Positions 1 through 64,000 of a stretch of 64,000 bases of DNA are shown one piece after another. Source of the stretch: Myxococcus xanthus. GTDB taxonomy: Bacteria > Myxococcota > Myxococcia > Myxococcales > Myxococcaceae. The stretch is taken from positions 871,001-935,000 of the forward strand of contig NZ_CP017174.1 in assembly GCF_006402735.1 (NCBI RefSeq), written 5' to 3'. The notes beneath the pieces are model-generated. The model was not told the DNA's origin, ran no database searches, and was given only the letters and a program-made list of their open reading frames with translations. Position numbers and translations under genes: made by a program. Each line of letters starts with the position of its first letter. The stretch's first letter is position 1.

Positions 1-168
1 GCCGCCGTGGCCCGCCTGCGCTTGTCCCTGGGACACCAGGGCCTCTCCACGGAGGCCGTGGAGGCGCAGCTGGACGCGGAGCGTAACCACTACGCCCGGC
101 TGCTGGACGCGCTGGCGGGTGCCAAGGTGGTGCTCGACTCCGCCTGCGGCTTCGTCCTCAACCGCTGA
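1..168 (+). CDS. 3' end of an unidentified gene (partial)
   Basis: Frame 1 is open from the window edge to a TGA at 166-168 and encodes 55 residues. The tail is alanine- and leucine-rich and probably helical (it ends VLDSACGFVLNR). Codons end in G or C, as expected for a real gene here. No family could be recognised from this fragment. It lies 159 bases upstream of the TadE-like operon on the same strand. Confidence 0.6.
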   Translation, partial: AAVARLRLSLGHQGLSTEAVEAQLDAERNHYARLLDALAGAKVVLDSACGFVLNR

Positions 169-327
169 GGCGCCCCGCCCAATGTCCGCCTGTTGACGCG
201 CGATGTCGTGTTGCTGGGACTTCCAGAGTTTCTGCTTTTGTTCTCCTAGTGAAATCGCGCGTCTTCAGGATGGCGGGCCATTTGACCGATTCCTCAATCA
301 ACGAGAAATAGGATGGTGGAGGCTCGC

Positions 328-1122
328 ATGATCCACCGAGGCACCCCACGCACACGACGTCAGTCGGGACAGGCCGCGGTGGAAGCGGCGCTGACCCTTC
401 CGCTGGTGGTGTTCCTTGTCCTGGGGACACTGCAGCTCTTCATGATGCTCCAGGCCCGCATCCTGGCGCAGGTGGCGGCATACCGGGCGGTGCGCGCGGG
501 CAGCATCAACCACGGCAACTGCCTGCCGATGATGCACGCGGCGCTGGTGACCATGCTGCCCACGGTGGCGCGCACGGACAGCGCGGAAAACCTGGCGGCG
601 GCCTTTTCCCCCCGCCGTCACAACCAATTCCGGGTGCGCAGCTCCTACGGGCGCGACTTCAACGAGCCGTTGATTGAAATCGTCCGGGAGTCGCCGGATG
701 CCGGCTGGGCGCAGGAGCTGACGGGGGGCGAGGACCTGCTCTTTGATCAGCCCACGGACAACGCGGCGGCGCTTCGGGCCCGCACGTTGGAGATACGCAT
801 GGTGGCCTGGTACTACATGCGCGTCCCCTTCGCGAACTGGGTGATGAGCCGCATGCTGCTGGCCCACTTCCGGCTGCGGCGCTACACGGCGGCCAACCCG
901 CTGATGCCGGTGCAGCGCCGCTCCGCGTGGTGGGGCGAGACGAGCGCCACGCTGGGGCGCGACGGTTGGCCCGGCGGTGATTTGGGCACGCGCATGGTGC
1001 GCTGGAGCGACGAGGGACACTTCGTGTTCCCCATCCAGGTCAACGCGGCCATGCGAATGATGACGCCCGTCATGTCCGAGTACTTCATGGGAGGTCCCGC
1101 GTGCAATCTCCACGGCTCGTGA
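328..1122 (+). CDS. TadE-like pilus assembly/secretion protein
   Basis: A 264-residue protein. Its N-terminus has the TadE layout: a short basic stretch, the motif GQAAVEAALTLPLV, then one hydrophobic helix (about residues 15-40) that anchors the protein, with the remainder exported. TadE-type pseudopilins are minor components of Flp/tight-adherence pili and related secretion systems. ATG 328 was chosen over ATG 313 because GGAGG at 318-322 lies five bases upstream of it. The 3' end overlaps the next gene by 22 bases, so translation is probably coupled. Family assignment rests on the N-terminal motif; the C-terminal 220 residues have no recognised domain. Confidence 0.8.
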   Translation: MIHRGTPRTRRQSGQAAVEAALTLPLVVFLVLGTLQLFMMLQARILAQVAAYRAVRAGSINHGNCLPMMHAALVTMLPTVARTDSAENLAAAFSPRRHNQFRVRSSYGRDFNEPLIEIVRESPDAGWAQELTGGEDLLFDQPTDNAAALRARTLEIRMVAWYYMRVPFANWVMSRMLLAHFRLRRYTAANPLMPVQRRSAWWGETSATLGRDGWPGGDLGTRMVRWSDEGHFVFPIQVNAAMRMMTPVMSEYFMGGPACNLHGS

Positions 1123-2639
1123 GGCACTCGCGGCGAGGCCAGGCGCTGGTGCTGTTCGCGCTGACGCTGCTTCTGCTGACGTTGATGGTGCTGATGACGC
1201 TGGGCTTCGGCATGCGCGCCAAGGAGCGCGTCGAAATCCAGATGGCCGCCGACGCGGCCGCCTACAGCCAGGCGGTGGCCACGGCGCGCGCCTTCAACGC
1301 CATCGCGGTGATGAACCGCGCCCAGGTGGCGCACATGGTGGCCATGGCCGGCACCCAGTCGCTCATCAGCCACAGCAGCCAGGAATACGCGGCGCACGAC
1401 GTGGCCTGCCCCGGCTCCATCCCGCCGCCGGTGTGGTTCGCCGCGGACGCGGCCGCCGCCATGCAGGTGCAGCAGCTCCAGGGGCGGGCCGGCAACATGT
1501 TCCAGGCCGGGCTCAACATCTACGGCAAGCTCCTGAGCGAGCACATCGCGGAGCAGGAGCTCACCCGGCGTGTCGCGCAGGCGGTCAGCTCGGAGCTCCG
1601 CGCGCCGCCCGAGGGCGCGGCCAAGAGCTTCTCCGAGCTCAATGGGGGCAACGACGTCCCGGAGCGCGACGCCGTCATCCAGTCCATCAAGGCGGGCACC
1701 TATGGCTGCGGCGTGGGAGACGGAGCGCTCTGCCCTTCGGGCGGCGGCACCCCCGCGCTCAACGCCACCATGGGGAGCATGGGGTGGACGTGGGTCCACA
1801 ACCGTCCGGGAGGCACCGCCGGTTTCGGCACCGGCGGCGCCGCCATCTCCACCAGCTTCCGCCGCTACGGCTCGGTGTCGCAGATGGACCCCGCGTCGTA
1901 CCACACCGTGTCGGGCCGCAACTCGACGGCGCATGACCACGGGCGCGTCGTCATCCCCACGCGCTGCACCAGAGCGCCGACGCTTCCACCCATCGCGACG
2001 GATGCATGGGTGATGTCCGACGAGGAGCAGACGCACGAGGACCAGCACGTCTACGGCGCGCGTATGCCCCCGGGCCAGGCGCCGGAGGACGGCAAGCCGC
2101 CCTACGAGACGCACACGCTGGGCGCGTGCGTCGTGTGCCCCGGCATCTGGCCCTACTCCGTTGGCTACAACGTGGACGAACTGCACGCCGGCGCGTCCAA
2201 CCACTATGGCCAGCCCAAGCTGTACAGCATGCTGTACCGGGACTACGCGAGCGCGGAGCGCCAGGCCCGTCCGGACCCGTGGAACCTCTTCTTCCGCTTC
2301 CGCTTCGCGGGGACCGAAACAGAGTTCGACAACAGCAGTCCGCTGGGCCGCATTCGCCCCACGGGCCGCGAGGACGTGCACCGCAACCAGGTGGCCCTCT
2401 CCGCCGGCATGGTCTACTACCACCGACCCCGGCCCGCGGCGCAGGGCGGCGGCTGGCGCGAGCCTCCCAACTTCCTCAACCCCTTCTGGCGCGCCACGCT
2501 GGTGAGCGCGGAGGGCGCCCGGGATGACCGGCCCGCGGACAGCCTGTCCGCCGCGGGCTTCGCCGGACACGCGCGGGCACTGCGCGAACTGCACTCCGTG
2601 GGCTACCGGGGCGGTGGCCCTGGCGACAGGGGCTACTGA
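1101..2639 (+). CDS. TadG-like membrane-anchored pilus assembly protein
   Basis: A 512-residue protein starting at GTG 1101, behind GGGAGG at about 1089-1094 inside the upstream gene. The N-terminus RRGQALVLFALTLLLLTL is the TadG/TadE-like anchor helix. It is followed by a helical stretch typical of TadG N-terminal domains (KERVEIQMAADAAAYSQAVA). The long exported remainder contains several Cys residues, including a CVVCPG motif. Known TadG-like proteins act at the cell envelope with Flp-type pili. No von Willebrand domain could be recognised in the C-terminal part. It is the second gene of a tightly packed operon. Confidence 0.75.
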   Translation: MQSPRLVRHSRRGQALVLFALTLLLLTLMVLMTLGFGMRAKERVEIQMAADAAAYSQAVATARAFNAIAVMNRAQVAHMVAMAGTQSLISHSSQEYAAHDVACPGSIPPPVWFAADAAAAMQVQQLQGRAGNMFQAGLNIYGKLLSEHIAEQELTRRVAQAVSSELRAPPEGAAKSFSELNGGNDVPERDAVIQSIKAGTYGCGVGDGALCPSGGGTPALNATMGSMGWTWVHNRPGGTAGFGTGGAAISTSFRRYGSVSQMDPASYHTVSGRNSTAHDHGRVVIPTRCTRAPTLPPIATDAWVMSDEEQTHEDQHVYGARMPPGQAPEDGKPPYETHTLGACVVCPGIWPYSVGYNVDELHAGASNHYGQPKLYSMLYRDYASAERQARPDPWNLFFRFRFAGTETEFDNSSPLGRIRPTGREDVHRNQVALSAGMVYYHRPRPAAQGGGWREPPNFLNPFWRATLVSAEGARDDRPADSLSAAGFAGHARALRELHSVGYRGGGPGDRGY

Positions 2640-2640
2640 C

Positions 2641-3591
2641 ATGCGGGCTCGCCACGCACGAGGCCAGTCGCTGGTGGAGACGGCGCTGGGGACGATGGTG
2701 TTCGTCACCATCCTGCTGTTCGGCATCTACTTCGCCGAGGTGGGCGCGCTGACGCTCAAGGTGCAGGAGGCCGCCAACTTCGCGATGTGGAACGCCACCG
2801 GCCGGGTGATGCACGACCCGCAGGACAATGAGTGGGGCCGACGGGGCACGGTGCTCGCCGCCGAGGCGGAGGCCAACGGCCGCTACGCGGACTTCGACGG
2901 ACGTCAGCGCATGGGCCGCACGGGCGTGGCCGTCCAGCAGGCCATTGCCCGCGCGCAGCCCATCCAGGTGGATTGCCGCCCGGAGCTGCCGGGCACCGTG
3001 CGCGGCCTCTCCATGGCGGATGCCGACCCGGACCTCGCCGGCACCATCGCCATGGGGACGCAGGGCATGGGGTGCACCGCGTCCTCGAGCATTCGCGGCG
3101 TCCGGATTGGCCGCTATCTGGAGAATGGCCGGGAGGGGTTCTTCAAGGTGTCGCAGCGCCGGGCCGCTGATGCCTTCACGGTGTGCGCCGCCGGGCGTGC
3201 CTCGGGCGGCCGCTGCACGGCGCGCTTCGGCATGCTGCTGGATGACTGGGGGCTGGGCGGCGTGGAGGAGGGAAGGGCCTGCGCGCTCAACATCAACGGC
3301 GCGCGCCGGTGCGCCAACCCGGACTACTACGAGTGGGCGCAGCGCGTGTACCGGGCCAACGGTGCGGGTGGCAACGACGGCTCCGCGCTGGCGGTGCTGA
3401 CCGGCGCGGCTGGCGTCAACGAGGACCAGTTCTTCATGAGCTTCCGTGGCGAGGAGAACAACTACGAGGAGAACCTCGGCTCCACGCACGCCGGCGGCCA
3501 GACGCGCTGGGAGGTGACGCCCTTCGACGCGCCCAACATCCGCTCGCACAACGTGGGCCGGGTGAACCATTGGCTCGGGGTGCCGCGGTGA
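2641..3591 (+). CDS. Second TadE-like pilus assembly protein
   Basis: A 316-residue protein whose ATG lies one base after the stop of the TadG-like gene. The N-terminus ARGQSLVETALGTMVFVTIL has the TadE signature (Gln-Ser-Leu-Val-Glu) followed by a hydrophobic helix to about residue 35. The exported part holds several Cys residues (in CRPEL, GCTAS, VCAAG, GRCTA and ACALN) that could form disulfides. Upstream in-frame extension is possible but would bury the TadE motif, so ATG 2641 is preferred. With the two upstream genes it gives three TadE/TadG-type anchors in one operon. Confidence 0.8.
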   Translation: MRARHARGQSLVETALGTMVFVTILLFGIYFAEVGALTLKVQEAANFAMWNATGRVMHDPQDNEWGRRGTVLAAEAEANGRYADFDGRQRMGRTGVAVQQAIARAQPIQVDCRPELPGTVRGLSMADADPDLAGTIAMGTQGMGCTASSSIRGVRIGRYLENGREGFFKVSQRRAADAFTVCAAGRASGGRCTARFGMLLDDWGLGGVEEGRACALNINGARRCANPDYYEWAQRVYRANGAGGNDGSALAVLTGAAGVNEDQFFMSFRGEENNYEENLGSTHAGGQTRWEVTPFDAPNIRSHNVGRVNHWLGVPR

Positions 3592-4385
3592 CGTGGCGCC
3601 GGGGGCTGCTCGTCACGGCGTGCCTGCTCGGCGCGGCGCCGGTGGTGGCCCAGGGCACGGCGGCGAAGGCACCCGTGGCTGCACGGGGCTCGGCAAGCAA
3701 GGCACCCGCCGCGTCTCCGGCGCAGCCCGATGCTTCCGCGCGGCCGCGCTTCGCCTGGCCCCGCGTGCAGGTCATCGACACCGTCGAGTCGAATGAAATC
3801 GTCGAGGCAGGGGGCATCCCCGTCGCGCTGCGCGCCGTGCACGCGAAGGAGCGGATGGATGACCTGGTGCAGCGCTTCGCGGACGCCTTCATCCAGGCGG
3901 GCCTGCACGTGCCTCCGGGGCATGAGCAGCCGCAGCTCGCCAGCGGCGCGGTGATGCTCACCGCCATCGACGGCCACCGGGGCATCACCTACACCGTCAT
4001 CTTCCAGCCGCAGCCGGACCGCACCACGAAGATGTACCTCGGTGAGGCCAATCACGCCCTGCGCAGGGACCCGGCGGCGGCGGGGGACTTCGCGCCCATG
4101 CCGCCCCAGGCCAGCCAGGTGCTGCGCGTCAACAGCGAGAGCTCACGGACGCTTGCCTTCCATGTCCCCCTGTCTGGCGAGGCCGTGGACGCCTTCTACG
4201 CCCAGGCGCTCACGCGCGCGGGCTGGAGGCTGGAGGAAGGGGAGACGTCCTTCTACGTGCGCGCGGGCGAGGAGCTGCGCGTGGTCCACGAGTCGGGCGA
4301 GGCCAACCTGCGGGCCGTGGTGCTGGTGTACCGCGGCGGACGGAGCGTGCCGCCGCCGCCCGGGCCCGCCGCCGTCGTGCGCTGA
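3588..4385 (+). CDS. Exported hypothetical protein of the TadE operon
   Basis: A 265-residue protein starting at GTG 3588, which overlaps the previous stop in a GTGA arrangement and implies translational coupling. Residues 1-23 form a signal peptide (LLVTACLLGAAPVVAQ). An Ala/Pro/Lys linker follows, then a folded domain that is not recognised. Operon position suggests a periplasmic accessory factor for the TadE/TadG products; this is inference only. Confidence 0.7.
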   Translation: MTWRRGLLVTACLLGAAPVVAQGTAAKAPVAARGSASKAPAASPAQPDASARPRFAWPRVQVIDTVESNEIVEAGGIPVALRAVHAKERMDDLVQRFADAFIQAGLHVPPGHEQPQLASGAVMLTAIDGHRGITYTVIFQPQPDRTTKMYLGEANHALRRDPAAAGDFAPMPPQASQVLRVNSESSRTLAFHVPLSGEAVDAFYAQALTRAGWRLEEGETSFYVRAGEELRVVHESGEANLRAVVLVYRGGRSVPPPPGPAAVVR

Positions 4386-4388
4386 CGC

Positions 4389-4952
4389 TCAGGCGCGCAG
4401 CTTCTCGCGCAGCGCCTTGGCGCGGCCCTGCATGTCCGGATCCATGCTCGTCAGCTCAACGGACTTCAGGCGCTGGTCCAGGCTCTGCGGCACCTTGGTC
4501 TTCAGCTTGCCTTCCTCCCCGAGGACCTCCAGCTTCGCCAGCGCCTTGTCGACGATGCGCTCGCGCGGGTGGTCCAGCAGGCTGTCGAGGAAGTACGCGT
4601 CCTCGGGCAGCTCCGGGTACTTCTCCAGGTAGTCCACCACGGCCTTCACCCAGTCGGCGCGCGTCTCGGACTCCGTCACTTTCTGCATGGCCTGCTTCTG
4701 GGCCTTGCGCTTGCCTTCGGGGTCGAACGTCTTCGCCAGCCCCTCAGGCAGCTCGCCGCCGGTGAAGAGCGCGTCCGCGGCGGCCTTGTACTTCTGGTAG
4801 CTCGCGCTGCGCTCCAGCTTCTGCTGCGCGGGGTCGTCCTGGCGGGAGGTGTACTTGCTGCCCTTGCCGCGCCCCGCGTCGATTTCGCGCCAGCTCTTGC
4901 TTCGCTTGCCGGAGAAGCCGCCGCCGCCGTTGTCGTCCCTGTCCTTGGCCAT
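4389..4952 (-). CDS. Conserved-looking hypothetical protein, charged and helical
   Basis: A 187-residue soluble protein. The first 40 residues are Gly/Lys/Asp-rich and probably disordered; the rest is strongly helical and charged (for example AVVDYLEKYPELPED). No signal peptide, membrane segment or catalytic motif is visible. It converges on the TadE operon with three bases between the stops, and lies three bases downstream of its minus-strand neighbour, so the two are probably one operon. Function unknown. Confidence 0.7.
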   Translation of the reverse strand: MAKDRDDNGGGGFSGKRSKSWREIDAGRGKGSKYTSRQDDPAQQKLERSASYQKYKAAADALFTGGELPEGLAKTFDPEGKRKAQKQAMQKVTESETRADWVKAVVDYLEKYPELPEDAYFLDSLLDHPRERIVDKALAKLEVLGEEGKLKTKVPQSLDQRLKSVELTSMDPDMQGRAKALREKLRA

Positions 4953-4955
4953 CCT

Positions 4956-5717
4956 TCATCTCTCCTTGCGAGCGCCCCACAGCGCCGCCAGTCCGCGATG
5001 GACGAGGCGCCGCACCACCTCCAGTTCCTGGGAGGACAGGGGCTGCTCCTCGTCCTGCTCCGCCTCGAAGAGCGCCTCGTCCGCGTAGTCCTTCAGCGGC
5101 TGAGGCACTGGCGGGGCATCCGTGTCCGCCTCCAGCACCGCCGGCTTGATGGACGTGAGTCCCGGCGGCCAGCCCAGCTCCAGCATGGCGTACAGCTCGA
5201 GGAGCAGGTGGCGGGCGACGCCATATCCTTCGTCCGTGAGCGCCGCCGCGTCAAGCGCGCCCAGCAGCGCGTCCTGCCGGTTTTCGAAGGCATGGGTGAA
5301 GCGCGTGCGCGTCTTCTCGTCGTCCTCCAGGTAACGCCAGGCGGCCTCCACGAATTCGCCCGAGGGCGTCCCCGGGTGGAAGGGCGCGGGCGCGGAGGCC
5401 TTCACCTTTTTCGGGCGGGGCGGGCGGGCCTCGTCTTCCAGCCGCACGTGCTTTCCCTCCGCCACCAGGTCCCAGAGGCCCAGCAGGTTCTGGTACAGGC
5501 GCCGGGCGATTTCGGGGGAGGGGAAGCGCGGCTCCTCGTCGAACAGCGCGGGGATGACGTCGCTGGGCGGCGTGCCGTCGGCGCGGGCGTCCCGCATGCG
5601 TTCGAGGACCTGGGCGCTGTCCAGCCCGCTGCCGGCCAGGTCCAGCAGGCCGTCGAGCGTCTGGGCGCCCTCGAAGTGGCGTTGGAAGTCATCACCTCTG
5701 TCGCGGGAGCGGCTCAT
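4956..5717 (-). CDS. Hypothetical protein, soluble
   Basis: A 253-residue protein taken from the internal start MSRSRDRGDDF; a start seven codons upstream (5738) is also open. The sequence is acidic and helical, with a Pro/Lys linker (RPPRPKKVKA) near residue 100. No signal peptide or known motif is visible. It is immediately followed by the 187-residue gene, so both are probably co-transcribed. No function can be proposed. Confidence 0.65.
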   Translation of the reverse strand: MSRSRDRGDDFQRHFEGAQTLDGLLDLAGSGLDSAQVLERMRDARADGTPPSDVIPALFDEEPRFPSPEIARRLYQNLLGLWDLVAEGKHVRLEDEARPPRPKKVKASAPAPFHPGTPSGEFVEAAWRYLEDDEKTRTRFTHAFENRQDALLGALDAAALTDEGYGVARHLLLELYAMLELGWPPGLTSIKPAVLEADTDAPPVPQPLKDYADEALFEAEQDEEQPLSSQELEVVRRLVHRGLAALWGARKER

Positions 5718-5763
5718 GTGGGCGGGCACGCTAAGCACAGCGGGCGGGCGGGCGCACGCGGCT

Positions 5764-5988
5764 TCATGACTCGCCGGGCCATTCGCCCATCAGTTCGTCC
5801 TGGCGCTCCTTGGGATTGGAGGTCCACGCGTAGTCTTCCGGGACGTGGCCGCCTCCGTGCGCGGCCCAGCCATCCCAGCTCACCTGTGCCTTCATGAAGG
5901 CGTCGGTGGGTTCGTCAGTGACCTCGGGGCGGTTGGCGGGGACCTCGAAGGGCGTCTCGATGGGCTCATCGGGAAGGGTGATGGCCAT
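5764..5988 (-). CDS. Small acidic hypothetical protein (74 aa)
   Basis: A 74-residue acidic protein beginning MAITLPDEPIETPF, with three Trp residues near the middle and end. The start is supported by AGGAGG about nine bases upstream on the minus strand. Small size and acidity fit a soluble regulatory or accessory protein, but no family was recognised. Confidence 0.6.
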   Translation of the reverse strand: MAITLPDEPIETPFEVPANRPEVTDEPTDAFMKAQVSWDGWAAHGGGHVPEDYAWTSNPKERQDELMGEWPGES

Positions 5989-6095
5989 GGCTCAATCCTC
6001 CTGGTGTGAACAGTAGGGAGGCTCCGGGTGCGAGAGGAGCGGGGCTGCCAGGCAGACGAGCAGCGGGTCGTCTTCCGTTTCGGGACCTTCGCACC

Positions 6096-6101
6096 TAGTC
6101 T
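6096..6101 (+). promoter_or_regulatory. Candidate -10 element of a leaderless promoter
   Basis: TAGTCT lies ten bases before ATG 6112, where no Shine-Dalgarno sequence is visible. If it is a -10 box, transcription would start at or next to the ATG. No good -35 hexamer is seen 17 bases upstream. Confidence 0.3.
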
Positions 6102-6111
6102 CCGTTCACAA

Positions 6112-6747
6112 ATGGCAGAAACCTCCGTGGAAACGTTGAAGACCGCGGTGCAGGCGCTCTACCGCGTCCACGCGGTGGAAGGCCCGCCCGGCGAGAATGG
6201 GCTGCGCACCGTCTGGCATCTGTGCCCGGACGGCGCGGAGCTGATGTCCCTGGTGGATTCAGAGGGGCGCGTGCGCCGGCAGGAGCTCACGCTGCTGGAG
6301 GACCACTACGTGTGGGCCAGCGGTGAGGGCGTGCGCACCGGCTACCTGGAGCGCGGCGGCGGCAAGCCCACTGCCGCGGCGGTGGTCCAGACGGACCCGG
6401 AGCTCGTGCCGCAGCGGCTGATGCGCGCCGCGCTCGCCATGGGCACGTACACGGGACAGGACCGCTACCTGCTCCACATGCAGCGGGTGCTGGCGCTGGC
6501 ACGCGAGGGCCTGGAGATGAAGGGCGGCCTTACCCGTCCCTCGGAGCCCACGCTGCCCGCCGTGGAGGCGCCAGTCGTGACGACGGCTCAGGCCGCCGTC
6601 TTCGACGTGCCGCCCGCTTCGGTGGCGGTGGTGGAGGAGGTCACGCCTCCGGTGGTGCGGCCCGGTGAGGGCATGACGATGCTGCTGGTGCTCGCCCTGG
6701 GTTTGCTGGTGGGGTTCGGGATGCTGGCGTTCATCTTGATGGGCTGA
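6112..6747 (+). CDS. Tail-anchored hypothetical membrane protein
   Basis: A 211-residue protein with a soluble N-terminal region, a Pro/Val-rich linker and a single C-terminal hydrophobic helix (MTMLLVLALGLLVGFGMLAF), so it is probably tail-anchored with its bulk in the cytoplasm. ATG 6112 was chosen because the 28 upstream in-frame codons include many non-preferred triplets (CGA, GCA, AGT, TCA); GTG 6028 with GGGAGG at 6016-6021 is the alternative. Its last 160 bases overlap, in antisense, the 3' end of the next minus-strand gene. Confidence 0.65.
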   Translation: MAETSVETLKTAVQALYRVHAVEGPPGENGLRTVWHLCPDGAELMSLVDSEGRVRRQELTLLEDHYVWASGEGVRTGYLERGGGKPTAAAVVQTDPELVPQRLMRAALAMGTYTGQDRYLLHMQRVLALAREGLEMKGGLTRPSEPTLPAVEAPVVTTAQAAVFDVPPASVAVVEEVTPPVVRPGEGMTMLLVLALGLLVGFGMLAFILMG

Positions 6748-7682
6748 GCGGGGCTCACGTCTCCGGAGGGCGGCTGCGGCATGCTCCCCGAGGGGCTCTC
6801 GCCGTGTTCGGCGGGAATGGCCACGGGCGCGTGTTCCGTGGCGGAGCTCACCGGGTGCGCATCCAGCACCAGCAGCACGGCCACCGCGGTGGCGGGCACC
6901 AGCCGGGCGGACCAGCCCAGCGGCGTGTGGGAGTCTTCTCCGGCGCGCCGGGCCATCAGCGTCAGCCCCAGCACCGTCAGCACCCCGGTGCACGTCCACC
7001 GCAGCGCGCGCAGGTTCGCCGTCGCGGCGAGCCCCGTGGCGATCAACTCCGAGCGCTCCGCGTCCGGCATCCGCGCCAGGCTGGTGAGGAAGCTCAGCAG
7101 GTGGCGGGCCTCGAGCGCGCCCACCATGGCCACCGAGGCCAGGGACGCGGAGACGCCGCTGGCCAGCAGCAGTCCGCGGTTGCGGGGGGCCGCGGCCTCC
7201 CGGAAGCCCGTGGGGCCGAAGTGCGCCAGCGCCAGTCCCAGCGCCAGTCCAAGCAGCAGCGCGGTGCTCGTCCAGGCGCCCAGCAGCCGCGGCGCCATGG
7301 CCTCTCCCGTGCTGGTCGCCAGCACAAGGCCCGCCTCCACCGTGTCCAGCCGGGGCAGGGACACCAGCACCCGGTCCATCAGGACCTCGGTGCCCATCAA
7401 CCCCAGCATCCACGGCAAGGTGGCGAGTCCCAGCATCGCGGACAAGGGCACCCGCCGATCCATCCCGGAGCTGACCAGCGCCAGGGACAGCAGCGGCACC
7501 TCCAGCGCCAGCGCCATCGCCACCAGCGCGGCGAATGGCCCGGCCGCCTGGAGCGCGTGCGACACGCCGGCCATCCCCTCCAGCAGGGGACCCAGTGTGA
7601 AGCACCACACGAACACTGTGATGGGCACGGCCAGCGCCACGGCCAGGCCGGGCGCGAGACGAAGCCGGAGCGGAACGAGCAT
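6588..7682 (-). CDS. Polytopic membrane protein of unknown function
   Basis: A 364-residue protein. Residues 1-290 contain about seven to eight hydrophobic segments (for example LAVALAVPITVFVWCFTLG at the N-terminus). The last 70 residues are a Ser/Thr/Pro-rich tail that lies antisense to the neighbouring tail-anchored protein. That tail may be fortuitous, because the next stop codon in frame simply lies beyond the end of the membrane domain. No transporter or enzyme motif was recognised. Confidence 0.6.
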   Translation of the reverse strand: MLVPLRLRLAPGLAVALAVPITVFVWCFTLGPLLEGMAGVSHALQAAGPFAALVAMALALEVPLLSLALVSSGMDRRVPLSAMLGLATLPWMLGLMGTEVLMDRVLVSLPRLDTVEAGLVLATSTGEAMAPRLLGAWTSTALLLGLALGLALAHFGPTGFREAAAPRNRGLLLASGVSASLASVAMVGALEARHLLSFLTSLARMPDAERSELIATGLAATANLRALRWTCTGVLTVLGLTLMARRAGEDSHTPLGWSARLVPATAVAVLLVLDAHPVSSATEHAPVAIPAEHGESPSGSMPQPPSGDVSPAQPIKMNASIPNPTSKPRASTSSIVMPSPGRTTGGVTSSTTATEAGGTSKTAA

Positions 7683-7686
7683 TTCA

Positions 7687-7704
7687 GGAGAGAGTAGTCT
7701 CTCC
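7687..7704. repeat. Perfect 7-bp inverted repeat before a start codon
   Basis: GGAGAGA-GTAG-TCTCTCC is a perfect dyad with a four-base loop, five bases upstream of the minus-strand start codon at 7682. It could be an operator, or a hairpin that occludes ribosome binding. Its function is not known. Confidence 0.35.
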
Positions 7705-7720
7705 GGTTAAGCCTGTGAAA

Positions 7721-8098
7721 TTAGACCGGGGGACGATCCACGAGCCAGTAGATGACGCTCGCCAGCACCCCTGCGACAGGAGAGACGAGCACACCCAGCA
7801 GGTAGAGCTTGGGACACCCGCCGCCGCTGCAGCCGATGCGGCCATAGGCGAGGACGCCGGCCAGCAGCAGGGGGACGTGCATGCCCATGAGGAAGACGCC
7901 CACACCGCGCAGCACGAGCCCGCGGTACCAGGTGCGTGTCCACAACCGGAAGACGACGGGGAGCAGCAACAGCGTCAGGGTGGCCGCGGTGGCCAGGGTT
8001 CCTTGCTGAGCCGACACCGCCACACACGCCAGGGCCGCGAGCGCCAGGGCGGGGACGAGCAGCAGGGCGTTGAGGGACAGGGGCTCCCGGGGACGCAT
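7721..8098 (-). CDS. Small four-helix membrane protein
   Basis: A 125-residue protein taken from MRPREPLSLNALL; a longer form starting at 8170 is open but adds a non-hydrophobic extension. About four hydrophobic segments cover most of the length. A Cys-containing loop (GRIGCSGGGCPK) lies between helices. No family is recognised. It lies upstream of the polytopic membrane protein on the same strand with 38 bases between them. Confidence 0.6.
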   Translation of the reverse strand: MRPREPLSLNALLLVPALALAALACVAVSAQQGTLATAATLTLLLLPVVFRLWTRTWYRGLVLRGVGVFLMGMHVPLLLAGVLAYGRIGCSGGGCPKLYLLGVLVSPVAGVLASVIYWLVDRPPV

Positions 8099-8191
8099 TG
8101 AAGTCAGCCAAGGACGCTGGCAGAGCGACGGTGGGGGTGCAAGGACGGAAGCGGGCGGGGTGTCCGGCATCAGCCAGGGCCGCGCGCCGCT

Positions 8192-9955
8192 TCACGCCGC
8201 GACAGCGCCTTCGCCCAGGAGCTGCGTGTACCGGCCCCGCAGGGCGAGCAGCTGCGCGTGGGTGCCGGCCTCCACCACGCGGCCGGCCTCCACCACGGCA
8301 ATCAGGTCCGCGTCACGCACCGTGGACAGCCGGTGCGCGATGACGAGCACCGTGCGCCCCTTCATCAGGGCCACCAGGCCTTCTCCCACCGCGGCCTCGC
8401 TCGCCGCGTCGAGCGCGCTGGTGGGCTCGTCCAGCAGCAGCAGCGATGGGCGGCACAGGAAGGCCCGCGCCAGCACCAGCCGCTGCCGCTGTCCGCCGGA
8501 CAACCGGCCGCCGCGCTCGCCCACCAGCTCATCCAGGCCGCCGGGAAGCGAGCGGACGAAGTCGTCCGCGTGCGCCAGCCGCAGCGCTTCCCACAGCTCC
8601 TCGTCCGTCGCCTCGGGCCGGCCCAGGCGGAGGTTGTGCCGCACGGTGCCGGAGAAGAGCACCGGCTCCTGGGGCACCCACGCCACCTGGCCGCGCACGC
8701 TGGACGGCTGGAGCGCCGTCAGCGGCGCCCCGTCCCACAGCACCTGTCCGCCCGACGTGGGCAAGAAGCCCAGCAGCACGGAGAACAGCGTCGTCTTGCC
8801 CGCTCCGGAGGGCCCCACCAGCGCCACGCGCGCGCCAGCGGGTACCACCAGGTCCACCCCGCGCAGCGCCTCGCGCCCGTCCGCGTAGGTGGCCCGCACG
8901 CCTTCCAGCCTCAGCTCGCGCGACAGCGGCCCGGCGGCGTCACCCACGTCCGGCGCGGACGGCTCGTCCGCCATGGCGAAGAGGCGCTCCGCGGCGGCCA
9001 TGCCCGTCAGCACCTGCGACAGCGTGCCGCTGAGCGACTTCACGGGCTGGTACAGCAGCAACGCGGCGGCCATGAAGGAGAGCAGCCGCCCCGCCAACGC
9101 AGGGTCCGCCGCCACCGCGCGCGCGCCCCAGGCCACCGCCATGGCCACGCCGGCGATGCCCAGCAGCTCCACCGTGGGGCTCACCGCGCCGCGGAGGAAG
9201 AGCGAGCGGCGCATCTCCCCCAGGTACTTGTCCGCCTCCTCCTCGAAGGCCTCCAGCGCCCGCGGCTGCCCGCGGAAGGCCTGCACCACGGGCAGGTTCT
9301 GGAGTTGCTCGGCGGTGAGCGCCGTCAGCGAGCCCAGCCGCTCCTGCGAGCGCGCGGCCACCTTCTTCAGCGAGCGCGCGAAGCGGTTGATGGGCAGCAC
9401 CGTCACCGGCACCACCACGAAGGTGAAGAGGAACAGCGTCTTGTCGATGAGGAAGCAGGTGGCGAGCAGCGCGATGATTTGCAGCCCGTCCTTCACGTAG
9501 GACGTGAGCGCCTGCGTCACGGAGAACTCGACCAGGGGCACGTCCGCGGTGAAGCGCGCCAGCAGCTCGCCGGAGTGCCGCCGCTCGAAGAACGCGGGCG
9601 GTTGGCCGAGCAGCCGTCCGTAGAGGAACCCGCGCAGGTCCGCCATCACGCGCTGCCCCAGCCGCTGCATCAGCCCGCCCTGGAGGAACTGCGCGGTGGC
9701 CTTCACGATGGCCACGGCCACGACGAGCAGGGGCAGCCGCTTGAGCAGGGCGTCTCCCGGCAGGGATACCCCGGCGACGGTGACGGGCTCGTGGGTGAGC
9801 AGCGCGCGCAGCAGGGGGCCCACCACCCAGGCATAGGCGGACGTGGCGATGGCCGCGGCCACCGACGCGCCTACACCCGCGGCGAGCAGCAGCCGGTACG
9901 GGCGGAGGTAGCCGAGGAGCCGACGATAGACGTGAGGAGAAGGACGGGGAGCCAC
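8192..9955 (-). CDS. MsbA-like ABC exporter (fused permease and ATPase)
   Basis: A 587-residue half-transporter, the usual length for type I ABC exporters. Residues 1-320 form the six-helix transmembrane domain. The nucleotide-binding domain follows, with Walker A GPSGAGKTT, the signature LSGGQRQRL, Walker B LLLLDEPTSALD and the H-loop VIAHRLST. It would work as a homodimer in the inner membrane, exporting a lipid, lipopeptide or drug; the substrate cannot be read from sequence. It resembles lipid A flippase MsbA, but that specific role is unproven. Confidence 0.9.
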   Translation of the reverse strand: MAPRPSPHVYRRLLGYLRPYRLLLAAGVGASVAAAIATSAYAWVVGPLLRALLTHEPVTVAGVSLPGDALLKRLPLLVVAVAIVKATAQFLQGGLMQRLGQRVMADLRGFLYGRLLGQPPAFFERRHSGELLARFTADVPLVEFSVTQALTSYVKDGLQIIALLATCFLIDKTLFLFTFVVVPVTVLPINRFARSLKKVAARSQERLGSLTALTAEQLQNLPVVQAFRGQPRALEAFEEEADKYLGEMRRSLFLRGAVSPTVELLGIAGVAMAVAWGARAVAADPALAGRLLSFMAAALLLYQPVKSLSGTLSQVLTGMAAAERLFAMADEPSAPDVGDAAGPLSRELRLEGVRATYADGREALRGVDLVVPAGARVALVGPSGAGKTTLFSVLLGFLPTSGGQVLWDGAPLTALQPSSVRGQVAWVPQEPVLFSGTVRHNLRLGRPEATDEELWEALRLAHADDFVRSLPGGLDELVGERGGRLSGGQRQRLVLARAFLCRPSLLLLDEPTSALDAASEAAVGEGLVALMKGRTVLVIAHRLSTVRDADLIAVVEAGRVVEAGTHAQLLALRGRYTQLLGEGAVAA

Positions 9956-10113
9956 TGTTCGGCGGCGGACTCTGTCACTGAGTCGCCAGAAGGTCCAAGG
10001 CTACCGGGTTTCGGGGGCTGGTGCCCTGTTGGCTGCCCTGCCACCGGGCGCTTGCGGCGCCCGGGCCAGTTCCATTGCCCACCTTCAACCCTGCGGACAG
10101 GTTCAGGGGAGCC

Positions 10114-10554
10114 ATGGAAACCAATAACGAAAAAGAGGCCCTGTTCAATCCGGGCTGTGAGCCGGTGGTGGAGGACGAGGAGCGCCGGCGGCTCCTGTGG
10201 CTGATGGCCGAGTACTTCCGCACCATCGGTTACACGGACATCAAGGCGCGCCTCCCCGGGTTCATGCCTCCTCCCATCCTGTCGGGGACCATCGAGGACC
10301 ATCGCCCCGACTTCACCTGCAGGCAGTCGGATTCGGCTCGCACGCCCATCATCCTGGAAATCGTCACCCCGCACATGGTGGACGACCCCACGGCGGAGAA
10401 CCGCTGGAGCCTCCTGGCCAGCGCCGCGAAGCTGTACAACGCGGAGCTCCACTTCGTGGTGCCCAAGTGGGCCGCTACGGGCGCGGTGGACCCGGGACTC
10501 AAACGCAGGCTGGCCCGGATGGAGCTGACGGCCAACCGCGTGTGGACCGTCTGA
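10114..10554 (+). CDS. Hypothetical protein with a PD-(D/E)XK-like core lacking the lysine
   Basis: A 146-residue soluble protein; the start is supported by AGGGGA at 10105-10110. The central stretch HRPDFTC followed by PIILEIVTPHM has the spacing of a PD-(D/E)XK nuclease core. The catalytic lysine position holds Val (EIV instead of EIK), so it is either inactive or a look-alike. No neighbour hints at a role. The fold suggestion is inference; the gene call itself is firm. Confidence 0.65.
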   Translation: METNNEKEALFNPGCEPVVEDEERRRLLWLMAEYFRTIGYTDIKARLPGFMPPPILSGTIEDHRPDFTCRQSDSARTPIILEIVTPHMVDDPTAENRWSLLASAAKLYNAELHFVVPKWAATGAVDPGLKRRLARMELTANRVWTV

Positions 10555-10591
10555 CGGCTCCCTCTCTTCCCGCCACGCCACCCGCCCGGAT

Positions 10592-10613
10592 GCCCGCCCG
10601 GCGCCGGGTGGGC
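10592..10613 (+). terminator. Hairpin after the 146-aa gene
   Basis: A near-perfect G+C-rich inverted repeat (arms GCCCGCCCGG and CCGGGTGGGC, one G-T pair) lies 38 bases downstream of the stop. There is no T-run, so it may be a terminator only in the loose sense, or a transcript-stabilising hairpin. Confidence 0.35.
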
Positions 10614-10638
10614 GCGGGCGGCGCGTGTCCCCACTGGA

Positions 10639-10666
10639 TTGCCGGTGCGTTTCGCTGCGTTATAGT
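10639..10666 (+). promoter_or_regulatory. Sigma70-type promoter for dnaJ
   Basis: TTGCCG (10639-10644), a 16-base spacer and TATAGT (10661-10666) give a good housekeeping promoter. It lies about 57 bases upstream of the dnaJ start, in an unusually A+T-rich patch. No CIRCE element is visible. Confidence 0.5.
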
Positions 10667-10722
10667 GACTCGAGATTTTACGCAGCGCAGAAAAGCACAG
10701 CAAATTCCAGGGGTTGTAATCA

Positions 10723-11850
10723 ATGTCAGCGGCGGCGGGTCAGAAACGCGACTACTACGAGGTCCTGGGCGTCCAGAAGTCTGTCTCCGCGCAGGAGCTC
10801 AAGAGCGCGTTCCGCAAGGTGGCGCTGCAGTACCACCCGGATCGCAATCCGGGGAACTCGGACGCCGAGGAGAAGTTCAAGGAGGCCTCGGAAGCCTATG
10901 AGGTGCTGAGCGACCCTGAACGGCGGGCGAAGTACGACCGCTTCGGGCACGCGGGCAACCCCTTCGACGGCTTTGGTGGCGCCGGGGGCGGGTTCCAGGG
11001 CGTCAACATCAACGACATCTTCGGCGAGATTTTCGGCGACATCTTCGGCGGTGGCCGGGGTGGGCGGCGGACGAGCTCGCGTGGCGCGGACCTGCGCTAC
11101 AACCTGGAAATCACCTTCGAGGAAGCGGCCTTCGGCTGCCGGCCCAAGGTGACCATTCCCCGGCCGAAGAAGTGCGAGACCTGCTCCGGCTCCGGCAGCA
11201 AGAGCAACACCGGGCCCCGGCCCTGCTCGGCGTGCGGCGGCAGCGGCGAGCTGCGCTACACCCAGGGCTTCTTCGCGGTGTCCCGGCCCTGTGGTGACTG
11301 CGGCGGCACGGGCGCGGTGGTGCCGGACCCGTGCACGCGCTGCAAGGGCTCGGGCAAGGTGCCCTCCGAGGAGGTCATCGAGGTGGCCATCCCCGGCGGC
11401 GTGGACAACGGCACGCGCGTGCGGCTGTCCGGCATGGGCGAGCCTGGAGACAGAGGCGGTCCGCCGGGTGACCTCTACGTCACCGTCATCGTGAAGGAGC
11501 ACCCGCTCTTCCAGCGCGAGGAGTACGAGGTCTTCTGCGAGGTGCCCATCTCCTTCACGCAGGCGGCGCTGGGCGCGAAAATCGACGTCCCCACGCTGGA
11601 CGGCAAGGTGAAGATGACCGTCCCCAGCGGCACCCAGTCCGGCAAGGTGTTCCGGCTCAAGGGCAAGGGCATCCCCCACCTGCACAGCCAGCAGCGGGGA
11701 GACCAGCACGTGCGCGTCGTGGTGGAGACGCCCACCGAGCTGTCGTCGAAGCAGCGCGAACTGCTGGAGAAGTTCGCGGAGGCCTCCGGCGAGGAGTCTC
11801 ACCCGCAGTCGAAGAGCTTCTTCGCCAAGGTGAAGGAGCTGTTCGGCTGA
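10723..11850 (+). CDS. dnaJ: Chaperone DnaJ (type I J-protein)
   Basis: A 375-residue co-chaperone that delivers clients to DnaK and stimulates its ATPase. All four expected regions are present: the J domain with HPD (residues about 10-75), a Gly/Phe-rich linker (FGGGRGGRR), a zinc region with four CxxCxGxG-type repeats ([32 protein letters not shown]), and C-terminal beta-sandwich domains. Length is normal for DnaJ. dnaK and grpE are not in the window, so this dnaJ stands alone, as often happens in genomes with several J-proteins. Confidence 0.97.
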
Positions 11851-12021
11851 CGACGGTTGCGGGCGCGGGGCCGCGATAGCGCGGCTTCCGTGCCGCGCCT
11901 GGTGGGCAGGCGGGCGCCGCGGCGCGGCAGGCCGCCGTGGGCACGGGCACTGCAGAACAGCGGACTCTGGCAGTGGAATCTTCCCCCCGCTCGGGTGTCG
12001 ACGGGGGCGCACCCCACTGCT

Positions 12022-14202
12022 ATGCACGCCCCTGCCATGGATGTCCTGCCCACCCTGCGCCGCTCGCTCGTCATCGCCCTGGCCCTGCTGCTGACGGCCT
12101 GCCCCCGGTCCACCCGCACGCCCTCTGGAGGTGACACCGGCGGGGACCTGCCTTCGGGAGACCCGTTCCCCAAGCGTCCTTCGGTGGAGGCGAAGAAGGA
12201 CCCCGCCGCCGACGCGGCGCTGGCGCAGGCGTCCCAGACGGCCCGCGCCACCCCGGACAAGAAGAAGGCCGCGGAGGCCTACCTGTCGGTGCGCAAGGCG
12301 TATCCCGCCACCACTTCGGGTCAGGACGCGCTGTACCAGGCCGGCGTCCTCTTCTTCGAGTCCAAGGACTTCGTCAACGCGCGCAAGAGCTTCAACGAGC
12401 TGCTCTTCGAGAACCCGCTCTACTCGCAGGCGGATGACGCCAAGCACAAGCTGGCCATCTCCGCGATGGAGGTGGGCGCCTACCGCGACGCGTACCAGAC
12501 GCTCTCCAGCCTCGCCGAGCGCGCCAGTGGCGCCGAGCGCACCCAACTGCTCAACGAGGCCGCTCGCGCCGCGGCGGGCGCAGGCCTCTACGGGCAGGCG
12601 CTGCAGATGGCGGTGGACGAGGCGGGCCAGGCCCAGGGCGCTCAGGCGCAGGCCGCCGCGGTGGCCAAGGTGGAGGCGCTGGTGGAGGGGCGCGCGGGCT
12701 TCGTGGACATCGCCCGCGTGGCGGAGGGCCTGTCGCCGTCCAACCCGGCGTGGCCCGTCATCACCTTCAAGCTGGCGCGCGTCTACTACCACCTGCGTGA
12801 CTGGACGCGGCTGGAGGAGACGCTGAACCGTTTCCTCGCCCAGGCGCCCGGCCACGCCTTCGCGCCGCAGGCCCGCGAGCTGCTGGCCCGCGCCACGCGC
12901 CGGGTGGAGGCCCGCCCGCGCACGGTGGGCGTGCTGCTGCCCATGACGGGCCGCTACCAGCCCATTGGCGAGGCGGTGCTGCGCGGCCTCCAACTGGGGC
13001 TGGAAGGCAGCGGCGTGGAGCTGGTGGTGAAGGACACGCAGGGCGACGTCAACAAGACGGGTCAGGCCATGGAGCAGCTGGCCTTCGACGACGGTGCCAT
13101 CGCCGTGCTGGGGCCCCTGCTGGCGGACGACTCGAAGCGCGCGGCGCTGGTGGCCGAGGAGCTCCAGGTGCCGCTGCTGACCATGAGCCGGCAGGACGGC
13201 ATCACCGAGCTGGGCAGCTACGTCTTCCGCAACATGCTCACCAACGCGGCGCAGGCGGAGGCCATCGCCGATTACGCGATGAACGTGAAGGGCTACAAGC
13301 GCTTCGCGCTGCTGTACCCGAACATCCCCTACGGCGTGGAGCTGGCGGATGCCTTCTGGGACCAGGTGGTGGCGCGGGGCGGCGGCGTGCGCGGGGCGGA
13401 GCGCTACTCGCACGACCAGACGACCTTCACCACCGAGGCCAAGAAGCTGGTGGGCCGCTACTACCTGGATGACCGCGGCGACTACATCGAGGGCGTGCGC
13501 GACGTGCAGGGGGAGAACCTGGACGCCTTCCGCCGCCGCAAGGCGATGGAGAAGGTGAAGAGCGGCGTGGAGCCCATCATCGACTTCGACGCCATCTTCA
13601 TGCCGGACGACTGGCGCCGCGTCAGCCTGGTGGCGCCCGCGCTGGCGGTGGAGGACATCGTCACCAACGCGTGTGACCCGCGTGATTTGGAGCGCATCCG
13701 CAAGACGACGGGCAAGAAGGAGCTGAAGACGGTGACGCTCTTCGGCGCCAACCAGTGGAGCAGCCCCAAGGGCCGCTCGGGGCTGCCGGAGCTGGTGGAG
13801 CGCGGCGGCAAGTTCGTCACCTGCTCGGTGTACGTGGACGGCTTCTTCGTGGACTCGCAGCGTCCGGCCACGCGCCGCTTCGTGCAGCAGTACCGCGAGG
13901 CCTACCGGGCGGAGACAGGGCGGGACCCAGGTCTGCTGGAGGCCATTGGCTACGACTCCGGTCGGATGTTGCGGCAGCTCATGGAGCAGAAGGATGCACC
14001 GCGCACTCGCGCGCAGATGCGTGACGCGATGGCCAACCTGAAGGACTTCGACGGGGCCACCGGGCGCACGTCCTTCAACGAGAAGCGCGAGGCGGTGAAG
14101 CAGCTGTTCCTGTTGTCCATCGACAACAAGGGCGTCACGGAAATCAACGTCGAGAAGGAGCGGCAGAACGCCGCCTCGGCGTCAGGAGGCTCAGGGACAT
14201 GA
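12022..14202 (+). CDS. TPR plus type I periplasmic-binding lipoprotein
   Basis: A 726-residue lipoprotein: a basic N-terminus, a hydrophobic core and a lipobox LLTAC near residue 28. Residues about 60-290 are helical TPR-like repeats. From about 300 (RTVGVLLPMTGRYQPIG) there is a type I periplasmic-binding fold like that of branched-chain amino acid receptors. This TPR-plus-PBP1 architecture matches the LpoA/LppC group of penicillin-binding-protein activators, but also ABC-receptor-like proteins, so an activator role is only likely. ATG 12022 or 12037 could start it. It overlaps the next gene by four bases (ATGA). Confidence 0.8.
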   Translation: MHAPAMDVLPTLRRSLVIALALLLTACPRSTRTPSGGDTGGDLPSGDPFPKRPSVEAKKDPAADAALAQASQTARATPDKKKAAEAYLSVRKAYPATTSGQDALYQAGVLFFESKDFVNARKSFNELLFENPLYSQADDAKHKLAISAMEVGAYRDAYQTLSSLAERASGAERTQLLNEAARAAAGAGLYGQALQMAVDEAGQAQGAQAQAAAVAKVEALVEGRAGFVDIARVAEGLSPSNPAWPVITFKLARVYYHLRDWTRLEETLNRFLAQAPGHAFAPQARELLARATRRVEARPRTVGVLLPMTGRYQPIGEAVLRGLQLGLEGSGVELVVKDTQGDVNKTGQAMEQLAFDDGAIAVLGPLLADDSKRAALVAEELQVPLLTMSRQDGITELGSYVFRNMLTNAAQAEAIADYAMNVKGYKRFALLYPNIPYGVELADAFWDQVVARGGGVRGAERYSHDQTTFTTEAKKLVGRYYLDDRGDYIEGVRDVQGENLDAFRRRKAMEKVKSGVEPIIDFDAIFMPDDWRRVSLVAPALAVEDIVTNACDPRDLERIRKTTGKKELKTVTLFGANQWSSPKGRSGLPELVERGGKFVTCSVYVDGFFVDSQRPATRRFVQQYREAYRAETGRDPGLLEAIGYDSGRMLRQLMEQKDAPRTRAQMRDAMANLKDFDGATGRTSFNEKREAVKQLFLLSIDNKGVTEINVEKERQNAASASGGSGT

Positions 14203-15842
14203 AGTTCGCGAGGGGGGCGTTCGCACTGCTGGCGGGCGGGGTGGTGGCGGTGGGCGGTGGTGGCTGTGCACACGCGCCTCCTCGGGTGTCCCCGGAGCTG
14301 AGCGCCCGGCTGGAGTCGGAGCCGGGCACCTGGGTGTCAGGCAGCGCCGCGGGCCTTGGGCGCAAGGCCGTCCTCAACAACAAGGACTTCATCTGGGGCC
14401 TGGCCTTCGCGCCCCGGGGCGCCCGGGTGGCGTACTCGCGCCTGGGCAGCAAGTCCTACTTCCTCTCCGTCTGGGAGCTGGGCTCCGCCGAGCCGACGAT
14501 GCTCGCGGACCCGGCCATCAACCCCTACGAGTTCGACGTGGAGGGCGTGGCCTTCTCCCCGGACGGCACGCGCGTGGCCACCGCGGGCAAGGACAGCGTG
14601 GTGCGCCTCTTCGACGCGGCCACCGGCGCGCTCGTGGCGGAGCGCCGCACCGAGGAGCCGCTGTCCGTGGTGGCCTTCCACCCGGAAGGGCAGTGGCTGG
14701 TGGTGGGCAGCTACAAGGGGCTGATGACGGTGCTGTCGGCGCCCGCGCTGGAGTACGGCTCCGAGGAGCGCGGACACATGGGGCCGGTGACGGCGCTGGC
14801 CTTCGCGCCGGACGGGACGCTGTATTCGGGGGGGTGGGACAAACACGTGCGGGCCTGGCGCACCTCCGTGGAGGGGCTGCGGCCGGGGCAGGCGCGCATG
14901 CGCTTCGAGCGGCGCGCCGGTTCCGTGGTGCTGGGCGGTACGGTGAATGACAAGGCGCCGCTGTCCTTCGCGCTGGATGCGCGTGCGCCCGCGCTGGTGC
15001 TCACCAGCGAGGCGGCCGCCGCGGCGGGCATCGACGTGCCTTTCCTGAAGGCGACGGTCAACGTGCCGGGGCCGCTGGGCACCATCGCCGCGCGGCTGGC
15101 GCCGGCCCAGTCCCTGCGCTTCAAGTCCATGCGGGTGGAGGGCGTGGACGTCGCCATCTGCGACGCGTGCGTGCCGCAGGGCACCCAGGGCGTGCTGGGC
15201 GCGCCCTTCTCCGAGCGGGTGGAGGTGGCCTTCGACGAAGTCACGCAGGAGGCCGTGCTGTCGCTGAAGGGCGGCCCGCCCGAGGGCGCGGTGACGGTGG
15301 ACGCGCTGGTGCTCGCGCGGCGCTCGGAGTTTCCCTTCCCGGCCTACGTGAGCGACGTCACCGTGGACGCGCGCGGCCAGCGGCTGGGCGTGGGGCTGTC
15401 GGAGCAGAAGCCGGAGCGCGACCGCAGCGTGTATGAGCGCGAGCGCAAGGGTGTGGAGGAGCCGCAGGGCCCCTTCAACGCGGGCGCGCTGGTGGACGCG
15501 CAGTCCGGCCAGGTGCTGGCGAAGTGGCCGGTGCACCGGGGCGTGGTGGCCACGGCGGCCATCTCCCCGGACGGACGTTCGCTGGCCAGCGGCGGCTGGG
15601 ACAAGCGCGTGTACCTGTTCACCGAAGGCGACGTGAGCGCTCGCGGCGAGCATCGCTTCGACTGGTCCGTGCGGCGCGTGCGCTTCAGTCCGGATGGGCG
15701 CTGGCTGGGCGTGGCCGCGTGGACGCCCCAGGTGGCGAGCCGCGACGGGGACAGCGACCCGGCGGCGGTGCTGCTGGACGTGGGGTATGAGTCGCCCACC
15801 GTGCAGGGGCCAGGCGCTGCCGGCGCGTCCGCCACTCAGTAG
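14199..15842 (+). CDS. WD40-repeat lipoprotein with an embedded retropepsin-like domain
   Basis: A 547-residue lipoprotein (Cys about residue 23, AVGGGGC). Four WD40-like blades at the N-terminal side (for example GVAFSPDGTRVATAGKDS) and three at the C-terminal side (ISPDGRSLASGGWDKRVYLF) would form a propeller. Between them, residues about 245-357 read like a retropepsin-like aspartyl protease domain: a TVNDKAPLSFAL strand, then LTSEAAAAAGID, then VLGAPFSERVEVAFDE. The catalytic Asp-Thr-Gly position reads LDARAP, so it is presumably inactive. It is translationally coupled to the PBP1 lipoprotein, so both probably act together at the envelope. Confidence 0.8.
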   Translation: MKFARGAFALLAGGVVAVGGGGCAHAPPRVSPELSARLESEPGTWVSGSAAGLGRKAVLNNKDFIWGLAFAPRGARVAYSRLGSKSYFLSVWELGSAEPTMLADPAINPYEFDVEGVAFSPDGTRVATAGKDSVVRLFDAATGALVAERRTEEPLSVVAFHPEGQWLVVGSYKGLMTVLSAPALEYGSEERGHMGPVTALAFAPDGTLYSGGWDKHVRAWRTSVEGLRPGQARMRFERRAGSVVLGGTVNDKAPLSFALDARAPALVLTSEAAAAAGIDVPFLKATVNVPGPLGTIAARLAPAQSLRFKSMRVEGVDVAICDACVPQGTQGVLGAPFSERVEVAFDEVTQEAVLSLKGGPPEGAVTVDALVLARRSEFPFPAYVSDVTVDARGQRLGVGLSEQKPERDRSVYERERKGVEEPQGPFNAGALVDAQSGQVLAKWPVHRGVVATAAISPDGRSLASGGWDKRVYLFTEGDVSARGEHRFDWSVRRVRFSPDGRWLGVAAWTPQVASRDGDSDPAAVLLDVGYESPTVQGPGAAGASATQ

Positions 15843-15929
15843 TTCCAGCCGAGACGGAAGCCGCGAGTCGGAAGCGGTGCTGCTGGACGTGGGCGGCCGG
15901 GCACGGCCGGTGCGTCCGTCGCTCAGAAG
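15765..15929. repeat. Partial duplication of the WD40 gene's 3' end
   Basis: The sequence GCGGTGCTGCTGGACGTGGG occurs at 15765-15784 inside the gene and again at 15874-15893, after its stop. Matching tails (GCCGG-GCGTCCG ... CTCAG) follow in both copies. The second copy is shorter and runs into the stop codon region of the convergent flavoprotein gene. Confidence 0.7.
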
Positions 15930-16615
15930 TTGAGGTGGATGTCGCCCGCGGGCATGCCGCGGGCCTGGAGCGTCGTCATCACGCCCCGCACCATCTCCTT
16001 CTGTCCGCAGAGGAAGGCCACCGCGGATTGCACGGGCCCTTCAACCAGGTGGGCCTGCACATAGCCGGTGAGGCCCTGCCAGCCGCTGGCGCCGGGCTGG
16101 CTGACGGTACGCACCACACGCACCCCTCCCGCTTCCCACTCGTGGAGCTCGTCCACGTAGGCGAAGGCGCCCGGTGTGCGCGCGCCGAAGTAGAGCGTCA
16201 CCTGGCCGTAGGCGCCGCGCTCCAACTGGATGCTGGTGATGACGGAGCGGATGGCGGAGATGCCGGAGCCGGTGGCGAACAGGAGCACGTCCTGGCCTCG
16301 GGCGCGCTCCAGCGGGAAGCCCCGTCCTTCCGGCCGTGACACGTCGACGTGGGCGCCCCGGGGCAGGTGAATGAGGGCGTCTGGCAGCGGGCTGCCCACC
16401 TTGAGGAGGAACTCCCACTGCGTTCCCGGGCGGCCGGGCGGGGAGGCGATGGCAAAAAGCCCTTGTCCCACGCCAGGCAGGCGCAGGTGGACATATTGGC
16501 CCGGCCTCTCGTGGGTGCCGGCCAGGGGCGTGCCCTGGACGTCCAGCACCAAATCGGTGAGGCCATCTGCGGCGGGTGCACTGTCGGTGACGGTGGCCGG
16601 GTGCCAGTCGGGCAT
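15923..16615 (-). CDS. FAD/NAD(P)-binding oxidoreductase (ferredoxin reductase family)
   Basis: A 230-residue flavoprotein. The FAD-binding barrel has RPGQYVHLRL (about residues 37-46). The NAD(P)-binding domain has the nucleotide loop ATGSGISAIRS (about 114-124), and the C-terminus carries CGQKEM. It would transfer electrons between NAD(P)H and a redox partner in the cytoplasm. No iron-sulfur domain is fused, so the partner is unknown. Its stop codon lies within the repeat copy shared with the convergent WD40 gene. Confidence 0.8.
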   Translation of the reverse strand: MPDWHPATVTDSAPAADGLTDLVLDVQGTPLAGTHERPGQYVHLRLPGVGQGLFAIASPPGRPGTQWEFLLKVGSPLPDALIHLPRGAHVDVSRPEGRGFPLERARGQDVLLFATGSGISAIRSVITSIQLERGAYGQVTLYFGARTPGAFAYVDELHEWEAGGVRVVRTVSQPGASGWQGLTGYVQAHLVEGPVQSAVAFLCGQKEMVRGVMTTLQARGMPAGDIHLNF

Positions 16616-16669
16616 GTCGGGGTTTTAACCTACGCGCCTGACGCGTGCTGCCCCTGGTAGCCTGAGGGG

Positions 16670-17440
16670 GTGAAGAGTCTGCTCTGGACAATCTTGTTCA
16701 TGCTGGGCCTGGCCGGCGTGGTGATTCCGCTGACGTACCTCTACACGGCGAGCAAGCTGCCGCCGCTGGAGAGCGAATTCGACGTGGAGAAGCAGCTCAA
16801 GCACAGCATCGAAGGCGAGCGGATGAGCCTTCGGGCGGGGCAGTCCCAGCGCAACCCGCGTCCCATCACCTTCGTGCGGCCGGACTTCTCCAAGCTGCCC
16901 AAGGACCTGGTGGCCCTCTACATCCGCCACCTGGAGTGCCCCCGGTACTTCCAGACGCCGCGAGAAGATGGGCCCGCGTGGGCCTGGCGTCTGTTCCTGG
17001 GCGCCACCGTGGGCACGTCGCCGCCGGGAGACGGGGCCTGTGAGCGCGTCCTGGCCATGCGCATCGCCGCCGCGCTGGGCATCGAGGGTACGCGTGAAAG
17101 GTCGGTGGCCGCGCACCGCATCCACACCTTCATGCAGAAGGACCAGCTCATCGCGTACGACCTGTCCATCATCTACTTCGAGCGCGGCATCGTCGGCGTG
17201 GAGGACGCGGCCCTGGCGCTCTTCGGCCGAGAGCTGAGCGAGTTGAAGCTGGAGGAACTCGCCGAACTGCAACTGGCCCTGCCGCCGTACTCCGACTACT
17301 ACGGCATCAAGATTTGCAAGAACCCCACGGTGCTCCGGCAGGACCGCAACCGGCTGTTGGAGGACCTGGCGGCGTGGCGGCTGGTGAGCGAGGACCGCGC
17401 GCGCAACGCCATGGCCCAGCCGCTGACCTGCGCGCGCTGA
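16670..17440 (+). CDS. GT51-like (transglycosylase-type) membrane-anchored protein, degenerate
   Basis: A 256-residue protein starting at GTG 16670 with an N-terminal membrane helix (residues 3-27). The rest resembles a peptidoglycan glycosyltransferase (GT51). The segment YFERGIVGVEDAALALFGR matches the family's glycine-rich G-x-AA block, and residues 185-245 match the final helical region. The first catalytic Glu may be E89 (HLECPRYF), but the usual EDxxF and HxG pattern is broken and the second catalytic Glu is not apparent. It may be a non-catalytic regulator or a diverged enzyme. Confidence 0.65.
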   Translation: MKSLLWTILFMLGLAGVVIPLTYLYTASKLPPLESEFDVEKQLKHSIEGERMSLRAGQSQRNPRPITFVRPDFSKLPKDLVALYIRHLECPRYFQTPREDGPAWAWRLFLGATVGTSPPGDGACERVLAMRIAAALGIEGTRERSVAAHRIHTFMQKDQLIAYDLSIIYFERGIVGVEDAALALFGRELSELKLEELAELQLALPPYSDYYGIKICKNPTVLRQDRNRLLEDLAAWRLVSEDRARNAMAQPLTCAR

Positions 17441-17452
17441 GTCAGGCGCGGG

Positions 17453-19180
17453 TCAGCGAATCATCCCCGCCACGCCCGTCACCTTCTTGAGCAGGTCGAT
17501 GCGGGCGTGGGCGCTGGTGTCGGCCCGCGCGTCGTCGCGGTACTTCGCCAGGAGGTTGCGCGCGGCGTTGGCCTTGGGGGCGTCAATCTTCCCGCTCGTC
17601 TCCAGCCGGTCCACCCGGCGCTCCAGCCGGTCGATGCTCTGGAGGATGTCCTCCAGCGTGGGGGCGGAGGCCTTCAGGGGCCGGGGCGGCGCGACGCGGG
17701 TGTCCTCGGCGCGCGGGGCCGGCGGCGGACGCTCCACACCGTCCGGCGGAGCCGGCGCGACGGCGGCGGCGACCAGGGGCTGAAGCGGCACTTCCTCCAC
17801 GGGCGCCTGCTCTGGCTCGGCGGGAGGCGGGGTGACCGCAGCGGCCTGCTCCGGCGCCGCGGCTTGCTGTGGCGTGATGGACGGCGGCACGAGCGCGGGG
17901 GCCTTCGCGCCGCGGATGACGACCGCGGCGGCGCCCGCGAGCAGCAGCACGGCGAAGCTCACGGCACCCACCAGCGGCAGGTGTTTGCGCAGCGGGCCTC
18001 GGACGCCCGCGGCGCGCAGCTCCTGCGAGGTCAGCTCGGTGTTCAGCTCCGGGGGCACCGGCACCGGCGTGGTGGGACGGCGCGCGTCCGCTTCCGCCGC
18101 CGCGGCGGACTTCTCGAAGCCGGGCGCGAGCGCGCTGGGATTGGAGCGCGTGGAGGCCCGCAGGGTGCGGCGCAGCTTGTGGAGTTGCTGCCGCAGCGCG
18201 TCCGCGGAGTTGGGGCGCGTCTCCGGGTCCTTGGTGAGCATCTGCAAGATGAAGGCGTCCAGCGCGGGCGGCAAATCGGAGACGAACTCCGACGGGCGAG
18301 GCGGCCGCGCCTCCACGTGCTTCATCAGCAGGTCCACCGGCGAGCTGCCCACGAAGGGCAGGCGGCCGGTGACGATTTCGAAGGTGACGACGCCCAGGGC
18401 GTAGAGGTCCGTCATCGGACCCACTTCCTGGCCGCGCGCCTGCTCCGGCGCCATGTACTCCGGCGTGCCCACCACCATGTCCGTGCGCGTCTGCGCGGTG
18501 CGGCCGGTGGGGCCCTGGCCTCGCTTGGCGAGCCCGAAGTCCAGCACCTTCACGTAGCGCGAGCCGTCCGGCTGCTGCACCAGGAAGATGTTGCTCGGCT
18601 TGAGGTCGCGGTGCACCACGCCCGCGCCGTGCGCGGCTGCCAGCGCGGCCAGCACCTCGTCGAGCAGCGCCAGTGCCTCCTGCACCGGCAGCCGGTTCTT
18701 CTCCGTCAGCACCGCGTCGAGCGCCTGGCCCTCCAGGTACTCCATGACGATGTACTGCCGGCCGTCCGGCACCTGGCCGAAGCCGAAGATGTCGATGATG
18801 CCCCGGTGACGGATGGCGTTGACGGCGCGGGCCTCCGCCAGCAGCCGCTCCACCTGCTCGGTGGAGTGAGCCAGCTCCGGGCGCAGCACCTTCACCGCCA
18901 CGCGCTTGCCGATGAGCGGCTGGATGCCTTCGTACACCAGCCCCATGCCGCCCACGCCGATGCGCGAGCGCAGCTCGTACTCGCCCAGCTTCAATCCGAT
19001 GAGCGGGTCCCTCTGCACGGCCGCGGGCGGGGGAGGCTCTGAGGCCTGCACCACCACGTTCGGCTCCTCGCGCGGGGGCACGTCGAACGACGACAGCACC
19101 ACCGTCCCATCGCGTGGGCACACGGTGGTGTCGGCAGGTACGGCCAGGCCGCAGGTATCGCAGATCAACTCGGAAGCCAT
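17453..19180 (-). CDS. Transmembrane Ser/Thr protein kinase with N-terminal zinc-ribbon motif
   Basis: A 575-residue Hanks-type kinase. The N-terminus has Cys pairs (CDTCGL and CPRDG) like a small zinc ribbon. The kinase domain (about 65-325) has the glycine loop GVGGMG, VAVKVL, HRDLKPSN, DFGLAK and GTPEYMAPEQ, so it should be active. A single transmembrane helix follows at about 395-415. The periplasmic part is Pro/Ala-rich with a C-terminal helical segment. Such kinases are abundant in myxobacteria. It converges on the GT51-like gene with 12 bases between them. Confidence 0.9.
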   Translation of the reverse strand: MASELICDTCGLAVPADTTVCPRDGTVVLSSFDVPPREEPNVVVQASEPPPPAAVQRDPLIGLKLGEYELRSRIGVGGMGLVYEGIQPLIGKRVAVKVLRPELAHSTEQVERLLAEARAVNAIRHRGIIDIFGFGQVPDGRQYIVMEYLEGQALDAVLTEKNRLPVQEALALLDEVLAALAAAHGAGVVHRDLKPSNIFLVQQPDGSRYVKVLDFGLAKRGQGPTGRTAQTRTDMVVGTPEYMAPEQARGQEVGPMTDLYALGVVTFEIVTGRLPFVGSSPVDLLMKHVEARPPRPSEFVSDLPPALDAFILQMLTKDPETRPNSADALRQQLHKLRRTLRASTRSNPSALAPGFEKSAAAAEADARRPTTPVPVPPELNTELTSQELRAAGVRGPLRKHLPLVGAVSFAVLLLAGAAAVVIRGAKAPALVPPSITPQQAAAPEQAAAVTPPPAEPEQAPVEEVPLQPLVAAAVAPAPPDGVERPPPAPRAEDTRVAPPRPLKASAPTLEDILQSIDRLERRVDRLETSGKIDAPKANAARNLLAKYRDDARADTSAHARIDLLKKVTGVAGMIR

Positions 19181-19312
19181 CTCAAACCGGGAAGCAGCGT
19201 AGCAGGAGGACCCGGGTGGGGCGATGTGCTCCGGTCCGGAGTGCCTGGCCGGCGGTCAGGCGCAGCACGCAAGCGCCCTCCGGGCAGGCACCCCAACGTC
19301 GGACAGCGGACG

Positions 19313-20974
19313 CTACGGGTTGGCACTGACGCAGTCGAATTCCGGCAGTTGCTCGCCCGCGCTTCCTTCGAGCCCGGGGCCGGAGCCGCCCCGACCGCCC
19401 GGACCGACCTGGAAGGTAACGCCGCCATCCGTGTAGCGGACCGTCGCGCCCGGGCCACACCACACACCCACCGAGGGCCCGCCACCCCCGCCACCCCCGC
19501 CACCCCCACCGCCACCCCCGCCGCCGGGACCGCCCGCGCCGCCCGCGCCGCCGGTCGTCCGGTGGATGATGACGCCTCCGTCGACGACGCCTCCGTCCCG
19601 CACGACATGGCCGCCGTTGCCGCCGTGCCCGCCTTCGCCTCCGGGGCCTCCGGTACCGCCTTCGCCACCCTCGCCACCCGGGCCTCCACCGAGCGTGCGC
19701 AACACGCTGCCTTCCTCCATGGCCGCCTGGGAACCGATGAGCAGCAGGGAGATGGACGCGCCGCCACCGCCACCGCCGCCGCCGCCCGCACCACCACAGC
19801 CGCCCGTTCCGCCCGCGCCACTGCCACCGCCGCCAGCGACGCTCACGTTGTCGATTCTGCAGCTTCCACCAGACCCGCCGCCGCCACCGCCGGAGCCCGT
19901 CGTGCCGCCGCCGCCGGGCTCGCCTTGCTGTTCGGCGGTCCATGTCCCGTCGCGCAGCACGCCCATGCCCGCGCCGCCGCCACCCGGTGCGCCGGGGCCT
20001 CCTTCCGTGCCGCCCTGGCCTTGCTCGCCCGAGGAGGGGTTGCAGACGCACTCACGCCCGGAGCACGCGGCGTCCGGTGCATCACCGCCCGCGCCGCCCG
20101 CGCCGCCCGTCTCGCCGGGCCCGCCCGTGCCGCCATCCCGTCCAGGAGAGCCGTTGCCGCTGCCAATCACACCCAAGCCGCCCGTGGGCGCGATGCCATC
20201 CGGGCAGGTGATGGAGACAGGCGTCCCGCCCATGCCCGTATCGGAGTTGCCGTCGCCTCCGCTCTGCCCTTCGCCTCCGTCGGGGCCGCCCAGGCCCGCG
20301 TCCCCCGCCTCGCCGGGAGCGCCCTGGCCCCCCGCGCCCGCGGCCAGGGTGACGTGACGCAGACGGACCCCGGAGGAGTCCACCATGCGCACGGCGATGG
20401 AGGGCTCACCGGGGCCGGTCGCGGTGGCGGCGCTGACCTGCACGTACTCCATCAGCACACCCGCGTCCTGGAGTCCCCGCACCGTCAACCCCAGCGTGCC
20501 GGCGTCGAACATGGCCACGCGGTTCGCGGCGCGGCGCCAACCGCCACTGCGTCCGGCATAGCCGCCGTGCAGCGAGACGGGGACGTCCAGCACCAGGCCC
20601 GCCTCGTCGTAGGCGCCGCCCGCGAGGAACAGGTGGCGCGGGCCGCCGTCCAGTTCGCGCAGCATCGTCAGCGCGCGGCCCACGGTGCGCAGCGGCGCCT
20701 GCCGGGTGCCCACGCCCGCGTCGTCATCCCCGTCCATGGGGTCGATGAAGAGCCCCGCGTCCGCTTGGCCATCCACGCCGTCACAGTCGGTATCGGCGAA
20801 GGCGTCGTCGGGAAGGTCCTCGCCGGGGGCGGGGGTACAGGCGGCGACGTTGGGCTCACAGCGTCCCTCGTCGCTGCAGCGCTGCCGCGCACCGTCGAAG
20901 TCGTAGCACGCGCCCGCACCGAGCGCCGCCACGAGCGCCGTGCCCGTGGCGCCGAGCATCCTGGTCTTCCGCAT
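19313..20974 (-). CDS. Large glycine-rich lipoprotein (surface protein)
   Basis: A 553-residue protein. The start MRKTRMLGATG is supported by GAGGAG just upstream. The lipobox region is ALGAGAC. An N-terminal region with Asp-rich DTDCDGVDGQADAG (possible calcium-binding type) is followed by a beta-helix-like segment, then very long Gly runs with embedded Cys. Glycine-rich surface lipoproteins of this kind are common in myxobacteria; no activity is known for this one. The gene follows the exported TPR-free partner by 15 bases. Confidence 0.75.
   Translation of the reverse strand: MRKTRMLGATGTALVAALGAGACYDFDGARQRCSDEGRCEPNVAACTPAPGEDLPDDAFADTDCDGVDGQADAGLFIDPMDGDDDAGVGTRQAPLRTVGRALTMLRELDGGPRHLFLAGGAYDEAGLVLDVPVSLHGGYAGRSGGWRRAANRVAMFDAGTLGLTVRGLQDAGVLMEYVQVSAATATGPGEPSIAVRMVDSSGVRLRHVTLAAGAGGQGAPGEAGDAGLGGPDGGEGQSGGDGNSDTGMGGTPVSITCPDGIAPTGGLGVIGSGNGSPGRDGGTGGPGETGGAGGAGGDAPDAACSGRECVCNPSSGEQGQGGTEGGPGAPGGGGAGMGVLRDGTWTAEQQGEPGGGGTTGSGGGGGGSGGSCRIDNVSVAGGGGSGAGGTGGCGGAGGGGGGGGGASISLLLIGSQAAMEEGSVLRTLGGGPGGEGGEGGTGGPGGEGGHGGNGGHVVRDGGVVDGGVIIHRTTGGAGGAGGPGGGGGGGGGGGGGGGGPSVGVWCGPGATVRYTDGGVTFQVGPGGRGGSGPGLEGSAGEQLPEFDCVSANP
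19481..19525. repeat. Nine-base tandem repeat in the glycine-rich gene
   Basis: GCCACCCCC is repeated three times directly and once more after a three-base gap. On the coding strand it encodes Gly runs. A nine-base unit keeps the frame, so copy-number change would alter length without switching the gene off. Confidence 0.7.
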
Positions 20975-20988
20975 GACTCTCCTCGAAT

Positions 20989-21900
20989 TCAAGGCAACGT
21001 CCCGGACAGGCCCACCATGCCCCCACCGGGGACCACGGCGGCGGAGGGCTGTACCTTCGCGGGCAGCTCACCGGGCAGCAGGAACATCACCGCGCCCGCC
21101 ACGAGCCCCGCGGCGCCCAGTCCAAAGGCCACCCGACTCAGCGTCTGCGCCCGGCGGCCCGACGACGCGAGTCCATCCGCGTTGTCCAGCGGAGCGTCCG
21201 GCGTGCCGTCCTTGTCGAGCCGCGAGTACTTGTCGCCCGCCTGCAGGTAGAACACGGTGCCCACGCCGGCCAGGGCGACACCGCCCGCGGCGGGCAGCCA
21301 CGCCCAGCGGCGCAGCGGGCGGATGGGCTCGGGCTCCAGCTCCAGGGCCAGCGGCTTCGCCTCCACCACGGCTACGGGCGGCGGGGGCGGCTCGGCTTGG
21401 GGCGGCGCCGGCGGCGGGCCGCGCAGGGCCGTCTGCGCCACGGGCAGCACCGCGTCGATTGATTGGGTGAGCGAGTCCAGTAACTGGTCCTCGCTCACGC
21501 CGGGGATGAGGTGCTCGGTGACGAGCGCGCCGTCGTTGGCGGTGTAGATGCGCGCGCCCGTGCGGTAGCCGCTGAGCAACTGGCCCAGCTCCGTCACCAG
21601 GACGAGCTCCGTCTTCCCCGCGGCGCCCAGCGAGCGGATGCAGGAGGGCGCCGTGCGGTTGCAGCGCAGCAGCGGGCGGCGCTTGGACGCGGACAGCTTG
21701 CGGGTGATGTCCTCGATACGGACCACCACCAGCCCACGGGCCCGGAGCTGCTCGGCCACGTGCTCCTGGGCGAACTCGACGACGTGGGAGGGAGCTCCCG
21801 CCGCGTCAGGCGGTGCGACCAGGACGGACAGGGGCGGCGGGGGAGCCGCGGCAGGCGCCTGGGTGGCCAGGGTGAGCGCGGCGAGGAGGGAGATCCACAC
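20989..21900 (-). CDS. Exported protein with N-terminal sensor-like domain and C-terminal helices
   Basis: A 303-residue protein. GTG 21900 is chosen because it gives the signal peptide WISLLAALTLATQAPAAA. The exported domain includes a Cys pair region (LLRCNRTAPSCIRSLG) like that of FlgT/TolB-N-like proteins described in myxobacteria; this likeness is tentative. A Pro-rich linker and two hydrophobic segments end the protein. It sits 15 bases upstream of the glycine-rich lipoprotein start, so the two form an operon. Confidence 0.65.
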   Translation of the reverse strand: MWISLLAALTLATQAPAAAPPPPLSVLVAPPDAAGAPSHVVEFAQEHVAEQLRARGLVVVRIEDITRKLSASKRRPLLRCNRTAPSCIRSLGAAGKTELVLVTELGQLLSGYRTGARIYTANDGALVTEHLIPGVSEDQLLDSLTQSIDAVLPVAQTALRGPPPAPPQAEPPPPPVAVVEAKPLALELEPEPIRPLRRWAWLPAAGGVALAGVGTVFYLQAGDKYSRLDKDGTPDAPLDNADGLASSGRRAQTLSRVAFGLGAAGLVAGAVMFLLPGELPAKVQPSAAVVPGGGMVGLSGTLP

Positions 21901-22049
21901 CCAATCACTTTCCCCCCGACCGGACCTCCTCGCAAGGTCGGGAATCACCGCTCGTGCTTCGGGTGAAACCCACCGGGGCGGAGCGCGTGTGGTGGGAGGC
22001 CACCCCACCGGCCCGGGGTCGTTTCCGACGCGCCGGGCCGGGCGTGGCT

Positions 22050-23846
22050 TCAGCGCCGGGGCCGCTCCGACGGGGCCGGGCGAATCTGGGTCTTCTCGGA
22101 GCCGCCATTCGAGCCCTGGGTGCCGTCGTCGTCTTCATCGGACTCCGTCGCGGGGCGGGACGGCGGCGGGCGGCGCGCGCCCACGGCCGGGCGTGCGCCG
22201 GTGGCCAGGTTGGGCGAGGGCGCCCGCGAAGGCGGGGTGAAGGGCGGCGGCCGGCGCGGAGGCACCGTGCTGGGGCCGTCATCCTCCGCGAGCAGGTCCT
22301 CGGAGACCTCGACCTTGGCCTCGGTGGGGATGGCGGTGCGCGTCTCCTCGGCGGCCTCCGCGAAGGGGTTGCGTGTGGGCGGCGGCGTCGCGTCGTCGTC
22401 CATGGCGGGCGGCGGGCGCGGCGGCGCGGCGGCTGCGGGCCGGGCCACGGGCGTCGCGGGCTTCACGGCCGGCGGAGGCTCCGGCGGCCGGACGCGCGCC
22501 GAGGGCGGCGGGGTGGGGTGACTGGCGGGCACCTGCACCTGCACGGCTGGCGCGGGAGGCGGAGGCGGCGGGGCGGCGGCCTTGCCGGCCTTCGCGTCGC
22601 GGGCGTCCTGCTTGAGGCGCTGCTCGAAGTCGGCCCACTCCTTCTTGAAGTGGGCGGGGTCCGGACGCCCCTCCTCGCGGTGCTTGAGCGACGGGGCCCA
22701 TCGCACGGTGTACGACTCACCCGCGTGGAAGGTGGGCGGCGGCGGCAGGCCGTAGGTGGCCGGGTCGAAGAAGGACTCGTCCAGGTCGTGGAAGCCGTAC
22801 GCGCGCGCCTTGCTGACGAAGTTGGGGATGATGCCGGTGGGCGCGTGGTAGCCCAGGATGTGGTCGTCCTCATCCTTGGTGACGGGCGTGAAGACGAAGA
22901 TGTCCTGGGTGCGGTAGTCGCCCTTCTCGTTGAGGGGCAGCACCTCCGACAGGGCAATCGTCTTGCGGCTGCCGTCGTGGAGGCGCTCGCAGCAGATGAT
23001 GAAGTTGATGGCGCTGGCCACCTGGGCGCGCACGGCCACCATGGGCAGGTCCACGCCGGACATGAGGCACAGCGACTCGATGCGGCGCAGCGTGTCCGTG
23101 GGCGTGTTGGCGTGCGTGGTGGCCAGCGAGCCGCCGTGGCCGGTGTTCATGGCCTGCATGAGGTGGAAGGCCTCGCCGCCGCGCACCTCACCGACGACGA
23201 TGCGGTCGGGGCGCAGACGCAGCGCGGAGTGGAGCAAATCACCCATGTCCACCGCACCCTTGCCGAACTTGTCGGGCGGCCGGCTTTCGAAGGGCACGAC
23301 GTGGGACTGATTGAGCTGGAGCTCGGCCGAGTCCTCGATGGTGAGGATGCGCTCCTCATCCGGGATGAGCGACGACACGATGTTGAGCAGCGTCGTCTTG
23401 CCGGAGCCCGTGCCGCCGGCCACCAGCATGTTGAGCTTGGTGGCGATGCCCGCTTCGATGAGGCGCGCCATCTGCGGCGTGAGCGACCCGAACTTCATCA
23501 AGGATTGGACCGTCAGCTTCTCCTTGAAGAACTTGCGGATGGAGATGGTGGTGCCCTTGCGCGCGATGGGCGGAATCACCACGTGGATGCGGCTGCCATC
23601 CGGAAGGCGCGCGTCCAGGCGGGGGCGCTCTTCGTTGAGCATGCGGCCGACGAACTGCGCCATGTTGCGCGCGGCGCCGAGCAGGCCTTCGTCGGTGAAC
23701 GATGCATCCACTTTCGTGAGCCGGCCCTTGCGCTCAATCCAGATGTCGGTCGGGCCGTTGATCATGATTTCCGACACGGCCTCGTCATCCATGTAGGGCA
23801 GGACGGGCTTGAGGAACGCGCGGAGTGACTCGGTGTACATCGTCAT
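22050..23846 (-). CDS. CpaF/TadA-family secretion ATPase
   Basis: A 598-residue type II/IV secretion ATPase. The ATPase domain (about 1-370) has Walker A GGTGSGKTT, the Asp box ILTIEDSAELQL, Walker B LRPDRIVVGEVRG and the His box HGGSLATTHANTP. The C-terminal 230 residues are Pro/Ala-rich, probably disordered, and are absent from typical CpaF. ATG 23846 is chosen because the upstream in-frame extension has no plausible function. Such ATPases power Flp pili and related machines; the TadE/TadG-like operon at the start of the window is a possible partner, but 18 kb away. Confidence 0.9.
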   Translation of the reverse strand: MTMYTESLRAFLKPVLPYMDDEAVSEIMINGPTDIWIERKGRLTKVDASFTDEGLLGAARNMAQFVGRMLNEERPRLDARLPDGSRIHVVIPPIARKGTTISIRKFFKEKLTVQSLMKFGSLTPQMARLIEAGIATKLNMLVAGGTGSGKTTLLNIVSSLIPDEERILTIEDSAELQLNQSHVVPFESRPPDKFGKGAVDMGDLLHSALRLRPDRIVVGEVRGGEAFHLMQAMNTGHGGSLATTHANTPTDTLRRIESLCLMSGVDLPMVAVRAQVASAINFIICCERLHDGSRKTIALSEVLPLNEKGDYRTQDIFVFTPVTKDEDDHILGYHAPTGIIPNFVSKARAYGFHDLDESFFDPATYGLPPPPTFHAGESYTVRWAPSLKHREEGRPDPAHFKKEWADFEQRLKQDARDAKAGKAAAPPPPPPAPAVQVQVPASHPTPPPSARVRPPEPPPAVKPATPVARPAAAAPPRPPPAMDDDATPPPTRNPFAEAAEETRTAIPTEAKVEVSEDLLAEDDGPSTVPPRRPPPFTPPSRAPSPNLATGARPAVGARRPPPSRPATESDEDDDGTQGSNGGSEKTQIRPAPSERPRR

Positions 23847-24024
23847 GGCGCCACCCAGGCTAGCGCGCTCTGGCCCCAGGGCCCAAGAACCCGCCCCGCC
23901 TGCCCGGCTGCTTTCTGGGGCAGGGGCCGCCCACCGGCGGTTTCCAGCGCGGGCGGGCGGAAAGCAGTGGGCGCTCCCGGGGCCCGGTGTTTCAATGCCG
24001 CCGCCGCTGGAATGGGAGGCGTGA

Positions 24025-24702
24025 GTGCTCGCGGAAGGGCTGCCGGAAGACTGGAAGCAGGAACTGCGCGCGGCGCTGGCGTCGCCGTCGTTCCATGAGC
24101 TGGAGCGCTTCGTCGAAGCGGAGCGGCGGGAGGCCACCGTCTTTCCGTCGGAGGAGGACCTCTTCTCCGCCTTCCGGCTCACGCCCTATGAAGACGTGCG
24201 GGTGTTGCTGCTGGGCCAGGACCCCTACCACGGGCCGGGACAGGCGCATGGGCTGGCCTTCTCGGTGAAGCCGGGGGTGGCGCCGCCGCCCTCGCTGGTG
24301 AACATGTTCAAGGAGCTGGAGAGCGACGTGGGCGTGCCCCGCCCGAAGGACGGCTCTCTGATTCCCTGGGCCCGGCAGGGTGTGCTGCTGCTCAACGCGG
24401 TGCTGACGGTGCGGCAGGCGAAGCCCAACAGCCACGCGGGGCACGGCTGGGAGGACTTCACGGACGCCGTCATCCGCGCGGTGAGCGCCAAGGACGACCC
24501 GGTGGTGTTCCTGCTGTGGGGCCGCTACGCGCAGAAGAAGAAGAAGCTCATCGATTCGAAGCGGCACGTCGTCATCGAGGGCACACACCCCTCGCCGCTG
24601 TCGGCCAGCAATGGCTTCTTCGGCAGCCGTCCCTTCAGCGCGGTGAATGCGGCGCTGGAGTCCCACGGCCGTCCGCCCATCGACTGGCGCCTGTCCGCCT
24701 GA
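24025..24702 (+). CDS. ung: Uracil-DNA glycosylase
   Basis: A 225-residue family 1 UDG that removes uracil from DNA, starting base excision repair. It has the catalytic loop GQDPYHGPGQAHGLAFS (Asp of the water-activating motif) and the second active-site loop THPSPLSASNGFFGSRPFS. Length is normal. Start GTG 24025 has GGGAGG five bases upstream. It is divergent from the CpaF-like gene, with a 178-base intergenic region in which no other feature was seen. Confidence 0.97.
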   Translation: MLAEGLPEDWKQELRAALASPSFHELERFVEAERREATVFPSEEDLFSAFRLTPYEDVRVLLLGQDPYHGPGQAHGLAFSVKPGVAPPPSLVNMFKELESDVGVPRPKDGSLIPWARQGVLLLNAVLTVRQAKPNSHAGHGWEDFTDAVIRAVSAKDDPVVFLLWGRYAQKKKKLIDSKRHVVIEGTHPSPLSASNGFFGSRPFSAVNAALESHGRPPIDWRLSA

Positions 24703-24731
24703 AGAGGCGGCGAGCCCCGCGAGACTCGGGC

Positions 24732-24760
24732 CGGACACACCGGGGCCGCGTTGATACGCT
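24732..24760 (+). promoter_or_regulatory. Candidate leaderless promoter of the thioesterase gene
   Basis: CGGACA (24732-24737), a 17-base spacer and TACGCT (24755-24760) lie ten bases before ATG 24771, and no Shine-Dalgarno sequence precedes that ATG. A -10 box this close would place the transcript start next to the ATG. Confidence 0.35.
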
Positions 24761-24770
24761 GCGGCGCGAC

Positions 24771-25583
24771 ATGACCGCTGCCTTCCTCGCCGCCACCACC
24801 CCCGAGCCGCTCTCTCCCAACCGCTACGGCATCCGCTTCACCGCGCCCTGGTACCAGGGCAAGGGCGCCTATGGCGGCATCGTCGCGGGGGCGACGCTGC
24901 GCGCGTTGGAGCACACCCTGGCGCAGGCCCAGCAGCCGGGCCGTCCCGTGCGCACGCTCACCGTGCACTTCTGCGCGCCCGCGGTGGAGGGGGAGGCGGA
25001 AATCCAGACGCGCATCGAACGGACGGGGCGGCTCGTCACGCACGCGACGGCGCGCATCGAGAGCGCCGCGGGTGTGCTGTGCGTGGCCACCGCCACGTTC
25101 GGCACCTCGCGCGGTGGCGTGACGGAGTACTTCGACGTCAAGCGCCCCGTCGTCCCGCCGCCGCACGAGGTGCCCGCGGTGCCGGATGACGTGCCCATGC
25201 CCACCTTCTGCAGCTTCTTCGAGTACCGCTTCTGCGTGGGCTCGGCGCCGTACTCCGGCGCGGACGTGGCGGAGACGGGCGGGTGGATTCGTCCCAAGGA
25301 CTCGCTGGTGCTGGACGCGCCGCTGTGTGTGGGGCTGATGGACGCCTATCCGCCGTCGGTGCTCTCGCGGGTGGATGGTTTCCACGCGGCGGCGAGCGTG
25401 GACTTCACGGTGCACTTCTTCCACGACCTGCCACGGCCCGGCCTGCGCGAGGACGCCTACTTCCTGCGTACGGGGCGCTCACGGCAGGCGGCGGAGGGTT
25501 ACTCGGAGGACTTCCAGCAGCTGTGGACCCAGGAGGGCGAACTGCTGGCTCAGTGCCGCCAACTGGTGGCGGTGTTGGGGTAG
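24771..25583 (+). CDS. Thioesterase family protein (double hotdog, TesB-like)
   Basis: A 270-residue protein with two hotdog-type halves, as in TesB-like acyl-CoA thioesterases. Features are YQGKGAYGGIVAGATLRALE in the N-terminal half and DAPLCVGLMDAYPPSV in the C-terminal half. It would hydrolyse acyl-CoA; chain length cannot be inferred. ATG 24771 is used because the upstream frame overlaps ung. It converges on the response regulator gene with three bases between stops. Confidence 0.7.
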   Translation: MTAAFLAATTPEPLSPNRYGIRFTAPWYQGKGAYGGIVAGATLRALEHTLAQAQQPGRPVRTLTVHFCAPAVEGEAEIQTRIERTGRLVTHATARIESAAGVLCVATATFGTSRGGVTEYFDVKRPVVPPPHEVPAVPDDVPMPTFCSFFEYRFCVGSAPYSGADVAETGGWIRPKDSLVLDAPLCVGLMDAYPPSVLSRVDGFHAAASVDFTVHFFHDLPRPGLREDAYFLRTGRSRQAAEGYSEDFQQLWTQEGELLAQCRQLVAVLG

Positions 25584-25586
25584 CGC

Positions 25587-25952
25587 TCAGGCCGCCGAGG
25601 CGAGCTGTTTGACCAGCAGTCGCACCAGCTCCACGGGCTGGATGGGCTTGGGCAGCAGCTCCGCGCCGTAGCGGATGGCCACGGACACGAGGTCATCCAG
25701 GTCCTCGTGTCCGGTGAGGAAGATGAACGGCACCCGGCAGTCCTTCAGCTCACGCATCACCGTGAGCACGTCGGAGCCGTTCATGTCCGGCATGTTGTAG
25801 TCGCAGAGGATGGCGGAGACGCTGGACAGGTCCAGGTTGAACGCCTCTGCGGGTGACTGCACCGTCACGACTTCGTAGCCCGCGCTCTGGAGGATGTCCC
25901 TCACCACCGAGAGCACGAAGGCGTCGTCGTCAATCACCAGCACGTTCTGCAT
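25587..25952 (-). CDS. Single-domain response regulator (CheY-like)
   Basis: A 121-residue receiver domain with nothing fused. The acidic pocket is IDDD near the N-terminus. The phospho-acceptor Asp is in LCDYNMP, the conserved Thr in FLTGHED and the Lys in LLPKP. It would receive a phosphoryl group from an unlinked histidine kinase and act by protein-protein contact. No kinase is adjacent. Confidence 0.92.
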   Translation of the reverse strand: MQNVLVIDDDAFVLSVVRDILQSAGYEVVTVQSPAEAFNLDLSSVSAILCDYNMPDMNGSDVLTVMRELKDCRVPFIFLTGHEDLDDLVSVAIRYGAELLPKPIQPVELVRLLVKQLASAA

Positions 25953-26025
25953 CGGGCCCTCTCCGGGAGCGGTTCAGCGCATCCTACTCAAGCTTCTCCC
26001 ACGAGATTGTCACGTGACACACGTC

Positions 26026-27366
26026 TCACGGCACGGGGCGGGATGGACCCGGGGAGGGGATGAGCACCAAATCCTCCTGGGGTGGGATGAGGTATTCCGC
26101 ACCCGTCTCGGTGACGACGGCCATCTCCTCCACGGCGATGATGCGCTGCTCGCCCTCTCCGCCGTCCGGCCACGCGAAGAACCCGTCGAAGGCGAAGACC
26201 TGCCCGGGCCGGACGATTCGCGCCGCCTGGCCCGCCGCGGGCTTGCCCTGCTGCGCGCCGGAGAGCGCCGGGCCCACGTCATGCGCCCAGTAGCCCACCG
26301 GGTGCCCCGTTCCCCACATGACGGGCGCGGAGCCGGCTTCCCGCATCCAGTCGCGCTGGGCCTTGTCCACGTCCCAGCCGCGCACGCCGGGTTTCAGGGT
26401 GGCCAATGCAGTCCGGCTGCCCTTCTTGCCCTTCTCCCACTTCTCCAGGGCCTCCTTGGGCGGTTGCGTCTCGCCCGGCGCCAGCACGTAGGCGAAGCGC
26501 TGGATGTCCGTCACCCACATGCCGCCCACGCGGATGCCGAAGTCCGTCTGGATGAAGTCACCCGGCTGGATGACGCGCTCGGTGGCGTGGGAGTGCCCGC
26601 GCGTGGGGCCGCTCTGGACGTTGGGATTCTGGTCCGGCGCCCAGGCGTCGCCCACGCCCAGCTCCGCCATGCGCTTGCGGAGGAAGCGGGCCACATCCAC
26701 GTCGCGCGTCTTGCCCGGCACCACCGCGCGGTAGGCCTCCACCTCCATCTGGGACGTCAGCGCGGCGGCCTTGCGGAGGATGTCCACCTCCTCGGGCAGC
26801 TTCACGGAGAGCCACTCGGAGACGAGGTCCTCGGAGGACACCAGCTTCTTGCGCAGCGCGGGCGTCAGGGCCTTCTCCAGCGCGGCGCGCTGCGTGGCGG
26901 ACAGGCCATCCGCCACCGTCACCGACGTGGACGAATTGACGGCGATGCGCTTCGGCTTCGCCGCCGCCAGCCGCGAGGCCACCTGTGCGTAGAGATTCGT
27001 GCCGCGCGGCAGCGGCACCACCTCGTCGAGCGGCGCCACGTCGCGGAGCGCGGTGGCCTCGCCTTCCGGTGACAGGGCCACGCCGCGCACGGCCGCGCCC
27101 TGCTTGAGGAACAGGAAGGCGGCGGTGCCTCCGGCGTTCTCACAGCCGACGTGGATGGCCAGCGGGTCGTTGTCGTTCTCCCGGCAGATGACCACCCACG
27201 CGTCCACGTTGGCGCGGGCCATGGCCTGGGGCAGCAGCTTCTGGATGCGCTCCTTGCGGATGCGGGGCCAGGCGTCCTGGGACGCGATGGGGTCGGCGGG
27301 CGCGGCGCTGGCGATGGGGGCGGCGAGGAGCAGGGCGGAGAGCAGGGCGTGCCGGACGCGAGTCAT
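26026..27366 (-). CDS. Exported M24-family peptidase (Xaa-Pro aminopeptidase-like)
   Basis: A 446-residue protein. ATG 27366 is chosen because it yields a clear signal peptide (HALLSALLLAAPIASA). The N-terminal half is the creatinase-type domain. The pita-bread domain has metal ligands in QTDFGIR and TDIQRF, a His in GTGHPVG, and the final Glu in VEEMAVV. The fourth ligand, usually Glu, looks replaced by Asp (FAFDGFF). It is a periplasmic metallopeptidase by family; the substrate is unknown, and that replacement could change activity. Confidence 0.8.
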   Translation of the reverse strand: MTRVRHALLSALLLAAPIASAAPADPIASQDAWPRIRKERIQKLLPQAMARANVDAWVVICRENDNDPLAIHVGCENAGGTAAFLFLKQGAAVRGVALSPEGEATALRDVAPLDEVVPLPRGTNLYAQVASRLAAAKPKRIAVNSSTSVTVADGLSATQRAALEKALTPALRKKLVSSEDLVSEWLSVKLPEEVDILRKAAALTSQMEVEAYRAVVPGKTRDVDVARFLRKRMAELGVGDAWAPDQNPNVQSGPTRGHSHATERVIQPGDFIQTDFGIRVGGMWVTDIQRFAYVLAPGETQPPKEALEKWEKGKKGSRTALATLKPGVRGWDVDKAQRDWMREAGSAPVMWGTGHPVGYWAHDVGPALSGAQQGKPAAGQAARIVRPGQVFAFDGFFAWPDGGEGEQRIIAVEEMAVVTETGAEYLIPPQEDLVLIPSPGPSRPVP

Positions 27367-27533
27367 GCGGGGAGCAGTCCTTTCGGGAAGGAACGTCATC
27401 ATCCCCGAGCGCCTGGCGGGAAGGGACGCGCGCGGCGTGAAGTCGTGTGGCGTGCGTGCGAAGAACCGTGCGAAGCCCACCATCGGGCGGCACCATGCAA
27501 GCGTTGTCGCCGTGGCTCGTTTAAGGTGTGTCC

Positions 27534-28313
27534 ATGGCCAAGAGCACGTCCCAGAAGCGTCCGTCGAAGGCGAAGAAGCCCGCCGCGTCGAAGGCGAAGG
27601 CGAAGAAGGCCGCTGCCCCGAAGAAGGCCGCATCGAGGACGAGCGCCGCGCCCCGTCGCGCCAGCGCGCCGGTGTCTGAGCCCACCGTCGAAACCCCTCG
27701 GCCCCCCGTGCTGGAAGCCGAGCCCGTCCTCGCCGACGAGCCCACCTCCGGACGCCCGGGCCCCAAGGCGCTCCCGTCCGGCGAGCCCGCGGGCCGGGTG
27801 CTGCCCTTCGAAATCGACCCCAAGCGCATGGAAGAAGGGCTGCGCAAGCTCCAGGGGGAGATGGTCCACTGGGCCAACAAGGGCCGCTACACGCGGGTGC
27901 GTTTCAAGTTCCGGGGCAAGCAGCTGCTTCCGGACCTGCCGCTGGCCGCCGTGGTGGCCGCGGAGGGACTCACGTTCTACTGGGGCGGCATCCTGCGCGT
28001 GCTCATCGCCAACGTGGTGGGCGGCAGCGTGTTCCAGGTAGAACTCGTGAATGACGCGGAGAAGCGCGTCCAGGCGGGCAAGGAGGCCCTGCTGTCGGGA
28101 GACGTGGACCAGGCGCTGGTGCTCTTCCGGGAAGCCGTGGCCATGGACCGTGACTTGCCCTCCGCGCACCTCAATGTGGGCGTGGCCCTGAAGCTCAAGG
28201 GCGACCGGGAAGGGGCCTTGGAGGCGTTCGAAAAAGCGAAGGAAAGGGACCCGGAAGGACCGGTAGGGGCCGAAGCAGAGCGCCTAGCCGCTCCCCTGCG
28301 TCCGCAGGGCTGA
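27534..28313 (+). CDS. TPR protein with a histone H1-like basic tail
   Basis: A 259-residue protein. Residues 1-45 are rich in Lys/Ala/Pro (KAKKAAAPKKAASRTSAAPR), like the C-terminal tail of histone H1 and of some bacterial nucleoid proteins. An alpha/beta segment similar to DUF4342-type domains follows (residues about 95-165). A TPR pair ends it (ALVLFREAVAMDRDLPSAHL). It may bind DNA or another polyanion; this is inference. ATG 27534 has AAGG seven bases upstream. It is the last gene before gyrA. Confidence 0.65.
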   Translation: MAKSTSQKRPSKAKKPAASKAKAKKAAAPKKAASRTSAAPRRASAPVSEPTVETPRPPVLEAEPVLADEPTSGRPGPKALPSGEPAGRVLPFEIDPKRMEEGLRKLQGEMVHWANKGRYTRVRFKFRGKQLLPDLPLAAVVAAEGLTFYWGGILRVLIANVVGGSVFQVELVNDAEKRVQAGKEALLSGDVDQALVLFREAVAMDRDLPSAHLNVGVALKLKGDREGALEAFEKAKERDPEGPVGAEAERLAAPLRPQG

Positions 28314-28393
28314 AAAAGGCTCGCTCAAGCGTTCAAAAAAGAGTCCCTTTCCGGCATCCCGCCGTTCGGGGCGGAAGCCCCTTGTTTCCCCTG

Positions 28394-28422
28394 TTGACGC
28401 TGGGAAATCCAGGGGTTACGAA
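28394..28422 (+). promoter_or_regulatory. Candidate sigma70 promoter of gyrA
   Basis: TTGACG (28394-28399), a 17-base spacer and TACGAA (28417-28422) lie 60 bases upstream of the gyrA start. The -35 hexamer is strong, the -10 weaker. Confidence 0.45.
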
Positions 28423-28481
28423 CGCTCACTCACTGGACGGCGGCCCCTATTCGCGGGCCCCTCCGCAGACTTCCAGAGCTC

Positions 28482-31310
<2,829 letters not shown>

Positions 31311-31323
31311 GCCGTTCGCAGTG

Positions 31324-31353
31324 AGGAGCGGGGGCCCACGGGCTCCCGCTCCT
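31324..31353 (+). terminator. Hairpin after gyrA
   Basis: Arms AGGAGCGGGGGCCC and GGGCTCCCGCTCCT form a 14-bp stem with one G-T pair, 14 bases after the stop. No T-run follows, so termination strength is uncertain. Confidence 0.55.
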
Positions 31354-31383
31354 GTGTCACCCGTGGGGCACTGTCTCAGGGCC

Positions 31384-31800
31384 TCACGGGCGTTGAATCG
31401 CCAGGATTCGGTGCTTCGCCACCTCGACGGCGTAGGTGGAGCCCATGTCCGCGACGGGACCGTCCTTGTCACAGGCGCCGTCCTTGACGGTGAACCGGAC
31501 GAAGACCACGCCCTCTGGCCCTGGGGCCACTGTCACGTCAAACGACTCCCGTCGATACAGGCACACCTCGTCGGGTGTGGCGCCTCGGTGAGGCTTCACA
31601 CCCAGCGGGCGGAAGTCGTCCATCGCCAGCGAGATGGCCGCCGCCAGGTCCGCGGGAATCCGCACGCGTCCATCGGCTGGGAGGTCGATGGGGAACGTGA
31701 ACCGGGCCGCCTCATCCGCGGGCGCACGCTCCGGTTTCAGGGGCCGGTGGAAGAGGCCACAGGCGGGCAGCGTGAGGCAGAGCAGCAGGCGGCGCGACAT
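31384..31800 (-). CDS. Lipoprotein, paralogue of the gene at 48628-49047
   Basis: A 138-residue lipoprotein. The start MSRRLLLCLTLPACGLF has GGAGGG upstream and a lipobox LPAC. The mature part includes FTFPIDLP, AMDDFRPLG and ATPDEVCLYRRESFDV; the paralogue shows FVFPLGFP, AMDDFLPRD and ATPDEVCLAQRSSYDV. Three conserved Cys are retained. It follows the JAMM-type gene on the same strand, as in the other copy. Function unknown; the pair probably works together in the periplasm. Confidence 0.75.
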   Translation of the reverse strand: MSRRLLLCLTLPACGLFHRPLKPERAPADEAARFTFPIDLPADGRVRIPADLAAAISLAMDDFRPLGVKPHRGATPDEVCLYRRESFDVTVAPGPEGVVFVRFTVKDGACDKDGPVADMGSTYAVEVAKHRILAIQRP

Positions 31801-31829
31801 GTTCCCTCCTGACTCCGGCAACATGGAGT

Positions 31830-32432
31830 TCAAGCTTCATCGACGGGAGTGATGAAACCAATGAGCTTCCAGGTCTTTCCTTGCCGAACGTACACTTCGC
31901 CAGGGCGGCCAGGGTCATCCATGTGCGGTATCAGCTTCATGACTCGGCACTCTGCGTCGAACTGGATGCGGATGACCCAGCGCTGATTTTTCGCACGCCT
32001 GTCCTCAGGAGACATGGGGGAAGGGAACCACGGATGGCTGTGGTAATCCGCGAGGATTGAGGCGTAGCCCCGAGAGTCATTGACGTGTCGAGGGGAGTGG
32101 CAGCTCTTTCGCTTGTCCTCGAAGACAATCGTCGTCCGACTCTATGGAGATGGAAAGCTGGCGTAGTGCATGCCATCCCGCAGCGTGTAGATGGCACCGC
32201 AGTATTCCTGGCCGAAGTCCTTCGCCCGGGCGCCATCCATCTCCATGATGGCCGGGCAGGGTTGGTCGATGACGTCATCAATGTCACGAGAAGGGTGAAT
32301 CGCTGGCCAAGGGCCCCGTACCCATACATCGCCATTCTTGCGGCCAAAGTAATGCCCGGTGCCTGTCCGAACGTACGACTGGCCACTGCATCCAAGTGCC
32401 AGGACTAGCAATACGAGTCGACTGTTCCTCAT
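31830..32432 (-). pseudogene. JAMM-type lipoprotein gene, copy 1, with an in-frame TAG
   Basis: One frame of 200 codons runs from ATG 32432 to a stop at 31830 but is cut by a TAG at about 32142 (after YASFPSP). The N-terminal part is a lipoprotein (LALGCSGQ) with VWVRGPW and QEYCGAIYTL. The part after the TAG has the motif DYHSHPWFPSPMSPED, matching the JAMM signature H-x-H-x7-S-x2-D of zinc isopeptidases. The copy at 47965-48606 reads Leu (TTG) where this one has TAG, a single-base difference. Either a recent nonsense mutation, a readthrough case, or two separate products. Confidence 0.7.
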
Positions 32433-32479
32433 GGTCCCCCCAGAGGCACTTCGTCAGCGTAACGCGGGAGGATGGTAGC

Positions 32480-33316
32480 TCAGCGCAGTTCCGCTGGAAG
32501 CCGGCTGGCATCCAGCTTCGGCACACCCACCTGCGTCACCGCCTGCGCGCCAAACCAGTTCGCCAGCGCGGCGCAGCGCTCGAACGGCAGTCCTCGCAGC
32601 AGTCCCAGCGTGAAGCCAGCGAGGAAGCAGTCCCCCGCGCCCGTGGCATCCACTTCCTCCACCGCAACCGTGGGCACGTCGATGCGCGCATCCGCCGTGA
32701 ACACCGTGCAGCCCCGCGCCCCACGCGTCACCACCAGGCACGTCCGCTGACGTACCCGCTCGACGTCCATCGCCCGGGCTTCCTCCTCGCTGGCCTTCAG
32801 CACCCGGAGCCGCTCCAGCAGCCCCGCGAAAGGCGTGTCCTCCAGGCGGAGATTGAGCACCCGTCCGTCATCATCGAGCGCCCGAATCAACCCCTGCGCA
32901 TCCGCCAGCACATGCCGCGCCCGCCCAGAGACATGGATCAGCGTCTCCGGCAGCACCTCACCCGCCACCCCGCAGGCCAGTGCCACGCGTGCGTCCACGG
33001 TGATGTCCGCAGGGCGAATCGGCTCCGCCTTCGCACTGACGCGAAGCGTCCGTGCCTCTCCCTCGAAGTCCGCGATGAACTGCGTGGTGCGCGTTCCCGG
33101 AACGATGCGCGGCGGATACCGGACCTGGTCCGCGTAACGGAAGTCCTCGCCGGCCACCGCGGCCACCGCGTACTCCAGCCCCATCGCATCCAGGACGGAC
33201 GCGATGTACGCCGCCGACCCGCCGAGCGCATGTGTTTCCCGCCCGGGGCCATGCCGGAGCAGGTCGTGGCAGTAGCTCCCTACAACCAGCACATCGCGCA
33301 GGGATGCGTCACCCAT
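32480..33316 (-). CDS. PfkB-family carbohydrate kinase
   Basis: A 278-residue ribokinase-type sugar kinase. The N-terminal signature includes LGGSAAY (substrate lid side) and the C-terminal signature is DATGAGDCFLAGF, with the catalytic Asp in GAGD. It would phosphorylate a small sugar or cyclitol with ATP; the substrate cannot be told. ATG 33316 is used, since upstream codons do not match the family. It precedes the JAMM lipoprotein copy 1 on the same strand, 47 bases apart. Confidence 0.85.
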   Translation of the reverse strand: MGDASLRDVLVVGSYCHDLLRHGPGRETHALGGSAAYIASVLDAMGLEYAVAAVAGEDFRYADQVRYPPRIVPGTRTTQFIADFEGEARTLRVSAKAEPIRPADITVDARVALACGVAGEVLPETLIHVSGRARHVLADAQGLIRALDDDGRVLNLRLEDTPFAGLLERLRVLKASEEEARAMDVERVRQRTCLVVTRGARGCTVFTADARIDVPTVAVEEVDATGAGDCFLAGFTLGLLRGLPFERCAALANWFGAQAVTQVGVPKLDASRLPAELR

Positions 33317-33326
33317 GACGCGCGTT

Positions 33327-33941
33327 CTACTTCCGGGTGAAGTCCTTCGGCACGGGAACCCCCGCGGCCTTGTCGTCCGTCCAGGCGATGTTGAGAATCC
33401 ACCAGCGCCGCCCATCGAAGACGAGCTGCAAGCTGTTGACGCCCGTGGTCATCACCGGCCCGTCCGCGGTTTCACGCGTCTCATACGCGCTCAGCACCTG
33501 GACCATGTCGCCATAGCCAGATGCCTGCCGGCGCGTCTCCTTCTCGAAGAACCCCCGCTTGTCGAAGGCCACAGCGGCGGAGGTGGCATAGTCATCCGGC
33601 GTGAAGGGCGTGGCCGCGGGCCCCTTGCCGTCCTTCAGGCGGCGGATGGGAATCATCTGCGCGCCCGGGTGGAAGAGGGCGCGGAAGCGATGCCAGTCGC
33701 GCGCTTGTCCTGCAGGGCCGCTGATGACGTCGTACAGCGCGGCGATGAGGGAGTCGATGGAGCGCACGTCCTCGGGGCGAGGCGCGGGGGCGAGCTGGAG
33801 CGCGCTCCGGGTTCGCTCGGCGGCGTCCTTCATCGGGTTGGGCGTGGAGACGGGAGGCTTCGGGGTCGCAGGCGGCTGCGCGAGGGCGGAAGGCGCGGCG
33901 AGCAGGGCGGCGGCACAGGCGGCGACGAGCGGGCGCGGCAT
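33327..33941 (-). CDS. Exported SnoaL/NTF2-like protein
   Basis: A 204-residue protein with a signal peptide (PLVAACAAALLAAPSALAQ). ATG 33941 has GGAG six bases upstream. Residues about 60-200 look like an NTF2-like (SnoaL-type) cone: FRALFHPGAQMI, then GYGDMVQVLSAYE, then SLQLVFDGRRWWILNIAW. Such domains bind small hydrophobic ligands or serve as enzymes; no activity can be assigned. It lies ten bases upstream of the PfkB kinase start and probably shares its transcript. Confidence 0.75.
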   Translation of the reverse strand: MPRPLVAACAAALLAAPSALAQPPATPKPPVSTPNPMKDAAERTRSALQLAPAPRPEDVRSIDSLIAALYDVISGPAGQARDWHRFRALFHPGAQMIPIRRLKDGKGPAATPFTPDDYATSAAVAFDKRGFFEKETRRQASGYGDMVQVLSAYETRETADGPVMTTGVNSLQLVFDGRRWWILNIAWTDDKAAGVPVPKDFTRK

Positions 33942-34050
33942 GGGTGTCTCCACGGTGGCGGGAGGTGGCGGCCCACGAGGCTACTCCGGGCCGGGAAGGA
34001 GCGCTGTCGTCACCTGTTTCGCGCTTCACCGCGCGTCCGCGCGCAATCGG

Positions 34051-34079
34051 TGGAAGCGGGGGAGGCCGTCCGTTAGGGT
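34051..34079 (+). promoter_or_regulatory. Candidate near-leaderless promoter of the iron ABC operon
   Basis: TGGAAG (34051-34056), 17 bases, then TAGGGT (34074-34079), eight bases before ATG 34088. The spacing predicts a transcript starting at or within a couple of bases of the ATG. No Fur box is recognised. Confidence 0.4.
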
Positions 34080-34087
34080 TCCGGCCC

Positions 34088-35071
34088 ATGGTACGACTCC
34101 TCCTGACCTCCCTGGTCCTGACCCTGGCCTCCCCCGCGCTCGCGGCGGAGACGCTCACCGTCTACTCCGGCCGCAACGAGAAGCTCGTGGGCCCGCTCCT
34201 CAAGAAGTTCACCGAGAAGACGGGGGTCGAGGTGAAGGTGCGCTACGGCGAGACGCCGCAGCTCGCCGCCACGTTGCTGGAGGAGGGCGCGAAGACGCCC
34301 GCCGACGTGTTCTTCGCGCAGGACGCGGGGGCGCTCGGCGCGCTGGCGAAGGCGGGCCAGTTGCAGGCGCTGCCCAAGGAGACGCTGGACAAGGTGGATG
34401 CGCGCTTCCGCTCGCCGCAGGGCGTGTGGGTGGGCACCAGCGGCCGGGCGCGCGTGGTGGCCTACAACACGAAGAAGGTGAAGGCGGACACGCTGCCCAA
34501 GAGCATCCTCGGCTTCACGGATGCGAAGTGGAAGGGCCGCCTGGGCTGGGCGCCCACGAACGCCTCGTTCCAGTCCTTCGTCACCGCGCTGCGGCTGCTC
34601 AAGGGCGACGAGGCCGCGACGCAGTGGCTCAAGGGCATCCAGGCCAACGCGCCGCGCGTCTACAAGAACAACTCCGCCATCATCGAGGCGCTGGGGCGCG
34701 GTGAAATCGACGCGGGCTTCGTGAACCACTACTACCTGTACTCCGCGAAGAAGAACAAAGCGGACCTGCCCGTGGCCAACTACTTCGTCGCGGCGGGTGA
34801 CCCGGGCGCGCTGGTGAACGTGGCGGGCGTGGCCATCCTCAAGGGCTCGAAGAACACCGACGCGGCGAAGAAGCTGGCCGCGTACCTGCTGGACGCCGAG
34901 GCGCAGACGTACTTCGCGCAGGAGACGTCCGAGTTCCCGCTGGTGTCTGGCGTGAAGCTGGCCGAGGGCCTGCCGGCGCTCGACAAGGTGGGCTCGCCCG
35001 ACCTGGACCTGTCCAAGCTGGATGACCTGCGCGGCACCGTGAAGCTGCTCCAGGACAACGGCGTCCTCTGA
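34088..35071 (+). CDS. Iron(III)-type ABC transporter substrate-binding protein
   Basis: A 327-residue periplasmic protein with a signal peptide (LLLTSLVLTLASPALAA). The mature start LTVYSGRNEKLVGPLLKKF is typical of the FbpA/FutA cluster, as are ADVFFAQDAGALGAL and NHYYLYSAKK, whose paired Tyr residues are the expected ferric-iron ligands. It would capture Fe3+ in the periplasm and hand it to the permease. It overlaps the permease gene by one base (TGATG). Confidence 0.9.
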   Translation: MVRLLLTSLVLTLASPALAAETLTVYSGRNEKLVGPLLKKFTEKTGVEVKVRYGETPQLAATLLEEGAKTPADVFFAQDAGALGALAKAGQLQALPKETLDKVDARFRSPQGVWVGTSGRARVVAYNTKKVKADTLPKSILGFTDAKWKGRLGWAPTNASFQSFVTALRLLKGDEAATQWLKGIQANAPRVYKNNSAIIEALGRGEIDAGFVNHYYLYSAKKNKADLPVANYFVAAGDPGALVNVAGVAILKGSKNTDAAKKLAAYLLDAEAQTYFAQETSEFPLVSGVKLAEGLPALDKVGSPDLDLSKLDDLRGTVKLLQDNGVL

Positions 35072-36636
35072 TGCGCCGTCGTGCCCCGGTGGGGTTGTGG
35101 GTGGCCGGCGTGGCCATGGCCGCGCTGGCGCTGGTGCCCGCGGTGTACCTGTGCGTGCGGGCCGTGGACGCGGATGCGGACGCATGGGGCCTGCTGCTGC
35201 GAGACAGGACGTGGGGCCTGATGGGCCGCACGTTGGGGCTCGCGGCGGCGGTGACGGGCTGCGCGGCGCTGTTGTCGCTGCCGCTGGCCTGGCTCACCGC
35301 GCGCACGGACCTGCCAGGGCGCCGTCTGTGGACGGTGTTGCTGTGTGTGCCATTGGCGGTGCCCACGTTCGTCAGCGGCTACGTGCTGCTGGCGGCGTTT
35401 GGCGTGGGCGGCGCGCTGGAAGAGCCCCTGACGCGCTGGGGCCTTCCGGTGCCACCCGTGTATGGCTTTCCCGGAGCGCTGCTGGCGCTGACGGTGTCGA
35501 CGTATCCGTACTTCTTCCTCGCGCTGCGCGCCGGGCTGCTGTCCCAGGACCCGGCGTGGCTGGAGGGAGCGAGGAGCCTGGGGCTCACCCCCGCCCGGGC
35601 CTTCTTCCGCATCACCGTGCCCCTGCTGCGTCCGGCCTTCGCGTCGGGCGCGCTGCTGGTGGGCCTGTACGTCCTCTCCGACTTCGGCGCGGTGGCGCTG
35701 CTGCAGTACGACGCTTTCTCGCGCGCCATCTACGTTCAGTACGAGGGCGCGTATGACCGCAGCTACGCGGCGCTGCTGGGACTGGCGCTGGTGTCCGTGA
35801 CGGTGGGCGTGCTGGCCCTGGAGCTGTGGCTGCGCGGCCGTGCGGGCTACCACCGCAGCGCGAAGGGCGCCGCTCGGGCCTCCTCGCTCGTGCGGTTGGG
35901 CCGCTGGCGCGTGCCGGCGCTGCTCTTGTGCGGCGCGGTGGTGGCGGTGGGCGTGGGGCTGCCGGTGGGCATCCTCGTCTACTGGGGCGTGCAGGGGTTG
36001 TCGGTGGAGTCGGGGCCGATGATGGGGCCCGCGTGGAACTCGGTGAGTGCTTCCATGCTGGGCGCGGTGGCGGCGGTGGTGGGCGCGTTGCCGCTGGCCT
36101 TCCTCGCGGTGCGCTACCCGAGCCGCCTCACGGTGGCGCTGGAGCGCGTGTCCTACGCGGGCTATGCGCTGCCGCCCATCGTGCTGGCGCTGTCGCTCGT
36201 CTTCCTGGGCGTGCAGGCGGTGCCCTTCCTCTATGGCACCCTGGTCATGCTGGTGCTGGCCTACGTGGTGCGCTTCCTGCCGCAGGCGGTGGGCGTGGTG
36301 CGGGCGTCGCTGCTCCAGCTCAACCCGCACCTGCCGGAGGCCGCGGCGTCGCTGGGCCAGCCTCCGTCCGGCGTGCTGCGCCGGGTGACGGCGCCGCTGC
36401 TGCGGCCCGGGCTGCTTGCGGGCGCGGCGCTCGTCTTCCTCACGGCGATGAAGGAGCTTCCGGCCACGTTGCTGCTGGCGCCCATCGGCTTCGAGACGCT
36501 CGCCACGCGCGTCTGGGGCGCCACGGCCGAGGGCCGCTTCGCCGAGGCCGCGCTGCCGGCGCTGGTGCTGATGGCCGTCTCCACGCTGGGTGTGGGACTG
36601 CTGGTGTCGCAAGAGGGCAGCTCGTCCCCGAGTTAA
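35071..36636 (+). CDS. Iron(III)-type ABC transporter permease (two fused halves)
   Basis: A 521-residue inner-membrane permease made of two homologous halves with about twelve helices, as in FbpB. Each half carries an EAA loop that contacts the ATPase: EGARSLGLTPARAFFRITVP and EAAASLGQPPSGVLRRVTAP. The start overlaps the stop of the binding-protein gene, so translation is coupled. The stop is followed by 48 bases before the ATPase gene. Confidence 0.92.
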   Translation: MRRRAPVGLWVAGVAMAALALVPAVYLCVRAVDADADAWGLLLRDRTWGLMGRTLGLAAAVTGCAALLSLPLAWLTARTDLPGRRLWTVLLCVPLAVPTFVSGYVLLAAFGVGGALEEPLTRWGLPVPPVYGFPGALLALTVSTYPYFFLALRAGLLSQDPAWLEGARSLGLTPARAFFRITVPLLRPAFASGALLVGLYVLSDFGAVALLQYDAFSRAIYVQYEGAYDRSYAALLGLALVSVTVGVLALELWLRGRAGYHRSAKGAARASSLVRLGRWRVPALLLCGAVVAVGVGLPVGILVYWGVQGLSVESGPMMGPAWNSVSASMLGAVAAVVGALPLAFLAVRYPSRLTVALERVSYAGYALPPIVLALSLVFLGVQAVPFLYGTLVMLVLAYVVRFLPQAVGVVRASLLQLNPHLPEAAASLGQPPSGVLRRVTAPLLRPGLLAGAALVFLTAMKELPATLLLAPIGFETLATRVWGATAEGRFAEAALPALVLMAVSTLGVGLLVSQEGSSSPS

Positions 36637-36666
36637 GCCAAAGCGCCCGGGCTCGCGGGAACGCGG

Positions 36667-36672
36667 TAGGGT
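36667..36672 (+). promoter_or_regulatory. Candidate -10 element before the ABC ATPase gene
   Basis: TAGGGT, identical to the -10 candidate upstream of the binding-protein gene, lies 12 bases before ATG 36685. No -35 match is visible. It may give an internal, nearly leaderless transcript. Confidence 0.25.
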
Positions 36673-36684
36673 GCGCCGCCCGCC

Positions 36685-37743
36685 ATGCCTCTGCTTTCGC
36701 TCGACGACATCACCCTTCGTTATTCCTCCAGCGGTACCGCCGCGGTGGACGGCCTGTCCCTGGCGGTGGAGCCCGGCGAAGTGCTGGCGCTGCTGGGCCC
36801 GTCGGGGTGTGGCAAGACGACGACGCTACGGCTGGTCGCGGGCTTCGAGCGCCCCAACAGCGGCACCGTCACGTTGGAGGGCCGCACCCTGGCCAGCCCT
36901 GGCGCCTTCGTGCCGCCCGAGCAGCGCAGCGTGGGCATGGTGTTCCAGGACTACGCGCTCTTTCCGCACCTGTCCGTGGTGGAGAACGTGGCCTTCGGCC
37001 TCACCGCGATGCCGCGTCAGGAAGCCCGCGCCCGCGCGAGCAACATGCTGAAGCTCTTCGGCCTGGAGGGCTTCGAGTCGCGCATGCCACACGCGCTCTC
37101 GGGCGGACAGCAGCAGCGCGTGGCGCTGGCCCGGGCGCTGGCTCCCGGGCCTCGGGTGCTGCTGTTGGACGAGCCCTTCTCCAGCCTGGACAGCGCGCTG
37201 CGGGCCTCCACGCGGATGGAGGTCCGGCGGGTGCTGAAGTCGCTGGGGGCCACGGTGATGCTCGTCACGCATGACCAGCAGGAAGCCATGGCCTTCGCGG
37301 ACCGGCTGGCGGTGATGCGGGCGGGCAAGGTGGAGCAGGTGGGCACACCGGAGGCCGTCTACGCCACGCCGCGCACGGCCTTCGTGGCGTACTTCCTGGG
37401 CGGCACCAACCTGCTGCCGGGTGTGGGCTTCGGCAATGGCGCCCGGACGCTGCTTGGCATCCTTCCGGTGACGGGCGCGCCAGCGAAGGGCAACGTGCTG
37501 CTGTCGCTGCGTCCAGAGGCGATGCGACTGGTGCCGGACACGGATGGCGTCGCGTTGGGCGGCGCGCTGCGAGCGGAGGTGTTGGCGCGCGAGTTCCAGG
37601 GCCCCGCCGCCGAGTTCACCGTGGCGTGCAACGGCCTGGAGCTCACCGTGCGCGGCGCGCCGGACCTGCCGCTGCGCGCGGGTGACCGGGCGCGGCTGGA
37701 GGTGGTGGGGCGGGCAATGGTGTTGGAGGACACTCCGGACTGA
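36685..37743 (+). CDS. Iron(III)-type ABC transporter ATP-binding protein
   Basis: A 352-residue ATPase of the importer. The ATPase domain has Walker A GPSGCGKTT, signature LSGGQQQRVALARA, Walker B LLLDEPFSSLD and the switch His in VTHDQQEAMAFA. Residues from about 245 form a TOBE-type regulatory domain, as in FbpC and MalK. It energises uptake with the two preceding gene products. Confidence 0.93.
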   Translation: MPLLSLDDITLRYSSSGTAAVDGLSLAVEPGEVLALLGPSGCGKTTTLRLVAGFERPNSGTVTLEGRTLASPGAFVPPEQRSVGMVFQDYALFPHLSVVENVAFGLTAMPRQEARARASNMLKLFGLEGFESRMPHALSGGQQQRVALARALAPGPRVLLLDEPFSSLDSALRASTRMEVRRVLKSLGATVMLVTHDQQEAMAFADRLAVMRAGKVEQVGTPEAVYATPRTAFVAYFLGGTNLLPGVGFGNGARTLLGILPVTGAPAKGNVLLSLRPEAMRLVPDTDGVALGGALRAEVLAREFQGPAAEFTVACNGLELTVRGAPDLPLRAGDRARLEVVGRAMVLEDTPD

Positions 37744-37832
37744 GCCTGGCTGTCCCTCGGGCGGCCGGACGGCATACGCTGGGTGTGGGCCAGGGCCGCA
37801 ATCACCCGGGCCCTTCATGCGTAGAGGTAGGT

Positions 37833-38123
37833 ATGAACATCGCAGGCCTTCGTGGAATGGGGAGCCGTTTTTTCCGGTACGTGCGCGACCCGCACGTAGC
37901 GCTCTGGCGGAAGCTCGCTGGCGTGATGGCGGTGGTCTACTTCCTGTCGCCCGTGGACGCGCTGCCGGACGTGATTCCGGTACTCGGCTGGTTGGATGAC
38001 CTGGGCGTGCTGTCCGCCGCCGCCTTCTTCATGGTGCGCGAGGTGCAGCGCCACCAGATTGTCATCCCGGGAGAGGCTGCGCAGCCGGGTGTCGCCGCCC
38101 CGGCGCGCAGCAAGACGGTCTGA
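37833..38123 (+). CDS. DUF1232 (YkvA-like) small membrane protein
   Basis: A 96-residue protein with AGVMAVVYFLSPVDALPDVIPV, read as two pieces that match the DUF1232 hallmark (SPxDxxPDxIP). One or two hydrophobic segments are present. ATG 37833 has a purine-rich GAGGTAGGT upstream. The family is widespread but of unknown function. Confidence 0.88.
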   Translation: MNIAGLRGMGSRFFRYVRDPHVALWRKLAGVMAVVYFLSPVDALPDVIPVLGWLDDLGVLSAAAFFMVREVQRHQIVIPGEAAQPGVAAPARSKTV

Positions 38124-38219
38124 GTCGCCGGGCACCCCCGTGACGCGGGGTGAGAGGCTCTTGCCGGGTCCCGGGCACCCGTGGTTTGTGCGCCAGGAAG
38201 ACTGTTGCACGGAGCCTGG

Positions 38220-39047
38220 ATGTCCGGTTCGCAGGGAAGTGTCGTTCTCATCACCGGTGCGTCGTCCGGCATCGGCAAGGCGTGCGCGGAGCTGCTGAGC
38301 GCGCGTGGCCACACCGTCTACGGCACCAGCCGCCGTCCCGTGGAGGCCGCGCGGCTGGGCTACCGGATGCTGGAGCTGGACGTCACCCAGGATGACTCCG
38401 TGCAGCGGGCCGTGGAGACGGTGCTGTCGCGTGAGGGCCGCATCGACGTGGTGGTGAACAATGCGGGTCATGCGCTCGCGGGCGCCGCCGAGGACACCTC
38501 CATCGAAGAAGCGCGCGCGCAGTTGGACGCCAACTTCCTGGGCGCGCTGCGAGTGTGCAAGGCGGTGCTGCCTTCAATGCGCGAGCGGCGCTCTGGCCGC
38601 ATCATCCAGGTCAGCTCCCTGGGCGGGCAGGTGGGGTTGCCCTTCCAGTCGCTCTACAGCGCCAGCAAGTTCGCCCTGGAGGGCTTCACCGAGGCGCTGC
38701 GCCAGGAGGTGGCCGAGTTCGGCATCGAGGCGACGCTGGTGCAGCCCGGAGACGTGCGGACGCAGCTCACCCAGAACCGCGTGTGTGTCGCGAAGGCGGG
38801 CGCGGGCTCCGTGTACCAGGAGCGCTTCGAGGCCGTGCTGAAAGCCATCGAGAACGGCGAGCGCGAGGGACTCGCCGCCGAGGACGTGGCGAGGAAGGTG
38901 CTGGAGGTGATGGAGCGCGGAGCGCCTCGCGTGCGCTACCCGGTGGCCCAGCTGGCGCAGCGCGTGGCGGTGGTGGCGAAGGCCGTGCTGCCCTCGCGCA
39001 CCTTCGAGCAGATCCTCATGTCCATCTACGGCCTGCGCCGCCGCTGA
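38220..39047 (+). CDS. Short-chain dehydrogenase/reductase (classical SDR)
   Basis: A 275-residue NAD(P)-dependent oxidoreductase. The cofactor motif is TGASSGIG, NNAG supports the active site, and the catalytic YxxxK is YSASK, with Ser in QVSSLGG. An Arg in the loop (GTSRRP) suggests NADP preference. The substrate is unknown. ATG 38220 was chosen; the frame is open further upstream but without SDR character. Confidence 0.92.
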   Translation: MSGSQGSVVLITGASSGIGKACAELLSARGHTVYGTSRRPVEAARLGYRMLELDVTQDDSVQRAVETVLSREGRIDVVVNNAGHALAGAAEDTSIEEARAQLDANFLGALRVCKAVLPSMRERRSGRIIQVSSLGGQVGLPFQSLYSASKFALEGFTEALRQEVAEFGIEATLVQPGDVRTQLTQNRVCVAKAGAGSVYQERFEAVLKAIENGEREGLAAEDVARKVLEVMERGAPRVRYPVAQLAQRVAVVAKAVLPSRTFEQILMSIYGLRRR

Positions 39048-39053
39048 CCGAGG

Positions 39054-40166
39054 CTAGAACCGGCCCACCATCGATACGCCTGTGCCCCCACGCGACGTGG
39101 TGAGCGGCGCCAGCGTCACCTGGGGCGCGTCCGGAAGGTCGAAGTTCCGGGAGAGGTACGTGGTGAGGGCCAGGCCGCCCAGCACGCCGATGCCGCTGCC
39201 CACGAGGATGGCGTCTCCCGCGTCGTTGCCCGCGGTGAGGTAGACGGCGCTCGCGCCCACCAGTCCGCCGAGGATGCCGCCCGCGTCGATGATGAGCATG
39301 CGGCCTCGGGACACCGGCACGTACTTCGACAGGATGGCCATCGACAGGATGCCCGCGGCGGTGGCGCCCAGCTCGACAGCGAAGAAGCCCTGCGTGTCAT
39401 TGTTGTCCGAAGTCGCCAGAAACAGCGCCGTCACCGCGCCGGCCCAGAGGCCACCCGAGTTGGCCAGGGACACCTGTCCCGAGGTGGGGTTCACCAGGTG
39501 CGCCAGCAGGACGCCCACGCCGGTGAAGCCCGCCCCGCCGAGGATGGCGGAGCCCAGGGCATTGTCACCATCCAAGTCGAAGGCGAGCAGTGTCGCGACA
39601 CCGAACCAGAAACCCCACACGGTGCCGGAGTTGATGACGGCGGCTTGTCCGTCCGTCACACCGCCCCGGGTGAGAAGCAGCGAGCTGGCGGCGCCCGCTC
39701 CTGCGCCCAGCAGTGACACCGCGGCGTAACCCTGGCCGCTGCAATCTCCGATGGCGCACAGGAGGACGCCTTGGGTTACCCCGTGCAGCGTCTGCACCAC
39801 GACGAGAGAGGCACGCGCGGCGCTGGAGTGGGGCTCTCGCCTCACCGCGCTCGCGGCGGCGGTGGCCAGCCGCCCCCCGGGCGCGAGCCGTGTCCGGGAG
39901 AGCCGGGCCAGCTCGGTGGCATATGGGTGCTGTGGACAGGCCGCGAGCACTCGCTCGAACAGCGCCAGCGCCTTCGCGTCGTTGCCGCTCACGAGCGCAT
40001 CGAAGCCAGCCGAGTAATCCGCCTCGGAGCTGGCCGCACAGGCATCGGGCGTGGACACCAGGGGCGGCGCGGTGACCGTCTCCGGTGCCGTGGCCTCGGA
40101 AGAGGGCGGAGTCTCCGGGGGCTGAGCGGAGAGCGTGGCAAGCAGGATGAGCGTGGCGAGCGTCAT
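39054..40166 (-). CDS. Membrane protein of unknown function with exported N-terminus
   Basis: A 370-residue protein. A signal peptide (TLATLILLATLSAQ) is followed by a Pro/Thr linker, a short TPR-like region with two Cys, then about eight small, Gly/Ala-rich hydrophobic segments. No transporter motif is seen. It converges on the SDR gene with six bases between stops. Probably an envelope protein. Confidence 0.65.
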   Translation of the reverse strand: MTLATLILLATLSAQPPETPPSSEATAPETVTAPPLVSTPDACAASSEADYSAGFDALVSGNDAKALALFERVLAACPQHPYATELARLSRTRLAPGGRLATAAASAVRREPHSSAARASLVVVQTLHGVTQGVLLCAIGDCSGQGYAAVSLLGAGAGAASSLLLTRGGVTDGQAAVINSGTVWGFWFGVATLLAFDLDGDNALGSAILGGAGFTGVGVLLAHLVNPTSGQVSLANSGGLWAGAVTALFLATSDNNDTQGFFAVELGATAAGILSMAILSKYVPVSRGRMLIIDAGGILGGLVGASAVYLTAGNDAGDAILVGSGIGVLGGLALTTYLSRNFDLPDAPQVTLAPLTTSRGGTGVSMVGRF

Positions 40167-40236
40167 GGCGCCCGGCACTGTATGCGAAGCGCGGCGGCGG
40201 CATGTATCAGCCATGCCGCCGCCTTTTCGCGGTGCG

Positions 40237-42750
40237 TCAGCGCGCTGCCAGCGTGTCGACGTGCTCACGCAGGGCCACCTCGTTGCCCAGCCGGCCGTTG
40301 AGCCCGGCGAGCGGCTTCGCGGCCTGCTCGATGCGGCACCGGGTGCGCGGCCCCGCCGCGGCCAGCCACGCCACGCCCAGCGCCAGCTCCGCCACCTGTG
40401 CATCGCCGCTCAGGCTGGCGGTCAGGGACAGCAGGGCCTCCACCGCCTTCTTCACCTGCGCGCCGTGCAGCGGATGGCTGCTGGTGATGCCCTCGCGCAG
40501 CAGCGTCAGCAAGGCCAGCGCCGTGGCACGCGCCTGTCGCACGGGCTCGGAGCCTTCGCCGGTGCCTTCCCAGAGCCCGTTGGCGAGCTGCCGAGACAGC
40601 AGTCCCTCCGCGCCCGTGTCGACACCGCCCTCGGCCGCCGGAGCCTCGTCGCGGTACGCGTCGGATTCCCCGAACTCCGCCTCCTTCATCGGCTCTGGAG
40701 GCTGACCGCCGCCGAAGAAGTTGGAGAGGATTCCTCCCTTATTGCGCTTCTTTTTCATGGCGTCGGCCTTGCCCTGTTCACGCCGCTCGCTCCTCATGAT
40801 CATCCAGTCCGTGGTGCCGCCATCGGCATCCATGGAGGGCGTGCTCTGCGCGGGCGCGGGCGGGGGCGGCATGGCGCCACTCGCGGCCATCCGTCCGCGA
40901 CGGGGGACGGCGCCACCGATCGCGGCCTCCTCCTTCTGTGCGCCGAACATGGCCCAGCCCGCGGGGGCGTTCACGGGGATGACGCGCGTCTTCGCCTGTC
41001 CCGAGTTCCGCCGCTCGCCCTTGCGCTCCTCCACCACGACGAACGAGGTGTACCGGGTGACAATCTGGTGCGCGACGGCCAGCTCGACGATGCGCTGTTT
41101 CATGGACTCCGCGCGGCGTCCGGTGAGCTGCGCGGCCTCCCAGCCCCGGATGCGCTCGGCGGCCCACAACTTCTCCACCGCCGGCCGGTCCGACACCGCG
41201 GGCAGGTCCACGCGGACGGTGAGCGAGAGGGGCTCCCGTCCCGAGCGCCCACGCAGCGTCACCGTGCCCGTCCCGGGCGAGGCATAGCGGCCCAGCAGCG
41301 TCCAGGGCACGCCATCCACCAGGGGGGGCAGCTCGGCGGGCGCCAGCTCCGCGCACTCCACGCCGTCGAAGTGGACCTCCAGCTCGGTGACGCGAGGTGC
41401 CAGCGCGCGGGAGAACTGCGCCACCACCTTGTCGTCGATGCGCTCGCCCGGGTGGATGAACTCCACGTCGCCGCCCGTCTGCTTCGCCATGTCCCGCAGC
41501 AGCACGTCGCTGACGTTGGTGCCGATGCCGAACGAGTACACCCGTGCCGTCTTCCGAGCCTCGAGCACGGCGCGCAGGATCTCCGACTCGTTGCCCACCT
41601 GTCCGTCCGTGAGCAGCACGATGACGCCGTCGGGAGCCGCCTGCACCGCGGCGCGCATGGGCGCGAGCAGCTCCGTGCCGCCATCCGCGTTCAGCGCGGC
41701 CACCCATCGGTCCGCCTCCTCGAGCGTGCGCTGCGTGAAGGGCACGGGCTCGGGCTGGAACGACCGGAAGTGATTCTCGAACGCGATGACGTTGAACCGG
41801 TCGCCCTCGCGCAGGTGGCGCAGGCACAGCCGGAGCGCGGCCTGGGCCTGGGGCAGGCTCTCGCCGGCCATGGAGCCGGAGACGTCCACGACGAACACCA
41901 CCTCCTGCTTGGCCGGCGCGGAGGCCATGGCCAGCAGGTCCGGCACCACGGTGAGCGCGAAGGTGCCCGGGCCTCCCTCGCCCTTGCGGTGCGTGACGAG
42001 CGGCGTGAACACCGCGCTGCTGTCCGGGCTGCGCAGGCTCAGCACCAGGTCGCGGTCCAGGGACACCTCGCCGCGCGAGAAGCCAACGCGCACGCGGGTG
42101 CCTTCCTCCCGGGTGACGGTGATGGCGTGGGACGGGCTCTCCACCACCACCTCGCGGCCCAGGTCCACGAGCAGGTCCATGCGCAGGCCGTAGTGTACGT
42201 TGCCCACGGGTGGGGTGATGCGGTCCGCGTCCGGCACCTGGGCCGTGGGCGCTTCACTGCCGTGGCCGGTGCGGTCGCCCGTGGTCGCACCGGGGATGTA
42301 GCGAGGCGCCACCAGCGTGGGCAGCATCCAGCGCACGCTACCTTCCTCGGCGGTGACGGCCTGGAGGAACTCCACCTCCACCACCGTCTCCTCGCCGGGC
42401 AGCAGGTTGCCCACCTGTGCGGTGAAGACGTTGCGGCGCTCCTCGTCCAGCAGGGCCGCGCCGTGGCCCGCGGTGACGGCGTCGTCGTAGGTCCGGAAGG
42501 CCTCTTCACGCTCCCGCACCACGCCTTCAATGCGCCGCCCGGCGCACGTCATGGAGAAGGCGGAGAGGGTGCCATCCGAGGGTAGGGGGAAGGTGTAGAT
42601 GGCCTCCACCGGCTGGTACTCGTCGTTGCGATAGCGCTGGCGAACGCGCACGCGTGCATGTCCGCCGAGGAGCTCGCCCGTGACTTCGACACCCTGGAGG
42701 GGGACCTGCGTGCCGTTGCGCGTGTACAGCCCTGCCTTCTCGTTGGTCAT
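40237..42750 (-). CDS. VIT and von Willebrand A domain protein
   Basis: An 837-residue protein with an N-terminal VIT domain (residues about 1-130) and a vWA domain (about 295-470). The metal site is intact: DVSGSM, a Thr in GGTEL and Asp in LTDGQ. The C-terminal 250 residues hold a Pro/Ala linker and a helical region. No signal peptide is seen, so it is cytoplasmic or exported by another route. It overlaps the MerR gene by four bases (ATGA), which makes the MerR protein its probable regulator. Function of bacterial VIT-vWA proteins is poorly known. Confidence 0.88.
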   Translation of the reverse strand: MTNEKAGLYTRNGTQVPLQGVEVTGELLGGHARVRVRQRYRNDEYQPVEAIYTFPLPSDGTLSAFSMTCAGRRIEGVVREREEAFRTYDDAVTAGHGAALLDEERRNVFTAQVGNLLPGEETVVEVEFLQAVTAEEGSVRWMLPTLVAPRYIPGATTGDRTGHGSEAPTAQVPDADRITPPVGNVHYGLRMDLLVDLGREVVVESPSHAITVTREEGTRVRVGFSRGEVSLDRDLVLSLRSPDSSAVFTPLVTHRKGEGGPGTFALTVVPDLLAMASAPAKQEVVFVVDVSGSMAGESLPQAQAALRLCLRHLREGDRFNVIAFENHFRSFQPEPVPFTQRTLEEADRWVAALNADGGTELLAPMRAAVQAAPDGVIVLLTDGQVGNESEILRAVLEARKTARVYSFGIGTNVSDVLLRDMAKQTGGDVEFIHPGERIDDKVVAQFSRALAPRVTELEVHFDGVECAELAPAELPPLVDGVPWTLLGRYASPGTGTVTLRGRSGREPLSLTVRVDLPAVSDRPAVEKLWAAERIRGWEAAQLTGRRAESMKQRIVELAVAHQIVTRYTSFVVVEERKGERRNSGQAKTRVIPVNAPAGWAMFGAQKEEAAIGGAVPRRGRMAASGAMPPPPAPAQSTPSMDADGGTTDWMIMRSERREQGKADAMKKKRNKGGILSNFFGGGQPPEPMKEAEFGESDAYRDEAPAAEGGVDTGAEGLLSRQLANGLWEGTGEGSEPVRQARATALALLTLLREGITSSHPLHGAQVKKAVEALLSLTASLSGDAQVAELALGVAWLAAAGPRTRCRIEQAAKPLAGLNGRLGNEVALREHVDTLAAR

Positions 42751-43244
42751 GGCTTCTCCCTTTCCTGGAACTCCGCGATGAGGGCGCGAACGCGTTCCGC
42801 GAGCGCCCGAGTCTTCGTGTCCGCTGCTTCCGAGACGTGCAGCTCCAGCCCTGGGAGAAGCTCCCAGCGCTCGTAACGCTTCAGGCCCGTGGCCGGGGAC
42901 GGGGGCGCTTGCTGTGGCGCCACCACGGCGGGCCCCGGCGCCGGCTGCGCGTACACCGGGGGCGTGGGTGTCGCGTCTGAATCGGCGAGCTGGCGCAGCT
43001 CATCGAGGCTCAGGCGCTGCAGCTCCGCCTGGATGGCATCCAGGGGAAGGAACCGCGCCTGCAGGACCCGGATGGCCTTGAGCCGCACGAGGTGCTCTTC
43101 CCCGTACACGGTGTCGGGTCCCCGGAAGGGGGGCGCGGGAAGCAGGCCGCGTTGGACGTAGTAGCGCACCGTCCGCGGCGAGACGCCCACCGCCTCGGCC
43201 AGCTCCGTCAGCTTCCATTCGCTCTGTGTCTTCGGCGTGCTCAC
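42747..43244 (-). CDS. MerR-family transcriptional regulator
   Basis: A 165-residue regulator. Residues 10-80 are the MerR winged helix (LAEAVGVSPRTVRYYVQRGL, then AIRVLQARFLPLDAIQAEL). A Pro/Ala linker and a short C-terminal helical segment follow; there is no Cys-rich metal site. The gene starts at GTG 43244, seven bases after a consensus -10 box. Its own promoter contains a palindrome, suggesting autoregulation together with the VIT/vWA gene. Confidence 0.9.
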   Translation of the reverse strand: MSTPKTQSEWKLTELAEAVGVSPRTVRYYVQRGLLPAPPFRGPDTVYGEEHLVRLKAIRVLQARFLPLDAIQAELQRLSLDELRQLADSDATPTPPVYAQPAPGPAVVAPQQAPPSPATGLKRYERWELLPGLELHVSEAADTKTRALAERVRALIAEFQEREKP

Positions 43245-43251
43245 GGTTCAG

Positions 43252-43280
43252 ACAGTACGACTCGACATTTTAAGTGTCAA
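43252..43280 (-). promoter_or_regulatory. Consensus-like promoter of the MerR-vWA operon
   Basis: On the minus strand: TTGACA (43275-43280), a 17-base spacer and TACTGT (43252-43257). The start codon GTG 43244 is only seven bases downstream, so the transcript should be leaderless. This is the strongest promoter in the window by match. Confidence 0.75.
43264..43278. promoter_or_regulatory. Palindromic operator within the MerR promoter
   Basis: GACATTTTAAGTGTC is a near-perfect 15-base palindrome that covers part of the -35 hexamer and most of the spacer, exactly where MerR proteins bind. Binding by the adjacent MerR product is inferred. Confidence 0.6.
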
Positions 43281-43460
43281 GTTGCCACTGATGAATTGGC
43301 AGTAGCGGTGGCTGGAGCGCGAGGGCCCCAGCTCAGCGGCATCTCGACAGTGTTGCTGCCAAGTCATGACACCCGGCGCTTGTCCGCTGTCATGACCCGG
43401 TGGCGGGCGAAGGGCGCGGAGGTGTTGCGTCAGTCGGGGTGGGGTGGAACAGAGGAGGGC

Positions 43461-43922
43461 ATGAATGGCCTCGCGGAAGTCGTGGACCTCTCTTCCATCC
43501 GGCTCATCGGCACGGCGGTGACGCCCGCGGTGATGGTGTCGGCGTGTGGCATCGTGGCGACGGGGTTGGACAACCAGATTGCGCGCATGACGGCGCGCAT
43601 CCGGGAGATGGCGCGGGAGTGGCGGCTGCTGCCGGAGGGGCACACCCGGCGCGCGGTGTTGCGCCAGGAGGTCGCCATCCTGGACCGGCGGCACGCCATC
43701 CTCGCCCGGGCGATTGCCTTCACCTACACGGCGCTGCTGGCCTTCGTGGTGACGTCGCTGCTGTACCTGACGAAGCGGCAGACGCAGCTGCCCGAGGCCC
43801 TGCCGGTGGTGTCCTTCTCGTTGGGCGTGGTGCTGCTGGGCGCGACGGCGCTGCTCGTGCTGGCGTCGCTGCGGCTGAGCCGGCGGGCCATCAAGCTGGA
43901 GCGGCAGGAACTCTTCGACTAG
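43461..43922 (+). CDS. DUF2721 membrane protein
   Basis: A 153-residue protein with AGGAGG just upstream of ATG 43461. It has three hydrophobic segments (residues about 12-30, 90-108 and 118-140) around a charged helical loop (RMTARIREMAREWRLLP), typical of DUF2721. Function unknown. It converges on the slipin gene, six bases apart. Confidence 0.8.
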   Translation: MNGLAEVVDLSSIRLIGTAVTPAVMVSACGIVATGLDNQIARMTARIREMAREWRLLPEGHTRRAVLRQEVAILDRRHAILARAIAFTYTALLAFVVTSLLYLTKRQTQLPEALPVVSFSLGVVLLGATALLVLASLRLSRRAIKLERQELFD

Positions 43923-43928
43923 CGGCCG

Positions 43929-44768
43929 TCAGGACAGGCCGCCCGCGGGAGGTCCCTCTTCTTCATCCTCGGCGTATCGCCGGTTCTCATGTCCATCGTC
44001 GGCCTGCTCCAGGTGGGCCTTCACGCCGCTGAGCGTGCGCAGCAGGTCGAGCGGGATGGGCAGGATGGTGTGATTGCCACCGGTGGTGATTTCCACCAGC
44101 GTCTGGAGGTAGCGGAGCTGGAGGGTGGCCGGGTAGCGGCCGAGGACCTTGGCGGCCATGGAGAGCTTCTCGGCGGCCTGGTGTTCGCCCTCGGCGGCGA
44201 TGATTTTCGCGCGGCGCTCGCGCTCGGCTTCGGCCTGCCGCGCGATGGCCCGCTGCATCTCCGCAGGCAGGTCGATGTGCTTCACCTCCACGTTGGACAC
44301 CTTGACGCCCCACGGGTCGGTGCGTGCATCGAGCACCTGCTGAATCTCGTGGTTGATGCGCTCCCGCTCGGAGAGGAGTTGGTCCAGCTCCACCTGGCCC
44401 AGGATGGAGCGCAGCGTTGTCTGGGCGAGCTGGCTGGTGGCATAGAGGTAGTCCTCCACCTGGAGCACGGCCTTGTCCGCGTGGATGACGCGGAAGTAGA
44501 CGACGGCGTTGACCTTCACGCTGACGTTGTCCCGGGTGATGACGTCCTGTGGGGGCACGTCACGGGCCACGGTGCGCAGGTCGATGATGACCATGCGCTC
44601 CACGAAGGGGATGAGCCAGCGGAAGCCCGCGCGCTTGAGCCCCACGAACCGCCCGAGCCGGAACACCACGCCGTTCTGGTACTCATTGACGATTCGCACC
44701 CCCGACAGGAAGAGCAGGAACAGGATGGCGACGGGGATGAGCACTCCGAACAGTCCGGTCAGTTGCAT
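43929..44768 (-). CDS. Slipin/SPFH-domain (stomatin-like) membrane protein
   Basis: A 279-residue protein: an N-terminal hydrophobic anchor ([14 protein letters not shown]), then the SPFH domain (for example [15 protein letters not shown] and VNAVVYFRV), then a helical region [20 protein letters not shown]. Slipins form rings in membrane microdomains and are usually paired with an NfeD protease, as here. It overlaps the nfeD-type gene by one base. Confidence 0.92.
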
Positions 44769-46123
44769 CAGGTCGGTACCTCGTCGACGAAGAGGGTGAG
44801 TCCTTGCATGCCTCGCACCACCACGTGCGCGCCGGAGCGGATGGGTGCGGTGGACGTGGCGCTCCAGCGCTCTCCGTGAATGAACACCTCGCCGCCCTCC
44901 GGTGTCACCGGGGCCAGGGCGGTGCCTCGCTCACCCACGAGCCCCAGGTCGCCACCTTGCTGGGGGAGCCGCCGCGTCTGCGCGCTCCGGTAGGCGACGT
45001 AAGCCGCCGCACCCGCCAGCGCCACGGTGGTGGGCACCAGCCACGTCCACGACACCTGGAAGGAGCGGTCCACGAACCACTCCGGGTCGAAGCGGTCCAC
45101 GAGGAACAGGCCGCCCAGGCCCAGCAGCACCACGCCCGCGGCGCCGAGCAATCCACTGGTGACGAACAACTCCGCGATGATGAGGGCCGCGCCCGCCAGC
45201 ATCAACAGCACCGCGCCCGCGCGGACAGGCAGCGCGGACGACGCCACCAGCGCCAGGACCAGCGCCACCACGCCCATGAGCCCCGGGGCAATGGCGCCCG
45301 GATGTGACAGCTCCACCACGAACCCCAGCGCGGCCAGCAGGAACAGCAGGTAGACGATGGCTGGATTGGCGAGCGCGTGCACGGTGCGCTGGGACAGCGT
45401 GGGCTCCAGCGTGACGATGTGCGCATCCCGCGTGGAGAGCCGCACGGACTCGCCGCCCGCCACCGTCACACGCCGCCCGTCCGCCTGCGTGAGGAAGTCC
45501 GCCTCGGTGGACGTGACGTACTCCACCACGCGCAGTGCCCGCGCGTCGTCCGCGGAGACGCTGACGCTGTCGCGCACGGCGGAGGCGGCCCACTGCACAT
45601 TGCGGCCCCGCTGCTGGGCAATGCTCTCCGCGAACGCGACGGCGTCGTTCTCCACCTTGCGGGCCAGTTGCTCGCCGCCCACGGCTTCCGGGGACTGGCC
45701 GGAAGGGCCCACCACCGGGTGTGCGGCCCCGATGTTCGTGCCCGGCGCCATGGCCGCGACGTTGGACGCCAGGGCGATGAAGACGCCCGCGCTGCCCGCG
45801 TGTGCGCCGGAGGGGCCGACCCAGACGAGCACCGGGACAGGTGACGCGAGGAAGGCCCGGACGATGTGGCGCGTGGCCTCCAGCGAGCCGCCGGGGGTGT
45901 CCAGTCGCACGAGCAACGCGTCATGCCCCGCGGCCGTGGCGCGTGCCACGCAGTCGGACAGGTAGCCGCTGGTGCCGGCGTCGACCACGCCCTCCAGGTC
46001 GCAGCGCGCCACGGTGGGCTGGCCGTTCCTCGTGGGCGCATCGGCCGCGGGTGCGAGCAGGCCCGCCATGAGGACACACAGGAGGGCCGGACCCGCGAGT
46101 CTCCACCGTGCCCGTTGGTGCAT
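44768..46123 (-). CDS. NfeD-family membrane serine protease (long form)
   Basis: A 451-residue protein. A signal peptide leads to a ClpP-like protease domain with the catalytic Ser in [13 protein letters not shown] and a Lys further on (LARKVENDA). About four to five membrane helices follow (residues 245-370). A C-terminal NfeD OB-fold domain ends it (GERWSATST). The family cleaves slipin/stomatin partners; the slipin gene overlaps its 3' end by one base. The treT stop is two bases upstream. Confidence 0.9.
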
Positions 46124-46124
46124 C

Positions 46125-47435
46125 TCACACCCCCTGGAGGCTGGCGGGGTTGAAGGAAGCAGGGACGATGCCGCGCTGGGGCAAGGGGCGCAGGGCTGCC
46201 AGTTGCTTGATCAGCCGCAGGTGGTCTACGAGCAGCCGAGGCATGAGGAAGTGCTGACGCACGTGCTCGTGTCCACGCGCGCCCAGCAGCCGGGCCTCGT
46301 CGGGACGGCGGAGCATGTGGAGCATGGCCTCTGCACATTCCTCCACGGTGTCCACGAGGACGCCGCCGGTGCCCTCGGGCAGCTGCATGGGAATGCCGCC
46401 CACGCGCCCGCCGACGACGGGGGTGCCCTTCCACAGCGTCTCCGAAACGACGAGCCCGAAGCCCTCGCGCAGGGACTTCTGGATGACGACGTCGGAGACG
46501 GCCTGGAGCGCGTTGACCTCGATGTTCCCCACGCCCACCAGGTTGGTGAGGATGTGGATGAGGCTGTCGCCCGCGGTGGCGTCGCGGAGTTCCTCGTACA
46601 CGTCCCAGCCCTCCGGGTCGTCCAGGGCCAGTGAGCCCGCGAGCGCGAGCTGGAGGTCGGGGACGTGGGGCCGCACGCGCTGGTAGGCGCGGACGACACC
46701 GAGCGGGTCCTTCCACCGGTCGAAGCGGCTGACCTGGGTGACGAGGGGCCGGTGGGTGCGGATGCCAATCCACTCCAACACGTCGCGCGAGAGGGCCTCC
46801 GGCAGCGGGTGGTTCTTGGGACTGAGTGGGTCGATGGCGGGCGGGTAGATGCGGACGTCGGAGATGGGGAGCTGGGGTGGAATGAACTCCCGCATCGTGA
46901 AGATGGCGGCGTCGTAGGCGCGCAGGTAGGGCGACAGGAAGTCCCAGAAGGCCGGGTTGGGGTGCGAGGTGTCGATGTGGCAGCGCCATATCCAGCGCGC
47001 ATCGAGATGGGGACTCAGCGCCGCGAGCACGGCGGGCTGCGGGTCATGGACGAAGACGAAGTCGTAGTTCTCCGAATCCGTGACGAGCCGGTGGGCGTTG
47101 AGCTGGGCGTTGGCCAGGTAGGTGGCCTTCTCGGACTCGGTGAGCTCGCCGGGGGCGCCTTGCAGGCCGTTGTGGATGCGCTTGGTGACCTGGAAGAAGG
47201 TGTCGTCGCCGTGGATGATCTTCCAGTCCGTGACGATGCCCAGGTCGTTGTAGAGCGGGACCAGGGAGCGGAGGATTTCGGAGACGCCACCGCCGTAGGG
47301 CGTGGCGCTCAGGTGCATGCACCGGGCGCCCCGCAGGTCCTCGGAGAGCCGGTGCAATTCGTCGAGGAGTTCGTCGGGAGCAATCCCGCGATAGGTGGCA
47401 AGCGAACGCTTGCCAATGTCCACGACGTCCAGCAT
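46125..47435 (-). CDS. treT: Trehalose synthase TreT-type glycosyltransferase
   Basis: A 436-residue GT4 glycosyltransferase like TreT, which forms trehalose from NDP-glucose and glucose. Features are GGGVSEILRS near the N-terminus, VSRFDRWKDPLG in the nucleotide-binding half, and EGFGLVVSETLWKGTPVVG with the two catalytic-side Glu residues. Start ATG 47435 has GGGAGG upstream. The chemistry is inferred from family likeness. It leads the nfeD-slipin pair, suggesting co-transcription in a stress-related unit. Confidence 0.8.
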   Translation of the reverse strand: MLDVVDIGKRSLATYRGIAPDELLDELHRLSEDLRGARCMHLSATPYGGGVSEILRSLVPLYNDLGIVTDWKIIHGDDTFFQVTKRIHNGLQGAPGELTESEKATYLANAQLNAHRLVTDSENYDFVFVHDPQPAVLAALSPHLDARWIWRCHIDTSHPNPAFWDFLSPYLRAYDAAIFTMREFIPPQLPISDVRIYPPAIDPLSPKNHPLPEALSRDVLEWIGIRTHRPLVTQVSRFDRWKDPLGVVRAYQRVRPHVPDLQLALAGSLALDDPEGWDVYEELRDATAGDSLIHILTNLVGVGNIEVNALQAVSDVVIQKSLREGFGLVVSETLWKGTPVVGGRVGGIPMQLPEGTGGVLVDTVEECAEAMLHMLRRPDEARLLGARGHEHVRQHFLMPRLLVDHLRLIKQLAALRPLPQRGIVPASFNPASLQGV

Positions 47436-47593
47436 GGCCTCGGCCTCCCAGGTGAGCGCTCCAGGCAACGGTGCGCACGGGAAGCAGCATCATCCCGCGC
47501 CGTGTGACTGCCGGGCTGCTGTCCGGCACCGGGGGCAAGCCCCCGACGGTGTGCCCGGGCATCCGCTGGTGGACGTTCGCTGTCGTCGACAGA

Positions 47594-47622
47594 TTGTCGA
47601 TGGAGGGCACGCTCCCTAGGGT
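47594..47622 (+). promoter_or_regulatory. Candidate promoter of the small lipoprotein gene
   Basis: TTGTCG (47594-47599), a 17-base spacer and TAGGGT (47617-47622) lie 27 bases before ATG 47650. This transcript would carry a normal leader with AAGGAGG. Confidence 0.45.
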
Positions 47623-47649
47623 CCGTCCGCAACTCGATAAGGAGGCTAC

Positions 47650-47868
47650 ATGCGTCGTGCCGTTCTCATTGCCCTGGGCGTGGCAGTTGCTGCGCCCGCT
47701 TGCAAGACCACGCAGCCCGAAGGAACCGAGAATCGTCAGCCCTTGACGGGCCCGGATCAGATCCGCGAGCCCGTGCAGACGGTGCCGGATTCCCCCGCGG
47801 GCCCCGCGACGCCCCTGCCGGATATCGACGCGGGCACGCCGGAGACGCAGGAAACGCCGGCGGAGTAG
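47650..47868 (+). CDS. Small lipoprotein (72 aa)
   Basis: A 72-residue lipoprotein with signal sequence RRAVLIALGVAVAAPACK and a Pro/Thr/Glu-rich, probably disordered mature part. A strong AAGGAGG precedes the start. It is divergent from treT. No function is known. Confidence 0.75.
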   Translation: MRRAVLIALGVAVAAPACKTTQPEGTENRQPLTGPDQIREPVQTVPDSPAGPATPLPDIDAGTPETQETPAE

Positions 47869-47964
47869 GGATGGGCAGGGCCGGATTGGCTCTATCCCGT
47901 TGAATCCTGGTATTTGGCGCTTCGCACGTCCGCGACTTGAGCGGGCGTTTGAGGCGGGGGCGCC

Positions 47965-48606
47965 ATGCCACTTCGTGGGTTGATGGTATTCGTCGCGCTC
48001 CTGGCGTGCGCTTCGGGTGACGAGTACACCCGACGAGGCGCCGACACGCTATTCGGGCGTCGAGGCCCCCACGTCTGGGTTCGCGGCCCCTGGCTCGAAG
48101 TAGAACCTTCTCGCGACGTGGATCAGGTCATCGACCAGTTGTGTCCCGCCATCATGAAACTTCCACGGGCGACAGCGGGGCATTAAGGCCAGGAGTACTG
48201 CGGCGCCATCTACACCTTGGGAGACGGCGTCTATTACGCGAGTCACGGCTCGCCCTTGGGCAAGACGACGGGCGTCGTTGGCGCGGAGAAGCGCAAGTCC
48301 TGCATCCCGCCGAGCAGTGTCGTTGATTCGCGCGGCCGCACCGTGACCTTGGCGGACTACCACAGCCATCCCTGGTCTCCTTCTCCGATGTCCGTGTTCG
48401 ACTTCCAGAACCGGACCCAGGTCTGGCTCATCCGTATCCAGTTCGACGTGGCCTGCACCGTCATGAAGTACGTTCCGCACAAGAACACCCCACGGCCGGG
48501 AGAGGTCTACTTGCGGCGAGAGCGACGTTGGAGACTGGTGGGGTTGCTCGAAAGCGAGCGAGACAAGGAGTTGGGAATCGTCACGCCCGTGGAAGGCGAC
48601 ACTTAG
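47965..48606 (+). pseudogene. JAMM-type lipoprotein gene, copy 2, with an in-frame TAA
   Basis: One frame from ATG 47965 to TAG 48606 is interrupted by TAA at 48184-48186 (after LPRATAGH). The N-terminal part is a lipoprotein (VALLACASGD) with VWVRGPW; the part after the stop has QEYCGAIYTL, EKRKSC and the JAMM motif in DYHSHPWSPSPMSVFD (H-x-H-x7-S-x2-D). Copy 1 reads Phe at the aligned position. It is followed by the lipoprotein paralogue, the same order as in copy 1. Interpretation as for copy 1: inactivated gene, readthrough or split product. Confidence 0.7.
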
Positions 48607-48627
48607 GTGTCGATGCCGGGAGTCGTC

Positions 48628-49047
48628 ATGCGCCGCGTGGTTCTTCTACTCTCGTGTTTGTCGCTATCTGCGTGCTCGCTGTTCCAGCGTCCGTTTCGCC
48701 CCGCGCATGCACCGCCCGAGGAGTCGGCGAGGTTCGTGTTTCCCTTGGGTTTTCCTCCGGGGGAGCACACCTTCATTCCTGCAACCATCTCCACCGCGGT
48801 CGGGCTGGCGATGGATGACTTCTTGCCGAGGGACGCGAAGCCGCCCAAGGAGGCGACACCCGATGAGGTGTGTCTCGCGCAGCGAAGTTCGTATGACGTA
48901 TTGGCGAAGGCGCTATCCGACAGCGTCGTGTTGGTTTCGTTCTCACCCAAGGAGGGGGCCTGTGTTCAAGAAGGCACTGCCCTGGATGTGGGCGCGACGT
49001 ACGCGGTCGATGTAGACGGCTGGCGCATCCTGGCCGTTCAGCGATGA
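48628..49047 (+). CDS. Lipoprotein, paralogue of the gene at 31384-31800
   Basis: A 139-residue lipoprotein beginning MRRVVLLLSCLSLSACSLF (lipobox LSAC), with GGGAG six bases before ATG 48628. Shared blocks with the paralogue are FVFPLGF, AMDDFLPR and ATPDEVCL. It is intact although its JAMM partner is interrupted. Its stop overlaps a possible amidohydrolase start (ATGA at 49044). Confidence 0.75.
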   Translation: MRRVVLLLSCLSLSACSLFQRPFRPAHAPPEESARFVFPLGFPPGEHTFIPATISTAVGLAMDDFLPRDAKPPKEATPDEVCLAQRSSYDVLAKALSDSVVLVSFSPKEGACVQEGTALDVGATYAVDVDGWRILAVQR

Positions 49048-49067
49048 GGCACGCGGAAGGAGTCACG

Positions 49068-50666
49068 GTGCAGGCGACAGTCTACCTGGCGGAGCGGGTG
49101 TGGACGTTGGATGCGGCGCGGCCACGGGCCCAGGCGCTGGCGGTGCGGGATGGGCGGCTGCTGGCCGTGGGGACTCGCGAAGAAGCGGAGGCTGCCGCGG
49201 GCCCGAATGCGCGCCGGGTAGACCTGGGCGCCGCCACCGTGGTGCCGGGCCTCGTGGACGCGCACGCGCACATCCACGGGTTGGGCCGGAGCCTGACGAC
49301 GGTGCGGCTGGAGAAGGCGGCCTCGGTGGATGAGGCCATTCGCCGGCTGACCGAGGCGCCCGCCTCCAGCTTCCAGGGAGACTGGCTGCTGGGAAGAGGG
49401 TGGGACCAGAACGAGTGGCCTGGTGGCGCCTTCCCGGGCCGCAAGGAACTGGACGCGCGCCTCCCCTCGACGCCCGTGTTCCTCACCCGGGTGGACCACC
49501 ACGCGGCCTGGGTGAATGGCGAGGCCCTGCGGCGCGCTGGAATCACCCGCGACACGCCGGACCCGGAGGGAGGCCGCATCCTCAAGGACGCGCACGGCGA
49601 GCCCACGGGCGTGCTGGTGGACAACGCCATGGACGTGGTCGCCGCCGCGATGCCTCCGCCTTCCAGGGCGCAGCTGGAGACTCGGCTGCGGGCCGCGCTG
49701 ACTCGTTGCGCGCAGGTGGGGCTGACCGGGGTGCACGACGCGGGCATGGAGTGGGATGCCTTTCGCGTGCTCCAGGCATGGGACGCCGCGGGCACGTTGC
49801 CTCTGCGCGTCTACGCGATGGCGGCGGGCCAGGGTGACGAGCGGCACGCGTACCTCGAGCAAGGACCGTGGCAGGGGCGGATGCTGGCGATGCGCTCGGT
49901 GAAGTTCCTGGCCGACGGCGCGCTGGGGAGCCGGGGCGCGGCGCTGCACGACGACTACTGCGACGAGCCAGGGCAGCGGGGCTTGTTGCTGCTGCCACCC
50001 GAGGAACTCGCCTCACGCGCCCAGGCCTTCATGTCCCGGGGCTTCCAGGTGTGCATCCACGCCATTGGAGACCGTGCCAATACCTTGGTGCTGGACGTGC
50101 TTCTGCGCGGCGCCGAGGTGACGGGCACACAGTCGCTGCGGCACCGCGTGGAGCACGCGCAGATTCTCCGGCGCGAGGACATCCTCCGCCTGGGGGCCGC
50201 GGGGCTGGTGGCGAGCGTGCAGCCCACCCACGCGACCAGCGACATGCCGTGGGCGGAGTCCCGGCTGGGCCGCGAGCGGCTCAAGGGCGCCTATGCCTGG
50301 CGCAGCCTTCGTGATGCGGGCGCGCACCTGGCGTTGGGCAGTGACTTCCCCATCGAAAATCCGGATGTTCTGGCGGGGTTGTACGCGGCGCGCACGCGGC
50401 AGGACGCGGCCGGCAGGCCCGAGGCCGGGTGGATGCCGGAAGAGCGACTGACGGCGCGCGAGGCGCTGGAGGGCTTCACCACCGGGCCCGCCTGGGCGTC
50501 CTTCGACGACGCCCGGCGCGGCAAGCTGGCTCCGGGACTGGACGCCGACTTCGTGGCCCTGTCGGAAGATCCGCTGGAGGGGCCCGTCTCGGCGCTGGTG
50601 AAGGCGCAGGTCCTCGCCACCGTGGTCGCAGGCGCGGAGGTGTACCGCGCTCCGTCCCTGGCCTGA
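49068..50666 (+). CDS. Amidohydrolase family protein (YtcJ-like)
   Basis: A 532-residue metal-dependent hydrolase. The N-terminal metal motif is DAHAHIHG. Later signatures include FLADGALGSRGA, CIHAIGDRAN, RVEHAQILR and LGSDFPIE, all typical of YtcJ-type amidohydrolases. The substrate is unknown. GTG 49068 has AAGGAG five bases upstream; ATG 49044, overlapping the previous stop, is the alternative start. Confidence 0.9.
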   Translation: MQATVYLAERVWTLDAARPRAQALAVRDGRLLAVGTREEAEAAAGPNARRVDLGAATVVPGLVDAHAHIHGLGRSLTTVRLEKAASVDEAIRRLTEAPASSFQGDWLLGRGWDQNEWPGGAFPGRKELDARLPSTPVFLTRVDHHAAWVNGEALRRAGITRDTPDPEGGRILKDAHGEPTGVLVDNAMDVVAAAMPPPSRAQLETRLRAALTRCAQVGLTGVHDAGMEWDAFRVLQAWDAAGTLPLRVYAMAAGQGDERHAYLEQGPWQGRMLAMRSVKFLADGALGSRGAALHDDYCDEPGQRGLLLLPPEELASRAQAFMSRGFQVCIHAIGDRANTLVLDVLLRGAEVTGTQSLRHRVEHAQILRREDILRLGAAGLVASVQPTHATSDMPWAESRLGRERLKGAYAWRSLRDAGAHLALGSDFPIENPDVLAGLYAARTRQDAAGRPEAGWMPEERLTAREALEGFTTGPAWASFDDARRGKLAPGLDADFVALSEDPLEGPVSALVKAQVLATVVAGAEVYRAPSLA

Positions 50667-50684
50667 GCGCGGCGTCTTGGATGC

Positions 50685-51584
50685 TCACTCGCCGAAGATG
50701 TGCGAGCGCGCCGCCTCGGCGATGGTGACGACGGCGGGGTGGCGAATCTTCCGCTCGACGGTGATGGCGTAGAAGCAGGTCTCGATTTCGTCGGTGCGCC
50801 CGATGACGGAGCAGTTGAACTGACGCTCCACCTCGGCCTCGATGGCGCTGGGCATGGCGAAGACCCCGTGCCCGCGCTGGCCGAAGGCCTGGAGCAGCGC
50901 GCTGTCATCGAAGTCACCCGCGATGACGGGGCGCAGGCCCTTGCGCTCGAACCACAGGTCCATGGAGCGGCGCGCGGAGGACTCGTCTGACGGCAGCAGC
51001 ACGGGCGCGCCGTCCAGTGATTGAGGGAAGTTCTCCTTGAGTTCGAGCAGCTTCCCGGCAGCGAAGAAGGACACGCCACACTTGCCGAGCAAGTGGTTGA
51101 ACGAGCGCACGCTCACCGGCTCCGAGCTGGGCGCATCCGCGAGCACCACGTCCAGTTCGTGCAGGGCCAGCGAGGCGAGCAACTGCGGCAGGGGCCCTTC
51201 GCGGCAGATGATGCGCAGCGACGGGCCTGCTTCGAGCGCGGGCTTGAGGAGCTGTTCGGCCACCAGCTTGGGGATGACATCGAGCACGCCGACGTTGAGT
51301 CGCAGCTGCTGCCCGGGCGGCAGGCCGGAGACGACGTTCTTCAGCTCGTTGCCCAGGCGGAAGATCTCGTCCGCATAGCGCATCACTGTGCGGCCCACGT
51401 CGGTGAGCACCAGCTTGCGGCCCTGGCGCTCGAACAGCTTGTGGCCCAGCGACTCCTCCAGGAGCTTGAGCTGGCTGCTGATGGTGGGCTGCGCCAGGTG
51501 CAGCTCCTCGCCTGCCTTGGCGATGCTGCCCGCCCGCGCAACCGTCCAGAAGTACAGGAGGTGATGGTAGTTGAGCCAGCTCAT
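50685..51584 (-). CDS. LysR-family regulator of the NhaR type
   Basis: A 299-residue LysR regulator. The N-terminal winged helix starts WLNYHHLLYFWTVARAGSI and has LAQPTISSQLKLLEESLGHK. The co-inducer domain has GVLDVIPKLVAEQLL, typical of NhaR, an activator of Na+/H+ antiporter genes. No antiporter gene is adjacent, so its targets are unknown. It faces away from the sigma factor gene. Confidence 0.85.
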   Translation of the reverse strand: MSWLNYHHLLYFWTVARAGSIAKAGEELHLAQPTISSQLKLLEESLGHKLFERQGRKLVLTDVGRTVMRYADEIFRLGNELKNVVSGLPPGQQLRLNVGVLDVIPKLVAEQLLKPALEAGPSLRIICREGPLPQLLASLALHELDVVLADAPSSEPVSVRSFNHLLGKCGVSFFAAGKLLELKENFPQSLDGAPVLLPSDESSARRSMDLWFERKGLRPVIAGDFDDSALLQAFGQRGHGVFAMPSAIEAEVERQFNCSVIGRTDEIETCFYAITVERKIRHPAVVTIAEAARSHIFGE

Positions 51585-51597
51585 ATCTATAGAGATA
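51584..51597. promoter_or_regulatory. Dyad at the LysR start, possible operator
   Basis: TATCT-ATAG-AGATA is an inverted repeat next to the LysR start codon in an A+T-rich divergent region. LysR proteins often bind such dyads to control themselves; this is unproven here. Confidence 0.3.
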
Positions 51598-51606
51598 GTC
51601 GAAGTG

Positions 51607-51636
51607 TTGTCGTTAAACTACCTAATTTTCTTATAG
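51607..51636 (+). promoter_or_regulatory. Candidate promoter of the sigma factor gene
   Basis: TTGTCG (51607-51612) and TTATAG (51631-51636) are 18 bases apart in the A+T-rich divergent region, 65 bases before the sigma factor start. Confidence 0.4.
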
Positions 51637-51701
51637 AGCCCCGACCTTTAATTTCCTCTGCGTCGCGCCGTCGAGTGGGCGCGCCCAACCGGAGGAGGTC
51701 C

Positions 51702-52496
51702 ATGGAATCCATCAGCCTGAACGTATCCTTTGAATCCCCTGAGCTCGTGGTTACGGCCGAGGTCGTTGAAGCGCGCGTCCGTGGGCACCTGGAGTTGGTG
51801 CGGCGGTTGGCGTGGAAATACCGGTGGACTGGCCTGTCGATGGAAGAGCTGGTGGCGGAAGGCAACGTTGGGTTGATGGAAGCCGCGGGACGTTTCGAGG
51901 AACGCGGGGTGCCGTTCGCGGCCTATGCCAGCCAGTGGATTCGTGCGCGCATCCGCGCCTACGTGGGCCGCAACTGGAGCATGGCGGGCGGCCGGGCGCC
52001 TTGGGTGGTGTTCCAGCTCCGGAGGGAGCGGGCGCGGCTGGAGGCCCGGTGGGGGGAGGGCCACCCGGAGGTGGAGAAGCGTCTGGCCGAGGCCTTGGGG
52101 AAGCGGGAGGACGAGGTGGCCCGCGCCATGGAGGCGCTGTCGCGGGACGTGTCGCTGGACGCGCCGGTGTCTCCGGACTCGGAGGCCACGCGGCTGGAGG
52201 GGCTGATGGCGGATGCTGACTCGCAGGAGGACCTGGTGGACCGGGCGAAGTGGGCGCGGCGGCTCCGGGCGAGCGTGGACGCGGCCTGGCCGGAGCTGGA
52301 TGCCCGGGAGCGCGCGCTGGTGGAGGAGCGGATGCTGGCGGAGGACGGGGTGAGCGCGGAGCTGCTGGCGCGCCGGTTCGGGGTGACGGCGGTGCGTATC
52401 CGGCAGATCGAACAGGGCCTGCGGGTGAAGCTGCGCCACAGGCTGACGGCCGGTCTCACGTCCTGGGACGGGGAGGCCATGTCCCTGGCGGCCTGA
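51702..52496 (+). CDS. RpoH-like alternative sigma-70 factor
   Basis: A 264-residue sigma factor. Region 2 spans RRLAWKYRWTGLSMEELVAE through FAAYASQWIRARIRAYV, the -10 recognition and melting part. Region 4 has a helix-turn-helix in LLARRFGVTAVRIRQIEQGL. Region 1.1 is absent, as in heat-shock-type sigma factors. Several RpoH-like sigma factors (SigB-SigE type) occur in myxobacteria; which one this is cannot be decided here. GGAGGAGG lies just before ATG 51702. Confidence 0.88.
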   Translation: MESISLNVSFESPELVVTAEVVEARVRGHLELVRRLAWKYRWTGLSMEELVAEGNVGLMEAAGRFEERGVPFAAYASQWIRARIRAYVGRNWSMAGGRAPWVVFQLRRERARLEARWGEGHPEVEKRLAEALGKREDEVARAMEALSRDVSLDAPVSPDSEATRLEGLMADADSQEDLVDRAKWARRLRASVDAAWPELDARERALVEERMLAEDGVSAELLARRFGVTAVRIRQIEQGLRVKLRHRLTAGLTSWDGEAMSLAA

Positions 52497-52527
52497 CGCC
52501 TGACCGCCCGGGTGGCGGAGAATGCTG

Positions 52528-52557
52528 TTGACGGAGGAGGGAGGGGCTCGCTATGAA
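52528..52557 (+). promoter_or_regulatory. Promoter of tRNA-Phe
   Basis: TTGACG (52528-52533), an 18-base spacer and TATGAA (52552-52557) lie 27 bases before the tRNA. Confidence 0.55.
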
Positions 52558-52584
52558 GGCGCCGTTCCGCGCGGTGCCCCTTAC

Positions 52585-52657
52585 GCCCAGGTAGCTCAGT
52601 CGGTAGAGCAGGGGATTGAAAATCCCCGTGTCGGTGGTTCGATTCCGCCCCTGGGCA
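52585..52657 (+). tRNA. tRNA-Phe (anticodon GAA)
   Basis: A 73-base cloverleaf: acceptor stem GCCCAGG/CCTGGGC, D-arm GCTC...GAGC, anticodon stem GGGGA/TCCCC with loop TTGAAAA (GAA at 52618-52620), T-arm GGTGG-TTCGATT-CCGCC. The CCA end is not encoded. Confidence 0.97.
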
Positions 52658-52670
52658 CTTAGCGGAGATG

Positions 52671-52711
52671 AAGGCCTCTGGACCCAAAGTCCAGAGGCCT
52701 TTGTCGTTTCC
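52671..52711 (+). terminator. Terminator of tRNA-Phe
   Basis: A perfect 12-bp stem, AGGCCTCTGGAC and GTCCAGAGGCCT, with a five-base loop and T-rich tail TTTGTCGTTT. It lies directly behind the tRNA. Confidence 0.9.
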
Positions 52712-52751
52712 GGCGCGGTGCGTCACGGCTCCAGGGTGGCGCCCAACACGC

Positions 52752-53694
52752 GGGCCCGCGCGTCGCGCTGACGGGCACGCCCGTGGAGAATCGCCTGTCG
52801 GAGCTCTGGAGCCTCTACGCGCTGCTCTTCCCGGGCTACTGGGCAGCCGCGAGTCCTTTTGTTCGCGCTTCGTCGTCCCCATCGAGCGGGACACGGACGC
52901 GGGGTCCGAGAATCGCTGGCGCGGGTGGTCCGGCCCTTCCTCCTGCGCCGCACCAAGGGCGAGGTGGCGCGCGAGCTGCCCGCGCGAATCGAGACGGTGG
53001 TCTCCGTGGCTCTGAGCGCGGGCGAGCGCCGGCTCTACGACGACGTGCGGCTGGCCGCGCTGGCGCAGGTCGGGGACGCGTCAGGGTGGACGAGCGCTTC
53101 GCGCTCCTGGCCGCGCTCACCCGGCTGCGGCTGGCCGCGTGCCACCCTCGGCTCGTCGAAGAGGACTCGGTCCTGCCGTCCTCCAAGCTGGAGCGGCTGC
53201 TGGAGTTGGTGGACACGGTGCGCGCCTCGGGGGGGCCGGGCGCTCGTCTTCAGCCAGTTCGTGAAGCACCTGGCGCTGGCGCGCGAGGCGCTGGAGGCAC
53301 GCGGCATGTCCATGCAGTACCTGGATGGGCAGACCGCCCCGGCGGAGCGGCACGTGCGTGTGGAGGCCTTCCAGCGGGGGCAGGGTGACTTGTTCCTCAT
53401 CTCGCTGAAGGCGGGAGGCACGGGGTTGAACCTCACCGCCGCGGACCACGTCATCCACCTGGACCCCTGGCGGAGCCCCGCGGTGGAGGACCAGGCCACG
53501 GACCGGGCGCACCGCATCGGTCAGACGCGCCCTGTCACCGTGTCCCGGCTCGTCTCCGAGGGGAGGCCATCCTCGCGCTCCACGCGTAGAAACGCGGGTT
53601 GGCCGACAGCCTCCTCTCCGGGGAGGACGGGGGCACCGCCCTCTCTTCCGAGCAGTTGTTGGCGCTGCTGCGCTTCGGCGCGGCTGGAGGTGTG
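52752..53694 (+). pseudogene. SNF2-family helicase remnant, multiply frameshifted
   Basis: Pieces of the C-terminal half of a SNF2 helicase are spread over different frames. They include ALTGTPVENRLSELWSLY, FLLRRTKGEVARELPARIE, ALVFSQFVKHLALAREALE, LKAGGTGLNLTAADHVIHLD and TDRAHRIGQTRPVTVSRL (motifs V-VI). At least four frameshifts occur, plus an internal TAG near 53589 (after ILALHA). The ATPase half (motifs I-IV) is absent. It starts about 50 bases after the tRNA terminator, so it is probably a decayed remnant at an island boundary. Confidence 0.85.
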
Positions 53695-53848
53695 TGACAG
53701 GGCGGTTTGGGGGGCTCCGGAGCCCGCGTCCGCCCTGAGCTTCGTCGTCGCTCTGGGGCGAGACCTCCGAGTGTGTTCGCACCTTCGGAGTGGACGAATG
53801 TGGAAATTTCCCTTCGAGTAGGACCAGGCGTGGATGTAGATATCGACG

Positions 53849-53876
53849 CCATGTGCACTTCAGTAACTGCACATGG
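53849..53876. repeat. Perfect 9-bp inverted repeat upstream of queE
   Basis: CCATGTGCA and TGCACATGG are separated by ten bases. It lies 80 bases before the queE leader, so it could be an operator or an RNA hairpin in the leader of the Dpd-like operon. No preQ1 riboswitch could be recognised here. Confidence 0.45.
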
Positions 53877-53921
53877 ACTTCCTACACGCGCCCTGCGGTT
53901 TCTCGGAGTAAGGAGGGACCC

Positions 53922-53960
53922 ATGAGTGCTGCCCGATTAGCGCCAGGAGCCCCGCGATGA
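53922..53960 (+). CDS. 12-codon leader peptide overlapping queE
   Basis: ATG 53922 follows an unusually strong AAGGAGG (53910-53916) and reads MSAARLAPGAPR, then a TGA that overlaps the queE ATG (ATGA, 53957-53960). This arrangement would couple queE translation to the leader. Whether the peptide matters is unknown; codon content gives no attenuation signal. Confidence 0.4.
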   Translation: MSAARLAPGAPR

Positions 53961-54607
53961 GCTACGCGGTCAAGGAGCTTTTCTACACGCTCCAGGGCGA
54001 AGGGGCTCAGGCTGGGCGCGCGGCAGTGTTCCTCCGCTTCACAGGGTGCAACCTCTGGAGTGGCTTGGAGCGCGACCGGGAGAAGGGGGCCGGGGGCTGT
54101 TCCCGTTGGTGTGATACCGACTTCGTCGGCATGGATGGGCCAGGCGGAGGCCGGTTTTCCTCTGCGGTGGCGCTGGCGGAAGCTGTCGCTGCTGCATGGC
54201 CTCGCTCGCATGCCGCGGGGCAAACGCCCATGGTGGTGTGTACGGGGGGGGAGCCGTTGCTTCAGTTGGATGCCCCGCTGATTGATGCGTTACACGCCCA
54301 AGGATTCTTCGTTGCCGTTGAAACCAACGGGACGCAGCCCGTTCCTTCATCCGTGGATTGGATCTGCGTGAGCCCCAAAGCTGGAAGTACGTTGGTCCAG
54401 CGCTCAGGGAACGAACTCAAGTTCGTATTTCCCCAACCGGGTTTCGACCCCGAGCGATTCGTGGAACTGGAGTTCGCGCACTTTTTCCTCCAACCCATGG
54501 ACGGGCCGGCGCAGGCAGCCAATATGGCGCGAGCGCTCCATTACTGCTTGGAGCATCCACGCTGGCGGCTTGGACTGCAGATGCACAAGGTCGCGGGAAT
54601 CCGTTGA
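53957..54607 (+). CDS. queE: 7-carboxy-7-deazaguanine synthase (radical SAM)
   Basis: A 216-residue radical SAM enzyme converting 6-carboxytetrahydropterin to 7-carboxy-7-deazaguanine, a step toward preQ0. The cluster Cys are C31, C48 and C52 in TGCNLW...GGCSRWCDTDFVG. TGGEPLLQLD binds SAM. The rest, such as SPKAGSTLVQRSGNELKFVF, fits QueE. Spacing of Cys (x16, x3) is the extended QueE type. It is the first gene of the Dpd-like operon; queC, queD and folE are not in the window and would have to be elsewhere. Confidence 0.93.
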   Translation: MSYAVKELFYTLQGEGAQAGRAAVFLRFTGCNLWSGLERDREKGAGGCSRWCDTDFVGMDGPGGGRFSSAVALAEAVAAAWPRSHAAGQTPMVVCTGGEPLLQLDAPLIDALHAQGFFVAVETNGTQPVPSSVDWICVSPKAGSTLVQRSGNELKFVFPQPGFDPERFVELEFAHFFLQPMDGPAQAANMARALHYCLEHPRWRLGLQMHKVAGIR

Positions 54608-54623
54608 ACCTTGCGGTGCGACG

Positions 54624-55577
54624 ATGACAGACCTTCACATCATCGCAAGCTGCACGGACCGTAAGCACCTCCCCGTGCCCGATTCACTCTGCCTCCGCAA
54701 CGTGAACGCCGCGGATGTCGCGCGACGTGCGCGTGTGTGGTGGAAACAACTGGAGACAAGTACCTCCGAAACAAGAACTGCCAATGCGCTCTATGCCGGG
54801 GAACACTGGAGTGTGGTCCTCAGCCTTTCGGAGGTTGCCAATGCCAGCGGATTCACGCCGAACCTCTGGGTCGTATCCGCAGGCTATGGGCTCATTCCTG
54901 GAAGTTCGCTGATTCGGCCGTACTCAGCGACTTTCTCCCGGGGGCACGTTGACTCTGTCGTTCACGACGCTGCGAGACGCGACACGGCCGAGCAACTCAA
55001 GGTCTGGTGGAGAACGCTCGCCACCTATTCCGGGCCCAGTCGGAGTTCCGCACGAAGTATCAGTCAATTGGCGACTGATCAGCCTTTGTCGAGCGTTCTG
55101 ATTGTCGCTTCACCCCTTTATGTCGCCGCAGTGGAAGATGACCTCACTCAAGCGGCTTCTCAGCTCCAACACCCTGAGCGCTTGGTCATCGTGTCCTCAC
55201 TGGCACCATTGGCCAGAGGGGGCTTGGCCAGGCATTGGATACCTTCCAGTGCCCAGCATCAATCGCGCTTGGGAGGTTCTCGGCTCTCGCTACATGCTCG
55301 CGTTGCTCGGGAGATTCTCCAGTCGTCACGCACGCCCTATTTGAACGCGAGAACGCTCCAGGCGAAGTATGAGCGTTTGATTGCGCAGAGTACTCCACTG
55401 CGGCAGTACACGCGAAAGCCGCTGACCGATGCTGAAGTGCGCAGCTTCATTCGCGAGGCACTGTCGCAAGGAGCAAGCTCGTGGAGCGCGTCGTTGCGCA
55501 TGCTGCGGGCTCAGCAACTCGCTTGTGAGCAAAGCCGTTTCAAGAGTCTGTTCTTTCAGGTCCAGGGGGGATTATGA
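54624..55577 (+). CDS. Dpd-cluster protein of unknown function (possible DpdC analogue)
   Basis: A 317-residue soluble protein beginning TDLHIIASCTDRK. It also carries VVSAGYGLIPGSSLIRPY and a helical C-terminal half. The SC-x-x-K start and the AGYGLI segment recall DUF6884/YaaA-type proteins; this is a weak resemblance. In known Dpd systems DpdC converts preQ0 to an amide derivative, and position here suggests a similar accessory step. It overlaps the dpdB-type gene by four bases (ATGA). Less G+C-rich than core genes. Confidence 0.7.
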   Translation: MTDLHIIASCTDRKHLPVPDSLCLRNVNAADVARRARVWWKQLETSTSETRTANALYAGEHWSVVLSLSEVANASGFTPNLWVVSAGYGLIPGSSLIRPYSATFSRGHVDSVVHDAARRDTAEQLKVWWRTLATYSGPSRSSARSISQLATDQPLSSVLIVASPLYVAAVEDDLTQAASQLQHPERLVIVSSLAPLARGGLARHWIPSSAQHQSRLGGSRLSLHARVAREILQSSRTPYLNARTLQAKYERLIAQSTPLRQYTRKPLTDAEVRSFIREALSQGASSWSASLRMLRAQQLACEQSRFKSLFFQVQGGL

Positions 55578-56713
55578 AGAGGGTCAAGCGCAAAGTCATC
55601 GAACGTCGTGCCATCCGTGTCATCCAGACGCCACAGCATCCACTTTTCCTTTTTTCGTTGAGTGCCAAGGAACTGCTGCAGGTGGCGGAGGTGTCGCGTG
55701 TGTCGCGCGACTCTGAGGGGCGCCTCCTTGGATATCAACGGCCCGAAGTGAAACGGCACGTTCGCAACATCGTTGACTACCTTGATAGCGAAGAGGTGAT
55801 CTTCCCTAACTCGATCATCCTTGCGCTCTCGTCATCGGTTGGGTTCAAGAAGGTTCGAGGGCCTCGGGTCGATGACAAGTGGGCTGAGGCTGGGATGTTG
55901 AGCATCCCTTTGCCTCGGGTAGGGCAATCCAAGCCCGCTTGGATTGTGGACGGACAGCAGCGGGCATTGGCGCTATCTCAGTGCCGGCGACAGGACCTTC
56001 TGGTCCCTGTGAATGCCTTTATCGCGGATGAAGTAGACCTCCAGCGTGACCAGTTCCTGCGGGTCAATAACACGAAGCCGCTGCCTCGTGGCCTCATCAC
56101 GGAACTTCTTCCGGAGGTGTCAACCCTCCTGCCGCCGAACCTGGCGGCGCATAAGGCCCCAGCAGCTCTCTGTGACTTGCTGAACCGAGATCCGGAATCG
56201 CCCTTCAGGGGGCTTATTCGCCGCCCGTCAATGGATGCGGTTGCGCGCCGCAGCGCGATTGTAACGGATATGGCGGTGGTGAAGATGATCAAGGACAGCC
56301 TGTCGGGGATGACAGGCTGCCTCTTCCCCCATCGAAATGTCGCTACTGGAGAGACGGACTTTGATTCGGTCCATCGGGTTTTGCTCCTCTATTGGACGGC
56401 GGTGAAAGACGTCTTTCCAGGGGCGTGGGGGCTTCCGCCAGCGCGGAGCCGCTTGATGCACGGGGCAGGTATCGGCGCCATGGGGCGACTGATGGATAGA
56501 ATCATGAGCAACATCGACATCAATGATGCTCAGTCACCGCGATTTGTCCGCTCGGAGCTCTCGCGGATTCGTTCCGTATGTCGTTGGACGGACGGACAAT
56601 GGGACGAAACAGGGATGGCCTGGAATCAAATCCAGAACACGCCCCAGCACATCCGCCTTCTTTCAAATGTTCTTCTTCGTGCGTACACGAATAACCGCCG
56701 GACGGCCGCGTGA
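55574..56713 (+). CDS. dpdB: DGQHR-domain protein DpdB-like
   Basis: A 379-residue DpdB/DndB-fold protein. The nucleotide-binding signature DGQQR is at residues 126-130. Other conserved pieces are FLRVNNTKPLPRGLITELLP and RLMHGAGIGAMG. DpdB works with DpdA to place the 7-deazaguanine base in DNA in an ATP-dependent way. It overlaps both neighbours (ATGA upstream, GTGA downstream). A paralogue lies on the other side of dpdA. Confidence 0.85.
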   Translation: MKRVKRKVIERRAIRVIQTPQHPLFLFSLSAKELLQVAEVSRVSRDSEGRLLGYQRPEVKRHVRNIVDYLDSEEVIFPNSIILALSSSVGFKKVRGPRVDDKWAEAGMLSIPLPRVGQSKPAWIVDGQQRALALSQCRRQDLLVPVNAFIADEVDLQRDQFLRVNNTKPLPRGLITELLPEVSTLLPPNLAAHKAPAALCDLLNRDPESPFRGLIRRPSMDAVARRSAIVTDMAVVKMIKDSLSGMTGCLFPHRNVATGETDFDSVHRVLLLYWTAVKDVFPGAWGLPPARSRLMHGAGIGAMGRLMDRIMSNIDINDAQSPRFVRSELSRIRSVCRWTDGQWDETGMAWNQIQNTPQHIRLLSNVLLRAYTNNRRTAA

Positions 56714-57972
56714 AGTTCTTTTTCCCCGATAGCCAGGACTTGATTGACCCGAGCTTTGACTTCGCGCGTGAACGGCGCTCGACGACGCGCAAGCGGCAGA
56801 GAGATGACCTCTATGCCCACGAGGTCTTCGCTTCGACCCCCTTTGATGGGTTTCTGGTTTCCAAGGGCATCGTGGACGGATATGGCGCGCTAGGTAGTCG
56901 CTACACGCTCGCGCAACGCCACAGGTTGCTCCGCTTGGGTGCCCCCGAATTCTTCCGCATTGACCAGGCTTCACGGAAGCTCTCGATCATGGGCGACTGT
57001 GGTGCCTTCACCTATGTGAAGGAGGATGAACCGCCCTATTCCGTTGAGGAGGTACTCGACTTCTACGGGAATTGTCGCTTTGACTATGGGCTCTCGCTGG
57101 ACCACGTCATCCTGCTCTACAAGCCAGAGGCAGATGCTCGGGATGCATCCAGGGATCTTGTTCCCGAGGCCATGCGTGCGCGGCGGGAGTTGACGTTGCG
57201 GCTTGCGAAGGAGTTCCTTCAGAAACACAAGTCTGGGAGGTACTCCTTCGAGCCCATGGGCGTCGCCCAAGGGTGGAGCCCGATGTCCTATGCAAGTTCG
57301 GTCAAGGACCTGCAGAAAATGGGGTATCGCTCAGTCGCTCTTGGAGGAATGGTTCCGCTGAAGACTCCAGAGCTTCTTTCGTGCCTCCAGGCCATCCATG
57401 ACGTCGCCAAGCCAGGATTGCAACTCCACTTGCTGGGGATTACCCGGACCGAGCATCTGAAGGAGTTTGCCAGGTTGGGTATCACGTCATTCGATAGTAC
57501 GTCGCCCCTTCGGCAGGCGTTCAAGGACGATAAAGATAACTACTATACGCCCGGGAAAAACTATACAGCGCTTAGAGTTCCTCAGGTTGAGGGTAATCCT
57601 GCACTACAGCGGAAAATCTCCTCGGGTGAGGTGTCCCAGGATGTCGCACGAAAGCTGGAGAAAGCCTGCCTCGAAGTCATGAGACTGTTCGATGCGGGCC
57701 AGCGTACGGTTGAGGAGGCGCTTTCCGTACTGATGGAGTACGAGCGCTTCTATGATCCGGGCTCAAAGAAGATGCATGAAGCGGCCTACCGGGAAACGCT
57801 GACGGACGCTCCCTGGCGCAAGTGTCCCTGCGATGTGTGCCGCGAATTGCGTTACCACGTCGTGCTCTTCCGCGGTGCTGAACGGAATCGCCGGCGCGGG
57901 TTCCACAATGTCTGGACCTTCCATAGGCAACTCGAGAAGCAGCTCGGACTGCGCCAGGGTAGTGCCGCCTGA
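56710..57972 (+). CDS. dpdA: DpdA-like DNA guanine transglycosylase
   Basis: A 420-residue TGT-like protein; starts at GTG 56710. The base-exchange site has Asp 96 in MGDCGAFTY and Asp 131 in SLDHVI, with Gly-rich ALGGMVPLK. Near the C-terminus are Cys residues in KCPCDVC and a late His, suiting a TGT-type zinc site. DpdA swaps guanine in DNA for preQ0-type bases. This is the key gene that defines the operon as Dpd-like rather than tRNA queuosine. Confidence 0.88.
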   Translation: MKFFFPDSQDLIDPSFDFARERRSTTRKRQRDDLYAHEVFASTPFDGFLVSKGIVDGYGALGSRYTLAQRHRLLRLGAPEFFRIDQASRKLSIMGDCGAFTYVKEDEPPYSVEEVLDFYGNCRFDYGLSLDHVILLYKPEADARDASRDLVPEAMRARRELTLRLAKEFLQKHKSGRYSFEPMGVAQGWSPMSYASSVKDLQKMGYRSVALGGMVPLKTPELLSCLQAIHDVAKPGLQLHLLGITRTEHLKEFARLGITSFDSTSPLRQAFKDDKDNYYTPGKNYTALRVPQVEGNPALQRKISSGEVSQDVARKLEKACLEVMRLFDAGQRTVEEALSVLMEYERFYDPGSKKMHEAAYRETLTDAPWRKCPCDVCRELRYHVVLFRGAERNRRRGFHNVWTFHRQLEKQLGLRQGSAA

Positions 57973-57998
57973 AGACTACGAACTGAATCGGACCTGCT

Positions 57999-59174
57999 AT
58001 GCGAAATGAATTGAGGCTTCCCGCAATTGAAGTGAAGCAGTCTCCGGGGAAGACGCTGTACACGTTTGCAGTTGATGGGAAATTGGTTCCTAAGTTCGCG
58101 GCGATCTCACGGGTTCGGCGTAAAGATGATGGAGGGTTGACGGGATATCAGCGGCCAGAGGTGCTCTCTCATATTGATGAGATACGAAACTATCTGGAGA
58201 GTAACTCGCCTATGATCCCGAATGCCGTAGTTGTTGCTTTCGATTCACGAGTGAAATTCAGGCCAGACCCCAAAGCGCTGGGCTCTAAGTATGCTCGCCC
58301 CGGCATTCTCTCCATACCGTTTGAGGAGGATGCCTCAGACGACAAGAAACCGGGGTTTGTGGTTGATGGACAGCAGCGATTGGCGGCCATCCGTGAAGCG
58401 CTCATTGAGGAGTTCCCTGTCTGTGTGACGTCGTTTGTCACGGATGATGTGAGCCAGCAGACCGAGCAGTTCATTCTGGTTAACTCGACGAAGCCTCTGC
58501 CCAAGGGATTGCTCTACGAACTGCTTCCGGGGACGAGTGCTCGACTTCCGTCCGCGTTGGACCGGCGCAGGCTCCCCGCGTTGCTGTTGGAACGTATGAA
58601 CCTAGACGAAGGCTCTCCGCTGCAGGGGATGATTCAGACGGCCACGAATCCTCGTGGGCTCATCAAGGACAACTCGATCCTCCGCATGCTGGAGTATAGC
58701 CTGAACGATGGCGTACTCTATCGGTTCAGTTTGTCCGAGGACGGGCCCCCCGACGTCGAGAAGATGCTGGAAGTCCTCCACGCCTTTTGGACGGCCGTTA
58801 AGGAAGTCTTTAAGGCTGCGTGGGGGTTGCCTCCAAAGAAGTCGAGATTGATGCATGGAGCAGGCATCATCAGCATGGGGCTGCTCATGGACGCCATCAG
58901 TGACCGATACCGTGATCGACGTTACCCGAGCGCTGCGCAGTTTGCTACAGACTTGCTTCCCTTGAGAGATGTCTGCAGATGGACGACAGGATTCTGGGAC
59001 TTTGGTCCTGGGCAGCAACGAAAATGGAATGAGGTCCAGAATACTTCGAAGGATATTGAGTTGCTTACCAACTACTTGATGGTGCAGTACAAGAGTTTGG
59101 TGTGGTCGCGCGCTACCTCGATTGCGGAATCGCCCACGTCAAAGGAAGACAAGAAACGCAAGGAGCGTAAGTGA
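57999..59174 (+). CDS. Second DGQHR-domain protein, DpdB paralogue
   Basis: A 391-residue protein. It carries DGQQR at residues 123-127 and shares ILVNSTKPLPKGLLYELLPG and RLMHGAGIISMG with the first DpdB-like protein. It ends in a Lys-rich tail (KEDKKRKERK). It follows dpdA by 26 bases in the same operon. Two DpdB-type proteins around one DpdA is unusual; the two may form a heteromer. Confidence 0.85.
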   Translation: MRNELRLPAIEVKQSPGKTLYTFAVDGKLVPKFAAISRVRRKDDGGLTGYQRPEVLSHIDEIRNYLESNSPMIPNAVVVAFDSRVKFRPDPKALGSKYARPGILSIPFEEDASDDKKPGFVVDGQQRLAAIREALIEEFPVCVTSFVTDDVSQQTEQFILVNSTKPLPKGLLYELLPGTSARLPSALDRRRLPALLLERMNLDEGSPLQGMIQTATNPRGLIKDNSILRMLEYSLNDGVLYRFSLSEDGPPDVEKMLEVLHAFWTAVKEVFKAAWGLPPKKSRLMHGAGIISMGLLMDAISDRYRDRRYPSAAQFATDLLPLRDVCRWTTGFWDFGPGQQRKWNEVQNTSKDIELLTNYLMVQYKSLVWSRATSIAESPTSKEDKKRKERK

Positions 59175-59191
59175 ATACGTGTTGACCAGAG

Positions 59192-59407
59192 GTCGACCAC
59201 GAGGCTGCGGGCGAAAACCTCGCTGACATCTATGTCCTGGAGGCCACCTGCGAGGCCAACCACATCAACCCCGAGGTGTACCTCGCCGACGTCCTGCTGC
59301 ACGTGCAGACGCACCCCAGCTCACGCATCGGCGAGCTACTGCCCCACGAGTGGAGGCGCCGGCACACCACCGGCCTGCCCGACTCACGCATCCAGCCCAA
59401 TCGCTGA
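59192..59407 (+). pseudogene. IS66 transposase C-terminal remnant
   Basis: The frame reads AAGENLADIYVLEATCEANH, then INPEVYLADVLLHVQTHPSS and RIGELLPHEW, then TGA 59405-59407. This is the last part of IS66-type TnpC (ATCEAN, ELLPHEW). No inverted repeat or other IS66 gene remains. It lies 17 bases after the second dpdB-like stop. Confidence 0.85.
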
Positions 59408-59409
59408 AC

Positions 59410-59555
59410 AACTCGCTCATCGCGGCGCTCGCCGAACACGGTCCTCGTCGGCCTGCAACCGCTTCCGCCACGTCATTGGCCAGACGCTTGTATTCGCCGA
59501 GATCATTTGCGAACAAGCCGTCTTTCGAGAGGTGTTCGGCCTCATATGACTCAAA
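59410..59555 (-). other. Possible remnant of a coding sequence
   Basis: The minus strand reads ESYEAEHLSKDGLFANDLGE then YKRLANDVAEAVAG, which looks protein-like. No start or family can be given. The rest of the 412-base stretch (59175-59586) is the IS66 tail and nothing else recognised. Confidence 0.3.
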
Positions 59556-59586
59556 TGAGGGGATGGTTCAGGGGCTGATTGCGAAT

Positions 59587-60363
59587 TTAGTGGTTGAAAA
59601 GCCTGTCGCGTGCTTGTGAGTTTAGGACTTTTTTTCCGTCCAGTAGCGTAATGTGACCAGCGGGAGTTGTTCGGTAGAAAAGAATATGGATGATTTCCTT
59701 GAAGTACTGAGGCACTGCATCCCATTGGCTGAGTGTCGCGCTGGAGAGAATTAATACTGGAGAAACGTGCCTGATGTCGCAGTCGCGATTGAAGCGATCG
59801 CAAATGGAACGAGCATGTTGATAGTATCGAAGAATCTGTCCGTGACCGCGATCGTCGAGATAGCCGAGTTTGATCTCTATGGGGAATAGCGTTCGATTGT
59901 GGGGTCCACCCAATGCAATAATGTCAACCACTGCCTCGGACGAGACTAGTCGAGGCAAAAGCCGTTGTGCGAAGGGGGTTTGAGCATTGTCGCATTTTCC
60001 GTGATAGTACTTCTCGGCCAGAGAGATGCGCTCAGTTGCGTCTCCCCAGGATTCGTCCCAGAATTCGAACAAATAGCGGTGTATGAATTCTTCGCGGCCG
60101 GATTTCGTTGCAGAAATGAGCTTCGCCAAGAAGCCCCGTATTTCATCTTTGATGTCTGGGGCGGATGGAATCTCGGCGAGGGCAGACGGTATTTGTCGGG
60201 AAATTATTAGGGCATATTCGATTTCATCTGCGCTGGGTTGTCCAGTGTAGATTCCTGGAAATGCCGAGCGAGAAATTAGATATTCACCTTCGTCTAGTTG
60301 CCTATTGGTTCTTAGGCATCTCCGAGTTTGAGCCGCATTGAGTAATAGCTCAGTCGAAAGCAT
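59587..60363 (-). CDS. Candidate PD-(D/E)XK nuclease
   Basis: A 258-residue protein of visibly lower G+C and A/T-ending codons. The core DIIALGGPHNRTLFPIEIKL has Asp 147 and E163-x-K165, and Q176 follows in GQILRYYQHA, matching the PD-(D/E)XK nuclease pattern. No helicase or methylase domain is fused. It sits two bases after the DndB-like gene, in the same direction, so the two are an operon. A restriction-type role against DNA lacking the modification is possible but not shown. Confidence 0.7.
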   Translation of the reverse strand: MLSTELLLNAAQTRRCLRTNRQLDEGEYLISRSAFPGIYTGQPSADEIEYALIISRQIPSALAEIPSAPDIKDEIRGFLAKLISATKSGREEFIHRYLFEFWDESWGDATERISLAEKYYHGKCDNAQTPFAQRLLPRLVSSEAVVDIIALGGPHNRTLFPIEIKLGYLDDRGHGQILRYYQHARSICDRFNRDCDIRHVSPVLILSSATLSQWDAVPQYFKEIIHILFYRTTPAGHITLLDGKKVLNSQARDRLFNH

Positions 60364-60364
60364 A

Positions 60365-62266
60365 CTATGTTGCCGAGTTTGGGCTAGCCGAGATCAGGAA
60401 TTCATGGTCTTGGTCGGTGCCATTAAGTGCCGGATAGGTGGCTTTTAGATGAATCGAGAATGGGGCGGAGGAGTCGTTTTGAAATTCTGGCACAGTCACT
60501 TCGAAGAAGGCCCGCCAGCGGACAATGTCCTCGTAGGTATCATCGGCGTATGTTGCATCGAAAAGCACTTCGATAGGGCGGATGCTCTTGGGGCCTTTGC
60601 GCGATGCTGCCTTCCAATCCGGAGTGGATGTGAGCGCCAGGCTGATGTTGGCATCGCTAGGGACCTCCCCTTTGGGCATGTAAAACCATAGCTCAAAAGC
60701 TTTGGTCGTTGAATGAGTACGCGAGACCTGCCAGTGAAACTTCGGGGTTTTCGCTTCGAGCGAAATAGGGGAGTCCTCTGATTTCAGAAGTAAGCGCGGG
60801 GGACGATCGAGATTGAGCCTTGTGTGTAGATATTGGTGAAGTTTTTTGATGTTTTTTGTCTGGACCTGAACGTTGATTCCACCATCTTCAGTTGTGGATG
60901 CGATAGGGATGTCGGAGTCGTCTTCCTTGGTGAATAGGGCCCTGTTGTCTCGCTGGAAAAATTTGCCGGACAGGGGGATGACGAGATCTGTTTGGAGGCG
61001 ATCTATAACGCTTTTCCAATTTGGGAGCTTCCGGATCTGGCCGCCGATGCGGCAGAGCGCTTTGATTGTGACGTTGTGGTTTGAGATGTCCCTTTTTCGG
61101 AACTCGTGGTTTCGCTGGATGGCAGTGGCTCGGGCCGACTCAAGCCGTTGCTCTGAGACGGAGGGTTGAGTGTTGTCCCAGGCGTCCTCTGCCTTCTTGA
61201 TGTATTCCAGATACAGGTTGCTGTAGGGACGAATGTTCTCCGCAGTGCCAGTTCCCAGGTCGCACTGTACGACAAGTCGTTCGTGTAGGTGATACATGAA
61301 TTCACAGTAGAATGTGGCGAATTCCTCGCGGGTGTCTTCATCCGTCCTTGCGTTCTGGATCTCCTTTGCCGAGAACATCTCTTGAATTGAGGATACGAAA
61401 ACTGACATGGTCATCAGTGTGTGCTTGTCGTTTTTGTTCGAGCTCACCTCAATGTTGTTGTCAAATAGCTTTCTGCTTCGCTGGTCGTAGTCAATGATTG
61501 CGTCTTTGAGCGCACCGATCGGCGATGTTACGTCCATTTCTTTCTGCTTGGCGGCGGTTATTTTCTTTTGTTTTGAGTTTAGCTCGGAAAAGAGTTCTCG
61601 TTCTTTTGTTCGATCGAGATTGTAGATTTCGATTGAGAATTCAAAGTCGCGTCGAAAGCGAGGATACTTGTCCGGGTTGGCACTGTAGGCCTTGTAGGCC
61701 TCGACAATCCCAAAGTGACGATGAGCTGAGTCGGTAAGGAAAATGGCGGAGGTGTCGAACGTGAGTTCCCAGGTTGACGGGCGGCCCTCAACTCGACGTT
61801 CGCTGAGTTGGAATCCGTCTTTGGTCGTTTCGCGAACATTCCAAGTCAGGCTGCTGAGGTAAATGCGTAAGGCCGTGGCTGAGTTGTCGCCAAGTAATAT
61901 GTTTGCAATGTCGAGAATCTTGGCTGACTGTTGAAGATGAAATCCCTGTTCGTCCTGGCCTCTTTGGATGTCTTTGTCGATTTTTATGAGCGAGCTAGGG
62001 CTGATTTTGAAGGGGTCACTTCTTTTGCTTCCGCGGCGCTCATATTGGAGGAGTTGGGAGAGTCGTTCTGCTGTTAGTTTGACGATGTGCTTCGGTCTGA
62101 GAGGTGAGTCCGTGGCTGCGTTGGGGTTGAGGACTCCAAGTAGTGGTAGCGTCAGTTCCATGTGTTCCCTCCGTTTGTGGAGGCTACGCGAAAGCACGGT
62201 GGGGTCAAATAGCTTGCCTAATGTGCGGACGGGAAGTTGGTAAGTCGCATTTGAATTCACCGGCAT
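60365..62266 (-). CDS. DndB-like protein with a diverged DGQHR motif
   Basis: A 633-residue protein of low G+C relative to its surroundings. Residues about 110-240 resemble the DndB/DGQHR fold: IFLTDSAHRHFGIVEAYKAY, where the D-G-Q-H-R position reads D179-S-A-H-R183, then FSELNSKQKKITAAK. The C-terminal 250 residues are not recognised. Related DndB and DpdB proteins control or carry out DNA modification; here the partner is a candidate nuclease. ATG 62266 is used; an internal ATG at 62161 is possible. Confidence 0.65.
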   Translation of the reverse strand: MPVNSNATYQLPVRTLGKLFDPTVLSRSLHKRREHMELTLPLLGVLNPNAATDSPLRPKHIVKLTAERLSQLLQYERRGSKRSDPFKISPSSLIKIDKDIQRGQDEQGFHLQQSAKILDIANILLGDNSATALRIYLSSLTWNVRETTKDGFQLSERRVEGRPSTWELTFDTSAIFLTDSAHRHFGIVEAYKAYSANPDKYPRFRRDFEFSIEIYNLDRTKERELFSELNSKQKKITAAKQKEMDVTSPIGALKDAIIDYDQRSRKLFDNNIEVSSNKNDKHTLMTMSVFVSSIQEMFSAKEIQNARTDEDTREEFATFYCEFMYHLHERLVVQCDLGTGTAENIRPYSNLYLEYIKKAEDAWDNTQPSVSEQRLESARATAIQRNHEFRKRDISNHNVTIKALCRIGGQIRKLPNWKSVIDRLQTDLVIPLSGKFFQRDNRALFTKEDDSDIPIASTTEDGGINVQVQTKNIKKLHQYLHTRLNLDRPPRLLLKSEDSPISLEAKTPKFHWQVSRTHSTTKAFELWFYMPKGEVPSDANISLALTSTPDWKAASRKGPKSIRPIEVLFDATYADDTYEDIVRWRAFFEVTVPEFQNDSSAPFSIHLKATYPALNGTDQDHEFLISASPNSAT

Positions 62267-62364
62267 GCTTTTGATTCATACTTTCAGTGCGGGCTGGGCC
62301 GTCGGCCGTGCTGGCTAAGTCGTTGACCCTCGTGTACGGAAGGGAGCCGGAGGAGCGAAACGAG

Positions 62365-62910
62365 ATGGACGCGAACGCAGTGGCGGAGCTCGAGAAGGCG
62401 GGCGTGAAGGTGGACCAGCCCGAGCGCCTGTACGTGGCGGTGGAGTGGGACGAGGACGGCAAGCACGTGCGTCCGGTGGGGGAGCGCGTCCAGATTCGCG
62501 CGGGCGAGCAGCTGGCCCATGTGACGCTCAAGCCCATCTCCCAGCTCTTCGTGGGCGACGTGAAGCCCCCCAGCTTCGCCAAGGCGCCGCCGCCGGAGTA
62601 CCAGCCCTTCTTCCTCCTCATCGAGGCCACCGCCGCCGGCTACTGCCGCGCCGTGCGCAACACCGAGACGGACCAGGAATTCGAGCGGCTCTACCGCCAC
62701 CTCCTGCGCCGCCCCGACGGCACCGACCGCAACCCGCTCTTCTCGCACCTCCAGGGCGCCGTCCGCCTCTACATGTCCCTTCGCGACGTCAGCCAGGCGG
62801 AGTTCGAGGCCGTCATCCAGCGCCTCCACCAGTCCGCCAGGCACTTCCAGACACACACGGGCAGCATCAACTACTTCCAGGAAGTGCTCCGCGGCGTGCT
62901 CGGCGCCTGA
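62365..62910 (+). CDS. Hypothetical protein (181 aa)
   Basis: A 181-residue soluble protein with normal high G+C. It has a beta-rich N-terminal half (VDQPERLYVAVEWDEDGKHV) and a helical C-terminal half (FERLYRHLLRRP). No family is recognised. GGAGGAG lies ten bases before ATG 62365. It marks the return to core-like sequence after the island. Confidence 0.7.
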   Translation: MDANAVAELEKAGVKVDQPERLYVAVEWDEDGKHVRPVGERVQIRAGEQLAHVTLKPISQLFVGDVKPPSFAKAPPPEYQPFFLLIEATAAGYCRAVRNTETDQEFERLYRHLLRRPDGTDRNPLFSHLQGAVRLYMSLRDVSQAEFEAVIQRLHQSARHFQTHTGSINYFQEVLRGVLGA

Positions 62911-62930
62911 GGCGTCCGTCATCCCCACGG

Positions 62931-62953
62931 CCCTCCTGGTCAACCCAGGAGGG
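62931..62953 (+). terminator. Hairpin after the 181-aa gene
   Basis: CCCTCCTGG and CCAGGAGGG pair perfectly around a five-base loop, 21 bases after the stop. There is no T-run. Confidence 0.5.
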
Positions 62954-63014
62954 TGGCAACTGGAATATCGTGCGCCGCCGCCCGTTCCCGGGCGTTCTTC
63001 CGACAGGAGCACGG

Positions 63015-64000
63015 ATGTTCCGTCAGTCGTTACTCTGGACCTCGTGTCTGGCCCTGCTCTCCGGCCCCGTGGCCTGTGCGCAGACGCAGGCCAAGCCGGT
63101 GGCGAAGGCCGCCGTGTCCGCCGCGCCCAAGCTCGGCGCCGGCATCGAATCCCGCACCCTCAAGAACGGGCTCAAGGTCATCGTCTGGCCCGACCACGAC
63201 ATTCCCAATGTCGTCCTCTACAACTGGTTCCGCGTCGGCAGCCGGAACGAGTACCCCGGCATTACCGGCTTGTCCCACTTCTTCGAGCACATGATGTTCA
63301 ACGGCGCGAAGAAGTACGGCCCCGGTGAGTTCGACCGCGTCATGGAGGCCAACGGAGGCGCCAACAACGCCTTCACCTCCGAAGACGTCACCGTCTACAT
63401 GGACTGGTTCCCGCGCTCCGCGCTCGACGTCATCTTCGACCTCGAGGCCGACCGGCTCCAGCACCTGGCCATCGACCCCAAGGTCACCGAGTCCGAGCGC
63501 GGCGTCGTGTACTCGGAGCGCCGCTCCGCCATCGACAACGACAACATGGGCGCCCTGATGGAGCAGGTGCAGGCCACCGCCTTCGTGGCGCACCCGTACC
63601 AGTTCCCCGTCATCGGGTGGCCGTCCGACATCGAGTCGTGGCGCATCGAGGACCTCCAGCGCTACTACAAGACGTACTACGCGCCCAACAACGCCACGCT
63701 CATCTTCACCGGCGCCGTGACGCCCGCGGAAATCTTCGCGCTCGCGGAGAAGTACCTGGAGCCCATCCCCTCCCAGCCCGCGCCGGAGCCCGTCCGCACC
63801 AAGGAGCCCGAGCAGCAGGGAGAGCGCCGCATCGTCGTGAAGAAGCAGGCCCAGGCCCCGCTCATCCAGCTGGCCTACCACGGCATCTCCGGCAAGGACG
63901 CGGACGTGGAAGCGCTCACGCTGCTCCTGAGCATCCTCACCAACGGCGACTCCTCGCGGCTGCACCGCCGCCTCGTCGAGGAGGAGCGCGCCGCCCTCCG
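63015..64000 (+). CDS. M16-family zinc metallopeptidase (partial)
   Basis: The first 328 residues of an exported M16 (pitrilysin-type) protease; it runs off the window. A signal peptide (LWTSCLALLSGPVACA) is followed by the M16 domain, with the inverted zinc site HFFEH in GLSHFFEHMMFNG and the downstream Glu in VVYSERRSAID. It is probably a periplasmic peptidase that may pair with a second M16 subunit beyond the window. Confidence 0.92.
   Translation, partial: MFRQSLLWTSCLALLSGPVACAQTQAKPVAKAAVSAAPKLGAGIESRTLKNGLKVIVWPDHDIPNVVLYNWFRVGSRNEYPGITGLSHFFEHMMFNGAKKYGPGEFDRVMEANGGANNAFTSEDVTVYMDWFPRSALDVIFDLEADRLQHLAIDPKVTESERGVVYSERRSAIDNDNMGALMEQVQATAFVAHPYQFPVIGWPSDIESWRIEDLQRYYKTYYAPNNATLIFTGAVTPAEIFALAEKYLEPIPSQPAPEPVRTKEPEQQGERRIVVKKQAQAPLIQLAYHGISGKDADVEALTLLLSILTNGDSSRLHRRLVEEERAAL

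What the first reader, a model, noticed from the sequence alone, without database searches (positions are those of the whole stretch)
31384..32432. JAMM-lipoprotein plus lipoprotein module, present twice
A gene pair at 31384-32432 (minus strand) is repeated at 47965-49047 (plus strand). In both, a lipoprotein with a JAMM motif (H-x-H-x7-S-x2-D) is followed by a small lipoprotein containing AMDDF and ATPDEVC. JAMM peptidases normally sit in the cytoplasm; lipidated versions for the periplasm or outer surface are not a described system that I know of.
Basis: partly seen in the sequence, partly recalled or inferred. Interest (0 to 1): 0.75.

Follow-up and report, generated by a model that had tools for sequence, protein, structure and literature searches.

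The report
Lipid-anchored JAMM protease with paired antidote
Myxobacteria carry many copies of a two-gene unit, a membrane-anchored JAMM-type protease followed by a small membrane-anchored partner that is kept even when the protease gene is lost, so the pair looks like a weapon and its antidote.

Summary
J–S is a multi-copy cassette confined, in what I searched, to Myxococcaceae (61 of 195 Myxococcota genomes). Intact J is a lipoprotein with a JAMM fold, conserved E/H/H/S/D and four further conserved cysteines, which fits the periplasm. S is a lipoprotein of weakly cystatin-like predicted fold. In 125 clusters examined, J precedes S wherever both occur (120 of 120). J is damaged with S intact in 19; the reverse occurs in none. 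Orphan S genes stay under purifying selection. At the window's own sites, one relative deleted J but fused its lipoprotein signal in frame to S, and another lost J and kept S. Immunity genes behave this way. Best reading: a compact lipidated JAB/JAMM toxin with a lipoprotein immunity protein. It works like SitA/SitI and Tox-JAB/Imm pairs, but the tested defining features of SitA (escort domain, non-transferred immunity) are not met. Delivery, substrate, activity and toxicity are untested. S would travel with J, so delivery by outer-membrane exchange is doubtful.

The parts
31830..32432 (-). J copy 1: JAMM-type lipoprotein gene, interrupted by one in-frame stop
   Evidence: translation; intact orthologues at the same site in L094, L099 and L057
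32142..32144 (-). in-frame TAG (codon 97) in J copy 1
32001..32042 (-). HxHx7SxxD motif of J copy 1 (HSHPWFPSPMSPED)
31384..31800 (-). S copy 1: small lipoprotein, 138 aa, intact; proposed immunity protein
31747..32369 (-). stretch absent in relative G018 (ends ambiguous by 3 bases); the deletion joins the J signal peptide and lipobox in frame to mature S (L201 10228-10653)
47965..48606 (+). J copy 2: JAMM-type lipoprotein gene, interrupted by one in-frame stop
   Evidence: translation; intact 97% identical orthologue in G018 (L015/L050)
48184..48186 (+). in-frame TAA (codon 74) in J copy 2, just before the QEYCG active-site stretch
48361..48402 (+). HxHx7SxxD motif of J copy 2 (HSHPWSPSPMSVFD)
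48628..49047 (+). S copy 2: small lipoprotein, 139 aa from this ATG, intact; proposed immunity protein
47869..49047 (+). stretch with the J-S cassette of copy 2; in G023 the same flanks are separated by only 80 unaligned bases, and in all 18 loci L333-L350 by 55-849 bases, too few for a whole pair

Best explanation
J–S is a compact toxin/immunity cassette of the cell envelope. J is exported, lipidated, probably braced by disulfides, and carries a JAMM zinc-peptidase site. It would cut a peptide or isopeptide bond in the periplasm or on the envelope of a neighbouring cell. S, the next gene, is a lipoprotein with a cystatin-like predicted fold; it sits in the same compartment and blocks J in the producing cell. 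Cassettes are gained and lost as units at intergenic sites. J is often lost (as in both window copies), while S is kept because neighbouring strains still make J. Shown by sequence or prediction: export signals, motif, J fold, gene order, unequal decay, orphan S under selection, cassette presence/absence. Inferred: disulfides, protease activity, toxicity, inhibition by S, target and delivery route.
For: (1) J then S in 120 of 120 clusters with both, the toxin-immunity order described in PMC3482391 (passage). (2) Unequal decay: of 125 clusters, both intact 101, J disrupted with S intact 19, J intact with S disrupted or absent 0. If lesions fell by gene length alone, all 19 in J has P about 7e-5; for the 14 with clear internal lesions about 9e-4. 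(3) Orphan S: of 38 distinct S regions picked for having no full-length J listed beside them, 31 show no detectable J and 7 a partial J (one cut by a contig end). One orphan S is syntenic in 8 genomes while a ninth, G006, has the full pair; dN/dS is 0.08-0.24 for every pair compared with dS above 0.2. (4) G018 deleted J but kept S behind J's own lipoprotein signal; G015 lost J at the copy 2 site with the break 5 bases beyond the J stop and S kept. (5) Site residues in 102 intact J: E 100, H 102, H 100, S or T 101, D 100. dN/dS below 0.3 in 19 of 24 J pairs and 23 of 24 S pairs. (6) J and S distances correlate over 90 loci, r 0.82, 0 of 999 permutations as high; linked inheritance alone would also give this. 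(7) S model: top row a designed cystatin fold (Z 6.9); lower rows include chicken cystatin (5.5), an Aspergillus metalloproteinase entry (4.3) and colicin M immunity protein (4.2).
Against: No toxicity, binding, activity or delivery data exist. Zhang et al. suggest that toxin JAB domains may be nucleases, and a Salmonella survey labels DUF4329 effectors RNases (PMC10469887, passages). J has no recognised translocation or escort domain. Neither J (101 scored) nor S (130 scored) has Asp at +2, so by the usual (recalled) sorting rule both would be outer-membrane lipoproteins and would travel together in outer-membrane exchange, protecting the recipient. The fold evidence for S is weak: Z below 8, with NTF2-like, YpeB and amine-oxidase domains scoring alike, and Foldseek best E 0.35. 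Whole J aligns across paralogues, with no swapping of a toxin tip. Orphan S under selection could also mean that S has its own job. Lesions in related genomes are not fully independent; five of the 19 are N-terminal only or in a distant copy.
Confidence: 0.6

Rival explanations
1. J is a house-keeping or signalling envelope protease and S its regulator, chaperone or substrate; no antagonism. Multiple copies reflect paralogue expansion, and S has an additional role that keeps it when J is lost.
For: Most intact pairs of both genes are under purifying selection; both proteins have the same kind of anchor; no toxin-delivery domain; the copy 1 site is shared and collinear in several genomes of the genus.
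Against: Patchy presence and sites without the cassette, up to 15 J matches in one genome, which is also the scoring cap, frequent J loss, and no intact J without S in 125 clusters fit a conflict gene better.
Confidence: 0.22
2. A SitA-like weapon delivered specifically by TraA/TraB outer-membrane exchange (a subset of the best explanation).
For: J is a lipoprotein without Asp at +2, and outer-membrane lipoproteins are cargo of exchange (PMC8546572, introduction read). The same gyrA-side site is filled in three relatives by a different lipoprotein followed by a small DUSAM protein without an evident signal peptide.
Against: No ~375-residue escort domain; S is itself a lipoprotein and would be transferred too, unlike SitI. 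TraA/TraB dependence not tested.
Confidence: 0.25
3. Dying gene family: J is simply no longer useful and decays neutrally; S is lost more slowly because it is shorter.
For: In this genome 3 of 5 close J copies carry stops.
Against: 101 of 125 clusters are intact with site residues kept; dN/dS below 0.3 in 19 of 24 J pairs; length-corrected probability of the asymmetry 7e-5 to 9e-4; orphan S under selection.
Confidence: 0.1
4. J acts on prey or other species (for example on vesicles) rather than on kin, with S as self-protection.
For: A secreted lipidated enzyme plus self-protection would look the same in sequence; no call separates this from the best explanation.
Against: Many divergent paralogues and orphan S retention suggest exposure to J from close relatives carrying other alleles.
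Confidence: 0.12

Closest known systems
[quoted passage not shown] 2012, PMC3482391; passages and section 26 read)
   Same: JAB-superfamily domain with E, HxH, S, D next to an immunity gene, toxin first; Imm65 has a signal peptide and lipobox
   Different: There the JAB domain is predicted as the toxin module of classical polymorphic toxins, with RHS repeats or other secretion types. J is a stand-alone ~200-aa lipoprotein. DUF4329 matches are below its cut-off where shown; S matches no Imm family at E up to 1.
SitA/SitI lipoprotein toxins of Myxococcus (PMC5562445, passages read; PMC8546572, introduction and passages read)
   Same: Myxobacteria; multi-copy lipoprotein toxin with a downstream partner gene; variable presence
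   Different: J has no escort domain and no nuclease tip; S is a lipoprotein rather than a non-transferred immunity protein
JAMM/MPN+ peptidases: Pyrococcus JAMM1, archaeal Rpn11 homologue, AMSH, CBASS Cap3, desampylase
   Same: Fold and metal-site motif
   Different: Those are, as I recall, intracellular enzymes acting on ubiquitin-like proteins; J is exported, lipidated and has four extra conserved cysteines
Cystatin-like inhibitors and colicin M immunity protein (fold comparison only)
   Same: S model aligns to chicken cystatin 1cew (Z 5.5, 78 residues, rmsd 4.5) and colicin M immunity 2xgl (Z 4.2, 75 residues, rmsd 4.2)
   Different: Z below 8, so it may be only a common arrangement; 6-13% identity in rows of this kind

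Membership tests
JAMM/MPN+ (JAB) metallopeptidase | Upstream Glu plus HxHx7SxxD metal site | tested here: met
   E 100, H 102, H 100, S or T 101, D 100 of 102 intact J; residues also present in both broken window copies. Distant members have a shorter spacing
JAMM/MPN+ (JAB) metallopeptidase | JAMM fold | tested here: met
   AlphaFold2 model of intact orthologue L050, pLDDT 91.7; the 50 listed rows are JAMM/MPN fold by title or recall, best 5ld9_B Z 7.6, rmsd 3.4, 110 residues. Moderate: no Z of 8 or more, and Foldseek best E 5.6e-3 with none at 0.001
JAMM/MPN+ (JAB) metallopeptidase | Profile match over the curated cut-off | tested here: inconclusive
   Prok-JAB in 28 of 34 members at E<=1, best 2.3e-6; the intact orthologue of copy 2 matches only DUF4329, 11 bits against a cut-off of 28.6
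JAMM/MPN+ (JAB) metallopeptidase | Zinc-dependent (iso)peptidase activity | not testable with these tools
   needs purified protein
Bacterial lipoprotein (both J and S) | Signal peptide ending in a lipobox Cys | tested here: met
   C15 in 34 of 34 J; C16 in at least 90% of 40 S; starts chosen by script; no SignalP run
Tox-JAB-2 (DUF4329) polymorphic toxin | DUF4329 profile over cut-off | tested here: inconclusive
   16 of 34 members match at E<=1, best 0.0069
Tox-JAB-1/2 polymorphic toxin | JAB as the toxin module of a large secreted polymorphic toxin (RHS, T6SS, T7SS and others) | tested here: not met
   J is a ~200-aa stand-alone protein
Tox-JAB / toxin-immunity pair | Downstream partner gene, toxin first | tested here: met
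   J then S in 120 of 120 clusters with both; immunity function itself not tested
SitA/SitI (OME toxins) | ~375-aa N-terminal escort domain | tested here: not met
   about 35 residues lie between the lipid Cys (15) and the JAMM domain (from ~50)
SitA/SitI (OME toxins) | Immunity protein that is not transferred (cytoplasmic, as recalled) | tested here: not met
   S has its own signal peptide and lipobox; its transfer itself was not tested
SitA/SitI (OME toxins) | TraA/TraB-dependent delivery | not testable with these tools
   traA distribution was not searched either
Imm65 / Imm-NTF2-2 immunity proteins | Sequence-profile match of S | tested here: inconclusive
   40 S scanned against Pfam, only unrelated single-member matches at E<=1; whether Pfam holds both Imm families was not checked
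Known anti-phage defence or phage protein | PADLOC or PHROGs match | tested here: not met
   0 of 5 proteins (3 J, 2 S) in either library at E<=0.1; no tblastn match of one J in phages or plasmids. NCBIfam: one of 34 J matches an anti-phage cap2_3 model at E 0.099

The most novel reading that the evidence does not exclude
A lipid-anchored JAMM peptidase used as a cell-envelope weapon between myxobacterial kin: it would cut a periplasmic peptide or isopeptide bond in neighbours, with a cystatin-like lipoprotein as antidote. This would be a protease-type addition to the nuclease-dominated kin-discrimination arsenal and a non-ubiquitin, extracytoplasmic use of the JAMM fold.
Probability: 0.35. 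Interest if true: 0.8.

Novelty: new variant of a known kind. Interest (0 to 1): 0.6.

Why it matters
Zhang et al. [quoted passage not shown] A lipidated, cysteine-rich J outside the cytoplasm would instead point to a peptidase acting on an envelope substrate. It would add a protease class, with its antidote in the envelope, to the kin-discrimination loci of social bacteria. The natural S-only fusion and the orphan S genes give ready-made comparisons for a test.

Tried and rejected
Considered and dropped: stop-codon read-through as a genuine code (intact relatives exist); S as a ubiquitin-like substrate of J (predicted order is helix then four strands, and the C-terminal consensus has no Gly-Gly tail); a phage or plasmid origin; a named defence system. 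Foldseek gave nothing for S at E below 0.35. PDB sequence searches gave only weak rows (the 2kks row for J reappears in the fold search). Literature: one search lists 3 papers with JAMM, lipoprotein and Myxococcus, none on this by title or abstract start; one search lists 13 unrelated papers for DUSAM; one search lists 20 of 28, none relevant by title or abstract start. Only open-licence PMC papers were searched, so any 'not described' is limited, of which most papers were seen as listings only. PMC10469887 was seen as passages. The third Foldseek job was not used and traA was not searched.

Limits of the counts: the 120 fetched loci are a hand-picked part of the hits. Contig-edge and short fragment hits were often left out. 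One search scored at most 15 candidates per genome and did not list all matches, so J may be undercounted against S. Of the 19 J lesions, four are N-terminal only (L054, L083, L097, L175) and one is a distant copy (L144). L063, with a stop near the J C-terminus, was counted as intact. L187 has both genes damaged and counts as two clusters. Of 40 orphan-S regions one (L221) held no S and one (L222) repeated L203; both were dropped, leaving 38. Four of the 38 already had a short J remnant listed. L239 is cut by a contig end. The orphan S of G021 (L238) is flagged with a stop. In one search, pairs with win1, win2 or L044 include a broken J. In one search six of the 27 genus genomes could not be compared at the copy 2 site, because the gene used as anchor was matched there only by a paralogue or fragments.

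Full report
What is in the window. The two gene pairs are present as stated. In each, a frame starting with a lipoprotein signal (LALGC, LLAC) contains QEYCG and HxHx7SxxD and is followed on the same strand by a 138-139 residue lipoprotein. The second gene is intact in both. I call the first gene J and the second S.

How common it is. In the window's own genome (one contig, 9.3 Mb) there are 6 J matches and 9 S matches. Three of the five close J copies carry a stop; none of the 8 S matches, one of them partial, does. Searching 195 Myxococcota genomes with the J alignment gave matches in 61, in 8 of 90 genera, all in the window's own family, with up to 15 matches in one genome, which is also the scoring cap. 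S was found in 62 of 96 genomes of that family, in 8 of 26 genera. A scan of 84,980 species genomes with one short conserved pattern returned 59 relatives. Their titles are Myxococcaceae genera or unplaced Myxococcaceae, except four loci labelled Comamonas. Those contigs match in length contigs of G024, which the genome tool places in the window's genus, so the label looks wrong.

What J is. Thirty-four intact J proteins align over their length with an invariant lipobox cysteine and four further invariant cysteines (60, 79, 113, 164). Among 102 intact J stretches the site residues are kept: E in 100, first H in 102, second H in 100, S or T in 101, D in 100; the four cysteines in 101-102. The model of the intact orthologue L050 has mean pLDDT 91.7. 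The 50 rows of the structural second look are JAMM/MPN-fold proteins by their titles or, for some chains, by recall; the best is Pyrococcus JAMM1 (Z 7.6, rmsd 3.4 over 110 residues). Foldseek's own best E is 5.6e-3, with none at 0.001. Pfam Prok-JAB is matched by 28 of 34 members at E up to 1 (best 2.3e-6) and DUF4329 by 16 (best 0.0069). NCBIfam desampylase matches 12 of 34 weakly (best 0.0024). The short HxH pattern on its own is at chance level in the window, so the conserved whole carries the weight.

What S is. Forty S proteins share two invariant cysteines, 82 and 112, besides a nearly invariant lipobox cysteine; over 131 intact S stretches both cysteines and Tyr125 are invariant. No Pfam family fits. 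The model (pLDDT 87.7) is mainly one long helix and four strands after the signal. Foldseek finds nothing better than E 0.35. The second look lists a designed cystatin fold first (Z 6.9), then YpeB, NTF2-like and amine-oxidase domains, chicken cystatin (5.5) and, lower, colicin M immunity protein (4.2). These Z values are under 8 and are a hint only.

How the two genes behave. I fetched 120 regions and added the window: 125 clusters. J comes before S in 120 of 120 clusters with both. Both are intact in 101; J is disrupted and S intact in 19; J is absent and S intact in 1; S is a fragment without J in 3; and in 1 J is disrupted with no S within 700 bases. No cluster has an intact J with S missing or broken. 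If lesions fell by length alone, all 19 landing in J has probability about 7e-5, and for the 14 with clear internal lesions about 9e-4. Related genomes are not independent, so these figures are guides.

S without J. Of 38 further S regions picked because no full-length J was listed beside them, 31 show no J at all and 7 a partial J, one of them cut by a contig end. One such S is syntenic in eight genomes of the genus without J, and in a ninth (G006) the whole pair is there. Its dN/dS is 0.08-0.24 for every pair compared with dS above 0.2, pairs with G006 included; closer pairs, with few changes, run up to 0.63. So S appears to be held by selection where J is gone. In 24 orthologous pairs dN/dS is below 0.3 for 19 J and 23 S comparisons; the highest, 0.57, involves a broken J.

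The window's own sites tell the same story. At the copy 1 site, between a gene that reads as gyrA and a PfkB-like sugar kinase gene (both named by eye), 4 of 27 genus loci hold J-S (intact in G001, G023 and G017, broken in the window), G018 holds S alone and 22 hold neither. In G018 a deletion of about 620 bases removed most of J and joined J's signal peptide and lipobox in frame to mature S, a 141-residue lipoprotein. At the copy 2 site the pair is intact in G018; in 18 further loci (L333-L350) the flanks lie 55-849 bases apart, too close for a whole pair. In G015 J is gone and S kept, with the break 5 bases beyond the J stop. Keeping S, and keeping it lipidated, is what an immunity gene would need.

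A second module at the same site. In G006, G021 and G024 the copy 1 site instead holds a different cysteine-rich lipoprotein followed by a DUSAM-domain protein (TIGR02267, E 1e-55 or better in the two examined; G021 seen as DNA only). In the window's genome four of five DUSAM genes follow such a lipoprotein, and two of those lipoproteins are damaged. But at one of these two sites the DUSAM match is itself partial, and one further lipoprotein relative has no DUSAM match beside it. So this module is a parallel worth study. It supports exchange of lipoprotein cassettes at one site, and does not by itself show the same one-sided decay.

Comparison with what is known. Zhang et al. 2012 (PMC3482391; passages and section 26) predicted JAB-domain toxins with immunity genes, including an immunity family with signal peptide and lipobox, and suggested that the toxin JAB domains may be nucleases. 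DUF4329 also caps candidate Rhs effectors in Salmonella, labelled RNases there (PMC10469887, passages). SitA lipoprotein toxins of Myxococcus (PMC5562445, PMC8546572; [quoted passage not shown] J-S works like these pairs, but is not a SitA member by the features tested, and is not shown to be Tox-JAB-1 or -2. The main difficulty is delivery: neither J nor S has Asp at +2, so both would be expected in the outer membrane and S would travel with J.

Verdict. The best-supported function is a lipidated JAMM-type toxin with a lipoprotein immunity partner (0.6). The toxin step, the chemistry, the substrate and the delivery route are inferred.

Noticed in passing
L302 2447-3244; L306; L307 691-1500 (gyrA-side site of other genomes): A different cassette, a cysteine-rich lipoprotein followed by a DUSAM-domain protein (TIGR02267), occupies the site where the window has J-S copy 1. 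Lipoprotein relatives occur in 20 of 27 genus genomes; in the window's genome four of five DUSAM genes follow one, two of these lipoproteins being damaged.
   Followed up: partly
L244, L259, L269, L280: Contigs titled Comamonas sp. KCTC 72670 (BNCN01) equal in length contigs of G024, which the genome tool places in the window's genus: the public label looks wrong.
   Followed up: partly
own genome G000: All seven full-length J-S or S loci tested lie within 10% of the chromosome length from the contig start (chance about 1e-5 if uniform, but chosen after seeing it); a partial S lies just outside, and the pattern is weaker in G017 and G021. Contig start not checked against the origin.
   Followed up: partly
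L139, L145, L147, L170, L172, L231; L058, L065, L076, L095, L100: Tandem S: two S domains in one open frame, or two S genes after one J, reminiscent of the polyimmunity described in PMC3482391.
   Followed up: no
L073, L085-L088, L055, L046, L103: More distant JAMM lipoprotein subfamilies, several with a shorter HxH-to-Ser spacing, each again followed by an S-like gene.
   Followed up: no
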